From: Bacillota bacterium
GTDB taxonomy: Bacteria > Bacillota > Bacilli > Alicyclobacillales > SLC66
Length of the DNA: 42,515 bases
NCBI GenBank assembly: GCA_021805735.1
Contig: JAJZEE010000027.1
Location: forward strand, 1 to 42,515
Reading direction: 5' to 3'
Positions 1-42,515 of this stretch are shown here, piece by piece. Position 1 is the stretch's first letter. Each line of letters opens with the position of its first letter. The notes under the pieces are model-generated. The model was not told the origin of the DNA, did no database searches, and saw only the letters and a list, made by a program, of their open reading frames with translations. The translations under genes were made by a program, and so were the position numbers.

Positions 1-120
1 TTGCGAAAGGAGGTAAAAGAACAATTTGCACTGTGCCGCTGCGGACATTCAAAGGGTAAGCCGTTTTGCGACGGATCGCATCGATCGATTGAATTTACAG
101 ATGATTCGAGAGCCCAATGA
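1..120 (+). CDS. CDGSH-type iron-sulfur protein, 5' end possibly outside the window
   Basis: Frame 1 is open from the first base and ends at TGA 118-120, giving 39 visible residues. They carry the CDGSH cluster-binding signature C-x-C-x2-S-x3-P-x-C-D-G-S-H (CRCGHSKGKPFCDGSH), whose three Cys and one His bind a 2Fe-2S cluster in this family. Small bacterial CDGSH proteins are usually 60-80 residues, so part of the N-terminus probably lies upstream. A TTG at position 1 could also be read as a start, but no ribosome binding site can be checked. The partner and exact redox role cannot be told from this fragment. A strong hairpin follows directly. Confidence 0.8.
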   Translation: MRKEVKEQFALCRCGHSKGKPFCDGSHRSIEFTDDSRAQ

Positions 121-126
121 TTATCG

Positions 127-170
127 CGGACAACCCTGGTAGCCGGCAGCGCCAGGGTTGTCCGATTTTC
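127..170 (+). terminator. Intrinsic terminator after the CDGSH gene
   Basis: A perfect 13-bp inverted repeat (127-139 with 152-164, 12-nt loop) begins seven bases after the CDGSH stop and is followed by ATTTTC. The stem is GC-rich and the T tract short, so termination is likely but may be partial. Confidence 0.7.
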
Positions 171-228
171 ACGGTTTCTCGATAGTCCAGAGTACGCGGG
201 CAGCATAGGTGAGGCAAAGAACAAATGG

Positions 229-251
229 AGCGCGGTTTGAGGGACCGCGCT
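229..251. other. Short perfect hairpin in the intergenic region
   Basis: The 8-bp arms AGCGCGGT (229-236) and ACCGCGCT (244-251) flank a 7-nt loop. There is no T tract. The interval 171-396 contains no convincing gene apart from this hairpin and the promoter-like sequence at 296-324. Confidence 0.4.
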
Positions 252-295
252 TGCAGTAGTAGCAGTAATAAAGAAAGCTGCAACTCGTATAATCA

Positions 296-324
296 TTGAT
301 CAAGCGTGTGCAAAATATTATCTA
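296..324 (+). promoter_or_regulatory. Candidate sigma-A promoter for the HicB/HicA-like ORF
   Basis: TTGATC (296-301) and TATCTA (319-324) are separated by exactly 17 nt and lie upstream of the toxin-antitoxin-like reading frame. The match is reasonable, but nothing beyond sequence supports it. Confidence 0.4.
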
Positions 325-396
325 AGAGCATATACCGTTTCTTCGCTGCTTGTGTAGAATGGAGGTATTGGTGGTGAAAGTAGTGAGCACGAGACG

Positions 397-933
397 GTGC
401 TTGCCATTGGTATGGAGCAGGCGCGCGAGATTTTAAAAGATGTAAAATTTCATGTCCGTGTGTACCGCGAAGACGACGGCACAGCAACTGCAACAGTGGA
501 CGAGATGGACATCGTTGTAAACGAGAAAGACGAAAATGAAGCACGCGTTTCTCTTGTGAAGGATGTATTGGAGTATGCCAAGGAATACTACGATAATTTT
601 ACTAGGTACAGCACGGCTCCTAATCGAAAGGACCATTTACGGTATGTCGTGGCAATTGCGGTTCAACGAGACCTGGAACCCGTTAAAACATGTTCGATGC
701 CTAGTTGGAAGGAACTTAGGCGATTTTGCGAGCGTGATGGATGGCTCTTGGTTAAGTCTACAGATCACGATTTTTACGAAAAGGAGTTGTCAGACGGCAC
801 TATTCTCCGTGTAAAAGTATCGCGCGGTTCTGGAGAAATCCATCGGTCTGTTTGGTCCACAACACGCAAGGCTGCAGGGGTATCTGCACAAACTCGCGCA
901 ACGGCACTCGGACCGCATCCTTGCAGAGTGTGA
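397..933 (+). CDS. Fused HicB-like antitoxin / HicA-like toxin ORF with an aberrant C-terminus
   Basis: The 178-residue frame contains two parts that look like separate proteins. Residues about 10-95 resemble a HicB-like antitoxin: a beta-strand region around FHVRVYREDDGTATATV followed by an acidic helical segment. From residue 101 (ATG at 697-699, MPSWKELRRFCERDGW) it resembles the HicA-like mRNA-interferase fold, with the DGW motif, an 'STDHDFYEK' segment where HicA keeps its catalytic His, and 'KVSRGSGEIH'. The match to the family ends at the W codon at 853-855; the remaining residues look like out-of-frame sequence. The start is uncertain. GTG 397 has no ribosome binding site, while a good GGAGG at 361-365 points to GTG or TTG codons in another frame that stops early. 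Loss of the antitoxin stop probably created the fusion. Function is doubtful. Confidence 0.5.
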   Translation: MLAIGMEQAREILKDVKFHVRVYREDDGTATATVDEMDIVVNEKDENEARVSLVKDVLEYAKEYYDNFTRYSTAPNRKDHLRYVVAIAVQRDLEPVKTCSMPSWKELRRFCERDGWLLVKSTDHDFYEKELSDGTILRVKVSRGSGEIHRSVWSTTRKAAGVSAQTRATALGPHPCRV

Positions 934-1024
934 GATTTCCGATGATGAGGTGATCGGCGTTTCGGCTTTGCGGCAGGTGGCCTATCAGATCTTTGCCTCA
1001 GCGGGTGGGGCGTTCAGGGGGTGA
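857..1024 (+). pseudogene. 3' remnant of another gene in frame 2
   Basis: From 857 to the TGA at 1022-1024 frame 2 encodes a protein-like helical stretch (LQGYLHKLAQRHSDRILAEC, then 'ALRQVAYQIF') with no start codon or ribosome binding site of its own. It overlaps the aberrant end of the HicA-like frame. The likely reading is the 3' end of a gene joined by recombination to a toxin gene, or the result of a frameshift near 855. The family is not recognised. Confidence 0.35.
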
Positions 1025-1072
1025 GCGTCGCTGAAACGAAGCCAAAAGATCGGAATATTTTCTGTTGGAGCA

Positions 1073-2023
1073 GTGGTTGTTTTGTTCGCAGCCGGTATTG
1101 GGATCTGGCGCTGGTCCGTGTACGCGCAGCATCAGCAGACAGTTGCTGCGTATCGGAAATGGATGGCGGCCGCGATTCAGGATATACACTCAAATCAGTT
1201 GGGAACAGCCCTCAGGAAGGTGCGTAAGGCGGCGCAGTACGAGAAAACGAGTGCTGTCTTAACCATGGAAAACGTTCTGGAGAAGACGCAACGGCGAGGG
1301 CTTAAGCTGAACGGCGGACCGTACCCTGCGAATCTATTGGTGGTTGACGGGGGAAAAGTGGTGCGGGGTAAGTACGATATTGTTGAATTGGCCGCCAGTT
1401 CAAAGGATCTTCAGAAATACAGGAACAGCATCATGAACAACCTGGATTTTCATGCTTTTGTCGATCGAGAACCGATTGGCGCGACGGTGTACGCTGCGGT
1501 CATACTTCCGAACGGCGTACAGCGCACGGTAAAGGCAACCGTGGTGGCGATGCCATCCGGAAGCATTGGGTTCACTGGCTTGTATACAAACCAACGATAC
1601 GGGATGTCTGTGAATCTGCCGACTCTTACTACAGATGCCATATCCTATGGCTGGATTCCGTCTCCCCGCCCTACGGACGGGGACGGAAGGGTATTTACTG
1701 ACCCGCTGAATCCACGAATTACTGTGGTCGCATATGGATCGAATAACGTCTTGAATCAATCGCCGAGCGCCTACATTCCTCTATCCGCCCACATTGTGAA
1801 AAATGTGCAGATTGGCGCCTATCCGGCGATTATCTATGCCAACGTCCAATCCGTGCAGGGCATTCCTGTCTATGACGAGAGCATTGCAGCGGGCGCTTCG
1901 AGTCTGCAATCATCCAATGAGGTCGATGTTGCGGTTCCGCAAACCCTGTCAGCGCAGTGGCAACCCATAATCAACACCATCATCGGCTCGTTTGAGCCGG
2001 GGAATCTGACTCAGGCATATTAA
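1073..2023 (+). CDS. Membrane-anchored extracytoplasmic protein of unknown function
   Basis: The protein has at least 316 residues. Its N-terminus is a single hydrophobic segment (VVVLFAAGIGIW) followed by WR and a long polar domain, which suggests a signal anchor and an exported domain. The true start is probably upstream of GTG 1073. Frame 2 is open from 1025, and the codons before the GTG encode Lys-Arg-Ser-Gln-Lys and more hydrophobic residues, which would complete the positive-inside flank. A CTG at 1031 sits 9 nt after AGGGGG (1016-1021). Residues about 90-300 are rich in beta-prone, Gly/Asn/Thr segments and contain no Cys. No family was recognised. It converges on the pullulanase gene 51 bp downstream. 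Confidence 0.65.
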   Translation: MVVLFAAGIGIWRWSVYAQHQQTVAAYRKWMAAAIQDIHSNQLGTALRKVRKAAQYEKTSAVLTMENVLEKTQRRGLKLNGGPYPANLLVVDGGKVVRGKYDIVELAASSKDLQKYRNSIMNNLDFHAFVDREPIGATVYAAVILPNGVQRTVKATVVAMPSGSIGFTGLYTNQRYGMSVNLPTLTTDAISYGWIPSPRPTDGDGRVFTDPLNPRITVVAYGSNNVLNQSPSAYIPLSAHIVKNVQIGAYPAIIYANVQSVQGIPVYDESIAAGASSLQSSNEVDVAVPQTLSAQWQPIINTIIGSFEPGNLTQAY

Positions 2024-2074
2024 AACCGTCTGGTGCGTGAGACACCATGACAACGATTCTGAGAGTGGACCAAA

Positions 2075-4639
2075 TTAATGGCCGCGAGCATTGTTTTGGT
2101 ACAAAATTTCGCAGGTGATCGCAGGAACCGTGACCGTTCCCTGTGCGTGGCCAAGCGTCCGTTCGCCGACTTGCCCAGTTGTTCCCACGATGTTCCAGTG
2201 ACCGGACGGTAGACGTAAGGCGGTTTTGCCGCCAGGATTGTAGATGACCACGATGTTCTTCCACGGGTCTCCGTTCGCGTGGTTTATCAGTTCAAATGCC
2301 ACCGTGTTATTGGGGCTTGGAATGAACTGCAAATCTTTTTTGATCTGCAGGGCGGTTGTCATTCGAAACGCCGGATGATCGACGCGTAGATGGATCAAAC
2401 CTGCGTAGTAGTTGAATACGTTCAGATATTGCGCCTTTCGAGCCCAGTTAAACTCATTGACGGCGTCTCCCGCGTTGTAACTGTTGCCGTTGCCGTTTTT
2501 CGTGCGCAGCATCTCTTCGCCGCCTTGCAGAAACGCTATACCTTGCGATGTCATCACAATGCTCTGGGCGAGTTCATCCATCTGAATGCGCAACGGTTTC
2601 GGCGTGCTCGGGTTGCTGAGTTTGAGTTTGTCCCACAGCGTGTAATTGTCGTGGCTTGTCACATAGTTGACGGTTTCTGACGGTGCTGCGGCAAAGTCGT
2701 GAATCTGGCTGTTGTAATTGATGCTGCCGACAACGCCATTTTCGATGGCAGGTACATAACCGAACCCGCCCATGGCATACCCGAGAGCGGTTGGTTGAAA
2801 CACATTGGCTTCGATGGCATTGCGAAAGTTGTCATTGAACACGCCAATTCCAAGACCTTGCTGACTCCCCTTGACCAACAGCTGGCTCGGCGCCAGTCCG
2901 GATGTTCCGCCGGTCCACGGTTCGCCATAGAGGATAATGTGTGGATCAATGGCGTGCAGTTCCTGTGACACCTTTTTCATGGTATCGACGCCCAGCAACG
3001 CCATCAGGTCAAAACGAAAGCCGTTAACATGATATTGGGTCACCCAGTACTTGAGTGAATCGAGGATGAATTTCTGAACCATGGGGCGCTCGCTGGCCAC
3101 TTCATTGCCAACGCCAGATCCATTGTAATAATTGCCCTGATAGTCGGTGCGCCAGAAGTACCCGGGAACCAATGTGTTAAGCGCGGATCCCTGGACAGCG
3201 AATGTATGGTTGTATACGACATCCATGATCACCCCAATGTGCGCCTGGTGCAGACTCTGAATCATCTGTTTGAGTTGCGTGATGCGCGCCGCGCCCAAGG
3301 GTGTTGTGGCGTACATGCCTTCTGGCGCGTTGAAGTTTTGCGTGTCATAGCCCCAATTGTAAGTGTAGCCAGGGTCGGGGAACTCCTGAACAGGCATGAT
3401 CTGGACGTAGTTGACGCCGAGTTGTTTTAGACTGTCAAGTCCAGTCTTGACGTTGTTCGGTCCGCGAGTACCATGCTCCGTGAAGGCCAGGTATTGGCCC
3501 GGGTGCTTGAATCCACCATTGGGATCAATCGAGAAGTCCCGGACACTCACTTCATAGACGACCGCATCCACAGGATTGGGAACACCCTGATAATGATCGT
3601 TGTTCCAGCCCGCGGGATTGGTTTTTGCGAGGTTGACAATCATGGCACGGGTGGCGCCCGGAGCGATGGCAGTTGCGTAAGGATCGACAGCGGTCTGGGT
3701 TTGACCGTCTATTGTCACGCGGTAGAGATAATACCAGCCGTCGAGATTCCCTGGTACGGTGACGCGCCAGGTGCCGCCTGTTCCTTGTTGCATCGGGATT
3801 TGCCGTTTTATTGAACCCGTGGCGCTGGAGAACAACTGCAGTTCCATCTGGCTGGCTGTGGGCGCCCATACGCGAAACGACGTCTGACCTGGCGTCCACG
3901 CGTTGCCAAGAGTGCCTCCGTAGTAGTACTGAGGAAGATTCAGAACTCTGCGGGGAACCACCTGTACAGACGTAAAACCTGTCGCGCGCAGCATGAGCGT
4001 GTGCGTGACATTGGGCGCGGCGGCGAGTGTCAGTTTGAGCAGCGTCGTTGCATTGTCAGGCGTCACGGCCGTGACAGGAATGGTTGTGTGGGTGGTTTCA
4101 TCCGTCACGGAAAACTTGGCGCCAGACGCAGGCGCGGGACTGTTCAAACTCGCGTAAATGGTGCGCGCGCCGTCCAGAAACGCGTTCGTGATACTTGGCT
4201 GCAGCGCTTGCGTGGCAGCCGCCTGCGAGTAATAGACAGTCGGGTTTCCTTCCACCAGCCAAATCTGGACTTTGCCGTTTGTCACTTTGATATACCGATT
4301 GGCGGACACATCTTTTGCCTGCCAGTTGCCAAGCCGGACTATGACGCCGACTTCCGTGTTGTTGCCGGGCACCTGCGCGGTCGATACTACGCCAAAGGAG
4401 TCGGTTCCCGTGAAATTGTAGGCGGCGCCATTTAAACTTTGCGGCTGGTAGGGCCACAGCCATAGATTCCACCCGGTATAATTGTTGTCGAATCGGTGAT
4501 AGTGGACAATGACTGTAGTCTCAGTTTGTGCGGCGGCCGGTAGTGCAGCCGGCGATTGAAATGAAAGAAAGACACCGATTAGGGCCGCCCCAAACAGGTA
4601 TAGCACTCGTGACCACCGAAAGCGTGCAAACAATCTCAA
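2075..4639 (-). CDS. pulA: Secreted type I pullulanase (GH13), 854 aa
   Basis: The enzyme hydrolyses alpha-1,6 links of pullulan and branched starch outside the cell. From the N-terminus it has a positively charged signal peptide ending near 'LPAAAQ', a CBM41-like starch-binding domain ('HYHRFDNNYTGWNLWLWPY'), a CBM48-like domain ('FRVWAPTASQMELQL') and the GH13 barrel. The barrel shows the pullulanase hallmark YNWGYD, region I VVYNHT, region II GFRFDLM with the nucleophile Asp, region III YGEPW with the acid/base Glu, and region IV SHDN. The start is chosen from the ribosome binding site. AGGAGG at 4652-4647 is 7 nt from TTG 4639, while the ATG at 4645 would have only 1 nt of spacing. The length fits secreted type I pullulanases. 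It stands alone, with a cre-like site upstream. Confidence 0.93.
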   Translation of the reverse strand: MRLFARFRWSRVLYLFGAALIGVFLSFQSPAALPAAAQTETTVIVHYHRFDNNYTGWNLWLWPYQPQSLNGAAYNFTGTDSFGVVSTAQVPGNNTEVGVIVRLGNWQAKDVSANRYIKVTNGKVQIWLVEGNPTVYYSQAAATQALQPSITNAFLDGARTIYASLNSPAPASGAKFSVTDETTHTTIPVTAVTPDNATTLLKLTLAAAPNVTHTLMLRATGFTSVQVVPRRVLNLPQYYYGGTLGNAWTPGQTSFRVWAPTASQMELQLFSSATGSIKRQIPMQQGTGGTWRVTVPGNLDGWYYLYRVTIDGQTQTAVDPYATAIAPGATRAMIVNLAKTNPAGWNNDHYQGVPNPVDAVVYEVSVRDFSIDPNGGFKHPGQYLAFTEHGTRGPNNVKTGLDSLKQLGVNYVQIMPVQEFPDPGYTYNWGYDTQNFNAPEGMYATTPLGAARITQLKQMIQSLHQAHIGVIMDVVYNHTFAVQGSALNTLVPGYFWRTDYQGNYYNGSGVGNEVASERPMVQKFILDSLKYWVTQYHVNGFRFDLMALLGVDTMKKVSQELHAIDPHIILYGEPWTGGTSGLAPSQLLVKGSQQGLGIGVFNDNFRNAIEANVFQPTALGYAMGGFGYVPAIENGVVGSINYNSQIHDFAAAPSETVNYVTSHDNYTLWDKLKLSNPSTPKPLRIQMDELAQSIVMTSQGIAFLQGGEEMLRTKNGNGNSYNAGDAVNEFNWARKAQYLNVFNYYAGLIHLRVDHPAFRMTTALQIKKDLQFIPSPNNTVAFELINHANGDPWKNIVVIYNPGGKTALRLPSGHWNIVGTTGQVGERTLGHAQGTVTVPAITCEILYQNNARGH

Positions 4640-4726
4640 AGCCATCCCTCCTGGTTTTTGTGACCGTTCACTTGCAGGGCAAGGTTTTTTCGCACGGACT
4701 GCAGTCATTATTGACAATCAGGGAAG

Positions 4727-4740
4727 TGAAAACGTTTGCG
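4727..4740. promoter_or_regulatory. Catabolite-responsive element (cre)-like site upstream of pulA
   Basis: TGAAAACGTTTGCG matches the CcpA consensus core (TGNAANCGNWNNC) about 88 bp upstream of the pulA start. CcpA repression of amylolytic genes is common in Bacilli, so glucose repression is a reasonable inference. No clear -35/-10 pair was found next to it, and one flanking consensus base at each end does not match. Confidence 0.4.
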
Positions 4741-4890
4741 CAAAAAGGCATTGAAAAAGCTTCATAATCTTTAATACCCTTACAGCGATTGTGCGAAAGA
4801 ATGCCAGTCTTGTCAAGAGTCTGCAAAAATAAATGGCAGACTGCATGTACGTTGGCCCGTTCAGTATGACCGGCGCCCCAGTATGACGGT

Positions 4891-5673
4891 TCAGTCTGTA
4901 AAGAGGTCGCGTTTCACGAAGGCGGATCGAGCGAATCGCCACAGGGCCTTTCTCTTGGTCAACCAGATGATGTGAGCTCCGTTGTGGCGATTATGCAGGA
5001 TCTTGGTCACCAGAAAGCGCGCCACTGTGTCGGGGGCATCGCCGAGAATATTAAAAATGCGTTTCGTGTTATGGCCGTCTCTCAATTCACCGGTAGGATC
5101 CTTCAGAAAGTCTGTCACCATCATGCCTGGACTGAGCAGTCCAATCAGGATGGGGGTGTCTGAAGTTTCCTTGGCGCATGCGGTGGTGAAGTGGGTTAAC
5201 GCGCGTTTGGTGGTACCGTAAAGGTTGAGACCTTTTCGCTGCATGTCGTTGCTGCCGAACCCTTCAACATTGAAGATCTGGCCGTGACCCTGCTGCAGCA
5301 TGCCGGACAGGGCGATTTGTGTACCAAAGATGGCGCCGCGCAGATTCGTGTCCAGCACACTTTGAACTTCCTGCGGGGACAGGTCATGCAGCGCGTGCCC
5401 CTGCTGATTGATGCCCGCGTTATTGATCCAGATGTCGATCGCGCCCCATCTGTCAACGGAACGCCGCCATACATTCTCGATGTCGTCGCGATGTCGTACG
5501 TCACAAGATACGCCCAGCACTGTCTTGCCGTGGCTGGATAAAGTGTTCACCGCTTGTTGGACCTGATTCTGGCTGCGACTGCAAATCGTGACGTTGCAAT
5601 TTTCCTGGAGAAACACTTTCGCCATGGCATAACCTAGACCACGAGAACTGCCAGTGATTACTACGGTTGTCAT
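4891..5673 (-). CDS. Short-chain dehydrogenase/reductase, 260 aa
   Basis: This is a classical SDR with a Rossmann fold. The N-terminus has the TGSSRGLG dinucleotide-binding motif (residues about 7-14), followed by an acidic residue motif 'CDV', NNAG near residue 86 and the catalytic YxxxK as YGTTK near residue 150. The catalytic Ser region reads NVEGFGS. The Arg after the second beta strand ('CSRS') suggests NADP(H) preference. The substrate cannot be told; the overall pattern is close to chlorophyllide-b-reductase-like SDRs, a name used loosely for many bacterial members. AGAGGA lies about 7 nt before ATG 5673. It is transcribed divergently from recQ. Confidence 0.85.
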   Translation of the reverse strand: MTTVVITGSSRGLGYAMAKVFLQENCNVTICSRSQNQVQQAVNTLSSHGKTVLGVSCDVRHRDDIENVWRRSVDRWGAIDIWINNAGINQQGHALHDLSPQEVQSVLDTNLRGAIFGTQIALSGMLQQGHGQIFNVEGFGSNDMQRKGLNLYGTTKRALTHFTTACAKETSDTPILIGLLSPGMMVTDFLKDPTGELRDGHNTKRIFNILGDAPDTVARFLVTKILHNRHNGAHIIWLTKRKALWRFARSAFVKRDLFTD

Positions 5674-5797
5674 CGCCCATCCTCTTCTTTCCAGGTAACC
5701 GTTTCACAATTCAGTGTAGCAGACTTTCAGGATGAGTTATAGAATTGATGATAATATCCGCATGAGTGGCACACGGCAACGGAACGGAGTCAAAGAG

Positions 5798-7600
5798 ATG
5801 CAGGAACATGAGGCGAACGTACAGATCCAGGCCGCTCAGAAACTCTTGAAACGCTATTACGGTTACGAGGAGTTCCGTGAAGGGCAAAAGGAGATCATCG
5901 GAAGCATACTGCAGGGGCGCGACACGATTGGGATTATGCCAACCGGAGGAGGCAAGTCGATCTGTTATCAGATTCCAGCGTTGCAAAGCGAGCGACTGAC
6001 TCTGGTCATTTCGCCTTTGATTTCCCTGATGAAAGACCAGGTGGATACACTCGCGAGTCTCGGCATCGCCGCGACGTTTATCAACAGCACGCTGCACGCT
6101 TCGCAAGTTCGGGAACGGTTGCAAGGAGCGGAACAGGGAGCGTATAAACTGCTTTACGTTGCGCCGGAGCGCCTGGAATCCGATTCTTTTTTGCACTTTA
6201 TCGACACGCTTCGCCCCGAACTTGTGGCCATTGACGAAGCGCACTGCCTTTCGCAGTGGGGACACGATTTTCGTCCCAGCTATCGTTCTATCGCGCCGCT
6301 TCTGGCAGGACTCAGTCATCGTCCTGTCGTGAGCGCGTTCACGGCAACGGCCACTCCGGAAGTTCTGCAAGATATCGTCCAGCTTCTGCGGCTTCGCGAT
6401 CCGCATGTCTGTGTCACGGGATTTGATCGTGAGAACTTGACGTTTTCCGTGATTCATGGGCAACCCAAGCGTGATTTCGTAGTGCGGTACATGGACAGTC
6501 ATCCTCATGATGCGGGGATCATCTACACCGCAACGCGCAAAGAAGCAGACAGTCTCTACGAACTGTTGAAACAGAAGGGAAAGTCCGTGGGCCGTTATCA
6601 CGCGGGACTCGGCGATGAGGAGCGAAATGGCAGTCAGGAACAGTTCCTGTATGACGAGACACGCGTGATGGTGGCTACCAACGCGTTTGGTATGGGGATC
6701 GACAAGTCAAACATACGATTTGTCATTCACTACAACATGCCGAAGAATTTGGAATCCTATTATCAGGAGGCCGGGCGGGCCGGACGAGACGGGGATCCCG
6801 GCGAATGCCTGCTGCTGTTTAGTCCGCAGGACATCCAGTTGCAAAAGTTTCTCATCGAACAGACGCTGTCTTCGACTGATCGCAAGTCGACCGAGTACAA
6901 GAAATTGCAGTCGATGGCGGATTACTGTCACACCACCCAGTGTCTGCGCGCCTATATCCTGCGCTACTTCGGCGAGACCGCGCCAGAACGCTGCGACAGT
7001 TGCGGCAACTGCAATGACTCATTTGAGCTGCGCGATATCACTGTCATGGCGCAACAGATCTTCTCGTGCGTTCATCGGGTCAAGGAACGATACGGGATCA
7101 CACTGGTGACGGCTGTTCTCAGGGGTTCTAAAGACAGGCGAATCCTACAACTTGGACTGGATCGGTTGCCAACGTACGGCTTGCTGAGGGGTCGACCCGA
7201 AAAGGAAGTCACAGGGTATATACAGACTTTGATTGCGGACGGTTATCTGAAGGTGACGGAAGGGCAGTATCCCGTCGTTCAATTGCAGCAAAAGGCAGTG
7301 CCGGTGCTCAAGGGTCAGGCGCAGGTCTTCGTTAAAGTGCTTCCACAGATGAAAACGGAGACGCCGGACGATGCGCTGTTTGAGCAACTTCGGATGTTGC
7401 GCAGAGAGATTGCGCGCGCGCAAAATGTTCCTCCGTATGTGATTTTTCCTGATAGTACGCTGCGCGAGTTGGCGGCGAAGTGTCCACTGGATCGGCGGGC
7501 CATGCTCGCTGTGAAGGGCGTCGGCGAATTGAAATTCGAGAAGTACGGACTGGTGTTTTTGCGCGTGTTTCAGGAGCGCGCAGCCAGAGTGGGAAAGTGA
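5798..7600 (+). CDS. recQ: ATP-dependent DNA helicase RecQ, 600 aa
   Basis: A 3'-5' superfamily 2 helicase for recombination and replication-fork repair. It shows the RecQ motif 0 region ('[14 protein letters not shown]'), Walker A TGGGKS, DEAH box followed by [13 protein letters not shown], helicase motifs V/VI (AFGMGIDK and [10 protein letters not shown]), the RecQ zinc-binding Cys set (CHTTQC and CDSCGNC), an RQC winged helix and a C-terminal HRDC domain ending about residue 595. The full set of domains and the length are normal. The start is ATG 5798 because GGAG (5786-5789) lies 8 nt upstream; earlier in-frame ATGs at 5732 and 5762 lack a binding site. Confidence 0.95.
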
Positions 7601-7655
7601 TACAATTGACGGATACGAAACACATGTCATAGGGTCGGTGAGGGGGGATGGCTCC

Positions 7656-7847
7656 GTGCCGAGAGCAGAGAATCGCAAACGTCCGCCGAACGTGCCGGGA
7701 AACACCATGGATGGCCGCCGCAACAAGGTGGTTGACGCCCAAAAAGCGTCGGAGACTCAAGGAGCGCAAAATAGAAAGCAAGAACTGATTGAAAAGATGA
7801 GGAAGATCCAGGAGAGCAAAAAGGCGGGCAATAAGCCAACCTCGTAA
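7656..7847 (+). CDS. Small basic hypothetical protein, 63 aa
   Basis: The start is GTG 7656, 8 nt after AGGGGGG (7641-7647); the in-frame GTG at 7638 overlaps that site and is rejected. The product is highly charged (Arg, Lys, Gln, Asn rich), with a disordered N-terminal half containing 'GNTMDGRRNK' and a C-terminal amphipathic helix 'KQELIEKMRKIQESKK'. There is no membrane segment and no Cys. It follows recQ by 55 bp and is closed by a long hairpin. No function is recognised. The strong ribosome binding site and protein-like C-terminal helix support a real gene. Confidence 0.6.
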   Translation: MPRAENRKRPPNVPGNTMDGRRNKVVDAQKASETQGAQNRKQELIEKMRKIQESKKAGNKPTS

Positions 7848-7864
7848 GTGTCTGCCTTGGAGCG

Positions 7865-7914
7865 ATGCGCATGGGAAAGCGAACCTGCAAGCGGGTTCGC
7901 TTTCCCATGCGCAT
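7865..7914. repeat. Long perfect hairpin (21-bp stem) between the small ORF and the ABC-F gene
   Basis: Positions 7865-7885 are the exact reverse complement of 7894-7914, with an 8-nt loop. There is no T tract, so it is not a textbook terminator, although a stem this strong probably blocks transcription or stabilises a 3' end. It resembles other long intergenic palindromes in the window in form but not in sequence. Confidence 0.75.
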
Positions 7915-7983
7915 GGCAGTGACAGTGAGTCATGCATTTCTGGCTCTCTGGCGCTCATCTGTGCGCTTCATCGCCTATGCTCA

Positions 7984-7992
7984 TGGTATACT
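7984..7992 (+). promoter_or_regulatory. Extended -10 promoter for the ABC-F gene
   Basis: TGGTATACT gives an extended -10 (TGn followed by TATACT at 7987-7992) about 43 bp before ATG 8035. No good -35 is seen, as is usual for extended -10 promoters. Confidence 0.4.
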
Positions 7993-8034
7993 GAAACGAT
8001 TAGCCTATACAACGTGTAAAGGGAGAAAGAACGA

Positions 8035-9633
8035 ATGATTCGCGTAAAAGATCTGTCGTTGTCTTTTGGGAGTCGCATTCTATTTGAAGGCGTCAATATA
8101 AGTTTTGATGAAGGCAATCGTTACGGGTTGATTGGAGCGAATGGATCAGGCAAGTCTACGTTTATGAAGATCCTTGTCGGAGATTTCGAGCCGAGCACAG
8201 GCAACGTGACCGTTTTGCCGGGGGTGCGGGTCGGCGTCTTGCGCCAGGATCACTATCAGTATGATGACTGTACAGTGCTGAACACGGTGCTGATGGGATA
8301 TCCGGAATTTTGGGCCGTCATGCAGGAGCGGGAGCGGATGTACGCGCTGCCCGAGATGACGGAGGAAGACGGTATGCGGGTTGGAGAACTGGAAAGCGCG
8401 TTTGCGGACATGGACGGGTATTCTGCCGAGTATTTCGCTGCGGAACTGCTGGAGGGACTCGGAATCCCCGTGGAGAAGCACGGGGATTTGATGAGTTCGA
8501 TGATCGGCGGATTTAAACTGCGTGTCTTGCTGGCGCAGGTGCTGTTTGGCCGTCCAGATGTTTTGTTGCTGGACGAACCGACGAACCACCTGGACCTGGA
8601 CACGATCCGCTGGTTGGAGAACTTCCTTCTGGCGCACAAGGGAACCATGGTCATCATCTCGCACGATCGCCACTTTCTCAATACGGTCTGTACCCACATG
8701 GTCGATGTGGATTATAAGCAAATCTCCGTGTTCTCAGGCAATTACGATTACTTTGTGGCGGCCAGTACGTTGGCCCGTGAGCAGTTGCTCGCCGACAACG
8801 CAAGGAATCTGGAGAAGATATCCGAACTTCGCGAGTTTGTGGCGCGGTTTTCCGCGAACAAGAGCAAGGCGAAGCAGGCCACGAGTCGACAGAAGCAGAT
8901 TGAAAAAATTGAGATCCAGGAGATCCGCCCTTCGTCGCGAGTGTCCCCCTACATCAAATTCACCTCCCGGCAGCCACTCGGGAAGCAGGTTGTCGTTCTC
9001 GACAAGGTGGACAAATCATTTGGCGATCTGCATGTGCTGAGATCCGTCACGCTGCAGATTGTGAGCGGGGAGAAAGTGGCCGTCCTTGGCGTCAACGGCA
9101 TTGGCAAGACCACGCTCCTGAACGTGATGATGGGCGAGTTGACGCCAGACAGCGGGGCGGTGACGTGGGGGAAGTCGGCGGAAGCCACGTATTTTACGCA
9201 GGACCACAACGAAACCATCCCCAAAGACACCACAGTCTATGAATGGCTGAAGAGCTTCGACGATGAGGCGGATCAGCAGACGATTCGCAGCATTTTGGGA
9301 CGGATGCTGTTTTCCAAGGATGATGTCCACAAGTCCACCGAGGTTCTGTCCGGGGGCGAGACCGCGCGGTTGATGCTGGCAAAGATGCTGCTGCTGCAGG
9401 GCAATGTGCTGGTGCTGGACGAACCCACCAACCACCTGGATTTGGAGGCGATCGACGCTTTGTCGAAAGCGCTGGCCGAATTTGGCGGCGCGGTCATCTT
9501 TGTTTCCCACGCGCGTCAACTGGTGACGGATGTCGCCAATCGCATCATCGAACTGACGGCGGATGGGGTTGTCGACTTTTCGGGTACGTACGATGAATAC
9601 CTGGTCAAACGCGATACGCTGGTGAGGATCTGA
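8035..9633 (+). CDS. ABC-F family ATPase, YbiT/YkpA type, 532 aa
   Basis: A soluble tandem-ATPase protein of the ABC-F class; members bind the ribosomal E site and modulate translation. NBD1 has Walker A GANGSGKS and Walker B LLLDEPTNHLD; NBD2 has GVNGIGKT, signature LSGGE and VLDEPTNHLD. The inter-domain linker (residues about 245-310, 'RFSANKSKAKQATSRQKQIEKI') is the Arg/Lys-rich P-site-tip motif of this family. Two oddities: the NBD1 signature is SSMIGGFK rather than LSGGQ, which is typical of YbiT-like proteins where this site is degenerate, and the NBD2 switch region reads SHARQ where SHDRE is usual, keeping the His but losing the Asp. A strong AAAGGGAG site precedes ATG 8035. There are no membrane segments. 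Confidence 0.9.
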   Translation: MIRVKDLSLSFGSRILFEGVNISFDEGNRYGLIGANGSGKSTFMKILVGDFEPSTGNVTVLPGVRVGVLRQDHYQYDDCTVLNTVLMGYPEFWAVMQERERMYALPEMTEEDGMRVGELESAFADMDGYSAEYFAAELLEGLGIPVEKHGDLMSSMIGGFKLRVLLAQVLFGRPDVLLLDEPTNHLDLDTIRWLENFLLAHKGTMVIISHDRHFLNTVCTHMVDVDYKQISVFSGNYDYFVAASTLAREQLLADNARNLEKISELREFVARFSANKSKAKQATSRQKQIEKIEIQEIRPSSRVSPYIKFTSRQPLGKQVVVLDKVDKSFGDLHVLRSVTLQIVSGEKVAVLGVNGIGKTTLLNVMMGELTPDSGAVTWGKSAEATYFTQDHNETIPKDTTVYEWLKSFDDEADQQTIRSILGRMLFSKDDVHKSTEVLSGGETARLMLAKMLLLQGNVLVLDEPTNHLDLEAIDALSKALAEFGGAVIFVSHARQLVTDVANRIIELTADGVVDFSGTYDEYLVKRDTLVRI

Positions 9634-9635
9634 CC

Positions 9636-10526
9636 ATGGGGACGGACAGGAAATGGACGGTAACGGAACCTTGTCTGCTGCTCCCTTTCTTGCTGCAGAA
9701 TCTGCCCGAAAAGGGTCGCAATAAAGTGAAGGCGCTGTTGACGCACCGGCAGGTTGCCGTGGACGATCAGGTGATCACGCGCCATGACCATGCCCTGCAG
9801 AGCGGTCAGAGCGTCTCCATCCGCGCGGCGAGCGGGTTTGCCAAGGCGACGGGGTCCATGGAGGGGGTCCGCATTCTCTACGAGGATACGGACATTGTCG
9901 TGATCGACAAGCCGCCGGGCCTGCTCTCGATCGCGTCTGATGAAGAGCGCGAGCGTACAGCGTACCATGTACTGACCGAGCATGTGCGGGTGCGCGATGC
10001 GGCGGCGCGCATCTTTATCGTGCATCGCCTGGATCGCGACACCTCCGGCGTGATGCTGTTTGCCAAGCGCTACGAGGTGCAGCAGGCGCTGCAGCTTGAC
10101 TGGCGGGAGACTGTGCTGGAGCGTTCCTATGTGGCGGTTGTGGAAGGATTGGTGAATCCGCCCGAGGGAACGCTGCGATCGTGGCTGAAGGAAACGAAAA
10201 CACAGACGATGTATGTCAGCCCGATACCGGGAGATGGGCAGGAGGCAATCACGCACTATCAGGTGTTGAAAGTTGGAAAAGAATATTCGCTGCTGAAAAT
10301 CTGGCTGGAAACGGGGCGCAAGAATCAGATCCGCGCGCAGATGCAGAGCATCGGCCACAGTGTGGTGGGCGACAAGCGGTACGGAGCGGCCAAAAATACA
10401 CTTGGACGGCTTGGTCTGCACGCGCGAGTCCTGAGTTTTCGCCATCCGGTCACTCACCAGGTGCTGCGGTTCGAGACGGATATTCCTCCCGCGTTTCGCA
10501 GAGTGTTGTCGGGGGCGGCGAAGTGA
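9636..10526 (+). CDS. RluD-family pseudouridine synthase (RluA/YhcT/YjbO type), 296 aa
   Basis: The enzyme converts uridine to pseudouridine in rRNA or tRNA. It has an N-terminal S4-like RNA-binding region (residues about 25-65), the 'VIDKPPGLLS' motif, and the catalytic motif HRLDRDTSGVMLFAK with the nucleophilic Asp near residue 132. The C-terminal 'TGRKNQIRAQM' and 'GDKRYGA' segments are also family features. It starts 2 nt after the ABC-F stop, so the two translation-related genes are probably coupled. Which uridine is modified cannot be told from sequence. It converges on the hicB gene 14 bp downstream. Confidence 0.92.
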   Translation: MGTDRKWTVTEPCLLLPFLLQNLPEKGRNKVKALLTHRQVAVDDQVITRHDHALQSGQSVSIRAASGFAKATGSMEGVRILYEDTDIVVIDKPPGLLSIASDEERERTAYHVLTEHVRVRDAAARIFIVHRLDRDTSGVMLFAKRYEVQQALQLDWRETVLERSYVAVVEGLVNPPEGTLRSWLKETKTQTMYVSPIPGDGQEAITHYQVLKVGKEYSLLKIWLETGRKNQIRAQMQSIGHSVVGDKRYGAAKNTLGRLGLHARVLSFRHPVTHQVLRFETDIPPAFRRVLSGAAK

Positions 10527-10540
10527 CCATTGCTGTGAAT

Positions 10541-10951
10541 TCATCCATTCACGGTTGCGGCCATCTCATCATTTGCATGAGTCGGAAGAACAGCGGCGCC
10601 GACGGCGCGAGACAATTGATACAGCATGTATTGATTGAGGCTGACACCTTCCGTTTTGGCTCGCGCAGCAAGTTCGCGCCGGAGTGATTTCGGCAAGCGC
10701 AAAAGGAACTTGCTCGGTTCGCTGTCATCCGGATCGAATGGTTCCGGGATTTCGATGCCATCTTGCAATGCGCCGTCAATCCAGCAACGTTTGGAGTCCT
10801 CAATCATGTCCATCAACTCGTGCAGCGAATCCGCCTGGGTAATGCACCCTGGCAGTTCGTTCACTTTTGCCACATAGCCGCCGGAATGCGAATCAGGAAT
10901 CACTGAGATGGCGTAAGGCAACGAAATGTAATAATCAAAATCCTTGTTCAT
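10541..10951 (-). CDS. hicB: HicB-family antitoxin, 136 aa
   Basis: Residues 1-60 form the HicB RNase-H-like fold ('YAISVIPDSHSGGYVAKVNELPGC', then 'ADSLHELMDMIEDSKRCWID'). Residues about 80-115 form a ribbon-helix-helix DNA-binding domain ('FLLRLPKSLRRELAARAKTE', 'SLNQYML'). In HicAB systems this protein neutralises the HicA mRNA interferase and represses the operon. ATG 10951 is chosen because AAAGGAG lies 8 nt upstream; the GTG three codons earlier overlaps that site. The ATG overlaps a stop codon as ATGA, showing that a gene was once translated immediately upstream, but only a stump of it remains, so this antitoxin appears orphaned. Confidence 0.88.
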   Translation of the reverse strand: MNKDFDYYISLPYAISVIPDSHSGGYVAKVNELPGCITQADSLHELMDMIEDSKRCWIDGALQDGIEIPEPFDPDDSEPSKFLLRLPKSLRRELAARAKTEGVSLNQYMLYQLSRAVGAAVLPTHANDEMAATVNG

Positions 10952-11034
10952 GAGAGCCACTCCTTTTTGCTGAGTACTTCGATAACCTGCTCCACGTAAA
11001 CCTCTTTCACATGCTTGCCATGCTGAGGAATCAC
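10948..11034 (-). pseudogene. 3' remnant of the hicA-like partner gene
   Basis: In the frame that stops at 10948 and overlaps the hicB start as ATGA, 28 residues can be read. They begin VIPQHGKHVKEV and continue into a C-terminal helix, resembling the end of a HicA toxin (the '[V/I]P-x-H' strand and terminal helix). The catalytic N-terminal part with its His is absent, because the sequence runs directly into the end of metG in another frame. GTG 11034 has no ribosome binding site. The HicA assignment rests on position and a short motif. Confidence 0.45.
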
Positions 11035-11041
11035 GATTTGA

Positions 11042-12745
11042 TCAGCGTCCAGAAAACCGTAGTTGCAGTTCTTCCATCTCCACTTTTTCAATTCGCCGAA
11101 AAAGTGGTTCCGGTACGGTGAACTGCCTCCCTGGTTGATAGGAATACAAGTCGAATTCGTCTTTCAACCACTCTCTACGCTCCCCGGCAGCCAGATTCAG
11201 CGCGTCAAAAACCCTCGCCGACGAAAAGGGGATTATGGGCTCGGCTGCAATAGCAAAGCATTTAATGAGATTGATTGCCGTGCGCAGGACCATTGCAGCT
11301 TCAGTACGGTTCGTCTTGACAAGGTTCCAAGGAGCCCGCCGGTCGAGATACACATTTCCGAGCGACCAGAGTTCGCGAAGCGCCTGGATAACCTTTCGAA
11401 ACTCCAGGTTTACGAACTGGTGTCGATAGGCCGCCAATACTCTCTGGCAATCCTCCTTCAGTTTTTCCTCCAGTTCTGACGGCGAACCGCCGTCGGGAAC
11501 GCGATCGCCAAACTGGGCGACCGTCAGTTTTAGCGTTCGATTGACGAAGTTTCCAAAGTTTCCGACCAAGTCCTTGTTCAGCATGGTGGCAAACAGTTCC
11601 CAGGTAAAGCTGGCGTCATCCGTTTCAGGCGAGTTTGCCAGTAGAAAATACCTCCAGTAATCAGCGTCAAACAACTCTAAAGCATCATCCAAAAATATTC
11701 CGCGTTTTTGGCTGGTGGAAAATTTCCCGCCGTAATAAGTCAACCAGTTAAAACTCTTAATCTGAGTGGCCATCGTCCATGGCTCGCGTGTTCCGAGAAT
11801 CATCGCCGGGAAAAAGACCGTGTGGAACGGAACGTTATCTTTGGCCATGAATTGCGTATAAGTCACATCAGAGGCGTTCAGCCACCAGTCTTTCCAGTCA
11901 CGACTGTCCGGGGCCTGGTCAGAGTACTCCTTTGTAGCTCCGACGTAGCCAATTGGCGCGTCAAACCACACATAAAACACCTTCTCCTCAAACCCGTCAC
12001 GCGGAACGGATACGCCCCACTGAAGGTCGCGCGTGATGCAGCGTTCATTCAACCCTTCGTTCAGCCACTTCATCGCGATAGAGCGGGTCAGACGCGACCA
12101 CTTTTCGTGGGATTCAACCCAGGTTCGCACCTCGTTGGCAAGCGCATCGAGTCTGAAGAACAGGTGTTTGGTCGTGCGTACTTCGAGTTCGGTGCTCCCG
12201 GAAACAGCTGATCGCGGAGCGAGTAAATCCACAGGATCGAGCACCGAAGTGCAATTTTCGCATTGATCGCCCCTCGCCGCTTCATAGCCACATTTGGGAC
12301 ATGCGCCGATAACGTACCGATCAGGTAGAAAGCGCTCGTCCTTTAAGGAATACACCTGTCGAATTGGGCGTTCCTCGATATAACCGTTGGCGGCTAAACG
12401 TTCGAAGAAATGCTTGGTCAATTCATGATTTTGCAGTGAAGAAGTCCTGCCGAAATAGTCGAACGACAGCCCGAACTCCTGGTAGATGGACGCCTGTTTC
12501 TGATGCATGGCGTTGCAATACTCCTGAACCGATAAATCCGTCTCAAGTGCTGACAATTCTGCCGGTGTGCCATGTTCATCGGTTGCGCAGACAAATATTA
12601 CGTCCTCACCCTCCAGTCTTAAGAAGCGAGCGTACGCATCCGCAGGAAGCAAGGAGCCCGTAAGATTTCCAAGATGTTTAACACCATTAATGTATGGCAG
12701 CGCGCTGGTAATCAGGAACCTTGACAGTTTGAACCATCTCCTCAT
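11042..12745 (-). CDS. metG: Methionyl-tRNA synthetase without C-terminal dimer domain, 567 aa
   Basis: A class I synthetase that charges tRNA-Met. The N-terminus has 'ALPYINGVKHLGN' with the HIGH-type motif HLGN, and 'VCATDEHGTP'. A connective peptide follows with a zinc-knuckle pattern (CPKCGYEAA, CENC near residue 150). The catalytic loop reads GGKFSTSQKRGIF, so the usual KMSKS is KFSTS, a variant found in one MetRS subgroup. The helical anticodon domain follows; the C-terminal EMAP/Trbp111-like domain is absent and the protein ends soon after 'PEPLFRRIEKVEMEELQ'. ATG 12745 has no clear binding site, and GAGGAG overlaps codons 1-3, so a downstream CTG (12727) is an alternative. It lies downstream of a GNAT and an AAC(3)-like gene, but behind its own promoter, leader peptide and terminator. 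Whether it is the only MetRS in the genome is unknown. Confidence 0.93.
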   Translation of the reverse strand: MRRWFKLSRFLITSALPYINGVKHLGNLTGSLLPADAYARFLRLEGEDVIFVCATDEHGTPAELSALETDLSVQEYCNAMHQKQASIYQEFGLSFDYFGRTSSLQNHELTKHFFERLAANGYIEERPIRQVYSLKDERFLPDRYVIGACPKCGYEAARGDQCENCTSVLDPVDLLAPRSAVSGSTELEVRTTKHLFFRLDALANEVRTWVESHEKWSRLTRSIAMKWLNEGLNERCITRDLQWGVSVPRDGFEEKVFYVWFDAPIGYVGATKEYSDQAPDSRDWKDWWLNASDVTYTQFMAKDNVPFHTVFFPAMILGTREPWTMATQIKSFNWLTYYGGKFSTSQKRGIFLDDALELFDADYWRYFLLANSPETDDASFTWELFATMLNKDLVGNFGNFVNRTLKLTVAQFGDRVPDGGSPSELEEKLKEDCQRVLAAYRHQFVNLEFRKVIQALRELWSLGNVYLDRRAPWNLVKTNRTEAAMVLRTAINLIKCFAIAAEPIIPFSSARVFDALNLAAGERREWLKDEFDLYSYQPGRQFTVPEPLFRRIEKVEMEELQLRFSGR

Positions 12746-12760
12746 CGTTTAGCCCGGATC

Positions 12761-12798
12761 AATAAAACACGCCGCAGGCAGGTGTGCCCACGGCGTGT
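12761..12798 (-). terminator. Intrinsic terminator in the metG leader (putative attenuator)
   Basis: On the minus strand ACACGCCG (12798-12791) pairs perfectly with CGGCGTGT (12774-12767). A second stem GGCA/TGCC (12788-12785 with 12780-12777) closes a 4-nt loop, and TTTATT (12766-12761) follows. It lies 16 nt upstream of the metG ATG and 21 nt after the stop of a Met-rich leader ORF, so read-through is required for metG expression from the leader promoter. Confidence 0.75.
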
Positions 12799-12818
12799 GT
12801 AAGGTCTCATTTGTTAGT

Positions 12819-12902
12819 CTAAAGCGACTGCAATCGAGTCCTCAACCGCGAGCATAAATGTGACATACGCATTGAACGCATCATCATCAGCATGTTCATC
12901 AT
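12819..12902 (-). CDS. Methionine-rich leader peptide of metG, 27 aa (candidate)
   Basis: The ORF begins ATG ATG AAC ATG CTG ATG ATG ATG CGT (residues MMNMLMMMRSMRMS) and carries 8 Met codons among its first 13, ending at TAG 12819-12821. AAAGGA (12919-12914) lies 11 nt upstream of ATG 12902; an in-frame ATG at 12923 with a weaker GGAAG site would add seven residues. It lies between a good promoter and an intrinsic terminator, directly upstream of methionyl-tRNA synthetase. That is the arrangement of an amino-acid attenuator such as trpL or pheL, in which ribosome stalling at codons for the scarce amino acid decides read-through. A second overlapping frame (12814-12912, GTG start, acidic 32-residue product) also looks protein-like, but its GTG is only 1 nt from the AAGGA site. 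Expression is not shown; the interpretation is inference. Confidence 0.5.
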   Translation of the reverse strand: MMNMLMMMRSMRMSHLCSRLRTRLQSL

Positions 12903-12944
12903 TTGTGCCCACGTCCTTTCCATAATGTCTTCCAATTGTTTGAC

Positions 12945-12973
12945 AGTGTATCACTGAACGTGGTGATAATCAA
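12945..12973 (-). promoter_or_regulatory. Promoter of the metG leader transcript
   Basis: On the minus strand TTGATT (12973-12968) and TACACT (12950-12945) are separated by 17 nt. Transcription would start near 12938, about 15 nt before the first possible leader ATG. It lies immediately beyond the stop of the upstream GNAT gene, so metG can be expressed separately. Confidence 0.5.
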
Positions 12974-12978
12974 CCTGG

Positions 12979-13482
12979 CTAATCCATTCCCACAACATGG
13001 CTTCTTCGTTCCAACAATATAATGTCACGCCACATACCGTTCATTTTACCAATACGTTCTCTGCGGCCAACGGCTCGAAACCTAAATGCTTTATGCAGTT
13101 TAAGACTGGCGCTGTTTTCGGGGAAAATCCCAGCCTGCAGGGTCCAAAATCCGTTTTGTTCGCTCTCTTCAATTAAGGCATTTAACAGTCGACTGCCGAT
13201 TCCCTTGCCACGGTTGATTTGACTCACATAAATGCTGACCTCTGCAACACCGCCATAAACGCATCTGCCCGACGTCGGGCTTAGAGCAGCCCATCCCAAA
13301 ACTGCGCTTGCTGAACGCGCAACAAGTCTACATGTCGTTATATGAGTTTCATTCCACTCAGTCCAAGAGGGCGCTTCCTGCTGAAAGGTGGCATTACCTG
13401 TATCAATTCCCTCAAGATATATTCTCCGGACGTCCTCCCAATCTTCTGGAACCATTGGATGAATTTTAATTGCATCGTCCAT
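12979..13482 (-). CDS. GNAT acetyltransferase, phosphinothricin-acetyltransferase-like, 167 aa
   Basis: An acetyl-CoA-dependent N-acetyltransferase of the PAT/Bar-like subgroup. It shows the N-terminal 'YLEGIDTGNATFQQEAPSW' segment typical of that group, 'GWAALSP', the 'AEVSIYV' strand and the acetyl-CoA loop motif 'INRGKGIGSRLL', followed by 'LQAGIFPENSASLKLHKAFRF'. The substrate may be an amino-acid analogue or another small amine; annotation as phosphinothricin acetyltransferase is by similarity only. ATG 13482 follows AAGGGG by about 7 nt. It lies 56 bp after the AAC(3)-like gene on the same strand and is probably co-transcribed with it. Confidence 0.85.
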   Translation of the reverse strand: MDDAIKIHPMVPEDWEDVRRIYLEGIDTGNATFQQEAPSWTEWNETHITTCRLVARSASAVLGWAALSPTSGRCVYGGVAEVSIYVSQINRGKGIGSRLLNALIEESEQNGFWTLQAGIFPENSASLKLHKAFRFRAVGRRERIGKMNGMWRDIILLERRSHVVGMD

Positions 13483-13538
13483 ACGCTTACCCCTTCGCCA
13501 GTAAGTAGCGGCCGCCGCAGTTCCCATTTCGGCTCATC

Positions 13539-14381
13539 CTATGGGTTGGCGGCCGTCCGATTCTGTTCCATCCAATCGACAGCGAAGTCCACAAGCGCTC
13601 GCTGGCGCATGAGTCTGCACTCTGCGCCAGCGACGGCTCCGACTCGCACCACTGCCGCCGTCCCGGCAACCGCCTCAAATGCAGTTCCGACTGCGTGAAA
13701 ATCATCAGAGTCGTAATCGATGTCCGGGAATGTGACCCACTGCCGCTGTCCATCCACAAGAATGGGCGCGCCTGCCGTTATCGTCGTTTTCCCAGGATAA
13801 TGGGCCCGATACTCGGCCAGATGGAGCGATGTATTGTTTTCGTGCGATACACCAAGGAGCAGAACCCAGGAGTCGAGACGGTACATGGTTCCGAGCGGCG
13901 ACGTTTCGCCGAGTCCGTTTGGCAACGCGTGGTCGGCGGTCAGCGCGGCTGCATGTTTCCCCCAGGCAGCGAATGATACCTGCGGATGCGCGCTGCGCAG
14001 CACGCCGGGAGCTTTGCGGAAACATTCCGCGATGGCGCCCATCTGTCGGGTCGGAGTGAAATCCGGATCGTACGGAGGCATTGTCTGCCGAATCGTCTCC
14101 CACCATGTCTCGGGCACAGGAGGTCTGCTCCAACCGGCGGGATCCGACAGTTCGCTGGTCTGAGTCGGCATGACCAGCGTTCCATCTGCAGTCAGGACGC
14201 GCTGCAGCGCCTGGATGACGGCCACGGGTCCCCCGCAGACCCAACCGTCAAGCGACTTCATGGATGAGTGCGCGATCAGGGTCATGCCCGGTTGAAGCCC
14301 GAGCGTCAGCAGATCACGCGTGAGCGAGTCAGTGGTGATCAGTCGCGCTGGATACGGGGGCGTGCGCGTATCGTCTTGCAT
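13539..14381 (-). CDS. Aminoglycoside N3-acetyltransferase (AAC(3)/YokD family), 280 aa
   Basis: The protein shows the AAC(3) family pattern: 'LIAHSSMKSLDGWVCGGP' near residue 30, 'GTLVMPTQT', 'GAIAECFRKAPGVLRSAHPQVSFAAWG' and 'SPLGTMYRLDSWVLLLGVSHENNTSLHLAE', the last with the conserved acidic and His residues of the active site. Members acetylate the 3-amino group of 2-deoxystreptamine aminoglycosides, although many chromosomal homologues have weak or no resistance activity. ATG 14381 follows GGGAGG by 7 nt; longer in-frame extensions have no binding site. It is the first gene of a small minus-strand run with the GNAT. Confidence 0.9.
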   Translation of the reverse strand: MQDDTRTPPYPARLITTDSLTRDLLTLGLQPGMTLIAHSSMKSLDGWVCGGPVAVIQALQRVLTADGTLVMPTQTSELSDPAGWSRPPVPETWWETIRQTMPPYDPDFTPTRQMGAIAECFRKAPGVLRSAHPQVSFAAWGKHAAALTADHALPNGLGETSPLGTMYRLDSWVLLLGVSHENNTSLHLAEYRAHYPGKTTITAGAPILVDGQRQWVTFPDIDYDSDDFHAVGTAFEAVAGTAAVVRVGAVAGAECRLMRQRALVDFAVDWMEQNRTAANP

Positions 14382-14527
14382 TGTCTGGCCTCCCAGTTCC
14401 GGAACTCTGGTATTCCGTTTCTTTGTGAGTTCTTGCGTGACCGAACGGCAAGCAGATTTATCTACCAGGAAAATGTTAATTTTCATCACGTCGATGGCGG
14501 CGCGTCAGCGCCATTGGAGTCTACTGA

Positions 14528-14556
14528 ATTGTATCACAGCGAACTTTCTATGTGAT
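14528..14556 (-). promoter_or_regulatory. Candidate promoter for the aac(3)-GNAT pair, with overlapping inverted repeat
   Basis: On the minus strand ATCACA (14556-14551) and TACAAT (14533-14528) are spaced by 17 nt. The same stretch contains an inverted repeat ATCACA/TGTGAT (14534-14539 and 14551-14556). The 14490-14762 interval otherwise holds no convincing gene. Confidence 0.35.
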
Positions 14557-14762
14557 GATTTGCGCCGTTTAGACAAAACAGGCGATACCGCGCCGGCAGC
14601 AGATGAAAAACTCGTTCTGTCGGGGCGCCGAGAGGGGGCCTTTACTGGGAACTTCATTGCCTCAGGAACCGCACCTGTCGCTGTTGCAAGATGGGCCACT
14701 GGGTCCGCGTCAGGGATCGCGCGGGGCCAGTGGCCGTTAAACCAGTGTCTGCAATCGCGACT

Positions 14763-15245
14763 TCAGACGCTGCGCGGAACCGTTCCCATCAAGGCGCAGA
14801 CGTGGCGTATCAGTTTGTGCGGGCCATCAGCTGCTGGACCGAACATTAGCGGGCATCCACCGTCTATCACTGAAATGCCCTGGCTCCGGCCGTACGTCGT
14901 CGCCGAGCTGGACACGCTGCCCGCGCCGAATGACCGATGCATCCAAACATGCATGATGCCGAGCGTAGCGCATTCGCGCATCGTCGGCTCGGCATAACGC
15001 GGGCTGGTGCCGATCACAACGGCTTCGACTCCGCCTGGAATTGCGGCCAGATTGGGATAGCAAGGATCGCCTTCAACGCTGTCCGCGTTGGGATTGACGG
15101 CGAAAACCTCGTACCCGAGCGAACGTAGCCGGCAATAGACTGTGTTGCTTCCGTGTTCTCGTGGATTGCTTCGCGACACGCCCGTTACCGCGATCCGCCG
15201 GTTTGCCAGAAACGCTGCCGCTGCCTCATGAATCCTTTGCATCAT
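14763..15245 (-). CDS. CoA-binding domain (YccU-like) protein, 160 aa
   Basis: A single Rossmann-like CoA-binding domain as in succinyl-CoA synthetase alpha subunits. The N-terminus 'IAVTGVSRSNPREHGSNTVY' contains the nucleotide-binding turn, followed by 'LGYEVFAVNPNADSVEG', 'CYPNLAAIPGGVEAVVIGTSP' and 'VWMHRSFGAGS'. The C-terminal part reads 'VIDGGCPLMFGP', the Cys-Pro motif common in this small family. Standalone members bind CoA or acyl-CoA, but their cellular role is not established. It lies 380 bp upstream of the AAC(3)-like gene on the same strand. Confidence 0.85.
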   Translation of the reverse strand: MMQRIHEAAAAFLANRRIAVTGVSRSNPREHGSNTVYCRLRSLGYEVFAVNPNADSVEGDPCYPNLAAIPGGVEAVVIGTSPRYAEPTMRECATLGIMHVWMHRSFGAGSVSSSATTYGRSQGISVIDGGCPLMFGPAADGPHKLIRHVCALMGTVPRSV

Positions 15246-15349
15246 AGACGCCCCTCTCGCCGCATGTTGTAAGACCTGAATCAGAGCCGCTCTCCCGCAT
15301 CCACCTAGGGAACCTGTGATAAAGTCCGCAAAGCAGGCGCGGTCACTCC

Positions 15350-15387
15350 AGATATAGCGTCCGTGGCTTCAGTCGGACGCTATATCT
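15350..15387. repeat. Perfect 14-bp-stem hairpin
   Basis: AGATATAGCGTCCG (15350-15363) is the exact reverse complement of 15374-15387, with a 10-nt loop. It has no T tract on either side. It lies between the start of the CoA-binding gene and the 3' end of the YceI-like gene, so it may end the YceI-like transcript. The rest of 15246-15467 shows no gene. Confidence 0.65.
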
Positions 15388-15467
15388 ACCGTTGTGCGCA
15401 TGCTCAAACTTTGGTTTATCACTGCTCCCCTGGAACGGGTCAGCCCTGCGCATCACATCCCGAAGGA

Positions 15468-15959
15468 TCATCCTCGCCGAAGCACGTGAAGAAACTCCGC
15501 CACGCCGTGGTCGGCCAGCGACCAGATGAAACCGTACCCCTGCGGCCCTTGGATGCCCCATTCCCGGAACGCGATCGGGATGAATCCCACCGCGTCCAGG
15601 TCCGCTTCGTTCCGGCGCCATGAGGTGGGGAAGGTCGCACGGTGCGTGACGCTCTGCAGCGTGAGCATGGCGGTGACTGTGGTTTGCAACGCGGCGCCGC
15701 CGGCGAACTCCGCCGTCAGAACCACTGGGCGAGTGAGCGTGATCACGGCCAGCAGGAAGACATTGGTATCGAGACTCCTGGCGAACAGCGGCTGTGGCTT
15801 GCCGTTGACGACGACTTTGGTGAGGTTCACCCGAAAAGTCGCTCCGGTGATCCGGCCGTCCGAGAGCAGAGCGGCGCCCCTTACGGAGGCAGTTGTGCCG
15901 ATGACGTCGTTACTCAACCCGTTGCAATGCGGAGGCGTTTGTATTAATATATCATACAT
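15468..15959 (-). CDS. YceI-like domain protein, probably 5'-truncated
   Basis: The 163 residues follow the YceI lipid-binding beta-barrel pattern: 'NDVIGTTASVRG', 'GRITGATFRVNL', the variable loop, 'TLTRPVVLTAEF', 'MLTLQSVTHRATFP' and a C-terminal 'IPIAFREWGIQGPQ' followed by 'DHGVAEFLHVLRR'. YceI proteins bind polyisoprenoids or amphiphiles in the periplasm or outside the cell and normally have a signal sequence or a longer first strand. Here neither is present, and no ribosome binding site precedes ATG 15959 or TTG 15983. The 5' end has probably been lost at the divergent junction with the tetR gene. It may be a pseudogene. Confidence 0.6.
   Translation of the reverse strand: MYDILIQTPPHCNGLSNDVIGTTASVRGAALLSDGRITGATFRVNLTKVVVNGKPQPLFARSLDTNVFLLAVITLTRPVVLTAEFAGGAALQTTVTAMLTLQSVTHRATFPTSWRRNEADLDAVGFIPIAFREWGIQGPQGYGFIWSLADHGVAEFLHVLRRG
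15940..15958. promoter_or_regulatory. Candidate TetR operator (short inverted repeat)
   Basis: TGTAT (15940-15944) and ATACA (15954-15958) form an inverted repeat with a 9-nt AT-rich centre, about 45 bp upstream of the tetR start. TetR-type regulators commonly bind such palindromes near their own start. The arms are only 5 bp, so this is tentative. Confidence 0.3.
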
Positions 15960-16003
15960 CAAACTTGAAACATAGTGTCTCAAAGACAGGAGGAGAGGAT
16001 TTT

Positions 16004-16858
16004 TTGAAGGGATCTCAGCAATCCCCCACAGGACTTGCGCGAAGAGCCCGTCGCATCTCGGACAGGGAGACCGAGCAGCGAATGCTGAGTGCCGCAGTCG
16101 CCATGGTTACCCGCACTGGCCTGACGGTAAGCCTGGAGCATATCAGCATGGAGGACGTGATCCGCGAAGCGGATGTCTCGCGAAGCGCTGTCTATCGCAG
16201 ATGGCCTTACAAGGACCTCTTCTTGAGCGACCTCGTCAAGGAGCTTGCCAAGGATGCGACTCCAGAGATCGTCAACGACGAGATTGAGATGATGCGCGGC
16301 ATCGTGAAAGAGCGCCTGCTCTGGCTCGAAACGCCTGAACTGCGGCAGGGCCTGGTCGTCGAGCTCTTGCGGCAGCTGTCGCTCCAGGACTTTCAAGCCA
16401 TCTACTCTTCTCCGGGGTGGAGGACGTACATCGCTCTGCACGCGACGTCCATGAGTCTTGATGATGGTGAGTTGCGTGATGAGGTTCAAGCGACCCTGAC
16501 AAGGTCGGAGAACGATCGCGCGGAACGGATCGCCAAGGCGTGGGAGAGCATGGCGGAGATCTTCGGCTTCCGGATTCGCCCGGAGTGTGGTGTGACGTTC
16601 GCATCCCTCGCCACGCTCCTCTCCGCCAACATGCGTGGACTTGTCATCATGGCGCTGACGTCGCCGGGCCTTGCAGAACAGAGAGTGTTGGCGAGTCCGT
16701 TCGGCGCGCAGACCAAGGACGAGTGGTCGCTGCCGGGATTGGGTCTCGCCAGCATCGCCTCAGCACTTCTGGAACCCGATCCGGCCATCGAATGGGATAG
16801 TGAGAGGGTCGCGCGCGTCCGCGAGACGCTCAGTCACTGGACCATACCCGTTGTGTAA
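16004..16858 (+). CDS. TetR/AcrR-family transcriptional regulator, 284 aa
   Basis: The N-terminal helix-turn-helix is clear: 'TEQRMLSAAVAMVTRTG', 'SLEHISMEDVIREADVSRSAVYRRWPYKDLFLSDLV'. The C-terminal ligand-binding half (residues about 100-280) is helical and long for the family. TTG 16004 is chosen from AGGAGG at 15988-15993, 10 nt upstream; no ATG lies between them. The RND permease gene starts 128 bp downstream on the same strand, so the regulator probably controls the pump and responds to a hydrophobic ligand. That link is inferred from position. Confidence 0.88.
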   Translation: MKGSQQSPTGLARRARRISDRETEQRMLSAAVAMVTRTGLTVSLEHISMEDVIREADVSRSAVYRRWPYKDLFLSDLVKELAKDATPEIVNDEIEMMRGIVKERLLWLETPELRQGLVVELLRQLSLQDFQAIYSSPGWRTYIALHATSMSLDDGELRDEVQATLTRSENDRAERIAKAWESMAEIFGFRIRPECGVTFASLATLLSANMRGLVIMALTSPGLAEQRVLASPFGAQTKDEWSLPGLGLASIASALLEPDPAIEWDSERVARVRETLSHWTIPVV

Positions 16859-16986
16859 CTCGCTGGAAGAACTGTCCGGCATCAGATGGACAGCGTTCAC
16901 CCGCGATCAGCGGCAGTGCATCGGCGAGTTCTGGTTCCTTTTTGAACAACCTCAGCAGACAAAACTCGAGGAACGAGGGATGCCCG

Positions 16987-19900
16987 TTGTTGTCACGGTT
17001 CACAGCATTCGCCCTGAAAAATGGGGCCGTCGTCGCCATCCTGGTGTTTTTTCTCATCGGCGTCGGGCTGTATTCCGGCTCGGCGATTCCCATGCAGGAA
17101 TACCCGAACGTTGCGATACCATGGGTGCAGGTTATGGTCCCCTATCCGGGAAGCACGCCCCAGCAGGCGTATCAAGATGTCGGGCGACCGCTGGAGAAGG
17201 CGTTTGCGGGCATCAGCGGCCTGAAAAATATGTACGATTTCTCCGTTGCCGGTTCTGTAAATGTCAGCCTCGAATTTCACTACAACCGACCGATCGCTTC
17301 CATACTCCGCGATGTCCACTCAGCGGTCAACGGCGCCGGACTTCCGTCCGCCGCCGGTCCCGTGCAGATCCAGCAGGTCACGCCGGGGAGCCCCGATGTG
17401 TTTCAGTTCGCGCTGTCCGCGCCTGGCAGCCTGTATCCGATCCAGGACTATGCCAAGCAGACGGTGCAGCCGGCCTTGCTTGGCATAAACGGCGTCAGCA
17501 GCGTCGACATTCGCGGCGCCGCCAAGCGTTCCATTTACATTGACGTGAATCCGGCGCTGGCCCGCGCGAACGGTGTCACGCTGCAGGATGTCGCTTCGGC
17601 GCTGCAGGCCAACCAACTCAACGCGCCCACGGGCGACACGCGGATCGGCGGCGTCGAGATGCCGATCGTTCTGCACAATCAGTATGCGTCGCTCGCCCAG
17701 ATTCGCGCCGTTCCCATCGTCACTGTGACACAGAATATGAGTGGTCTCAAGAATGCGTTTCAAGGCGTGAGTTCGGGAATGTCCGCGCTCGGAACGGGTC
17801 TCGGTTCTCTCGCAAAAATGGACGCGGCTTTGCAGGCGGAGATCCAACTGTCAAACCAACTCAACTCACTCACTGTCGCTTCCGCGCAAATACAGACGCA
17901 AATGGCCCTGCTCCGTCAGCAGTCGTCCACGAGTCAAGCGACGCAGGCCAAACTGGCGACGCTTCAGGCGCAGGCGATCGCGCTGCAGACGGAGCAGTCC
18001 ACACTCGAGACCAAACTGCGCGCCATCACGGCCAGCCTGGGCGCAGCGACCCAACGGGGAACACCGATCGGCCAGAGTGAACTTCAGTCGCCGACGCTTG
18101 GGCAGACGGCAACGGGGTCTGCCGCGTCTGTCGCTCCCGCGCTCGGCGTGAAGACCGTGACGCTCGGCGACATCGCGACGGTGGCGTATCGCACGCCGAC
18201 CTCGGGCGGGCTCATTACACGACTCGACGGCCGACCGGCGGTGGTTGTGGGGATCCAGGCAACGAGCAACGCCAATGTGGTGACGCTGGTGCAGCAAGCG
18301 AAAGCGATTTTGGCCAAACTTCATCTGCCGCCTCATTTTGTCGTCACCCCTTTGCAGGATCAGGCGAAGCAAACCCGCGATTCCGTACAGAGCATGATGC
18401 GCGAGGCTGCGCTCGGCGCGCTGTTTGCCATGTTGGTCACACTTCTGTTTCTTCGCAACTGGCGCGCCACCATCGTCGCTGTCATCGCTATTCCTCTCTC
18501 CGTTTTGGCCGCTGTCACCGTCATGAATCTGGTCGGGTATACGCTTAATATCATGACACTCTCAGGCATGGCGGTGGCCATCGGACGCGTCGTGGACGAC
18601 AGCATCGTCGTCATCGAGAATCTCTACAGAAGGATTCGCGCGGCGAAAACCCATGACCCGCAACTGGTGCTGCAGGGAACGGGGGAAGTGGGATCGGCCA
18701 TCGCCAGTTCCACCGCCACCACCGTCGCGGTGTTTTTGCCAATGGCTTTTGTGCCGGGCATCGTCGGCCATTTCTTTGCGCCGTTTGCCTGGACGGTGAT
18801 CGTCGCCCTCCTCTTCTCCCTGCTCGTGGCGGTGACCGTCGTGCCCCTGATCAGCAAATGGACCCTGTTGCGAACCAGGCATCGGGCCGCTGAACAGGGA
18901 CTGTTGCAGCGCGCCTACGTCCGCATTCTACGCGGAGCCCTGCGGCGCAAGTGGCTGGTGGCGATCGTCTCGCTCGCCCTGTTGCTGGAGAGCGGCGCGG
19001 TGCTGGCCACGCAGATCGGGTTCAATTTCCTGCCATCCGGCCAGACCCAGTCCTACTCCGTCAACGTGACGATGCACCACAACGCCCGGCTCTCGCAGAC
19101 CGAACGCATTGTTCAGCAGATCGAACAGATTCTGCAGACACAACCGGGCGTCAAGTTGTTCGACAGCTATGCACAGGGTGTTCAGGGAGCCCTTGGCGTC
19201 GAGCTTACGAACAGCGCGCCCGCGCATTTCTCCACGCTGTTGCGAGAGCGGCTGCGGGCGGTGCATGGAGCCAAGTCGATCACCGTGTCGGGGCAGAATG
19301 GACTGTCCAATCAGAATCAACTGTTCATCCAGGTCAATTCGGCCAATTACGCGGACATGGCCCACGCGAGCCGGCAGATCGCGAACGCCATTCGGAGCAT
19401 CCCGGGACTGGCCGGGGTCATCACCACGGAGCAGGCGGCCAAGCCTCAGGTGGTCGTCAATGTGCAAGCGCAGCGGGCTGCTCAGTACGGGGTGAGTCCC
19501 GCGATGATCGCCTCTGAGCTCGAAACCATGGTGACGGGACAAAAGATCGGCTACGCACAGATCGGATCATCGAAGCCAGATCTCATCCTGCGTCTGCAGA
19601 CGCCCGGTGGACTCGGACAACTGTCGGCTATCCGCAATCAACTGATCAATACGATGACGGGCAAGTCCGTGCGCCTGGGCGACGTGGCCACCGTGGCCAT
19701 CGCCAATGGTCCGACGGAGATCACGCAGCTCAACCAAAACCCGTACATCGCCGTGACGGGGCAGATCACGACAGCCAACGCGAGCGGCGTCACGGCGCAG
19801 GTCAACCATGACATCGCCCAACTCAAACTGCCGAGTGACGTCACCTGGCAACAACAGGGGGCCGCTCAATCCATGAACAACGGATTCGTGAACCTCGCGC

Positions 19901-20436
19901 TGGCCATGGTCGCCTCCCTGGTTCTGGTGTTCATGATCATGCTGCTGACCTTCAGCGAATTTGCCGCGCCGCTGGCCATTTTGACGGCGCTGCCCTTCTG
20001 CCTGGTCGGAGGCGCGAACGCCCTGTGGATCGTTCACCAGCCTCTGGGTATGCCGGGTATGATCGGGTTTCTGATGCTCATCGGCATAGTGGTGACAAAC
20101 GCGATTGTGCTGATGGATCGCGTGCGTCGCAATCAGATGGCGGGCATGCCGGTGCGAGAGGCAATCGTCGAAGCGGGCGCCATTCGGTTGCGGCCGATTC
20201 TGATGACGGCCACGGCTACCATCTGCGCCTTGTTGCCGCTGGCCTATTCAACCGGAGCGGGCGTCATCTCAAGTACGCTTGCGATCGTCGTGATCGGCGG
20301 TCTGCTGACTTCCACGCTGTTGACCCTGATCATCGTGCCGAGTTCGTATGACACGCTGTTGTGGATCCGGAGGAAGGTGCTGCGTCTGAAGGATCATCCT
20401 GTTGTCGAAGGCTCGGTTGAGCCCGAGATGGTGTGA
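16987..20436 (+). CDS. RND-family efflux permease (SwrC/HAE1-like), 1149 aa
   Basis: A proton-driven inner-membrane exporter with the two-fold RND architecture: TM1 near residues 12-30, a large extracytoplasmic domain, TM2-6 about residues 470-620, a second large loop, and TM8-12 at the C-terminus. TM4 holds the proton-relay Asp pair in 'VVDDSIVVIENLYRR'. Residues about 250-370 form a Gln/Leu/Ser-rich coiled-coil-like insertion ('SNQLNSLTVASAQIQTQMAL', 'LATLQAQAIALQTEQSTLE') within the first loop, a feature of Gram-positive RND proteins that often work without an adaptor. No HlyD-type adaptor or outer-membrane channel gene is adjacent. TTG 16987 is supported by GAGGG (16975-16979) with 7-nt spacing. 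Likely substrates are surfactants, lipids or drugs. Confidence 0.9.
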   Translation: MLSRFTAFALKNGAVVAILVFFLIGVGLYSGSAIPMQEYPNVAIPWVQVMVPYPGSTPQQAYQDVGRPLEKAFAGISGLKNMYDFSVAGSVNVSLEFHYNRPIASILRDVHSAVNGAGLPSAAGPVQIQQVTPGSPDVFQFALSAPGSLYPIQDYAKQTVQPALLGINGVSSVDIRGAAKRSIYIDVNPALARANGVTLQDVASALQANQLNAPTGDTRIGGVEMPIVLHNQYASLAQIRAVPIVTVTQNMSGLKNAFQGVSSGMSALGTGLGSLAKMDAALQAEIQLSNQLNSLTVASAQIQTQMALLRQQSSTSQATQAKLATLQAQAIALQTEQSTLETKLRAITASLGAATQRGTPIGQSELQSPTLGQTATGSAASVAPALGVKTVTLGDIATVAYRTPTSGGLITRLDGRPAVVVGIQATSNANVVTLVQQAKAILAKLHLPPHFVVTPLQDQAKQTRDSVQSMMREAALGALFAMLVTLLFLRNWRATIVAVIAIPLSVLAAVTVMNLVGYTLNIMTLSGMAVAIGRVVDDSIVVIENLYRRIRAAKTHDPQLVLQGTGEVGSAIASSTATTVAVFLPMAFVPGIVGHFFAPFAWTVIVALLFSLLVAVTVVPLISKWTLLRTRHRAAEQGLLQRAYVRILRGALRRKWLVAIVSLALLLESGAVLATQIGFNFLPSGQTQSYSVNVTMHHNARLSQTERIVQQIEQILQTQPGVKLFDSYAQGVQGALGVELTNSAPAHFSTLLRERLRAVHGAKSITVSGQNGLSNQNQLFIQVNSANYADMAHASRQIANAIRSIPGLAGVITTEQAAKPQVVVNVQAQRAAQYGVSPAMIASELETMVTGQKIGYAQIGSSKPDLILRLQTPGGLGQLSAIRNQLINTMTGKSVRLGDVATVAIANGPTEITQLNQNPYIAVTGQITTANASGVTAQVNHDIAQLKLPSDVTWQQQGAAQSMNNGFVNLALAMVASLVLVFMIMLLTFSEFAAPLAILTALPFCLVGGANALWIVHQPLGMPGMIGFLMLIGIVVTNAIVLMDRVRRNQMAGMPVREAIVEAGAIRLRPILMTATATICALLPLAYSTGAGVISSTLAIVVIGGLLTSTLLTLIIVPSSYDTLLWIRRKVLRLKDHPVVEGSVEPEMV

Positions 20437-20442
20437 GTGGCG

Positions 20443-20476
20443 GCAGCCTCGCGCCGGCGTTTTCTCGCGAGGCTGC
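20443..20476. terminator. Bidirectional hairpin between the convergent RND and pucR genes
   Basis: An 11-bp perfect stem (20443-20453 with 20466-20476) and a 12-nt loop containing TTTT begins 6 nt after the RND stop. No T tract follows, but the position between converging genes suits a shared terminator. Confidence 0.55.
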
Positions 20477-20553
20477 GACCGCAATCGCCAGTGACGCAGA
20501 TTGTGTGAAATCCGGAAGGGTCCTCTGTATTGTCTGGAGGTTACCGTCCTCTT

Positions 20554-22203
20554 TCACGGATTCAGGAGATGGTAATACACGGAAACATGAAGGGCGAGGC
20601 GTCTGACTGGATCCGCCAAGTCGATGGCGAGCAGTTGATCGAGCTGTTCCAGTCGGTGGTACAAAGTTTGCCTGTGGATAAAAAGTCGATCCGCCGTTTG
20701 CTGTTTGGATCGGTCGCAATCAAGATACACGCGCAAGGTCTCAAACAGACCCGTGTGGTGTTTCTGATCGTACTCGATGACTGACTGGAGGTCGTCATTT
20801 GCCAACTGCCGCGCTTGCTCATTCGGTCCCAACATGGAGACCCAGCGATAAATTCCCGCGTCATCGTAAAAGAATATGTCCGAATCGGAGGTTCTGCTGC
20901 GAATCGTGAGGGCTGTTACGGCCTCCTGATAGCTTCGTTCGACGGCAGACAAAACGTTGACCTCTCGTCCCACTCCCACGAAGATACCCTGATTTTCCAC
21001 GCCGTTTTTGCGCAGAATCGCGTGCAGTTGTTCGATCGCAGCGGTAATTCGCGGTTTCCAGGTTGTTTGTTGTCCGTCATATTCGAGTACAGCAATGATC
21101 GCATCGCGGCGGAGGGACAAATAGGGCCGAAATTGCTCTCGGGTAAACGGGACGCGAATTAACATGGACAGTGGTAATTGATGATCGCGCCAGTCCTCGC
21201 CGAATTGCTCCGAAACGTTGATCACGAGTCCGGGTATGTGAATAATCACAGTGCAGTAGCGGTTTTCGCGCCGGTCTTGCGCGGTGGAGTCTGCGATCGA
21301 TTGTTGGAGTTTCTCTCCCCGAATGAGTTGTTCCACCCAATCCTGTTCATGAAACAACTGTTGTTCCTGAACGGCCAGACGGTGAAATTCGTCTTGCGCC
21401 AGCGCGCTTGTCGAGCGGTCGACAACCATCAGCAGGTATTCGTTCACCTGGTCGGCAGCGCACAGGAGCACAAGCGTTGCCCTTGGTACGCCGGCGACAA
21501 ACACCGTCTGCGCAATGGCGACTTCGCATTTGTGTCTCAAAGTGCACGTATCTGGAATAGGAAAGACGACAGGCTCTATCATGCCGTCCATATCAATTTG
21601 CAATGCTTCGACAAAATCTTTGGCGACGGCTGTGGGGTCTGTGCGCGTCTGCGGCAGCACGACTGGTTTTTGCCCATTTCTGAAATACAGTACGGTGTGC
21701 CCCGTGACTTCTCGAACAAACGCAAGGATGTGCTGCATGCCTAAAGCGCCTACCGTGTACTGTTGCAATCGGCGCGCGATATGCTCCACATCGTCGAGCA
21801 ATTTGTGATGTCTGCCCAGAATGAGGCTATGCACATCTTGCGTGATGTCGACAAAGCGCACCTGGAAGGTGAACACGATCAACGGGAAGTCATGTTCGTC
21901 GGCAATCTGCAGGATTTCCGGCGGCACCTCCTTGATCGCCGTTCCAAGTTCCATACAGAGTCCTACGGCTTTGCCTTCAATCAGTTGCTCAACATAGGAT
22001 CGAAAGTCCTCTGTACAACGGCTGAAACCCATACCGGTTGTGAGAACAAGTTCGCCGCCGCGAATCATGTCTCGCACCTCAAGAACGTCCAAAATATGAA
22101 TCCATCGTAGAGGTCGGTCAATGCCGGACGCTCCGGCCAGCAACTGCGCGCCTTTGAATACCGGGCGCATCAATACATCCTGGATGCGCAGAGGGCTGTG
22201 CAC
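20554..22203 (-). CDS. PucR-family transcriptional regulator, 549 aa
   Basis: The N-terminal PucR domain is visible ('LRIQDVLMRPVFKGAQLLAG', 'RPLRWIHILDV', 'GGELVLTTGMGF'), followed by a GGDEF-like middle region and a C-terminal helix-turn-helix ('FETLRVYLDCDRSKQQTADR', 'LFIHRQTLYHRLEQL'). PucR regulators activate purine, pyrimidine or amino-acid catabolic genes in Bacilli. GTG 22203 is selected by AGGAG with 7-nt spacing. It is divergent from the pyrimidine-degradation genes, making it the likely pathway activator, with a pyrimidine intermediate as the probable effector. Palindromes in the divergent region are candidate binding sites. Confidence 0.92.
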   Translation of the reverse strand: MHSPLRIQDVLMRPVFKGAQLLAGASGIDRPLRWIHILDVLEVRDMIRGGELVLTTGMGFSRCTEDFRSYVEQLIEGKAVGLCMELGTAIKEVPPEILQIADEHDFPLIVFTFQVRFVDITQDVHSLILGRHHKLLDDVEHIARRLQQYTVGALGMQHILAFVREVTGHTVLYFRNGQKPVVLPQTRTDPTAVAKDFVEALQIDMDGMIEPVVFPIPDTCTLRHKCEVAIAQTVFVAGVPRATLVLLCAADQVNEYLLMVVDRSTSALAQDEFHRLAVQEQQLFHEQDWVEQLIRGEKLQQSIADSTAQDRRENRYCTVIIHIPGLVINVSEQFGEDWRDHQLPLSMLIRVPFTREQFRPYLSLRRDAIIAVLEYDGQQTTWKPRITAAIEQLHAILRKNGVENQGIFVGVGREVNVLSAVERSYQEAVTALTIRSRTSDSDIFFYDDAGIYRWVSMLGPNEQARQLANDDLQSVIEYDQKHHTGLFETLRVYLDCDRSKQQTADRLFIHRQTLYHRLEQLDQLLAIDLADPVRRLALHVSVYYHLLNP

Positions 22204-22240
22204 GAACTCACTCCTAATCCGAAAAATGTGCCTGCCAGGC

Positions 22241-22310
22241 GGATTCATATGCTGTGCCCCTGCTCAGACACGGCTGCGCCGAACTCGCGACGGGCACAGC
22301 ATATGAATCC
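22241..22310. repeat. 70-nt palindromic element, copy 1
   Basis: The 19-bp arms (22241-22259 and 22292-22310) are perfectly complementary around a 32-nt centre. The centre (22260-22291) is the exact reverse complement of the centre of the second copy at 25374-25405, so the two elements are inverted copies. The arms differ from copy 2 by a paired T-A to C-G change that keeps the stem. This copy lies in the pucR/aminotransferase divergent region. Confidence 0.85.
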
Positions 22311-22372
22311 TGACGAGCGGAGTTTTTCATCCTGCTGATGGGGCGCGGCGGCAGGGCTGTCTGCTCCGACGC

Positions 22373-22416
22373 GACAAATTGTCATATTTTTCTGTCGACA
22401 CATCATACGATGTGTC
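22373..22416. promoter_or_regulatory. Candidate regulator-binding palindromes upstream of the pyrimidine genes
   Basis: GACACATC-atac-GATGTGTC (22397-22416) is a perfect inverted repeat with 8-bp arms. GACAAATTGTC (22373-22383) is a second palindrome 13 bp away. Both lie between the divergent pucR and aminotransferase starts, where a PucR operator would be expected. Assignment to PucR is inference. Confidence 0.45.
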
Positions 22417-22531
22417 ACATGCTTTGCTTCCGACCAATGTGATATCTTCATATCAATCGTCAGGTTGGTTTGCGCCAGAAAGTATGCAGTTTGTTGAAAA
22501 GATTCTAGCACATACGAGGAGAGGTGTCATT

Positions 22532-23860
22532 GTGCAGGCAACGGATTCAGATACTCAGAGCGACACGTTGCTCTCGCGTAAGGAGAAGTACTTGGTTCCT
22601 GGCGTAAGCACTTATTACGACGAACCGATCGTGATGGATCATGGTGATGGTTGTTATCTTTACGACACGGAGAATCGTCAATATCTAGATTTTTTTGGCG
22701 GCATTCTCACCGTTTCTGTCGGACATGCCCATCCCCGAATCAATGCTGCGATTATCGATCAGATTAATAAGGTGACGCACATCTCTACACTTTATCTCCA
22801 TCAGTCCATGGTAGACCTGGCCGAACGTCTGGCGCACCTGACGCCCGGCGGTTTGACGATGAGTTTTTTTACGTCGAGCGGAACGGAAGCGGACGAAACG
22901 GCCATCACCATGGCCCGTCTGGCCACGGGAGCATACGAAGTAATCGCATTGCGTCACAGCTATAGCGGCCGCTCCGCTCTGGCGATGGCGCTGACAGGAC
23001 AATCGCCCTGGCGGCTTGGACTGGCCGGCGTACCAGGTGTCACACATGCGATGAACGCCTACTGCTACCGATGTCCATTTGGCAAGAGGCCTGATCAGTG
23101 CGGACTGGAATGCGCGAAGGACATGGAGGAAACGATTCGCACTTCGACTGCGGGCAGAATTGCTGCAGTGATCGCGGAACCCATTCAGGGTGTCGGAGGG
23201 TTTATCACGCCTCCGGACGATTACTTCGCTGAGGTCGCCAGGATCGTGCGCAAGTATGGCGGACTCTTTATTGCAGACGAGGTGCAGACGGGTTTCGGCC
23301 GCACGGGCAAATGGTTTGGGATTGAGCACTACGGGGTGGAACCGGAGTTGATGACATTTGCCAAAGGGCTTGCAAACGGGATGCCGATCGGTGCGGTCAT
23401 AGCCACGCGCGAGGTGGCCGAATCTTACCGCGGACCGACAATCTCAACATTTGGCGGCAATCCGGCGTCCATGCGAGCGGCCCTGGCTACGCTCGATGTC
23501 ATGACGGAACAGCAGTTGATGGAGAATGCGCGTGTGCAAGGCCAGTTGTTGCGTGACGGTCTCGAAGAACTGCAGCGGCAGTATCCGGTGTTTGGCGACG
23601 TGCGTGGAAAGGGACTTATGCAGGGCGTCGAATTTGTGCGCGCCAATAAGGAACCGGCGCCGGATCTTGTCGCAGAGTTCTTTGAACTCACAAAGGAACA
23701 TGGATTGCTTGTCGGAAAAGGAGGGTTGTACGGCAATACGGTGCGCATAACCCCGCCGCTGACTGTTTCGGAAGCGCAGGTGAAAGAGGCGCTGGCAGTA
23801 ATGAAGCATGCTTTGGAGAAGATGTATGAAACGCATCCGGAGCTGAAGCACATGCAGTAG
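22532..23860 (+). CDS. Class III PLP aminotransferase (beta-alanine / AGXT2-like), 442 aa
   Basis: Fold-type I PLP enzyme. It shows 'FTSSGTEADETA' for phosphate binding, 'AEPIQGVGGFITPP', 'FIADEVQTGFGRTGKWF' with the Asp that contacts the PLP ring nitrogen, and 'TFAKGLANGMPIGAV' with the Schiff-base Lys near residue 276. A Cys-containing insertion ('YCYRCPFGKRPDQCGLECAKD') is typical of the AGXT2-like group. In this locus the likely reaction is transamination of beta-alanine (from uracil) or beta-aminoisobutyrate (from thymine) to malonate or methylmalonate semialdehyde. GTG 22532 follows GAGGAGAGG by 7 nt; an upstream in-frame ATG has no binding site. It is followed 28 bp later by the dehydrogenase acting on its product. 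Confidence 0.9.
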   Translation: MQATDSDTQSDTLLSRKEKYLVPGVSTYYDEPIVMDHGDGCYLYDTENRQYLDFFGGILTVSVGHAHPRINAAIIDQINKVTHISTLYLHQSMVDLAERLAHLTPGGLTMSFFTSSGTEADETAITMARLATGAYEVIALRHSYSGRSALAMALTGQSPWRLGLAGVPGVTHAMNAYCYRCPFGKRPDQCGLECAKDMEETIRTSTAGRIAAVIAEPIQGVGGFITPPDDYFAEVARIVRKYGGLFIADEVQTGFGRTGKWFGIEHYGVEPELMTFAKGLANGMPIGAVIATREVAESYRGPTISTFGGNPASMRAALATLDVMTEQQLMENARVQGQLLRDGLEELQRQYPVFGDVRGKGLMQGVEFVRANKEPAPDLVAEFFELTKEHGLLVGKGGLYGNTVRITPPLTVSEAQVKEALAVMKHALEKMYETHPELKHMQ

Positions 23861-23888
23861 AGGATATACATGGGGAGGCACTATTGTC

Positions 23889-25340
23889 ATGAAGGTATTG
23901 GAAAACCTGATCAACGGTCGGTTTGTTGAGGCCAATGCGGTTGAGAGGCTGGATGTTCCCAACCCGTCAACCAGAGAACTGCTCGCTCAGGTTCCTCTCT
24001 CAAGCGGCGAAGATGTGGATCGCGCCGCCGCAGCGGCGGCGGCGGCTTTCGAGGAGTGGAGTCAGGTTCCGCCAGCAGAGCGGGCGCGTGTCATGTTTCG
24101 CTACCGCGATATCCTGGAGCTCCACAAGGATGAGTTGGCCCGGCTTGTCACGCTGGAAAACGGGAAAAATCTCGACGACGCGCGCGGAGAAGTTCGGCGC
24201 GGCATCGAAGTGGTGGAGTTTGCGTGCGGCATTCCAACGTTGCTCATGGGCAGCGTATTGCCGAACGTGTCACGGGAGATTGATTCGGAGATGATTCGTT
24301 TTCCCGTCGGGGTGGTGGCCGGTATAACGCCGTTTAATTTCCCGTGCATGGTTCCCATGTGGTTGTTTCCCATTGCCATCGCGTGCGGAAACACATTTAT
24401 CCTGAAACCGTCCGAACGCACGCCGCTTTCGTCAAACCGCCTGGCGGAACTGCTGCTTGAGGTCGGTTTGCCAGACGGCGTGTTCAATGTGGTGCATGGC
24501 GCGAAAGAGGTTGTCAACCGGATTCTTGAACACCCGACGATCAAGGCAGTATCATTTGTCGGATCGGCGCCCGTCGCGAAGTACGTCTACAAGACGGCGG
24601 CCGCGCACGGCAAGCGAGTTCAGGCGCTTGCGGGGGCCAAGAACCACCACATCGTGCTGTCGGACGCGCCCATGCAAAAGACGGTTGATATTCTGATCAG
24701 TTCCGCGTTTGGAAATGCAGGTGAGCGGTGTCTGGCGGGCAGTGTTTTGCTGGTCGAGGAGAAGATCGCAGACGAATTTATTCAGCTTCTCGCAGAAACT
24801 ACGGATCGCATGGGGATCGGCGATGGGCTGGAACCAGGCAAGGAACTCGGGCCTGTGATTCGCGATGAGCATCGCGCTCGCATTGTGAGTTATATAGAAT
24901 CGGGTGTGGCGGAGGGCGCGACGCCTCTTCGGGACGGTCGCGTCGTAGATGCGTCTGTCGGCAAAGGGTTCTTCCTGGGGCCGACATTGTTTGATCACGT
25001 TAAGCCGGAAATGACGATCGCGCGCGAAGAGATTTTTGGCCCCGTCCTGAGCATTATTCGCGTGCAGGATCTCGAGGACGCCATTGCGGTTGCGAACCGG
25101 TCTGAGCTTGGCAACGCGGCCGTGCTGTACACGAGCAGTGGAAAAGCGGCGCGCGTGTTTCGTGAAAAGATCGAGGCGGGTATGCTCGGAGTCAACATTG
25201 GCGTGCCGGCGCCGATGGCATACTTCCCGTTCAGCGGCTGGAAAGGCTCGTTTTATGGGGATTTGCACGCCACGGGACGCGACGGCGTCGAGTTTTATAC
25301 GAAGAAAAAGATGATTACGACGCGCTGGTTAAACGATTGA
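23889..25340 (+). CDS. mmsA: CoA-acylating (methyl)malonate-semialdehyde dehydrogenase, 483 aa
   Basis: An aldehyde dehydrogenase of the MmsA/IolA group that converts malonate or methylmalonate semialdehyde with CoA and NAD+ to acetyl-CoA or propionyl-CoA and CO2. It shows 'GITPFNFPCMVPMW', 'FVGSAPVAKYVY', the catalytic motif FGNAGERCLAGS with the nucleophilic Cys near residue 284, and 'EEIFGPVLSI'. The segment 'ALAGAKNHHIVL' replaces the Glu motif of ordinary aldehyde dehydrogenases, as expected for CoA-acylating members. A GGGGAGG site lies 10 nt before ATG 23889. It completes the route from beta-alanine to central metabolism. Confidence 0.93.
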   Translation: MKVLENLINGRFVEANAVERLDVPNPSTRELLAQVPLSSGEDVDRAAAAAAAAFEEWSQVPPAERARVMFRYRDILELHKDELARLVTLENGKNLDDARGEVRRGIEVVEFACGIPTLLMGSVLPNVSREIDSEMIRFPVGVVAGITPFNFPCMVPMWLFPIAIACGNTFILKPSERTPLSSNRLAELLLEVGLPDGVFNVVHGAKEVVNRILEHPTIKAVSFVGSAPVAKYVYKTAAAHGKRVQALAGAKNHHIVLSDAPMQKTVDILISSAFGNAGERCLAGSVLLVEEKIADEFIQLLAETTDRMGIGDGLEPGKELGPVIRDEHRARIVSYIESGVAEGATPLRDGRVVDASVGKGFFLGPTLFDHVKPEMTIAREEIFGPVLSIIRVQDLEDAIAVANRSELGNAAVLYTSSGKAARVFREKIEAGMLGVNIGVPAPMAYFPFSGWKGSFYGDLHATGRDGVEFYTKKKMITTRWLND

Positions 25341-25354
25341 CGCCCGCTTGGGGA

Positions 25355-25424
25355 GGATTCACATGCTGTGCCCGTCGCGAGTTCGGCGCAGCCGTGTCTG
25401 AGCAGGGCCGCAGCATGTGAATCC
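25355..25424. repeat. 70-nt palindromic element, copy 2 (inverted relative to copy 1)
   Basis: The arms 25355-25373 and 25406-25424 pair with two mismatches near the inner end. The 32-nt centre is identical to the reverse complement of copy 1's centre. It begins 15 bp after the mmsA stop, in the gap before preT, where it could terminate, process or protect the aminotransferase-mmsA mRNA. Confidence 0.85.
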
Positions 25425-25451
25425 GATCGACAGGGATGACAGTAACTCGCT

Positions 25452-25538
25452 TGGACGGATCATGCATTGCACGGCAGCGAGTTTTGCGGCCTTTGGGCCG
25501 CACATGTTTGAGCGGCAGTGCAATGCATGATCCGTCCA
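25452..25538. repeat. Second long palindrome in the mmsA-preT gap
   Basis: Positions 25452-25472 are the exact reverse complement of 25518-25538 (21 bp). Inside the loop a smaller hairpin TGCGGCC/GGCCGCA flanks a short T-rich loop (about 25484-25501). No sequence relationship with the 70-nt element is evident. The remaining part of the gap to 25651 contains no gene. Confidence 0.75.
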
Positions 25539-25651
25539 GGCACAGCAGGGGCGATGGTATTATTGACAATAGACTTTCATGCCGCTGCGCGGCATCAACA
25601 ACCGGGAAGAAAATACGCCTGCGGCGATTTTCTGAAAAGGGGGCATGCACA

Positions 25652-27028
25652 TTGAGCGAGTTTGCCTTGAGTGATCAGCCGCAGCATCGGCTGGAGCAAA
25701 ACGTCCACAAGCCACTTACCAAAGTCGAAGTTTTGACAGAGGCTCATCGCTGTCTGTACTGTTATGACGCTCCGTGCGCCGCAGCCTGCCCGACGCATAT
25801 CGACGTTCCATCGTTCATCCGCAAGATCACCACTGACAATGTCACAGGAAGCGCGCGGGTGATTATGGACGCGAATCCGCTGGGCGCGAGTTGCGCCAGG
25901 GTCTGTCCAACGGAAGACCTATGCGAGGGGGCGTGCGTCTTGGGAAAGGATGCGGCGCCCATCCGCATCAGCGATTTGCAGCGCTACTCAACAGACTGGG
26001 TGCGAGAAAGGAATATCGACCTCTTTTCGCCCGGACCGGCGACCGGCAAACGCGTCGCTGTAGTGGGAGGTGGTCCGGCGGGACTGGCTGCGGCGCGAGA
26101 ACTTGCCCGGTTTGGGCATGCGGTGACGATCTATGAGGCGAAGGAGCAGCTTGGCGGGTTGAACACATACGGCATTGTTCCCTTTCGCCTTCCCCGCGCC
26201 GTCGCCTTGTGGGAAGCGGAACAGGTCGTGAAACTGGGAGTCGCTGTGCAGACGAACGTCCTTGTTGGCAGAGATGTATCCATCGGGGATCTGGTAGACA
26301 ATTTCGACGCTCTGGTGTTGGCGTTCGGTATGGGAAACGTTCCTCCCTTACAGATCCCGGGGGAGGATTTGCAGGGCGTATGGGATGCGCTTGACTTCAT
26401 CTCTCAGGTGAAATCAGGACAAAGCGTTGGCGATATCGGGGATCGCGTGGTCGTGATCGGAGCGGGCAACACAGCCATTGACGCCGCCACGTGCAGCAAG
26501 CGGTTGAATGCGGAAAACGTCGCGATTTATTATCGCAGAACCGCGCGTGAGATGACAGCCTATCCGTTTGAATACGACTTTGCCAAGCAGGAAGGCGTGG
26601 AATTTCGGTGGCTGTGCGCGCCTGTTCGGATCTTGGGCGAGGGGAACCGGGTGCGCGCCGTGGAGTTTGTGAAAACACGGCTTGAGTTATCCGATAATTC
26701 CGAACGCCCGATTCCTGTTTCGATGCCTGGAACGGAATTTACGGTGGAAGTTGATACGGTGATCCGCAGCACAGGGCAATCACGTCTAACGAGCCTATTG
26801 GATGCGCTGCACATTATCCACGACGGTGGATCTGTCCGGGTCGATCAACAGATGAGAACGAATCAGCCTGGCGTGTTTGCGGCGGGGGATTGCGCCTTTC
26901 GGCGGGGCGTGGGCGATGCAATGGTGGTGGAAGCGGCTGAGCAGGGCAAAATCGCCGCCGCCGCCGTTCATCAGCACTTGTTGGCGGCGGACGAATCTGA
27001 AAAGTGGCGAGGTGAATCCCATGGCTGA
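25652..27028 (+). CDS. preT: NAD-dependent dihydropyrimidine dehydrogenase, PreT (FAD/Fe-S) subunit, 458 aa
   Basis: PreT oxidises NADH and passes electrons through FAD and Fe-S clusters to PreA, which reduces uracil or thymine. The N-terminal Fe-S region has CLYCYDAPCAAACPTHIDVP (from about residue 34) and 'GASCARVCPTEDLCEGAC'. Two dinucleotide folds follow: 'VAVVGGGPAGLAAAREL' for FAD and 'VVVIGAGNTAIDAA' for NADH. The C-terminal 'PGVFAAGDCAFRRG' is the FAD-contacting motif of the GltD-like family. TTG 25652 is chosen from AAAAGGGGG with 8-nt spacing; the frame is open further upstream but only through the palindromes. It overlaps preA by 8 nt, which suggests translational coupling. Confidence 0.93.
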   Translation: MSEFALSDQPQHRLEQNVHKPLTKVEVLTEAHRCLYCYDAPCAAACPTHIDVPSFIRKITTDNVTGSARVIMDANPLGASCARVCPTEDLCEGACVLGKDAAPIRISDLQRYSTDWVRERNIDLFSPGPATGKRVAVVGGGPAGLAAARELARFGHAVTIYEAKEQLGGLNTYGIVPFRLPRAVALWEAEQVVKLGVAVQTNVLVGRDVSIGDLVDNFDALVLAFGMGNVPPLQIPGEDLQGVWDALDFISQVKSGQSVGDIGDRVVVIGAGNTAIDAATCSKRLNAENVAIYYRRTAREMTAYPFEYDFAKQEGVEFRWLCAPVRILGEGNRVRAVEFVKTRLELSDNSERPIPVSMPGTEFTVEVDTVIRSTGQSRLTSLLDALHIIHDGGSVRVDQQMRTNQPGVFAAGDCAFRRGVGDAMVVEAAEQGKIAAAAVHQHLLAADESEKWRGESHG

Positions 27029-28268
27029 TCTGTCTGTAAATGTGGGCGGGATCAAGAGCCCGAATCCATTCTGGCTCGCTTCCGCTCCGCCTACGAATAG
27101 CGGGTATCAAGTGATGCGAGCGTTTGAGGCTGGATGGGGCGGGGCTGTTTGGAAGACGCTCGGCGATCCGATTGTCAACGTGTCGTCGCGTTTTGGCGGG
27201 TTTCATTTCGAGGGAGCGCGTATGTTGGGGTTCAACAACATCGAACTGATTACGGATCGACCGCTCGAGGACAATTTGCGCGAAATCAGGGAGGTGAAGC
27301 GCGCCTTTCCGGATCGCGCGGTCATCGCGTCGCTGATGGTCGACAACGTAAAGGAGGTGTGGCAGGAGATCGTCAAGAGAGTACAGGACGTGGGTGTGGA
27401 TGGCTTTGAGTTGAATTTCGGCTGTCCGCACGGTATGTCCGAACGAGGGATGGGATCGGCGGTCGGCCAGTCGCCTGAGTTTCTCCGGCAGGCCACCGAG
27501 TGGGTCGTCGAAGTGGCCGAAGTTCCGGTGATCGTCAAGTTGACGCCGAACATCACCGACATTCGTTATACGGCGCGCGCAGCGGCGCAAGGCGGCGCCC
27601 ACGCGGTCAGCATGATCAACACGATCAACAGCCTGATAGGCGTGGATCTGAATACGTGGACGCCCATCCCGAATGTGGACGGAAGAGGCGCTCACGGCGG
27701 TTATTGCGGACCGGCGGTCAAACCGATTGCGCTCAACATGGTGGCGGATTGTGCGCGCGACCCCTTGGTGGGAATTCCGATTTCCGGCATCGGAGGCGTG
27801 TCGACGTGGCAGGACGCGGTCGAGTACATGTTGCTGGGCGCTTCCGGGGTGCAAGTTTGCACGGCGGTCATGCATCATGGATTTCGCATCGTGGAAGACA
27901 TGATTGACGGGTTGAACCAGTACCTCGACGCTCGCGGGCTTTCATCGGCGATGGATCTTGTGGGCAAATCGGTCGGCCGCGTCGGGAACTGGGGAGATCT
28001 GAATCTCGAGTACAAAGTGGCGGCGCGGATCGATCAGGACAAGTGCATTCGCTGCAATAAGTGCTACATCGCGTGCGAGGACGCCGCGCACCAATGCATC
28101 GACCGGGCGCCTGACGGATCGGGGCAAATGGCGCTCGTGGTGGATGAGGAGGAGTGCGTAGGGTGTAATTTGTGCTCGATCGTATGCCCTGTGGAGAATT
28201 GCATCGAGATGGCGCGCGTCGATTCTGGGGGTCCCGCGTTCAGTTGGCGGGAACGCCAGGCCCTTTAG
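27021..28268 (+). CDS. preA: NAD-dependent dihydropyrimidine dehydrogenase, PreA (FMN/Fe-S) subunit, 415 aa
   Basis: The catalytic subunit that reduces uracil or thymine to the 5,6-dihydro form. The FMN-binding dihydroorotate-dehydrogenase-like barrel covers residues 1-320, with 'NPFWLASAPPTN', 'ELNFGCPHGMSERGMGSAVGQ', 'VKLTPNITDI' and 'GIGGVSTWQDAVEYMLLGA'. The C-terminus carries two 4Fe-4S motifs, CIRCNKCYIAC and CVGCNLCSIVCP. The loop position matching the mammalian DPD active-site Cys is Val here (SAVGQ); this appears usual in bacterial PreA as far as I recall. GAGGTG lies 7 nt before ATG 27021. It is followed 33 bp later by hydA. Confidence 0.94.
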   Translation: MADLSVNVGGIKSPNPFWLASAPPTNSGYQVMRAFEAGWGGAVWKTLGDPIVNVSSRFGGFHFEGARMLGFNNIELITDRPLEDNLREIREVKRAFPDRAVIASLMVDNVKEVWQEIVKRVQDVGVDGFELNFGCPHGMSERGMGSAVGQSPEFLRQATEWVVEVAEVPVIVKLTPNITDIRYTARAAAQGGAHAVSMINTINSLIGVDLNTWTPIPNVDGRGAHGGYCGPAVKPIALNMVADCARDPLVGIPISGIGGVSTWQDAVEYMLLGASGVQVCTAVMHHGFRIVEDMIDGLNQYLDARGLSSAMDLVGKSVGRVGNWGDLNLEYKVAARIDQDKCIRCNKCYIACEDAAHQCIDRAPDGSGQMALVVDEEECVGCNLCSIVCPVENCIEMARVDSGGPAFSWRERQAL

Positions 28269-28301
28269 TTCTTGAATTGATCACACGCTGGGGGTGTTTG
28301 G

Positions 28302-29693
28302 ATGGGAACGTTAATCCGAGGTGGAACGGTTGTCACGGCAAGCGATGTCAGTCGGGCGGACGTGTTGATGGAGAACGGCGTTGTCGCGGTTTTGGCGAAC
28401 GGTATAGCACCTGGTGATCATCGCGTGGTGGATGCAGAGGGGTGCTACCTGTTCCCGGGGGGAATCGATCCGCACACGCATCTCGATATGCCGTTTGGCG
28501 GCACGGTGACGGCGGACGACTTTCGTACGGGAACGATTGCGGCCGCCTTTGGCGGCACCACGACCATCGTGGACTTCGCGCTTCATCAAAAGGGAGACAC
28601 GTTATCCAATTCATTGCGTACATGGCATCGCAAGGCGGAAGGCAAGGCCGCTATCGATTATGCGTTTCACATGATGATTGGGGATATGCGGGATGAAGTG
28701 ATGCAGGAGATCCCGCAGATTGTCGAACGTGAGGGTGTCTCCTCATTTAAGTTATTCATGGCTTACAAAAACAACCTGCAGGTGGATGACGAGACGCTGT
28801 TTCGGGTCCTGCGTATGGCGGCGCGCGTTGGGGCGCTGGTGCAGGTGCATGCGGAAAATGGCGATGTGATCGAGGTGCTGGTGAAAGAGGCGCTGGCAAA
28901 CGGTCAGACGGAGCCCAAATACCACGCGCTCACACGTCCCCCTGAGGCTGAAGGGGAGGCCACCGTGAGGGCCATTCGCTTAGCGGAGATCGCGGGGGCT
29001 CCTCTGTACGTGGTGCACGTGACTTGCGCCCAGGCGGCGGACGCGATCAGCGATGCGCGCAAGCGCGGATTGCCCATATACGGGGAGACTTGCCCACAGT
29101 ATCTGGTGTGCGATTACACGGATTATGAGCGCCCCGACTTCGCAGGCGCGAAGTATGTGATGTCGCCGCCGCTGCGTGATAAGTGGCACCAGGGTGTACT
29201 CTGGAATAAGTTGCGCAACCTGGAATTGCAGGTGTTTGGATCGGATCAGTGTTCCTTCAATCTGAAAGGTCAAAAGGAACTGGGGCGGCACGACTTTTCG
29301 CGGATCCCGAATGGATCTCCGACGATCGAAGACCGGATGTCCATCCTCTATCACCACGGCGTTCATGAGGGGCGAATCGGCCTGAATAAATTTGTGGCCT
29401 TGACATCCACGAACGCCGCGAAACTGTTTGGACTGTTTCCCCGCAAAGGCGCCATCGCCGTTGGCAGTGACGCTGATATTGTCGTGTGGGATCCCAAAGC
29501 GCAGCGCACGATCTCGGCGGCCACGCACCACATGAATGTGGATAACAATATCTTTGAGGGTTTTCAGGTCATGGGGAAGCCGAGGCATGTGTTCTTGCGC
29601 GGCGAAATGATCGTAGATCAAGACCAGTTTGTGGGCAGACCGGGAATGGGTCAGTTTCAAAGGTGCGATCCGATTTCTCCGGTTCAAGTGTAA
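28302..29693 (+). CDS. hydA: Dihydropyrimidinase / D-hydantoinase, 463 aa
   Basis: A binuclear zinc amidohydrolase that opens dihydrouracil, dihydrothymine or 5-substituted hydantoins to the N-carbamoyl amino acid. The metal-binding HTH is in 'GGIDPHTHLDMPFGG'. The bridging carboxylated Lys is near residue 150 in 'SSFKLFMAYKNN'. Further metal His residues lie in 'VQVHAENG' and 'YVVHVTCAQAA'. The catalytic Asp is near residue 315 in GSDQC, where GSDHC is more common. GGGGGTG precedes ATG 28302. The gene lies between preA and the carbamoyl-beta-alanine hydrolase, matching pathway order. Confidence 0.94.
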   Translation: MGTLIRGGTVVTASDVSRADVLMENGVVAVLANGIAPGDHRVVDAEGCYLFPGGIDPHTHLDMPFGGTVTADDFRTGTIAAAFGGTTTIVDFALHQKGDTLSNSLRTWHRKAEGKAAIDYAFHMMIGDMRDEVMQEIPQIVEREGVSSFKLFMAYKNNLQVDDETLFRVLRMAARVGALVQVHAENGDVIEVLVKEALANGQTEPKYHALTRPPEAEGEATVRAIRLAEIAGAPLYVVHVTCAQAADAISDARKRGLPIYGETCPQYLVCDYTDYERPDFAGAKYVMSPPLRDKWHQGVLWNKLRNLELQVFGSDQCSFNLKGQKELGRHDFSRIPNGSPTIEDRMSILYHHGVHEGRIGLNKFVALTSTNAAKLFGLFPRKGAIAVGSDADIVVWDPKAQRTISAATHHMNVDNNIFEGFQVMGKPRHVFLRGEMIVDQDQFVGRPGMGQFQRCDPISPVQV

Positions 29694-29720
29694 CTGAGCT
29701 ATTATTTGGAGGCGATTCCT

Positions 29721-30611
29721 ATGGATTCCAGAGTGAGGATTGGACTTTTGCAGACGCATCACGATGTAGACGGCGGGGAACCAGTCGCAGTGCATAAGCG
29801 GGCGGCCATCGAAAAGCATGTGAGGATGATTCACGAGGCGGCCGCGCAGGGAGCGCAAATCGTCTGCCTGCAAGAAATATTTTTCGGCCCCTATTTCTGC
29901 ACGGAACAAAATCCAAAGTGGTATGCGGCCGCCGAGCGCGTGCCAGATGGAGAGACAGTCAGATTGATGCAGGATCTCGCCAAGGAACTTGGCGTCGTGC
30001 TGATTGTTCCCGTGTATGAAGAAGAGTTGCCGGGCGTGTATTACAATACGGCCGCAGTGATCGACGCAGACGGGAAGTATCTCGGCAAGTACCGTAAGCA
30101 GCACTTGCCGCAAGTGCAGGCGGGGCCGGCGGGATGCGGATTTTGGGAGAAGTATTATTTTAAGCCGGGCAATCTGGGTTATCCCGTCTTTACGACGGCG
30201 TACGCCAAGATCGGGGTTTATATCTGTTACGACAGACATTTTCCGGAGGGAGCGCGCTTGCTGGGGTTAAATGGGGCGGAGATCGTGTTCAACCCATCGG
30301 CGACGGTGGCTGGACTCTCGGAATATCTCTGGAAACTGGAACAGCCCGCCCACGCGGTGGCCAACGGCTATTATCTGGCGGCGATCAATCGCGTAGGGTA
30401 TGAGACGCCCTGGAACATGGGCGAGTTTTACGGGCAGTCATATCTGGTAGATCCGCGGGGCAGTTTCGTGGCGATGGGCAGTCGTGATCGCGACGAGATC
30501 GTGATCGGGGACATGGATCGGGAGGTGATGACCGAAGTCCGCAACACCTGGCAGTTTTATCGGGACAGGAGGCCGGAGACATACGGAGACATGACGCGTC
30601 TTTTGCCGTAG
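29721..30611 (+). CDS. pydC: Beta-ureidopropionase (N-carbamoyl-beta-alanine amidohydrolase), nitrilase family, 296 aa
   Basis: A nitrilase-superfamily enzyme hydrolysing N-carbamoyl-beta-alanine to beta-alanine, CO2 and ammonia. The catalytic triad is visible: Glu in 'IVCLQEIFFGPYFC', Lys in 'YRKQHLPQ' and Cys in 'IGVYICYDRHFPEGARL'. The flanks 'EIVFNPSAT' and 'SYLVDPRGSFVAMGS' are also typical. N-carbamoyl-D-amino-acid hydrolases share this fold, but the setting beside preA and hydA favours the pyrimidine role. ATG 29721 follows GGAGG by 8 nt; the earlier TTG 29706 overlaps that site. Confidence 0.9.
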   Translation: MDSRVRIGLLQTHHDVDGGEPVAVHKRAAIEKHVRMIHEAAAQGAQIVCLQEIFFGPYFCTEQNPKWYAAAERVPDGETVRLMQDLAKELGVVLIVPVYEEELPGVYYNTAAVIDADGKYLGKYRKQHLPQVQAGPAGCGFWEKYYFKPGNLGYPVFTTAYAKIGVYICYDRHFPEGARLLGLNGAEIVFNPSATVAGLSEYLWKLEQPAHAVANGYYLAAINRVGYETPWNMGEFYGQSYLVDPRGSFVAMGSRDRDEIVIGDMDREVMTEVRNTWQFYRDRRPETYGDMTRLLP

Positions 30612-30774
30612 AGGCAACGTTGCGCCTGTGAACGATACGGACAAGACTCGCAGGATTGGAGTTTGCAAACGGCAAGCGAACCGGCAAGTGAAACTTGAGT
30701 ATCGGAGTCGGTTGGAACGCCGATTTCATGGACGCGGCGAGCTGACTCGAACTTACGGAGTAGGGGGACGGTAC

Positions 30775-32298
30775 ATGGCTACACAAGTTGCCAGTGGCGA
30801 CGTGGTCGCACTGACCGATTCGGCGATTGCCAGTGTCAGCGGCAATCGGGCGCTGTGGAATGAAGATTTACGTCCGTGCACGACAGAGGAACATACCTGG
30901 CCTGGCGTCAAATTTGCCTCGCTGTGGATTGGAATGAGCATTTGTTTGCCCACTTATTCGATGGCAAGCGGCATGATCGCACTGGGAATGAATTGGTGGG
31001 AGTCGGTTTTGACGATTCTGGTTGGCAGCCTGATTGTACTGATACCGATTCTGCTCGTTTCACACGCCGGCACGAAGTTTGGCATTCCGTATCCTGTCTT
31101 TGCCCGTCTATGGTTTGGAAGTCGCGGCGCGCATATCCCGGCGCTCGCGAGAGCGGTGATCGCGGCCGGGTGGTTTGGCATCAATTGCTGGTTTGGCGGA
31201 TTGGCGCTGGACGCGATTTTGGGCCGCATCGTGCCGGGATGGGAAGCGATCGCCTGGCATTTAGGGATATCGTTTACGGTCTTCTGGCTGATCAACGTGG
31301 CGGTCGCGACCAGAGGTCCGCAGGCGATCGGCAAACTGGCTGTATTTGCGGCGCCGACTCTGGCGGTGTCGGCCATCGTGCTGCTCGTCTGGGCGGGCGC
31401 GAGCGCGGGGGGATTTGGAACGATCCTGAGCGCCCCCGCCAAGATTCACGGCCTGGCGTTCTGGGCGACATTTTATCCCTCGGTGATTGGGGTTATCGCA
31501 TTTTGGGCAACCCTCGCTCTCAACATTCCTGACTACACTCGCTATGCCAAAACCCAAAAGGGGCAAACGATGGGGCAATTTTTGTCCATGCCCTTGACGA
31601 TGGCGCTGTTTTCCTTTATCGGAATCGCGGTGACATCTGCCACAGTCATCCTGTACGGTCAGCCGCTATGGAATCCGGTCGATCTGATTTTGAAATTTCC
31701 CACATTTATTGTCGTCATCGCCGGAATTGTTGTCATCCTTTCCTCCGTTACCATAAATGTTGGCGCGAATGTGATGGCGCCGGCCAGGGCGTTTGAGAAT
31801 CTGTCGCCGCGCCGGATCAATTTTGCGCTGGGTGCGATCATGGCGGGGGTTCTCGCTTTAGCCATGCAACCGTGGTATGTCATGGCGCAGTTCAGCAATT
31901 ACATCTTCACCTGGCTTGGCACATACGGCGTATTGCTCGGCCCCTTCGATGGAATCGCGATCGCTGATTATTGGCTGGTCCGCTCGCGCAGACTGGATTT
32001 GCTGCAACTCTACACGATGGACGGACGCTACGATTATTCGCGCGGATTCAACCTGAAGGCAGTCTACGCCCTATTGATCGGTTGGGGCATCGCATTGTTG
32101 GGGCTGGTGATTCCGCCGCTCTATTTTCTGTGGAGCGGGGGGTGGCTGTTCGGGCTGCTCGGAGGGATGTTCAGCTACTGGCTGATGATGAAGGGTGAAA
32201 AATCCGTGCTGTCCGATCGCGAGTATGAGGCATTGACCATGCAGGCGGCGCCTGCGTTGGCCGTCGGTGCGAAGGCGGACACTTCCACGCTTGGTTGA
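30775..32298 (+). CDS. NCS1-family nucleobase/hydantoin permease, 507 aa
   Basis: A 12-TM nucleobase:cation symporter 1 protein. It shows the N-terminal signature 'NEDLRPCTTEEHTW' before TM1, 'FGIPYPVFARLWFGSRGA' and 'AGWFGINCWFGGLAL' around TM2-TM4, 'FWATLALNIPDYTRYA' in TM6, and 'GPFDGIAIADYWLVRSRRLD' in the TM10 region. Family substrates are uracil, allantoin, hydantoin or cytosine; the locus supports uracil, thymine or hydantoin uptake. ATG 30775 follows AGGGGGA by 6-7 nt; an upstream in-frame extension of about 49 residues is not hydrophobic and has no binding site. It is the last gene of the pyrimidine cluster and is followed by two hairpins. Confidence 0.9.
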   Translation: MATQVASGDVVALTDSAIASVSGNRALWNEDLRPCTTEEHTWPGVKFASLWIGMSICLPTYSMASGMIALGMNWWESVLTILVGSLIVLIPILLVSHAGTKFGIPYPVFARLWFGSRGAHIPALARAVIAAGWFGINCWFGGLALDAILGRIVPGWEAIAWHLGISFTVFWLINVAVATRGPQAIGKLAVFAAPTLAVSAIVLLVWAGASAGGFGTILSAPAKIHGLAFWATFYPSVIGVIAFWATLALNIPDYTRYAKTQKGQTMGQFLSMPLTMALFSFIGIAVTSATVILYGQPLWNPVDLILKFPTFIVVIAGIVVILSSVTINVGANVMAPARAFENLSPRRINFALGAIMAGVLALAMQPWYVMAQFSNYIFTWLGTYGVLLGPFDGIAIADYWLVRSRRLDLLQLYTMDGRYDYSRGFNLKAVYALLIGWGIALLGLVIPPLYFLWSGGWLFGLLGGMFSYWLMMKGEKSVLSDREYEALTMQAAPALAVGAKADTSTLG

Positions 32299-32307
32299 CG
32301 GGTGGAT

Positions 32308-32400
32308 GGGATGGATGTGGGAAAAACCATCCCGTCCGCGTTCGCGGCGTTGAGCACACCAGCGGCGGTCTGCACTGCGCAGACTACCGCTGGTGTGCTC
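32308..32400 (+). terminator. Two tandem hairpins closing the pyrimidine cluster
   Basis: GGGATGG (32308-32314) pairs with CCATCCC (32327-32333). A second, longer structure pairs 32352-32365 with 32387-32400 (14 bp) and contains an inner 6-bp stem GTCTGC/GCAGAC. No T tract follows the second. They lie 9 and 53 nt after the permease stop. Confidence 0.6.
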
Positions 32401-32501
32401 ATTGTGATCGGCAGTCAATCGATACTGGGCAGCTATTCAACCGGTATACGTCGCTAATGGACAGTTATACGACAGAATACACCCTATCTCAATTCGGAAA
32501 A

Positions 32502-32510
32502 TGGTATAAT
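32502..32510 (+). promoter_or_regulatory. Extended -10 promoter for the retropepsin pair
   Basis: TGGTATAAT (TATAAT at 32505-32510) lies 33 bp before ATG 32544. The same TGGTATAAT occurs before the IS607 tnpA. No -35 is evident. Confidence 0.45.
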
Positions 32511-32543
32511 ACAGGTGACTAATGAGACGGATGGTGATCAGCC

Positions 32544-32807
32544 ATGTTGTGGTCGGAGGTTCGCGAGCTATTTCCGGATCAGTTTGTGCTGGTGCAGTCA
32601 TTAAAATCGCACCAAGATGGCAGCAAGTTGTATGTAGATGAAATGGCGGTTATTCGTCCGATACCAGATCCGCATGAGGCTACTAGAGAACTTCTAAGGG
32701 CCAAACATGAAAACTTTGTCTATCATACGGGTAGACCAGAAATGGTTATGGAGATTGTTTCTCGCGTGGGCTTTAGGAGGTCACAAGTTGAAGATCGCAC
32801 CAATTGA
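32544..32807 (+). CDS. Small conserved protein paired with a retropepsin, 87 aa
   Basis: A soluble protein with 'LWSEVRELFPDQFVLVQSLK' at the N-terminus, a central 'KLYVDEMAVIRPIPD' strand and 'YHTGRPEMVMEIV' near the end. Proteins of this layout are often found directly upstream of small retropepsin-like proteases in Firmicutes, to my knowledge without an assigned function. It overlaps the protease gene by 20 nt in another frame, which implies translational coupling. It may be a substrate, inhibitor or specificity partner, but that is speculation. Confidence 0.75.
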   Translation: MLWSEVRELFPDQFVLVQSLKSHQDGSKLYVDEMAVIRPIPDPHEATRELLRAKHENFVYHTGRPEMVMEIVSRVGFRRSQVEDRTN

Positions 32808-33168
32808 TGGTCTTCTATTTGTCTCAATGACGATAACATTCCGAGGACAAAGCAGACTAATCGACCATTTAGTGCTTGATACCGGCGCGAGCCACTCAGT
32901 GATATCAATGGAACTGGTTGATGATATGGGGATTTATGGCGATGTTGATGATGAAATTGTTGTCATGCATGGCATTGGTGGTGTCGAACGGTCTATCCGT
33001 AAAAAGATTGAGTCAATCGAGTTTGGAACGTTTAAACTGTCCGAAGTCAAATTGGATTTTGTTAACTTTGATTCCCACTTCGGAATCAATGGTCTGTTGG
33101 GAGCAGACATTCTTACGGCAGGACGGTTTGTTATCGACCTAGATGCAATGGAGATTTATCAAAAGTAA
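32788..33168 (+). CDS. Retropepsin-like aspartic protease (clan AA), 126 aa
   Basis: The single-domain protease has the active-site motif LDTGASHSVIS (DTG near residue 32), followed by a flap region 'HGIGGVERSI' and the 'FGINGLLGADIL' motif, which corresponds to the hydrophobic-hydrophobic-Gly (psi) element. It should work as a homodimer. It has no signal peptide or membrane segment, so it is probably cytoplasmic. TTG 32788 is set by AGGAGG (32775-32780) with 7-nt spacing; the frame is open upstream but only as an overlap of the partner gene. Confidence 0.85.
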   Translation: MKIAPIDGLLFVSMTITFRGQSRLIDHLVLDTGASHSVISMELVDDMGIYGDVDDEIVVMHGIGGVERSIRKKIESIEFGTFKLSEVKLDFVNFDSHFGINGLLGADILTAGRFVIDLDAMEIYQK

Positions 33169-33191
33169 TTCATCATCTTGAGCGTTGAAGT

Positions 33192-33206
33192 CACAGTACC
33201 ACTGTG
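33192..33206. other. Short palindrome in the gap after the retropepsin gene
   Basis: CACAGT-acc-ACTGTG (33192-33206) has 6-bp perfect arms and no T tract. It is the only structure noticed in the 33169-33328 interval. Confidence 0.35.
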
Positions 33207-33328
33207 CTGGAGCCCCCAACTCAGGATTTGACCTGCGATTATTTTGAATAAACATAGAAAGTCGAACTCCCTCCCCTCCTTATTGGACCCTCGGGCTGTT
33301 ATGTGCAACAAGGCCTGTTGACGACGGT

Positions 33329-33724
33329 ATGGTCAATCAAATCGAACAGTTCTACGCATCAAACCATCATCCAAGCGTGATTCGAGTTTGTCCATTGGCC
33401 CATTCATCGTTGATTACAATTCTGCAACAACGAGCGTATGTACTGTCGAGTTTCGCCTACAGATGGGTGCTCGATTTTGAATCATGGGATTCGCCCTTTG
33501 AAGAAGCCGACGAGCGGGTGCGGGTTGCCAGGTCGGACGAGGAATTGATGTGGGCGCGGACAGTTTCGTCGGGCTTTTCTGACATGGAAACTGTGCCAGA
33601 GGGATGCGATCTCCATCTGGATCGAGCCTTCTTTCGCATGCCAGGCGCGATTCCCGTTCTCAGTGTCGTGAATGACCAGCCTGCCGCGGCCGGCGTGTTG
33701 GCTTTGAATAGAGGAAGAATCGCG
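33329..33724 (+). pseudogene. GNAT acetyltransferase fragment, truncated at both ends
   Basis: From 33329 the frame encodes a recognisable middle part of a two-part GNAT protein ('IEQFYASNHHPSVIRVCPLA', 'ILQQRAYVLSSFAYRWVLDF', 'VRVARSDEELMWARTV', 'GAIPVLSVVNDQPAAAGVLA'). The N-terminal region expected in this family is missing, and no ribosome binding site precedes the ATG. After about 33724 ('NRGRIA') the frame runs antisense through the adaB fragment to a stop at 33904, so the C-terminal acetyl-CoA-binding motif is lost. It is a decayed gene joined tail to tail with adaB. Confidence 0.7.
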
Positions 33725-34063
33725 CGGGATCAGTTTGAGGGCTTCGAGTGCCAACAAATCTGCCTTCATATCCACACCTCCACGCTACCCCTTCAGCACT
33801 CCATTCTTGCCAACAACTCGGTGGCCAGGTACGACAATCGGAATTGGATTGGCCCCATTTGCCAGTCCCACAGCCCGGGCAGCTGTGGGATGCACGATAC
33901 TTGAACCAATTTGAGAATAGCTCTGCGTCTCCCCAAACGGAATCTCGAGTAATGCGCGCCACACTTTGACCTGAAACGGGGTTCCCCTGAGATCCAGTGG
34001 GACGGAAAAGGTTTTCCGACGGGCGCTCAGATATTCGTCAACCTGTTCAAGACAGGGGGCCAT
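33725..34063 (-). pseudogene. Inactivated methylated-DNA-cysteine methyltransferase (adaB/ogt-like)
   Basis: The frame starting at ATG 34063, 2 nt after the adaA stop, encodes the DNA-binding and active-site half of an O6-alkylguanine transferase ('GTPFQVKVWRALLEIPFGET', 'TAARAVGLANGANPIPI'). The acceptor motif PCHR reads PGHR here, so the essential Cys is Gly. Four residues after 'GKNG' an in-frame TAG (33785-33787) stands where the family has Tyr (GYAGG), and the reading frame continues beyond it with family-like residues ('RGGVDMKADLLALEAL'). The N-terminal domain is also missing. Two independent lesions plus truncation make it non-functional as a repair enzyme. The stop-free remainder ends at the junction with the GNAT fragment near 33725. 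Confidence 0.8.
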
Positions 34064-34065
34064 CT

Positions 34066-34623
34066 TTACTTCATTGTGAACCAGTATAATTTTCGATAGT
34101 TGCTCGGACTGAACCCTGTTTCCTTCTGGAATACGGTCGAAAAGTGTGATGTGCTCCGGAATCCTGCTTCCATGGCGATGTCCGTGACCGTCCGGCTTGG
34201 TTCAGAGCATAGCGCTTCTTGCGCCACTCGGAGACGCCTGTCGAGTACATAATCGGCTGGCGTTGTGCCCGTCAGACGTTTGAAGACCCGGTGCAAATGA
34301 TAAGGGCTGATGGCGAGCTCTCGCGCAAGTGTGTCCAGCGTAAGGGAGTCCTGGTAGCGTTGTTCCATAATCTCTTTAGCTGCTTGAACAAGCTCCTCAT
34401 CTGGACCAAGCCTGCATGCATCAGGGCGGCATCGCTTGCATGGGCGGTACCCGGCTGCTCCTGCGTCATGCGCATTGCGGAATATGCGAACATTCTCGCG
34501 CAAGGGAGTTCGGGAACGACAGGACGGGCGACAAAAGATGCTTGTCGTCATCACACCGTAAAAATACCGTCCGTCGAATGTTGGCTCGCAGTTTACAATT
34601 GCTTTCCAAAGTGCTTCGTCCAC
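34066..34623 (-). CDS. adaA: AdaA-type methylphosphotriester-DNA methyltransferase and AraC-family activator, 185 aa
   Basis: Residues 1-80 form the Ada zinc domain, which accepts methyl groups from DNA phosphotriesters. The four ligand Cys are in 'IFCRPSCRSR' and 'YRPCKRCRPD', and the first of them is the acceptor. Residues about 85-180 form an AraC-type double helix-turn-helix ('LTLDTLARELAISPYHLHRV', 'DIAMEAGFRSTSHFSTVFQK'). Methylated AdaA activates the adaptive response in Bacillus, normally including adaB, which follows directly here but is broken. GTG 34623 follows GAGGTGA by a normal distance. It may still regulate alkA or its own promoter. Confidence 0.92.
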   Translation of the reverse strand: MDEALWKAIVNCEPTFDGRYFYGVMTTSIFCRPSCRSRTPLRENVRIFRNAHDAGAAGYRPCKRCRPDACRLGPDEELVQAAKEIMEQRYQDSLTLDTLARELAISPYHLHRVFKRLTGTTPADYVLDRRLRVAQEALCSEPSRTVTDIAMEAGFRSTSHFSTVFQKETGFSPSNYRKLYWFTMK

Positions 34624-34738
34624 GATTCATCACCTCTCACATCCAATTATAACGCTGATGCCTCCATGAAGTAAGCATCTGGGAATATGACAGCAAGATC
34701 ACGAAAGCCGACATGCACGACAGCGTGATATATAGAGA

Positions 34739-34860
34739 TTGCGCCTCATGAAACCGAGGAAGCGTGGCGCAACACGGGAGCTTTATGACTCTGAAGTGGA
34801 AGACGCCTCGCCTCTTGGAGGAAGCGTGGGTCGGAACTTGATCGGAGACGAGAGCGCGAC
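34739..34860 (+). other. Structured leader of the APC permease gene with a 12-nt repeat
   Basis: GAGGAAGCGTGG occurs twice, at 34756-34767 and 34818-34829. Each copy lies at the 3' side of a possible hairpin: TTGCGCC/GGCGCAA (34739-34745 with 34766-34772) for the first, and ACGC/GCGT plus CCTC/GAGG (34803-34826) for the second. The gap 34624-34883 holds no gene. The two similar structured units suggest a tandem RNA element or binding site, but no known riboswitch family was matched. Confidence 0.35.
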
Positions 34861-34883
34861 CGATAGTTTCGGGAGGGAATCAT

Positions 34884-36161
34884 GTGTCGGGCACGTTGAA
34901 ACGTTCCATCTCCGTATGGCAGGGAATTGCCCTCTATGTGGGGGCCGTGATTGGATCAGGTATTTTGATATTGCCTGGAATGACTGCAGGGATTGCCGGA
35001 TCGGAAGCTCTGTTTTCTTGGGGTGGGATGATTTTGCTCAGCATTCCGCTTTCCTGCACGTTTGCCTTCCTGGCAAGAGAGTATCCGAGTGCTGGTGGAG
35101 TCTCTACATTTGTCGAGAGGGCTTTTGGCAGGTATGCCGGCGCTCTCATCGGATGGTTCTATTTCATTGCCGCTTCCGCTGGACAATTCATCGTGCCACT
35201 CACCGGCGGCGAATATGTGACATACGTCTTTCGCCTGCAACCCGGAGTCGCATTTGTTATCGCAGCGATTTTGTTGGCAGGAGCCGTTGCAGCCAATTAT
35301 CTGGGGTTGCGCACAAGTGGAAAGGTGCAGTTGGCGACGAGTGGACTGACCATTGCGGTTTTGCTTGCAACGGTTCTTTTGGCGATTCCGTCCATGCATA
35401 TAGATGGTCTCGTCGCACCATTCACTTCGACCACATGGGGATCCGTTGGCAGGGGGGCGATGCTTATCTTCTGGTCGTTTTTCGGATGGGAGGCGATTGC
35501 GAGCCTAGCGCCGGAGTTTCATCACCCGGAGCGAGATGTGATGAGAGCCACTTGGGGTGCAGTCGTCATCGTGGGCGTGCTGTACTTCGGAATCGCGTTG
35601 GCGGTCGTAGGGACACATTCGTACGCTGTGGGTCAGCAATCTATGGCCCAAGCCATGAACAATGCCTCGTTGGCGCAGGTGATGGCAAACACAATCGGCA
35701 GAGGCGGAGCAGTGGTTACGGCCGTGATCGCACTGGTGATTTGCTTGGGCACCACGAATGCGTTTGTTGCTAGTATCAGCCGGCTGGCGTATGCACTTTC
35801 CCACGAGAAATTGGCCCCGGCATGGTTCGACCACATCAGTGAGCGCAGGTCGACCCCGCAAAGAGCGACGCTGTTGGTCGGGGCGTTGGCGGGGAGCGGA
35901 CTCATCGTTACGTTTGCGTTCAATCTCAGCATGAGCCACTTGGTCTACATTCCGAACTCGCTTGGAATTGCGACGTACATTCTTGGTACGGCGGCCGGAG
36001 TACGGCTCATTCGTTGGTGGGTAGGAAAGGTTTGTGCGGGTATCGCCTGTTGTCTCTGCCTCGCTGCGTACCCGTTCGTCGGGACGTTTATAGAAATTCC
36101 CATTGTGGTCGGAGTACTCTGCATCGGGTACGTTCTGTGGCGGAACCGCCATGAAAAGTAG
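34884..36161 (+). CDS. APC-family amino acid permease, 425 aa
   Basis: A 12-TM secondary transporter. The N-terminal 'GIALYVGAVIGSGILILPGM' is the TM1 substrate-binding motif of APC proteins (GSGI). 'AREYPSAGGVSTFVERAFG' follows TM2, 'FWSFFGWEAIASLAPEFHHP' marks TM6, and 'YALSHEKLAPAWFDHISERR' lies in the loop before TM9. The substrate is not predictable. GTG 34884 follows GGGAGG by 7 nt; an ATG two bases upstream is in another frame. It lies between adaA and alkA but has no evident link to alkylation repair. Confidence 0.88.
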   Translation: MSGTLKRSISVWQGIALYVGAVIGSGILILPGMTAGIAGSEALFSWGGMILLSIPLSCTFAFLAREYPSAGGVSTFVERAFGRYAGALIGWFYFIAASAGQFIVPLTGGEYVTYVFRLQPGVAFVIAAILLAGAVAANYLGLRTSGKVQLATSGLTIAVLLATVLLAIPSMHIDGLVAPFTSTTWGSVGRGAMLIFWSFFGWEAIASLAPEFHHPERDVMRATWGAVVIVGVLYFGIALAVVGTHSYAVGQQSMAQAMNNASLAQVMANTIGRGGAVVTAVIALVICLGTTNAFVASISRLAYALSHEKLAPAWFDHISERRSTPQRATLLVGALAGSGLIVTFAFNLSMSHLVYIPNSLGIATYILGTAAGVRLIRWWVGKVCAGIACCLCLAAYPFVGTFIEIPIVVGVLCIGYVLWRNRHEK

Positions 36162-36252
36162 AGGAGTCGGGTGGACGATGACCGAGGCATGACGAACAAT
36201 TATAATGAACAGAACAAGGGATTTTTGATCAGCGCTTGGAAAGGAAGTCATC

Positions 36253-37146
36253 ATGATGGAAGAGTTGATTCCTGTTGCACCCTTTGACTTCCCGCAAATG
36301 CTCCGCAGACCACTGTCCCGGCCATCCAAGGTTACCGTGATTGATTTCGATGGAGCTTCGTACACCAGAGCAATCAGCTTGAGCACACGGGTGGTTCCTG
36401 TCACGGTCGTTGGCAGGGGAACCGTTGACAATCCTGTTCTCCGTCTTATCTACCCGGCTGATGTGTCGAACAAGGAGAGATCTGAGGTTCGAGCAAGGGT
36501 GTCACGGATGTTTTCTGCCAATGCAAACATGCGGGATTTCTATTCAATGATGAACATCCAGCCTGAATGGGATGGTCTCATCAAACAACTGTACGGCCTG
36601 CGTCCAATACAGGACAACGATCTGTTCGAGTCAATGGTCAAGGTTATCATTGGGCAGCAGCTCAACGTAAAGTTTGCCGCCACTCTGGTTGAGCGATTGG
36701 TGGACCTGGGCGGTGAAAGCGTAGAATGGGCCGACATCTCGTTGCCGATTTTCCCTTCTCCCGAACAGGTTGCCGGATGGTCGTACAACGATCTCCAGGG
36801 CCTTTCATTCAGCCAACGCAAAGCAGAGTATGTTATCGACTTTGCTCGTGCGGTCGTCGACGGACGGGTTCATCTTGGTGGGTTAAGGGATCTGGCAGAT
36901 GAAGAGATTTACGACGCGCTCATGCCTCTTCGAGGGATCGGCCGATGGACGGTTGAATGCTTCCTTCTGTTTGGTATGGGAAGGCCGGACGTAATGCCTG
37001 CTGCGGATATTGGTGTGCAAAATGCAGTACAGCGGCTGTATGGCATGGCGGAACGACCGAAGGAGGAGGAAGTGAGGCGGTTGGCGGAACTCTGGGAACC
37101 GTGGCGAAGCTATGCAACGTATTACTTGTGGCAGAGCTTGATTTAA
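36253..37146 (+). CDS. alkA: DNA-3-methyladenine glycosylase II (AlkA-like), 297 aa
   Basis: An HhH-GPD base-excision glycosylase removing 3-methyladenine and other alkylated purines. The N-terminal beta domain covers residues about 1-100. The helical domain starts at 'DLFESMVKVIIGQQLNVKFA', and the helix-hairpin-helix with the catalytic Asp is in 'LMPLRGIGRWTVECFLLFGMGRPDVMPAADIG'. The C-terminal 'WEPWRSYATYYLWQ' is the usual end of AlkA. AAAGGAAG lies close to ATG 36253; a second ATG follows directly. With adaA and the remnant adaB it marks an alkylation-repair neighbourhood as known from Bacillus. Confidence 0.92.
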   Translation: MMEELIPVAPFDFPQMLRRPLSRPSKVTVIDFDGASYTRAISLSTRVVPVTVVGRGTVDNPVLRLIYPADVSNKERSEVRARVSRMFSANANMRDFYSMMNIQPEWDGLIKQLYGLRPIQDNDLFESMVKVIIGQQLNVKFAATLVERLVDLGGESVEWADISLPIFPSPEQVAGWSYNDLQGLSFSQRKAEYVIDFARAVVDGRVHLGGLRDLADEEIYDALMPLRGIGRWTVECFLLFGMGRPDVMPAADIGVQNAVQRLYGMAERPKEEEVRRLAELWEPWRSYATYYLWQSLI

Positions 37147-37149
37147 TTC

Positions 37150-37291
37150 TAAAAAAGCTCATCCCAAGTTTGAGTGCAAAACAAAACGACTTTTGCAACG
37201 TCCGGTATCGGTTGCCCTCCTCCAACTGCCCCGCATACAACCGAGCCCAATAGTACAGCGTGCGTTTGGGCATATCCCCGGTATTCCACAA
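37150..37291 (-). pseudogene. Fragment of an Rpn/PD-(D/E)XK-nuclease family transposase-like gene
   Basis: On the minus strand, from ATG 37273, the sequence reads MPKRTLYYWARLYAGQLEEG then 'NRYRTLQKSFCFALKLG'. This matches the central motif of Rpn recombination-promoting nucleases ('KRALYYWARLYTSQLKEGE', then 'Y..L.K'). Both ends are missing: downstream it runs into the alkA stop region, upstream no nuclease motif is found. It is a scrap of a mobile-type gene. Confidence 0.55.
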
Positions 37292-37620
37292 GCAGTTCAG
37301 ACATCCTCTGTCCTCCGTTCACACCCAATCTTCTGCCTTCAGTATACCACGGAACGCTATCTCAAGTTATCGATGCGTTTCGCAAGGATGACCGGAATGT
37401 TTCTGCAGACTCTCGGTTCCGCTGCCCTCCGTTTGAGCAACAAAAATACTCCTGCGTGGATCACGGCCTTTCTCTTGGTCTTTCGCGGGTTGGGAACCGA
37501 TTGGTCATTCAACCGGTCTTATTGTTCTTTCTTCAGCGGAAAACTGTTCGGCGACTCGTGTAACCAGTGCGCCGTCTTCATCGTCTGTATAGAAAATGCG
37601 CGAGGGATGTGTCGGCCATC
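37292..37620. other. Gap without a recognisable gene
   Basis: Frames here are short or show no protein-like features. No promoter, strong hairpin or repeat was noticed. The plus-strand frames crossing it look like non-coding translation. It may hold more debris from the same decay that left the Rpn fragment. Confidence 0.4.
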
Positions 37621-39006
37621 ATGAAGGTTAACAGCCTGCGATCACTGCTCTATATCACATTGTGCGCCGTCCTCGGAGGATTTATTTTCCATAGCGCTGG
37701 CGCTTGGAAGACTTCCGCTTCCCCTGAGGCGCATGCGCCCCAGAGTGGCAGGCTGAATGCGCAGGCGGCCACGCTGGGGCTGCCTGTCGGGGTTCCGAAT
37801 CCAGACTTCTGGTGGGCGATTCCGACGTTGGAACGCTATGGACTTCCGGTTATTCTGCCTGCTTGGCTCCCCTATAAAGGCTCATACAGCTATACGTTCA
37901 ATCCAGCCTTGTACAACGGCATGCCGCCGATCGGCATCACCCCACCGACGCGCCGACGCGCAATCGGCATTTCCAGCGTCGGCTACTCCATTGGCGTCGG
38001 CAATGTCCGCGAAGAGGGCGCCGCACCGCTTTTGAACGTAACGCCCGCCGGCAAAACCCTGACGCCTCCGGCGCATACGACCGTTCCCTTGACCCTGTCC
38101 TCACCGTATACGCAGTCGACGGACGGCCGGATGACCCCTCCTTTTGGCGTCACCGTTATCAGGCTGGCAAAGCCAGTCGCCCTGTACGGCCTCCCCGTAT
38201 CCATTGGCCATGGAATCACCGCCCGCGTGAGCTGGTCCGTGTCGTATGGCACCATGGGAAATTGGACCACCGTCAGCTTCCAAGATCACGGATACCTGGT
38301 CATGTTGCATTGGCCCCATTTCAATGACAGAACCGCCGTGGAAATCGCCCGCAGTCTGGTCGTCGTGAGAATGCCCAGTCGCCTGCGAATCACATTTGGC
38401 CATGACAGTTTGACGATGCAGCCCATCCTGGGATGGACACCCCAGATGACATCGCGACGGGGGGAAGCTTGGGGATATCGGTATCAGATCAACCATCTGG
38501 TTCACAGCATGCCGGTCGAATCTGTGCCCGCCCTTTCACCTCCGCCGAAAACACCCTATCTGCCTGCGCTGCCCGCGTCTCAGATTGCCTCCAGCACTGG
38601 AGGCGCGCCATACGTCTTCGAAGGGATGCGCACAAGTCTCCATACGGTCTACGGCAACGGTCGCTCCGTGGTGCTTATGCCCGCCGTGTTGCCCAAGCCG
38701 TTCGCGTCATTCTGGCCAGCAGATTTCCAGGGGGACAGCGTCTCAAACCGCTATCTGTTGACGGCGCATCAGAAAGGCAGTTCAGCCGCCTTCTCGCTCA
38801 CGGGTTCCGACGGATCGCACATGCAGAGGCGCGGTTTGACGGTCCACACGAAGTTTGGTCCGGGCGTACTCAGCCGCACAGCCAACAGCGCGACCATCGC
38901 ATTTGCTTCCTACGGGGCGACATTTACGACCACCGTGAGTGGCCTGGGGGCCGCTAACAGCAAAGTGGCTCTGGAAATTGTCGATGGTCTCACGAGAGTT
39001 CAGTGA
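37621..39006 (+). CDS. Secreted protein of unknown function, 461 aa
   Basis: The N-terminus has a signal peptide: KVNSLR, a hydrophobic core 'LLYITLCAVLGGFIFHSAGA' and a cleavage-like region. The mature part is Pro/Thr/Ser/Gly rich and mostly beta-prone, with segments such as 'ITPPTRRRAIGISSVGYSIG', 'VALYGLPVSIGHGITARVSW' and a C-terminal 'TFTTTVSGLGAANSKVALEI'. The mature part contains no Cys. No domain family was recognised; similar proteins follow ECF sigma factors in some Bacilli, but no sigma factor is seen here. ATG 37621 has only GAGGG 13-14 nt upstream, so GTG 37609 is an alternative. Confidence 0.6.
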   Translation: MKVNSLRSLLYITLCAVLGGFIFHSAGAWKTSASPEAHAPQSGRLNAQAATLGLPVGVPNPDFWWAIPTLERYGLPVILPAWLPYKGSYSYTFNPALYNGMPPIGITPPTRRRAIGISSVGYSIGVGNVREEGAAPLLNVTPAGKTLTPPAHTTVPLTLSSPYTQSTDGRMTPPFGVTVIRLAKPVALYGLPVSIGHGITARVSWSVSYGTMGNWTTVSFQDHGYLVMLHWPHFNDRTAVEIARSLVVVRMPSRLRITFGHDSLTMQPILGWTPQMTSRRGEAWGYRYQINHLVHSMPVESVPALSPPPKTPYLPALPASQIASSTGGAPYVFEGMRTSLHTVYGNGRSVVLMPAVLPKPFASFWPADFQGDSVSNRYLLTAHQKGSSAAFSLTGSDGSHMQRRGLTVHTKFGPGVLSRTANSATIAFASYGATFTTTVSGLGAANSKVALEIVDGLTRVQ

Positions 39007-39178
39007 CTCTCGTCAACGCCAACATGCCATGCGGCAGACAGCGGCAGACAGCGGGAACAGTGCGCCGTCCCACAAGATTGCTCAAGCAACCTTGGAGCGC
39101 GAACACTCCTTAAGTCAGACCCTTTGGGGAACCTATTGCGTCTATTCATCTGCAAGACGCAGAGGATGGTGTAGAACA

Positions 39179-39813
39179 ATGGGAATCAACAAGATGAATT
39201 TATTTGGGATGGTAGTGGCGGGATTGATATTGGCACAAGTGATTTCAACTCAACCAACAATGGCAGCAACCACGGGTTACCGTGAGTAATCAAAACATAT
39301 TGCAGGTATGGGCAAACACCTGGAAATCGAAACCATGAGTATGACCACGGCCAGAAACGGCTGGGCTATGGGACACCCATCTGCGTCTGCTGGCTACGAG
39401 AACATGGTGTTCAGCACGACAGATGGGGGCTTGATCTGGCAGAACGCGACCCCACGTCACATGGTCAGCGGGCAAAGGGCTTTATCTGCCGGTTTCGCGG
39501 GGACACAGTCGGCGGTCATCGCCGTAAACGGATCATCCGGCATCGTTGTATACGTCACGACCGACGGAGGACGAAAGTGGGTGGTGTCAAAGCCGCTCGC
39601 AACCGCCTATCCAAACGGCAATTTATACGTGCAGTTCGTGAACAGGCAGCGCGGTTTCATAGAGGTGTGTGGACTGCCTATACGCCCGTGGCAGGAAAAT
39701 TGTTGACCTCGGGTGGTCACGAACAGGCGACGCACATTTATTTGGATGGCGCCGTGTTACACGGGGTTGACGATGGTTACACGGGGTTGTGGGGCATGAC
39801 GGCAGAGATATAG
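39179..39813 (+). pseudogene. Nonsense-interrupted secreted YCF48/BNR-like beta-propeller protein
   Basis: ATG 39179 begins a signal peptide (MNLFGMVVAGLILAQVIS, ending 'TMAATTGYRE') that meets TAA at 39287-39289. The same frame then continues with 'GKHLEIETMSMTTARNGWAM' and two Asp-box-like repeats ('VFSTTDGGLIWQNATP' and 'VYVTTDGGRKWVVSKPL'), the pattern of YCF48/sialidase-like propeller blades. It ends at 39706, and the next frame carries more of the protein ('VWTAYTPVAGKLLTSGG') to 39813, which implies a frameshift near 39665. Signal peptide and body share one frame, so a point mutation to TAA is the simplest reading. Residual function is unlikely. Confidence 0.65.
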
Positions 39814-39958
39814 AGGTGTGCTTCCCCGCAGTGCACCCTTGTCGCATCATCGGAGCGTCCTACGACTATCGGAGTATTGTCCACTCATCCAACATCCTGT
39901 ACGCTGATCTCAGACAGTTGCAATCACAGTCCTATCGAATGTTTCAGGGGGGACGCGA

Positions 39959-40135
39959 ATGCAGTTTGGTGTATTGAACGAGGCGCATTTGGTTGTTCGC
40001 GACCTTTCGAAATCCGCACAGTTTTACGAAGGCGTTCTCGGTTTCACGCCGGCGTTGGCGGTGTCGGACATCCGATTCTATTGGACCGGGGCGGATCGTC
40101 GAGAGGAGAATCCCCATGATAAAGGGTTTGTATGA
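39959..40135 (+). pseudogene. Truncated VOC/glyoxalase-like protein, 58 aa
   Basis: ATG 39959 is preceded by AGGGGGG with 6-nt spacing. The product starts MQFGVLNEAHLVVRDLSKSA and continues 'QFYEGVLGFTPALAVSDIRF', the first beta-alpha-beta unit of a VOC domain with its metal-binding His. It then ends at TGA 40133-40135, after only about one third of a normal 130-residue protein. It overlaps the start of the next VOC gene by 20 nt, so a deletion has probably joined the beginning of one VOC gene to the start of another. Confidence 0.65.
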
Positions 40136-40622
40136 AGCTCACTTGCCAGTTCGGGATTTACAGCGGTCAATTGTGTTTTATGAAAATATTGGATTGGAAT
40201 TGGCTTATAAATATGATGACGTCGCTTTCCTGTGGATTGTGCCAAATAAGAGTTGGATAGGGCTGTGGCAAACAGAGATTTCTAAAGACCGCAGCCCGGC
40301 CAGTTTTCCTGGTCATGGACGGCACATAGCCTTTCAAGTGGATTTTGAGGACATCAAGCAAGCCAGTTTATGGCTTGCCGAAAAGGGGATCACTCTCCGT
40401 TCGCACGGAGGATTGGAGCCGCTGGAACCGATAGTTAGGCCTCATCAACAGAACAGCTCAATTTATTTTGACGATCCTGACGGGAATGCTCTTGAATTGA
40501 TATGCGTTTTGCCAGACGGAAGTCCAACTGAGCCGGGAAAAATGATATATTTGAGTGAATTTGAACGACTCGCTCAGGAAGCGGACGCGAGATTCCACAG
40601 AGGGAACATCGCCAGATGCTAG
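40116..40622 (+). CDS. VOC-family protein (glyoxalase/bleomycin-resistance fold), 168 aa
   Basis: A complete VOC protein with paired beta-alpha-beta-beta-beta units: 'KGLYEAHLPVRDLQRSIVFY' (first metal His) with 'FLWIVPNKSWIGLWQTEISK', and 'HIAFQVDFEDIKQASLWLAE' with 'SIYFDDPDGNALELICVLPD' (the final Glu is a usual metal ligand). Fosfomycin-resistance proteins and glyoxalases share this fold; the exact reaction is unknown. GAGGAG lies 7 nt before ATG 40116. Its stop overlaps the start of the following GNAT gene (ATGCTAG), so the two form an operon. Confidence 0.85.
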   Translation: MIKGLYEAHLPVRDLQRSIVFYENIGLELAYKYDDVAFLWIVPNKSWIGLWQTEISKDRSPASFPGHGRHIAFQVDFEDIKQASLWLAEKGITLRSHGGLEPLEPIVRPHQQNSSIYFDDPDGNALELICVLPDGSPTEPGKMIYLSEFERLAQEADARFHRGNIARC

Positions 40623-41134
40623 AGTTAACACCTATCGAATATGAGGACAAGACAGTGCTGTATAATCTTATCCAATTCTACAGATACGATTCGAGTGAGT
40701 TTGATGGACACGTGTTGACTAGCCATGGCGTCTATCTCTATAAATATTTGGATCATCAATGGACTGAAGAGTACCGTCGTCCACTGTTTGTAAAAGTTGA
40801 CGGGGAATTGGCTGGTTTCGCCCTTGTAGCGCTGGGTGTCCCCAAGGAGTTCGTAAAAGTGAGCGATGCGCCAGAGACGAACGTAATCGGAGATTTTTTC
40901 ATCATGAGGAAATTCAGACGAAAGGGATTGGGAAGGGAGGCTGCCTTCACCATTTTTGATCGATTCCCAGGTTCGTGGGAAATCCGACAAACCGCAACGA
41001 ATACTCCTGCCAATCAATTTTGGAAACGAGTAATCCACGCCTATACAGGTGGGTCATACAAGGAGATGATATTGGAGGGAGAGCGATGGACAGGACCCGT
41101 TCAGGTATTCGACTCACGAAATCGTTCAGGGTAG
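40616..41134 (+). CDS. GNAT-family N-acetyltransferase, 172 aa
   Basis: The GNAT core is visible: 'RRPLFVKVDGELAGFALVAL', 'IGDFFIMRKFRRKGLGREAA' with the acetyl-CoA-binding R-x2-G-x-G/A pattern near residue 105, and 'FDRFPGSWEIRQTATNTPAN' followed by 'QFWKRVI'. The substrate is unknown. It is translated from ATG 40616, overlapping the VOC stop by 7 nt. Coupling with a VOC protein suggests a shared small-molecule or resistance role, but this is inference. Confidence 0.85.
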   Translation: MLELTPIEYEDKTVLYNLIQFYRYDSSEFDGHVLTSHGVYLYKYLDHQWTEEYRRPLFVKVDGELAGFALVALGVPKEFVKVSDAPETNVIGDFFIMRKFRRKGLGREAAFTIFDRFPGSWEIRQTATNTPANQFWKRVIHAYTGGSYKEMILEGERWTGPVQVFDSRNRSG

Positions 41135-41235
41135 GTATGCGCAGTAAATTGCCCCTCGTCATACCGACAGATCGAACGTTCCTACGAGGAGGTTGAAGCG
41201 GCATCGCAATAACATATGCTAATATCATCCAAGTA

Positions 41236-41244
41236 TGGTATAAT
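41236..41244 (+). promoter_or_regulatory. Extended -10 promoter for the IS607-type tnpA
   Basis: TGGTATAAT (TATAAT at 41239-41244) lies 20 bp before ATG 41265, so the transcript would have a very short leader. No ideal -35 was found. The gap 41135-41264 holds no other gene. Confidence 0.45.
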
Positions 41245-41264
41245 CGTATTGGGTGAAAGAGCTA

Positions 41265-41636
41265 ATGGAAGAAAAGTATGTGAGTATCGGAAAGGCCGCA
41301 AAGATGCTCGGTGTCGGTGTCGGCGCCCTGCGAAAATGGGAAGAGAACGGCCTATTAACGCCAGAGCGGACACCAACCGGGCATCGCCGCTACCGTGTCG
41401 CCGGGTTACAAACACTGATGCACGAGAAAGACGAGTCACCATCTTTTACGTGCGCCATTTATGCCAGGATGTCCACGAAGAAACAAGAAGACGCAGGAAA
41501 TTTGGACCGTCAAACGGGTCGATTGAACGCTTATTCCTTTTCGGCCAGAATCTACGGAAAGCGCGGAGGAAAAAAGCTCGTTGAAGTCGTTCGATCCACG
41601 CTGCAGGAACCAATGACGGGTGGGGAATCGGAATGA
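41265..41636 (+). pseudogene. tnpA: IS607 serine recombinase TnpA with internal deletion, 123 aa
   Basis: The N-terminal MerR-like helix-turn-helix is intact ('VSIGKAAKMLGVGVGALRKW', 'TPTGHRRYRV'). The catalytic domain begins correctly with 'CAIYARMSTKKQEDAGNLDRQ', holding the nucleophilic Ser, but after 'RLNAYS' the sequence jumps to 'FSARIYGKRGGKKLVEVVRS', the end of the recombinase. Normal IS607 TnpA has about 190-220 residues, so roughly 80-90 residues of the catalytic core are missing, in frame. The product cannot recombine but might still bind DNA through its helix-turn-helix. Confidence 0.8.
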
Positions 41637-42515
41637 AAACGACGTTTCAAGGCGTACTGCTTGAAGTTGACAAGGAGATCGCCCAAGGCTTGGATCGCCT
41701 GATGAGGAAATATGGTTTTATGGTGCGTTACGCATTCAAGCGGCAATTGGAGTCAGAAACAAAAGTGGGCGAATTGGAACGGGTCTTGGCTGCGGACACC
41801 GGATTGCCGCTGCGTTATGCAAAAGATGCGGTGGAAGAAGCGCGTCAGTTGATTGCGGGCCGCCACGAGGCCATGAAAGATTCCCTGGAACTTTGGCAAC
41901 GGCGCGAACGAAAAACGGCGATTCACATTGCAAAACTGGAGAAGAAAAACCCGACATCTCACAAGCTGAAAGGGCTGCATCGAAAACGGGAGAAGCAGCA
42001 ACAAGAGGTGGCTTTTTACCAACAACATGTGAACGAACACACATTTCCTCCCGTCATTTTTGGCAGCCGCGCATTGTATCTTGATCAATTCAGAGAAGGC
42101 ATGGAGAAAACTACTTGGACACAGGACTGGAACGACGCAAGAAATGGTCGACTTTTGGCATGAGGGGATCGCGCAAAGAAGGGGAATCCTCTGCTTCGAA
42201 TCAGCGAGCAGCATGGGCAATGGCATCTGGAAATTTCGTTAGATCACGGTGAAGCACACGGCAAAAGCATTCGATACGACAAACTGAAGGTTCCCCTGTA
42301 TGTGCCGCGGAAAATTTCGAAGACAACGGGAGCCATTAACGGACGCGATTACGTGGCGCTATTGCGCCAAGCGATCGAATGGGGCGATCCGTACCAGGTG
42401 GAAATCCTGCGCAAGCGCGGGGTTTATCGCGTTCACGTCACGGTCGAGGAAATGCCCGCCAAGCTGGTGACGTATCCGGTCAACGGATGGGTTGGGATGG
42501 ATGCAAACCCAACGC
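41633..42515 (+). pseudogene. tnpB: TnpB RNA-guided nuclease gene with in-frame TGA, 3' end outside the window
   Basis: ATG 41633 overlaps the tnpA stop. The first 176 residues are the helical N-terminal part of a TnpB-like protein ('MVRYAFKRQLE', 'GLPLRYAKDAVEEARQLI'), ending 'DARNGRLLA' at TGA 42161-42163. The identical frame continues without further stop to the window end: 'GDRAKKGNPLLRISEQHGQW', 'KVPLYVPRKISK', 'RGVYRVHVTVEEMP' and 'GWVGMDANPT', the last being the RuvC-I motif with its catalytic Asp. A CGA-to-TGA change would explain the stop. TnpB proteins are OMEGA-RNA-guided DNA nucleases; the guide RNA would lie beyond the window. Confidence 0.8.

Follow-up and report, generated by a model that had tools for sequence, protein, structure and literature searches.

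The leader region and the gene metG2

The window, which is the whole stretch of 42,515 nucleotides analysed here (contig JAJZEE010000027.1, from a bacterium of the Bacillota), carries on its reverse strand a gene for a methionyl-tRNA synthetase (MetRS), metG2 (11042-12745, 567 aa), and between this gene and an acetyltransferase gene ending at 12979 lie a short leader and an intrinsic terminator, also on the reverse strand. The leader begins with a putative promoter, composed of a -35-like hexamer, TTGATT (12968-12973), a 17-nt spacer, and a -10-like hexamer, TACACT (12945-12950); the promoter as a whole scores 8 of 12. The same geometry, with a 17-nt spacer throughout, recurs in the relatives described below (TTGATT/TATACT, TTGCTG/TATACT, TTGTGT/TAGAGT, TTGAAT/TACACT, and TTGATC/TACAAT); a -35 starting with TTG stands at the same place in most of them, and L085 and L086 have TATACT at -10. 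Downstream, a Shine-Dalgarno sequence, AAAGGA (12914-12919), which is largely conserved in the alignment, precedes a leader ORF of 27 codons (12819-12902, encoding MMNMLMMMRSMRMSHLCSRLRTRLQSL) with eight Met codons among its first 13 (12864-12902), the putative sensing segment. When the intergenic region was shuffled 5000 times with its dinucleotides preserved, no shuffle gave an open run of 13 codons that begins with ATG and contains at least six ATG codons, compared with the eight observed. The leader thus has the short ORF of a trp-type attenuator, provided with a ribosome-binding site and rich in the relevant codons. Another Met-dense open stretch, with five ATG codons in 13, lies elsewhere in the window on the forward strand (32921-32942) and overlaps an ORF of 153 aa (32707-33168).

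The intrinsic terminator (12761-12798) consists of a 14-bp stem (12798-12767) and a TTTATT tail, with a predicted energy of -25.8 kcal/mol for the terminator segment, and there is no other such site within 12650-13050. It is located between the leader ORF and the structural gene, as in trp-type attenuators, and its stem covaries. The promoter, AAAGGA, the 27-codon ORF with eight Met among its first 13 codons, and the terminator were all found on the reverse strand where the preliminary description of this DNA had placed them. That description also counted 15 nt from the end of the terminator tail to the ATG at 12745 as the start of the gene; the distance is correct, but this ATG is probably not the true start. 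It lacks a clear Shine-Dalgarno site, and the aligned start codon (GTG in L085, ATG in L086 to L089) has as its counterpart in the window a CTG at 12727 with AGGAG 10 nt upstream, which is probably where metG2 starts. Directly upstream of the leader, the reverse strand carries genes for an ArsN1-like GNAT and an AAC(3)-like acetyltransferase (12979-14489); in G011 and G012, too, metG2 has an AAC(3)-like gene in its vicinity, and this neighbourhood does not extend past the genus.

The best solved relatives of the MetG2 protein are 1rqg and the human-type cytosolic enzyme 5gl7, followed by the 1f4l group, placing it closer to the E. coli, archaeal, and cytosolic enzymes than to the type-1 enzymes of S. 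aureus, that is, among the type-2 enzymes. The genome encodes a second, ordinary type-1 MetRS (685 aa, contig C138) that is closest to 4qrd and 7wpi. A type-1 gene was present in all 11 tested genomes that hold metG2 or a fragment of it, implying that metG2 is auxiliary. As a MetRS, its product acts on the very amino acid that the leader encodes. Type-2 enzymes are reportedly poorly sensitive to inhibitors of the type-1 enzyme (PMC8165550).

Conservation of the leader in related genomes

The leader and terminator precede orthologous metG2 genes, in frame, in six genomes from three genera and two families, with MetRS identities of 65-94%. Besides the window, these are L085 (G011) and L086 (G012, 94% identity), both of the same genus, L087 (G001, 75%) of another genus, L088 (G018, 71%) of another family, and L089 (G023, 65%). 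The leader peptides, in this order starting from the window, are MMNMLMMMRSMRMSHLCSRLRTRLQSL, MTNMQMMMRSMRMSHLCSRLRTRLQSL, MTNMRMMMRSMRMSHLCSRLRTRWQSL, MMDMRMMMDAMRMPCLCSRFRIRLFLM, MMTMCMIMQSMRMSHVCSRSWIAYRM, and MANMQWMMRSMSMRLSCPRLEHRE. None of the six genomes departs from Met at codons 1, 4, 8, 11, and 13, and no ATG is invariant in the other frames; the remaining invariant codons, TGC at 17 and CGG at 19, both fall inside a pairing segment (region 2, below). An alignment of relatives, set beforehand as a check on the preliminary description, showed that the Met run, its frame, and the terminator are kept in 6/6 intact copies. The alternative acidic frame on the same strand is not the conserved one, as it is interrupted by a stop in L089 and has no shared end, and it was rejected as the coding frame.

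The same comparison bears on the possibility that the ORF is the gene of a small functional protein or a chance ORF, and that the terminator merely ends the transcript of the acetyltransferase gene, which does lie upstream on the same strand. The upstream gene changes in L086, L087, L088, and L089, and the leader and terminator remain. The conserved bases are those of the pairing segments and the ATG codons, whereas the peptide varies in its C-terminal half. In addition, the terminator shows covariation and has segments in common with the leader. We regard this explanation as very improbable.

At E ≤ 1e-100, metG2 was found in 10 of the 59 genomes of the order, fragments counted, and the six above are the only intact cases known to carry the leader. 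Met-rich leaders are retained before decayed metG2 genes in G041 (L091) and G042 (L166), G024 and G025 hold metG2 fragments only, and L090 has metG2 without the leader. In the related family, four genomes (L091, L092, L093, and L166) have the gene in decayed form or as fragments, and in L091 leader and synthetase are joined by a deletion. When 399 genomes of the class were searched with a covariance model of the leader, no further convincing member was found: the weak matches L098 to L100, L165, and L167 to L172 looked, on reading, like coding or chance matches. The pattern matches L186, L188, L190, and L194 lack a leader start within the letters matched. A search for Met-rich leaders upstream of 84 start sites (nearly all from Streptomyces, cyanobacteria, alphaproteobacteria, and others) returned close relatives only, and no convincing one was found at more distantly related type-2 MetRS loci elsewhere in the class and phylum, several of which have no start that the pattern could recognise.

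Pairing segments and predicted folding

Four segments of the leader RNA can form three alternative pairings. Region 1 (CGTGGGCA, 12906-12913) overlaps the ribosome-binding site of the leader, region 2 (TGCTCGCGG, 12846-12854) comprises leader codons 17-19, region 3 (CCGTGGGCA, 12785-12793) is the 5' arm of the terminator, and region 4 (TGCCTGCGGCGTGT, 12767-12780) is its 3' arm. Region 2 can pair either with region 1, forming a protector stem (8/8 pairs in the window) that would permit termination when the leader is free, or with region 3, forming an antiterminator (9/9 pairs in the window and 7-9 of 9 in relatives) that excludes the terminator stem 3:4. Region 1 is a near-copy of region 3 and region 2 of region 4, as the three pairings require. 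The segment that a stalled ribosome is predicted to free for the antiterminator is thereby accounted for, as in trp-type attenuators.

The pairings were then counted in blocks that had been excised from the loci and aligned manually. Over six distinct sequences, 97.9% of the cells of stem 1:2 are paired, and 1:2 and 3:4 jointly reach 98.3% over six distinct sequences that include L164 and L166, with five pairs changed on both sides; in the terminator stem, both sides have changed in relatives at 4 of the 12 pairs counted. In 0/500 shuffles did 1:2 and 3:4 attain the observed share of paired cells, count of cells changed on both sides, or covariation score, and slid versions of the two stems are only 22-46% paired. 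For the antiterminator 2:3, 92.6% of the cells are paired against 35-48% when slid. Taken alone, this pairing is no better than in column shuffles, in part owing to the likeness of regions 1 and 3. In four lineages, the folding energies of both 1:2 and 2:3 were jointly reached by 0.4, 0.0, 0.1, and 0.2% of the shuffled leader tails. The parts of the leader, their conservation, the three pairings, and the covariation in 1:2 and 3:4 are thus read directly from sequence and its comparison.

The preliminary description had proposed a different antiterminator, in which GCGTATGT pairs with ACACACGC. These segments do pair at 7 of 8 positions in the window, but at only 5/8 in L087, 4/8 in L088, and 6/8 in L089, and we rejected this pairing because it is not conserved. 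The better and conserved partner of the terminator 5' arm in the compared sequences is the segment of leader codons 17-19.

We computed partition-function folds of the nascent RNA up to region 2 or region 3, masking a ribosome footprint of 31 nt where a ribosome was placed. In the free RNA made up to region 2, 1:2 forms, and in the model it is lost in all six sequences when the ribosome sits on codon 2 or codon 4; once region 3 is made with the ribosome at codons 2-4, 2:3 is predicted to dominate. The complete free RNA is predicted to fold into 1:2 and 3:4. In the model, therefore, the expected order of states appears and an early stall exchanges 1:2 for 2:3. When free RNA ends at region 3, L087, L088, and L089 remain in 1:2 (0.98-1.0), whereas the window, L085, and L086 favour 2:3 at equilibrium even without a ribosome (0.90-1.00), implying that in the latter three the off state must use either the earlier formation of 1:2 (kinetic control) or a moving ribosome. 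For stalls at codons 8-13, the modeled footprint does not directly cover region 1, and 2:3 is still favoured in most cases.

The signal and the relation to known attenuators

Taken together, the comparative evidence supports the earlier suggestion of a Met-codon ribosome-mediated attenuator for a metG gene, and we consider it highly probable that, through ribosome-mediated attenuation of transcription, the leader controls metG2 in response to the level of charged tRNA-Met. The leader and terminator of the original proposal stand, its antiterminator partner is replaced, a protector stem is added, and the target is an auxiliary type-2 MetRS and not the housekeeping enzyme. We infer that transcription starts at the leader promoter and that the leader is translated. 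If ribosomes completed the leader, or never began it, region 2 would be held by region 1, the terminator 3:4 would form, and metG2 would be off. If charged tRNA-Met were scarce, the ribosome would stall within the Met run, at codons 2-13; an early-stalled ribosome would cover region 1, so that 2:3 could pair ahead of the synthesis of region 4, the terminator would be blocked, and the polymerase would read through into metG2.

Methionine is a hard case for such a device. Because the initiator tRNA, too, is charged by MetRS, starvation is expected to cut initiation at the leader along with elongation, and this expected lowering of initiation by scarce Met-tRNA counts against the attenuator reading. 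The location of region 1 at the leader's own ribosome-binding site offers a testable answer, in which an untranslated leader would be off and a stalled leader on.

A different possibility is that an untranslated RNA, a riboswitch or a T-box-like element, senses methionine, SAM, or tRNA directly. T-boxes do occur before second MetRS genes elsewhere and the genome has 17 T-box matches, but none of these is at the leader or near either MetRS gene, and the window has no match to the T-box covariance model (RF00230) there. No Rfam family reaches threshold at the leader, and with E up to 1 a single weak snoRNA match appears. The conserved frame and Met codons also argue against an untranslated sensor, which we judge the least probable of the explanations weighed here. 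In another family of Bacilli, by contrast, the orthologous metG2 is preceded by a T-box that scores 113.6 bits (L101:1059-1295, 65% identity) and, as read from the alignment, apparently has AUG as its specifier, and T-boxes were found at 14 of 20 further loci of Bacilli or related bacteria with more distant type-2 MetRS genes; one is also listed before metS of Bacillus cereus (PMC3771891). As judged from these sequences, the leader peptide fills here the role that T-boxes mostly hold before the second MetRS genes of other Bacilli. The two kinds of element share the gene role and a presumed signal, uncharged tRNA-Met, and differ in that a T-box binds the tRNA directly without translation. The second MetRS in Bacilli would thus be wired to the charging of tRNA-Met by two unrelated RNA mechanisms. 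The base of the enzyme tree was not resolved, and the tree does not separate a leader-first from a T-box-first order.

The four-region element also occurs, in the single genome G024, upstream of an efflux-type MFS gene with kinship to drug exporters (L164:1500-1680; G024:C1:1267243-1267333, +), with perfect 1:2 and full 3:4 pairing and a leader, MMQVLQSMQMLQARQCPCIVCSRLRT, that contains four Met and five Gln (CAA) codons. This case raises the possibility that the leader answers ribosome-targeting antibiotics instead of Met-tRNA, like the bmrCD, vmlR, and erm leaders, as part of a drug-resistance regulon, and two further observations point the same way: in the window metG2 adjoins the AAC(3)-like and ArsN1-like acetyltransferase genes, and some leaders contain Arg-X-Arg (as RLR or RTR), a motif associated with arrest by macrolides. 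However, Arg-X-Arg is missing in L088 and L089, and where present it lies in or after region 2, so that a stall there would mask region 2 and favour termination. Met codons 4, 8, 11, and 13, which a general stall sensor would not need, are invariant in the metG2 leaders, the T-boxes at related second MetRS genes indicate tRNA charging as the signal, and the gene neighbours are not conserved past the genus. We therefore think it improbable that antibiotics are the signal.

Every feature of a trp-type attenuator that can be tested in sequence is found in the leader preferred here as a sensor of charged tRNA-Met. In the trp and his attenuators of E. coli, segments 1-4 form the mutually exclusive pairings 1:2, 2:3, and 3:4, and a stall at the cognate codons leads to antitermination. 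The same arrangement is predicted here, with the differences that region 1 precedes the leader start, region 2 lies within the ORF, and the leader stop falls between regions 2 and 3. The closest parallel is an auxiliary, indolmycin-resistant tryptophanyl-tRNA synthetase of Streptomyces coelicolor, TrpRS1, which Vecchione and Sello reportedly found in 2010 to be controlled by ribosome-mediated transcriptional attenuation. In both cases, a second synthetase for the amino acid encoded in the leader would be attenuated by stalling and would probably respond when the main enzyme is inhibited; ours concerns Met instead of Trp, Bacillota instead of Actinomycetota, and a type-2 beside a type-1 enzyme, and its protector stem uses the leader ribosome-binding site. 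We found no described attenuator with a Met-coded leader for a MetRS gene in Rfam or in the literature searched, and we know of none. Within the Firmicutes, leader peptides with His codons have been predicted from terminators and clustering before the hisS* and hisZ paralogues of bacilli (Naville and Gautheret 2010, PMC2965389); there, too, a leader peptide stands in place of a T-box before a duplicated synthetase-type gene, with another amino acid and another gene. A further case in the Bacilli is bmrB-bmrCD of Bacillus subtilis, where ribosome-mediated transcription attenuation responds to ribosome-targeting drugs (PMC4191407), unlike the sensors of amino-acid starvation; it is relevant to the MFS gene of L164.

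What is new in the compared sequences is methionine as the amino acid, an auxiliary type-2 MetRS as the target, and a protector stem on the leader ribosome-binding site, and the leader would thus apply a classic mechanism to a new amino acid. MetG2 is likely an inducible back-up enzyme, used when charging of tRNA-Met fails, for example when the type-1 MetRS is inhibited or methionine is short, and the leader is in keeping with a view of second MetRS genes as inducible reserves against inhibitors of MetRS1. A more speculative extension, which we hold to be rather doubtful, is that the element is a portable attenuator, specific to this order and sensing translation, which couples failed charging of Met-tRNA to a small resistance regulon, comprising a drug-insensitive MetRS and, in one genome, an efflux pump. 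If so, natural MetRS-inhibiting compounds would be present in the habitats of these bacteria.
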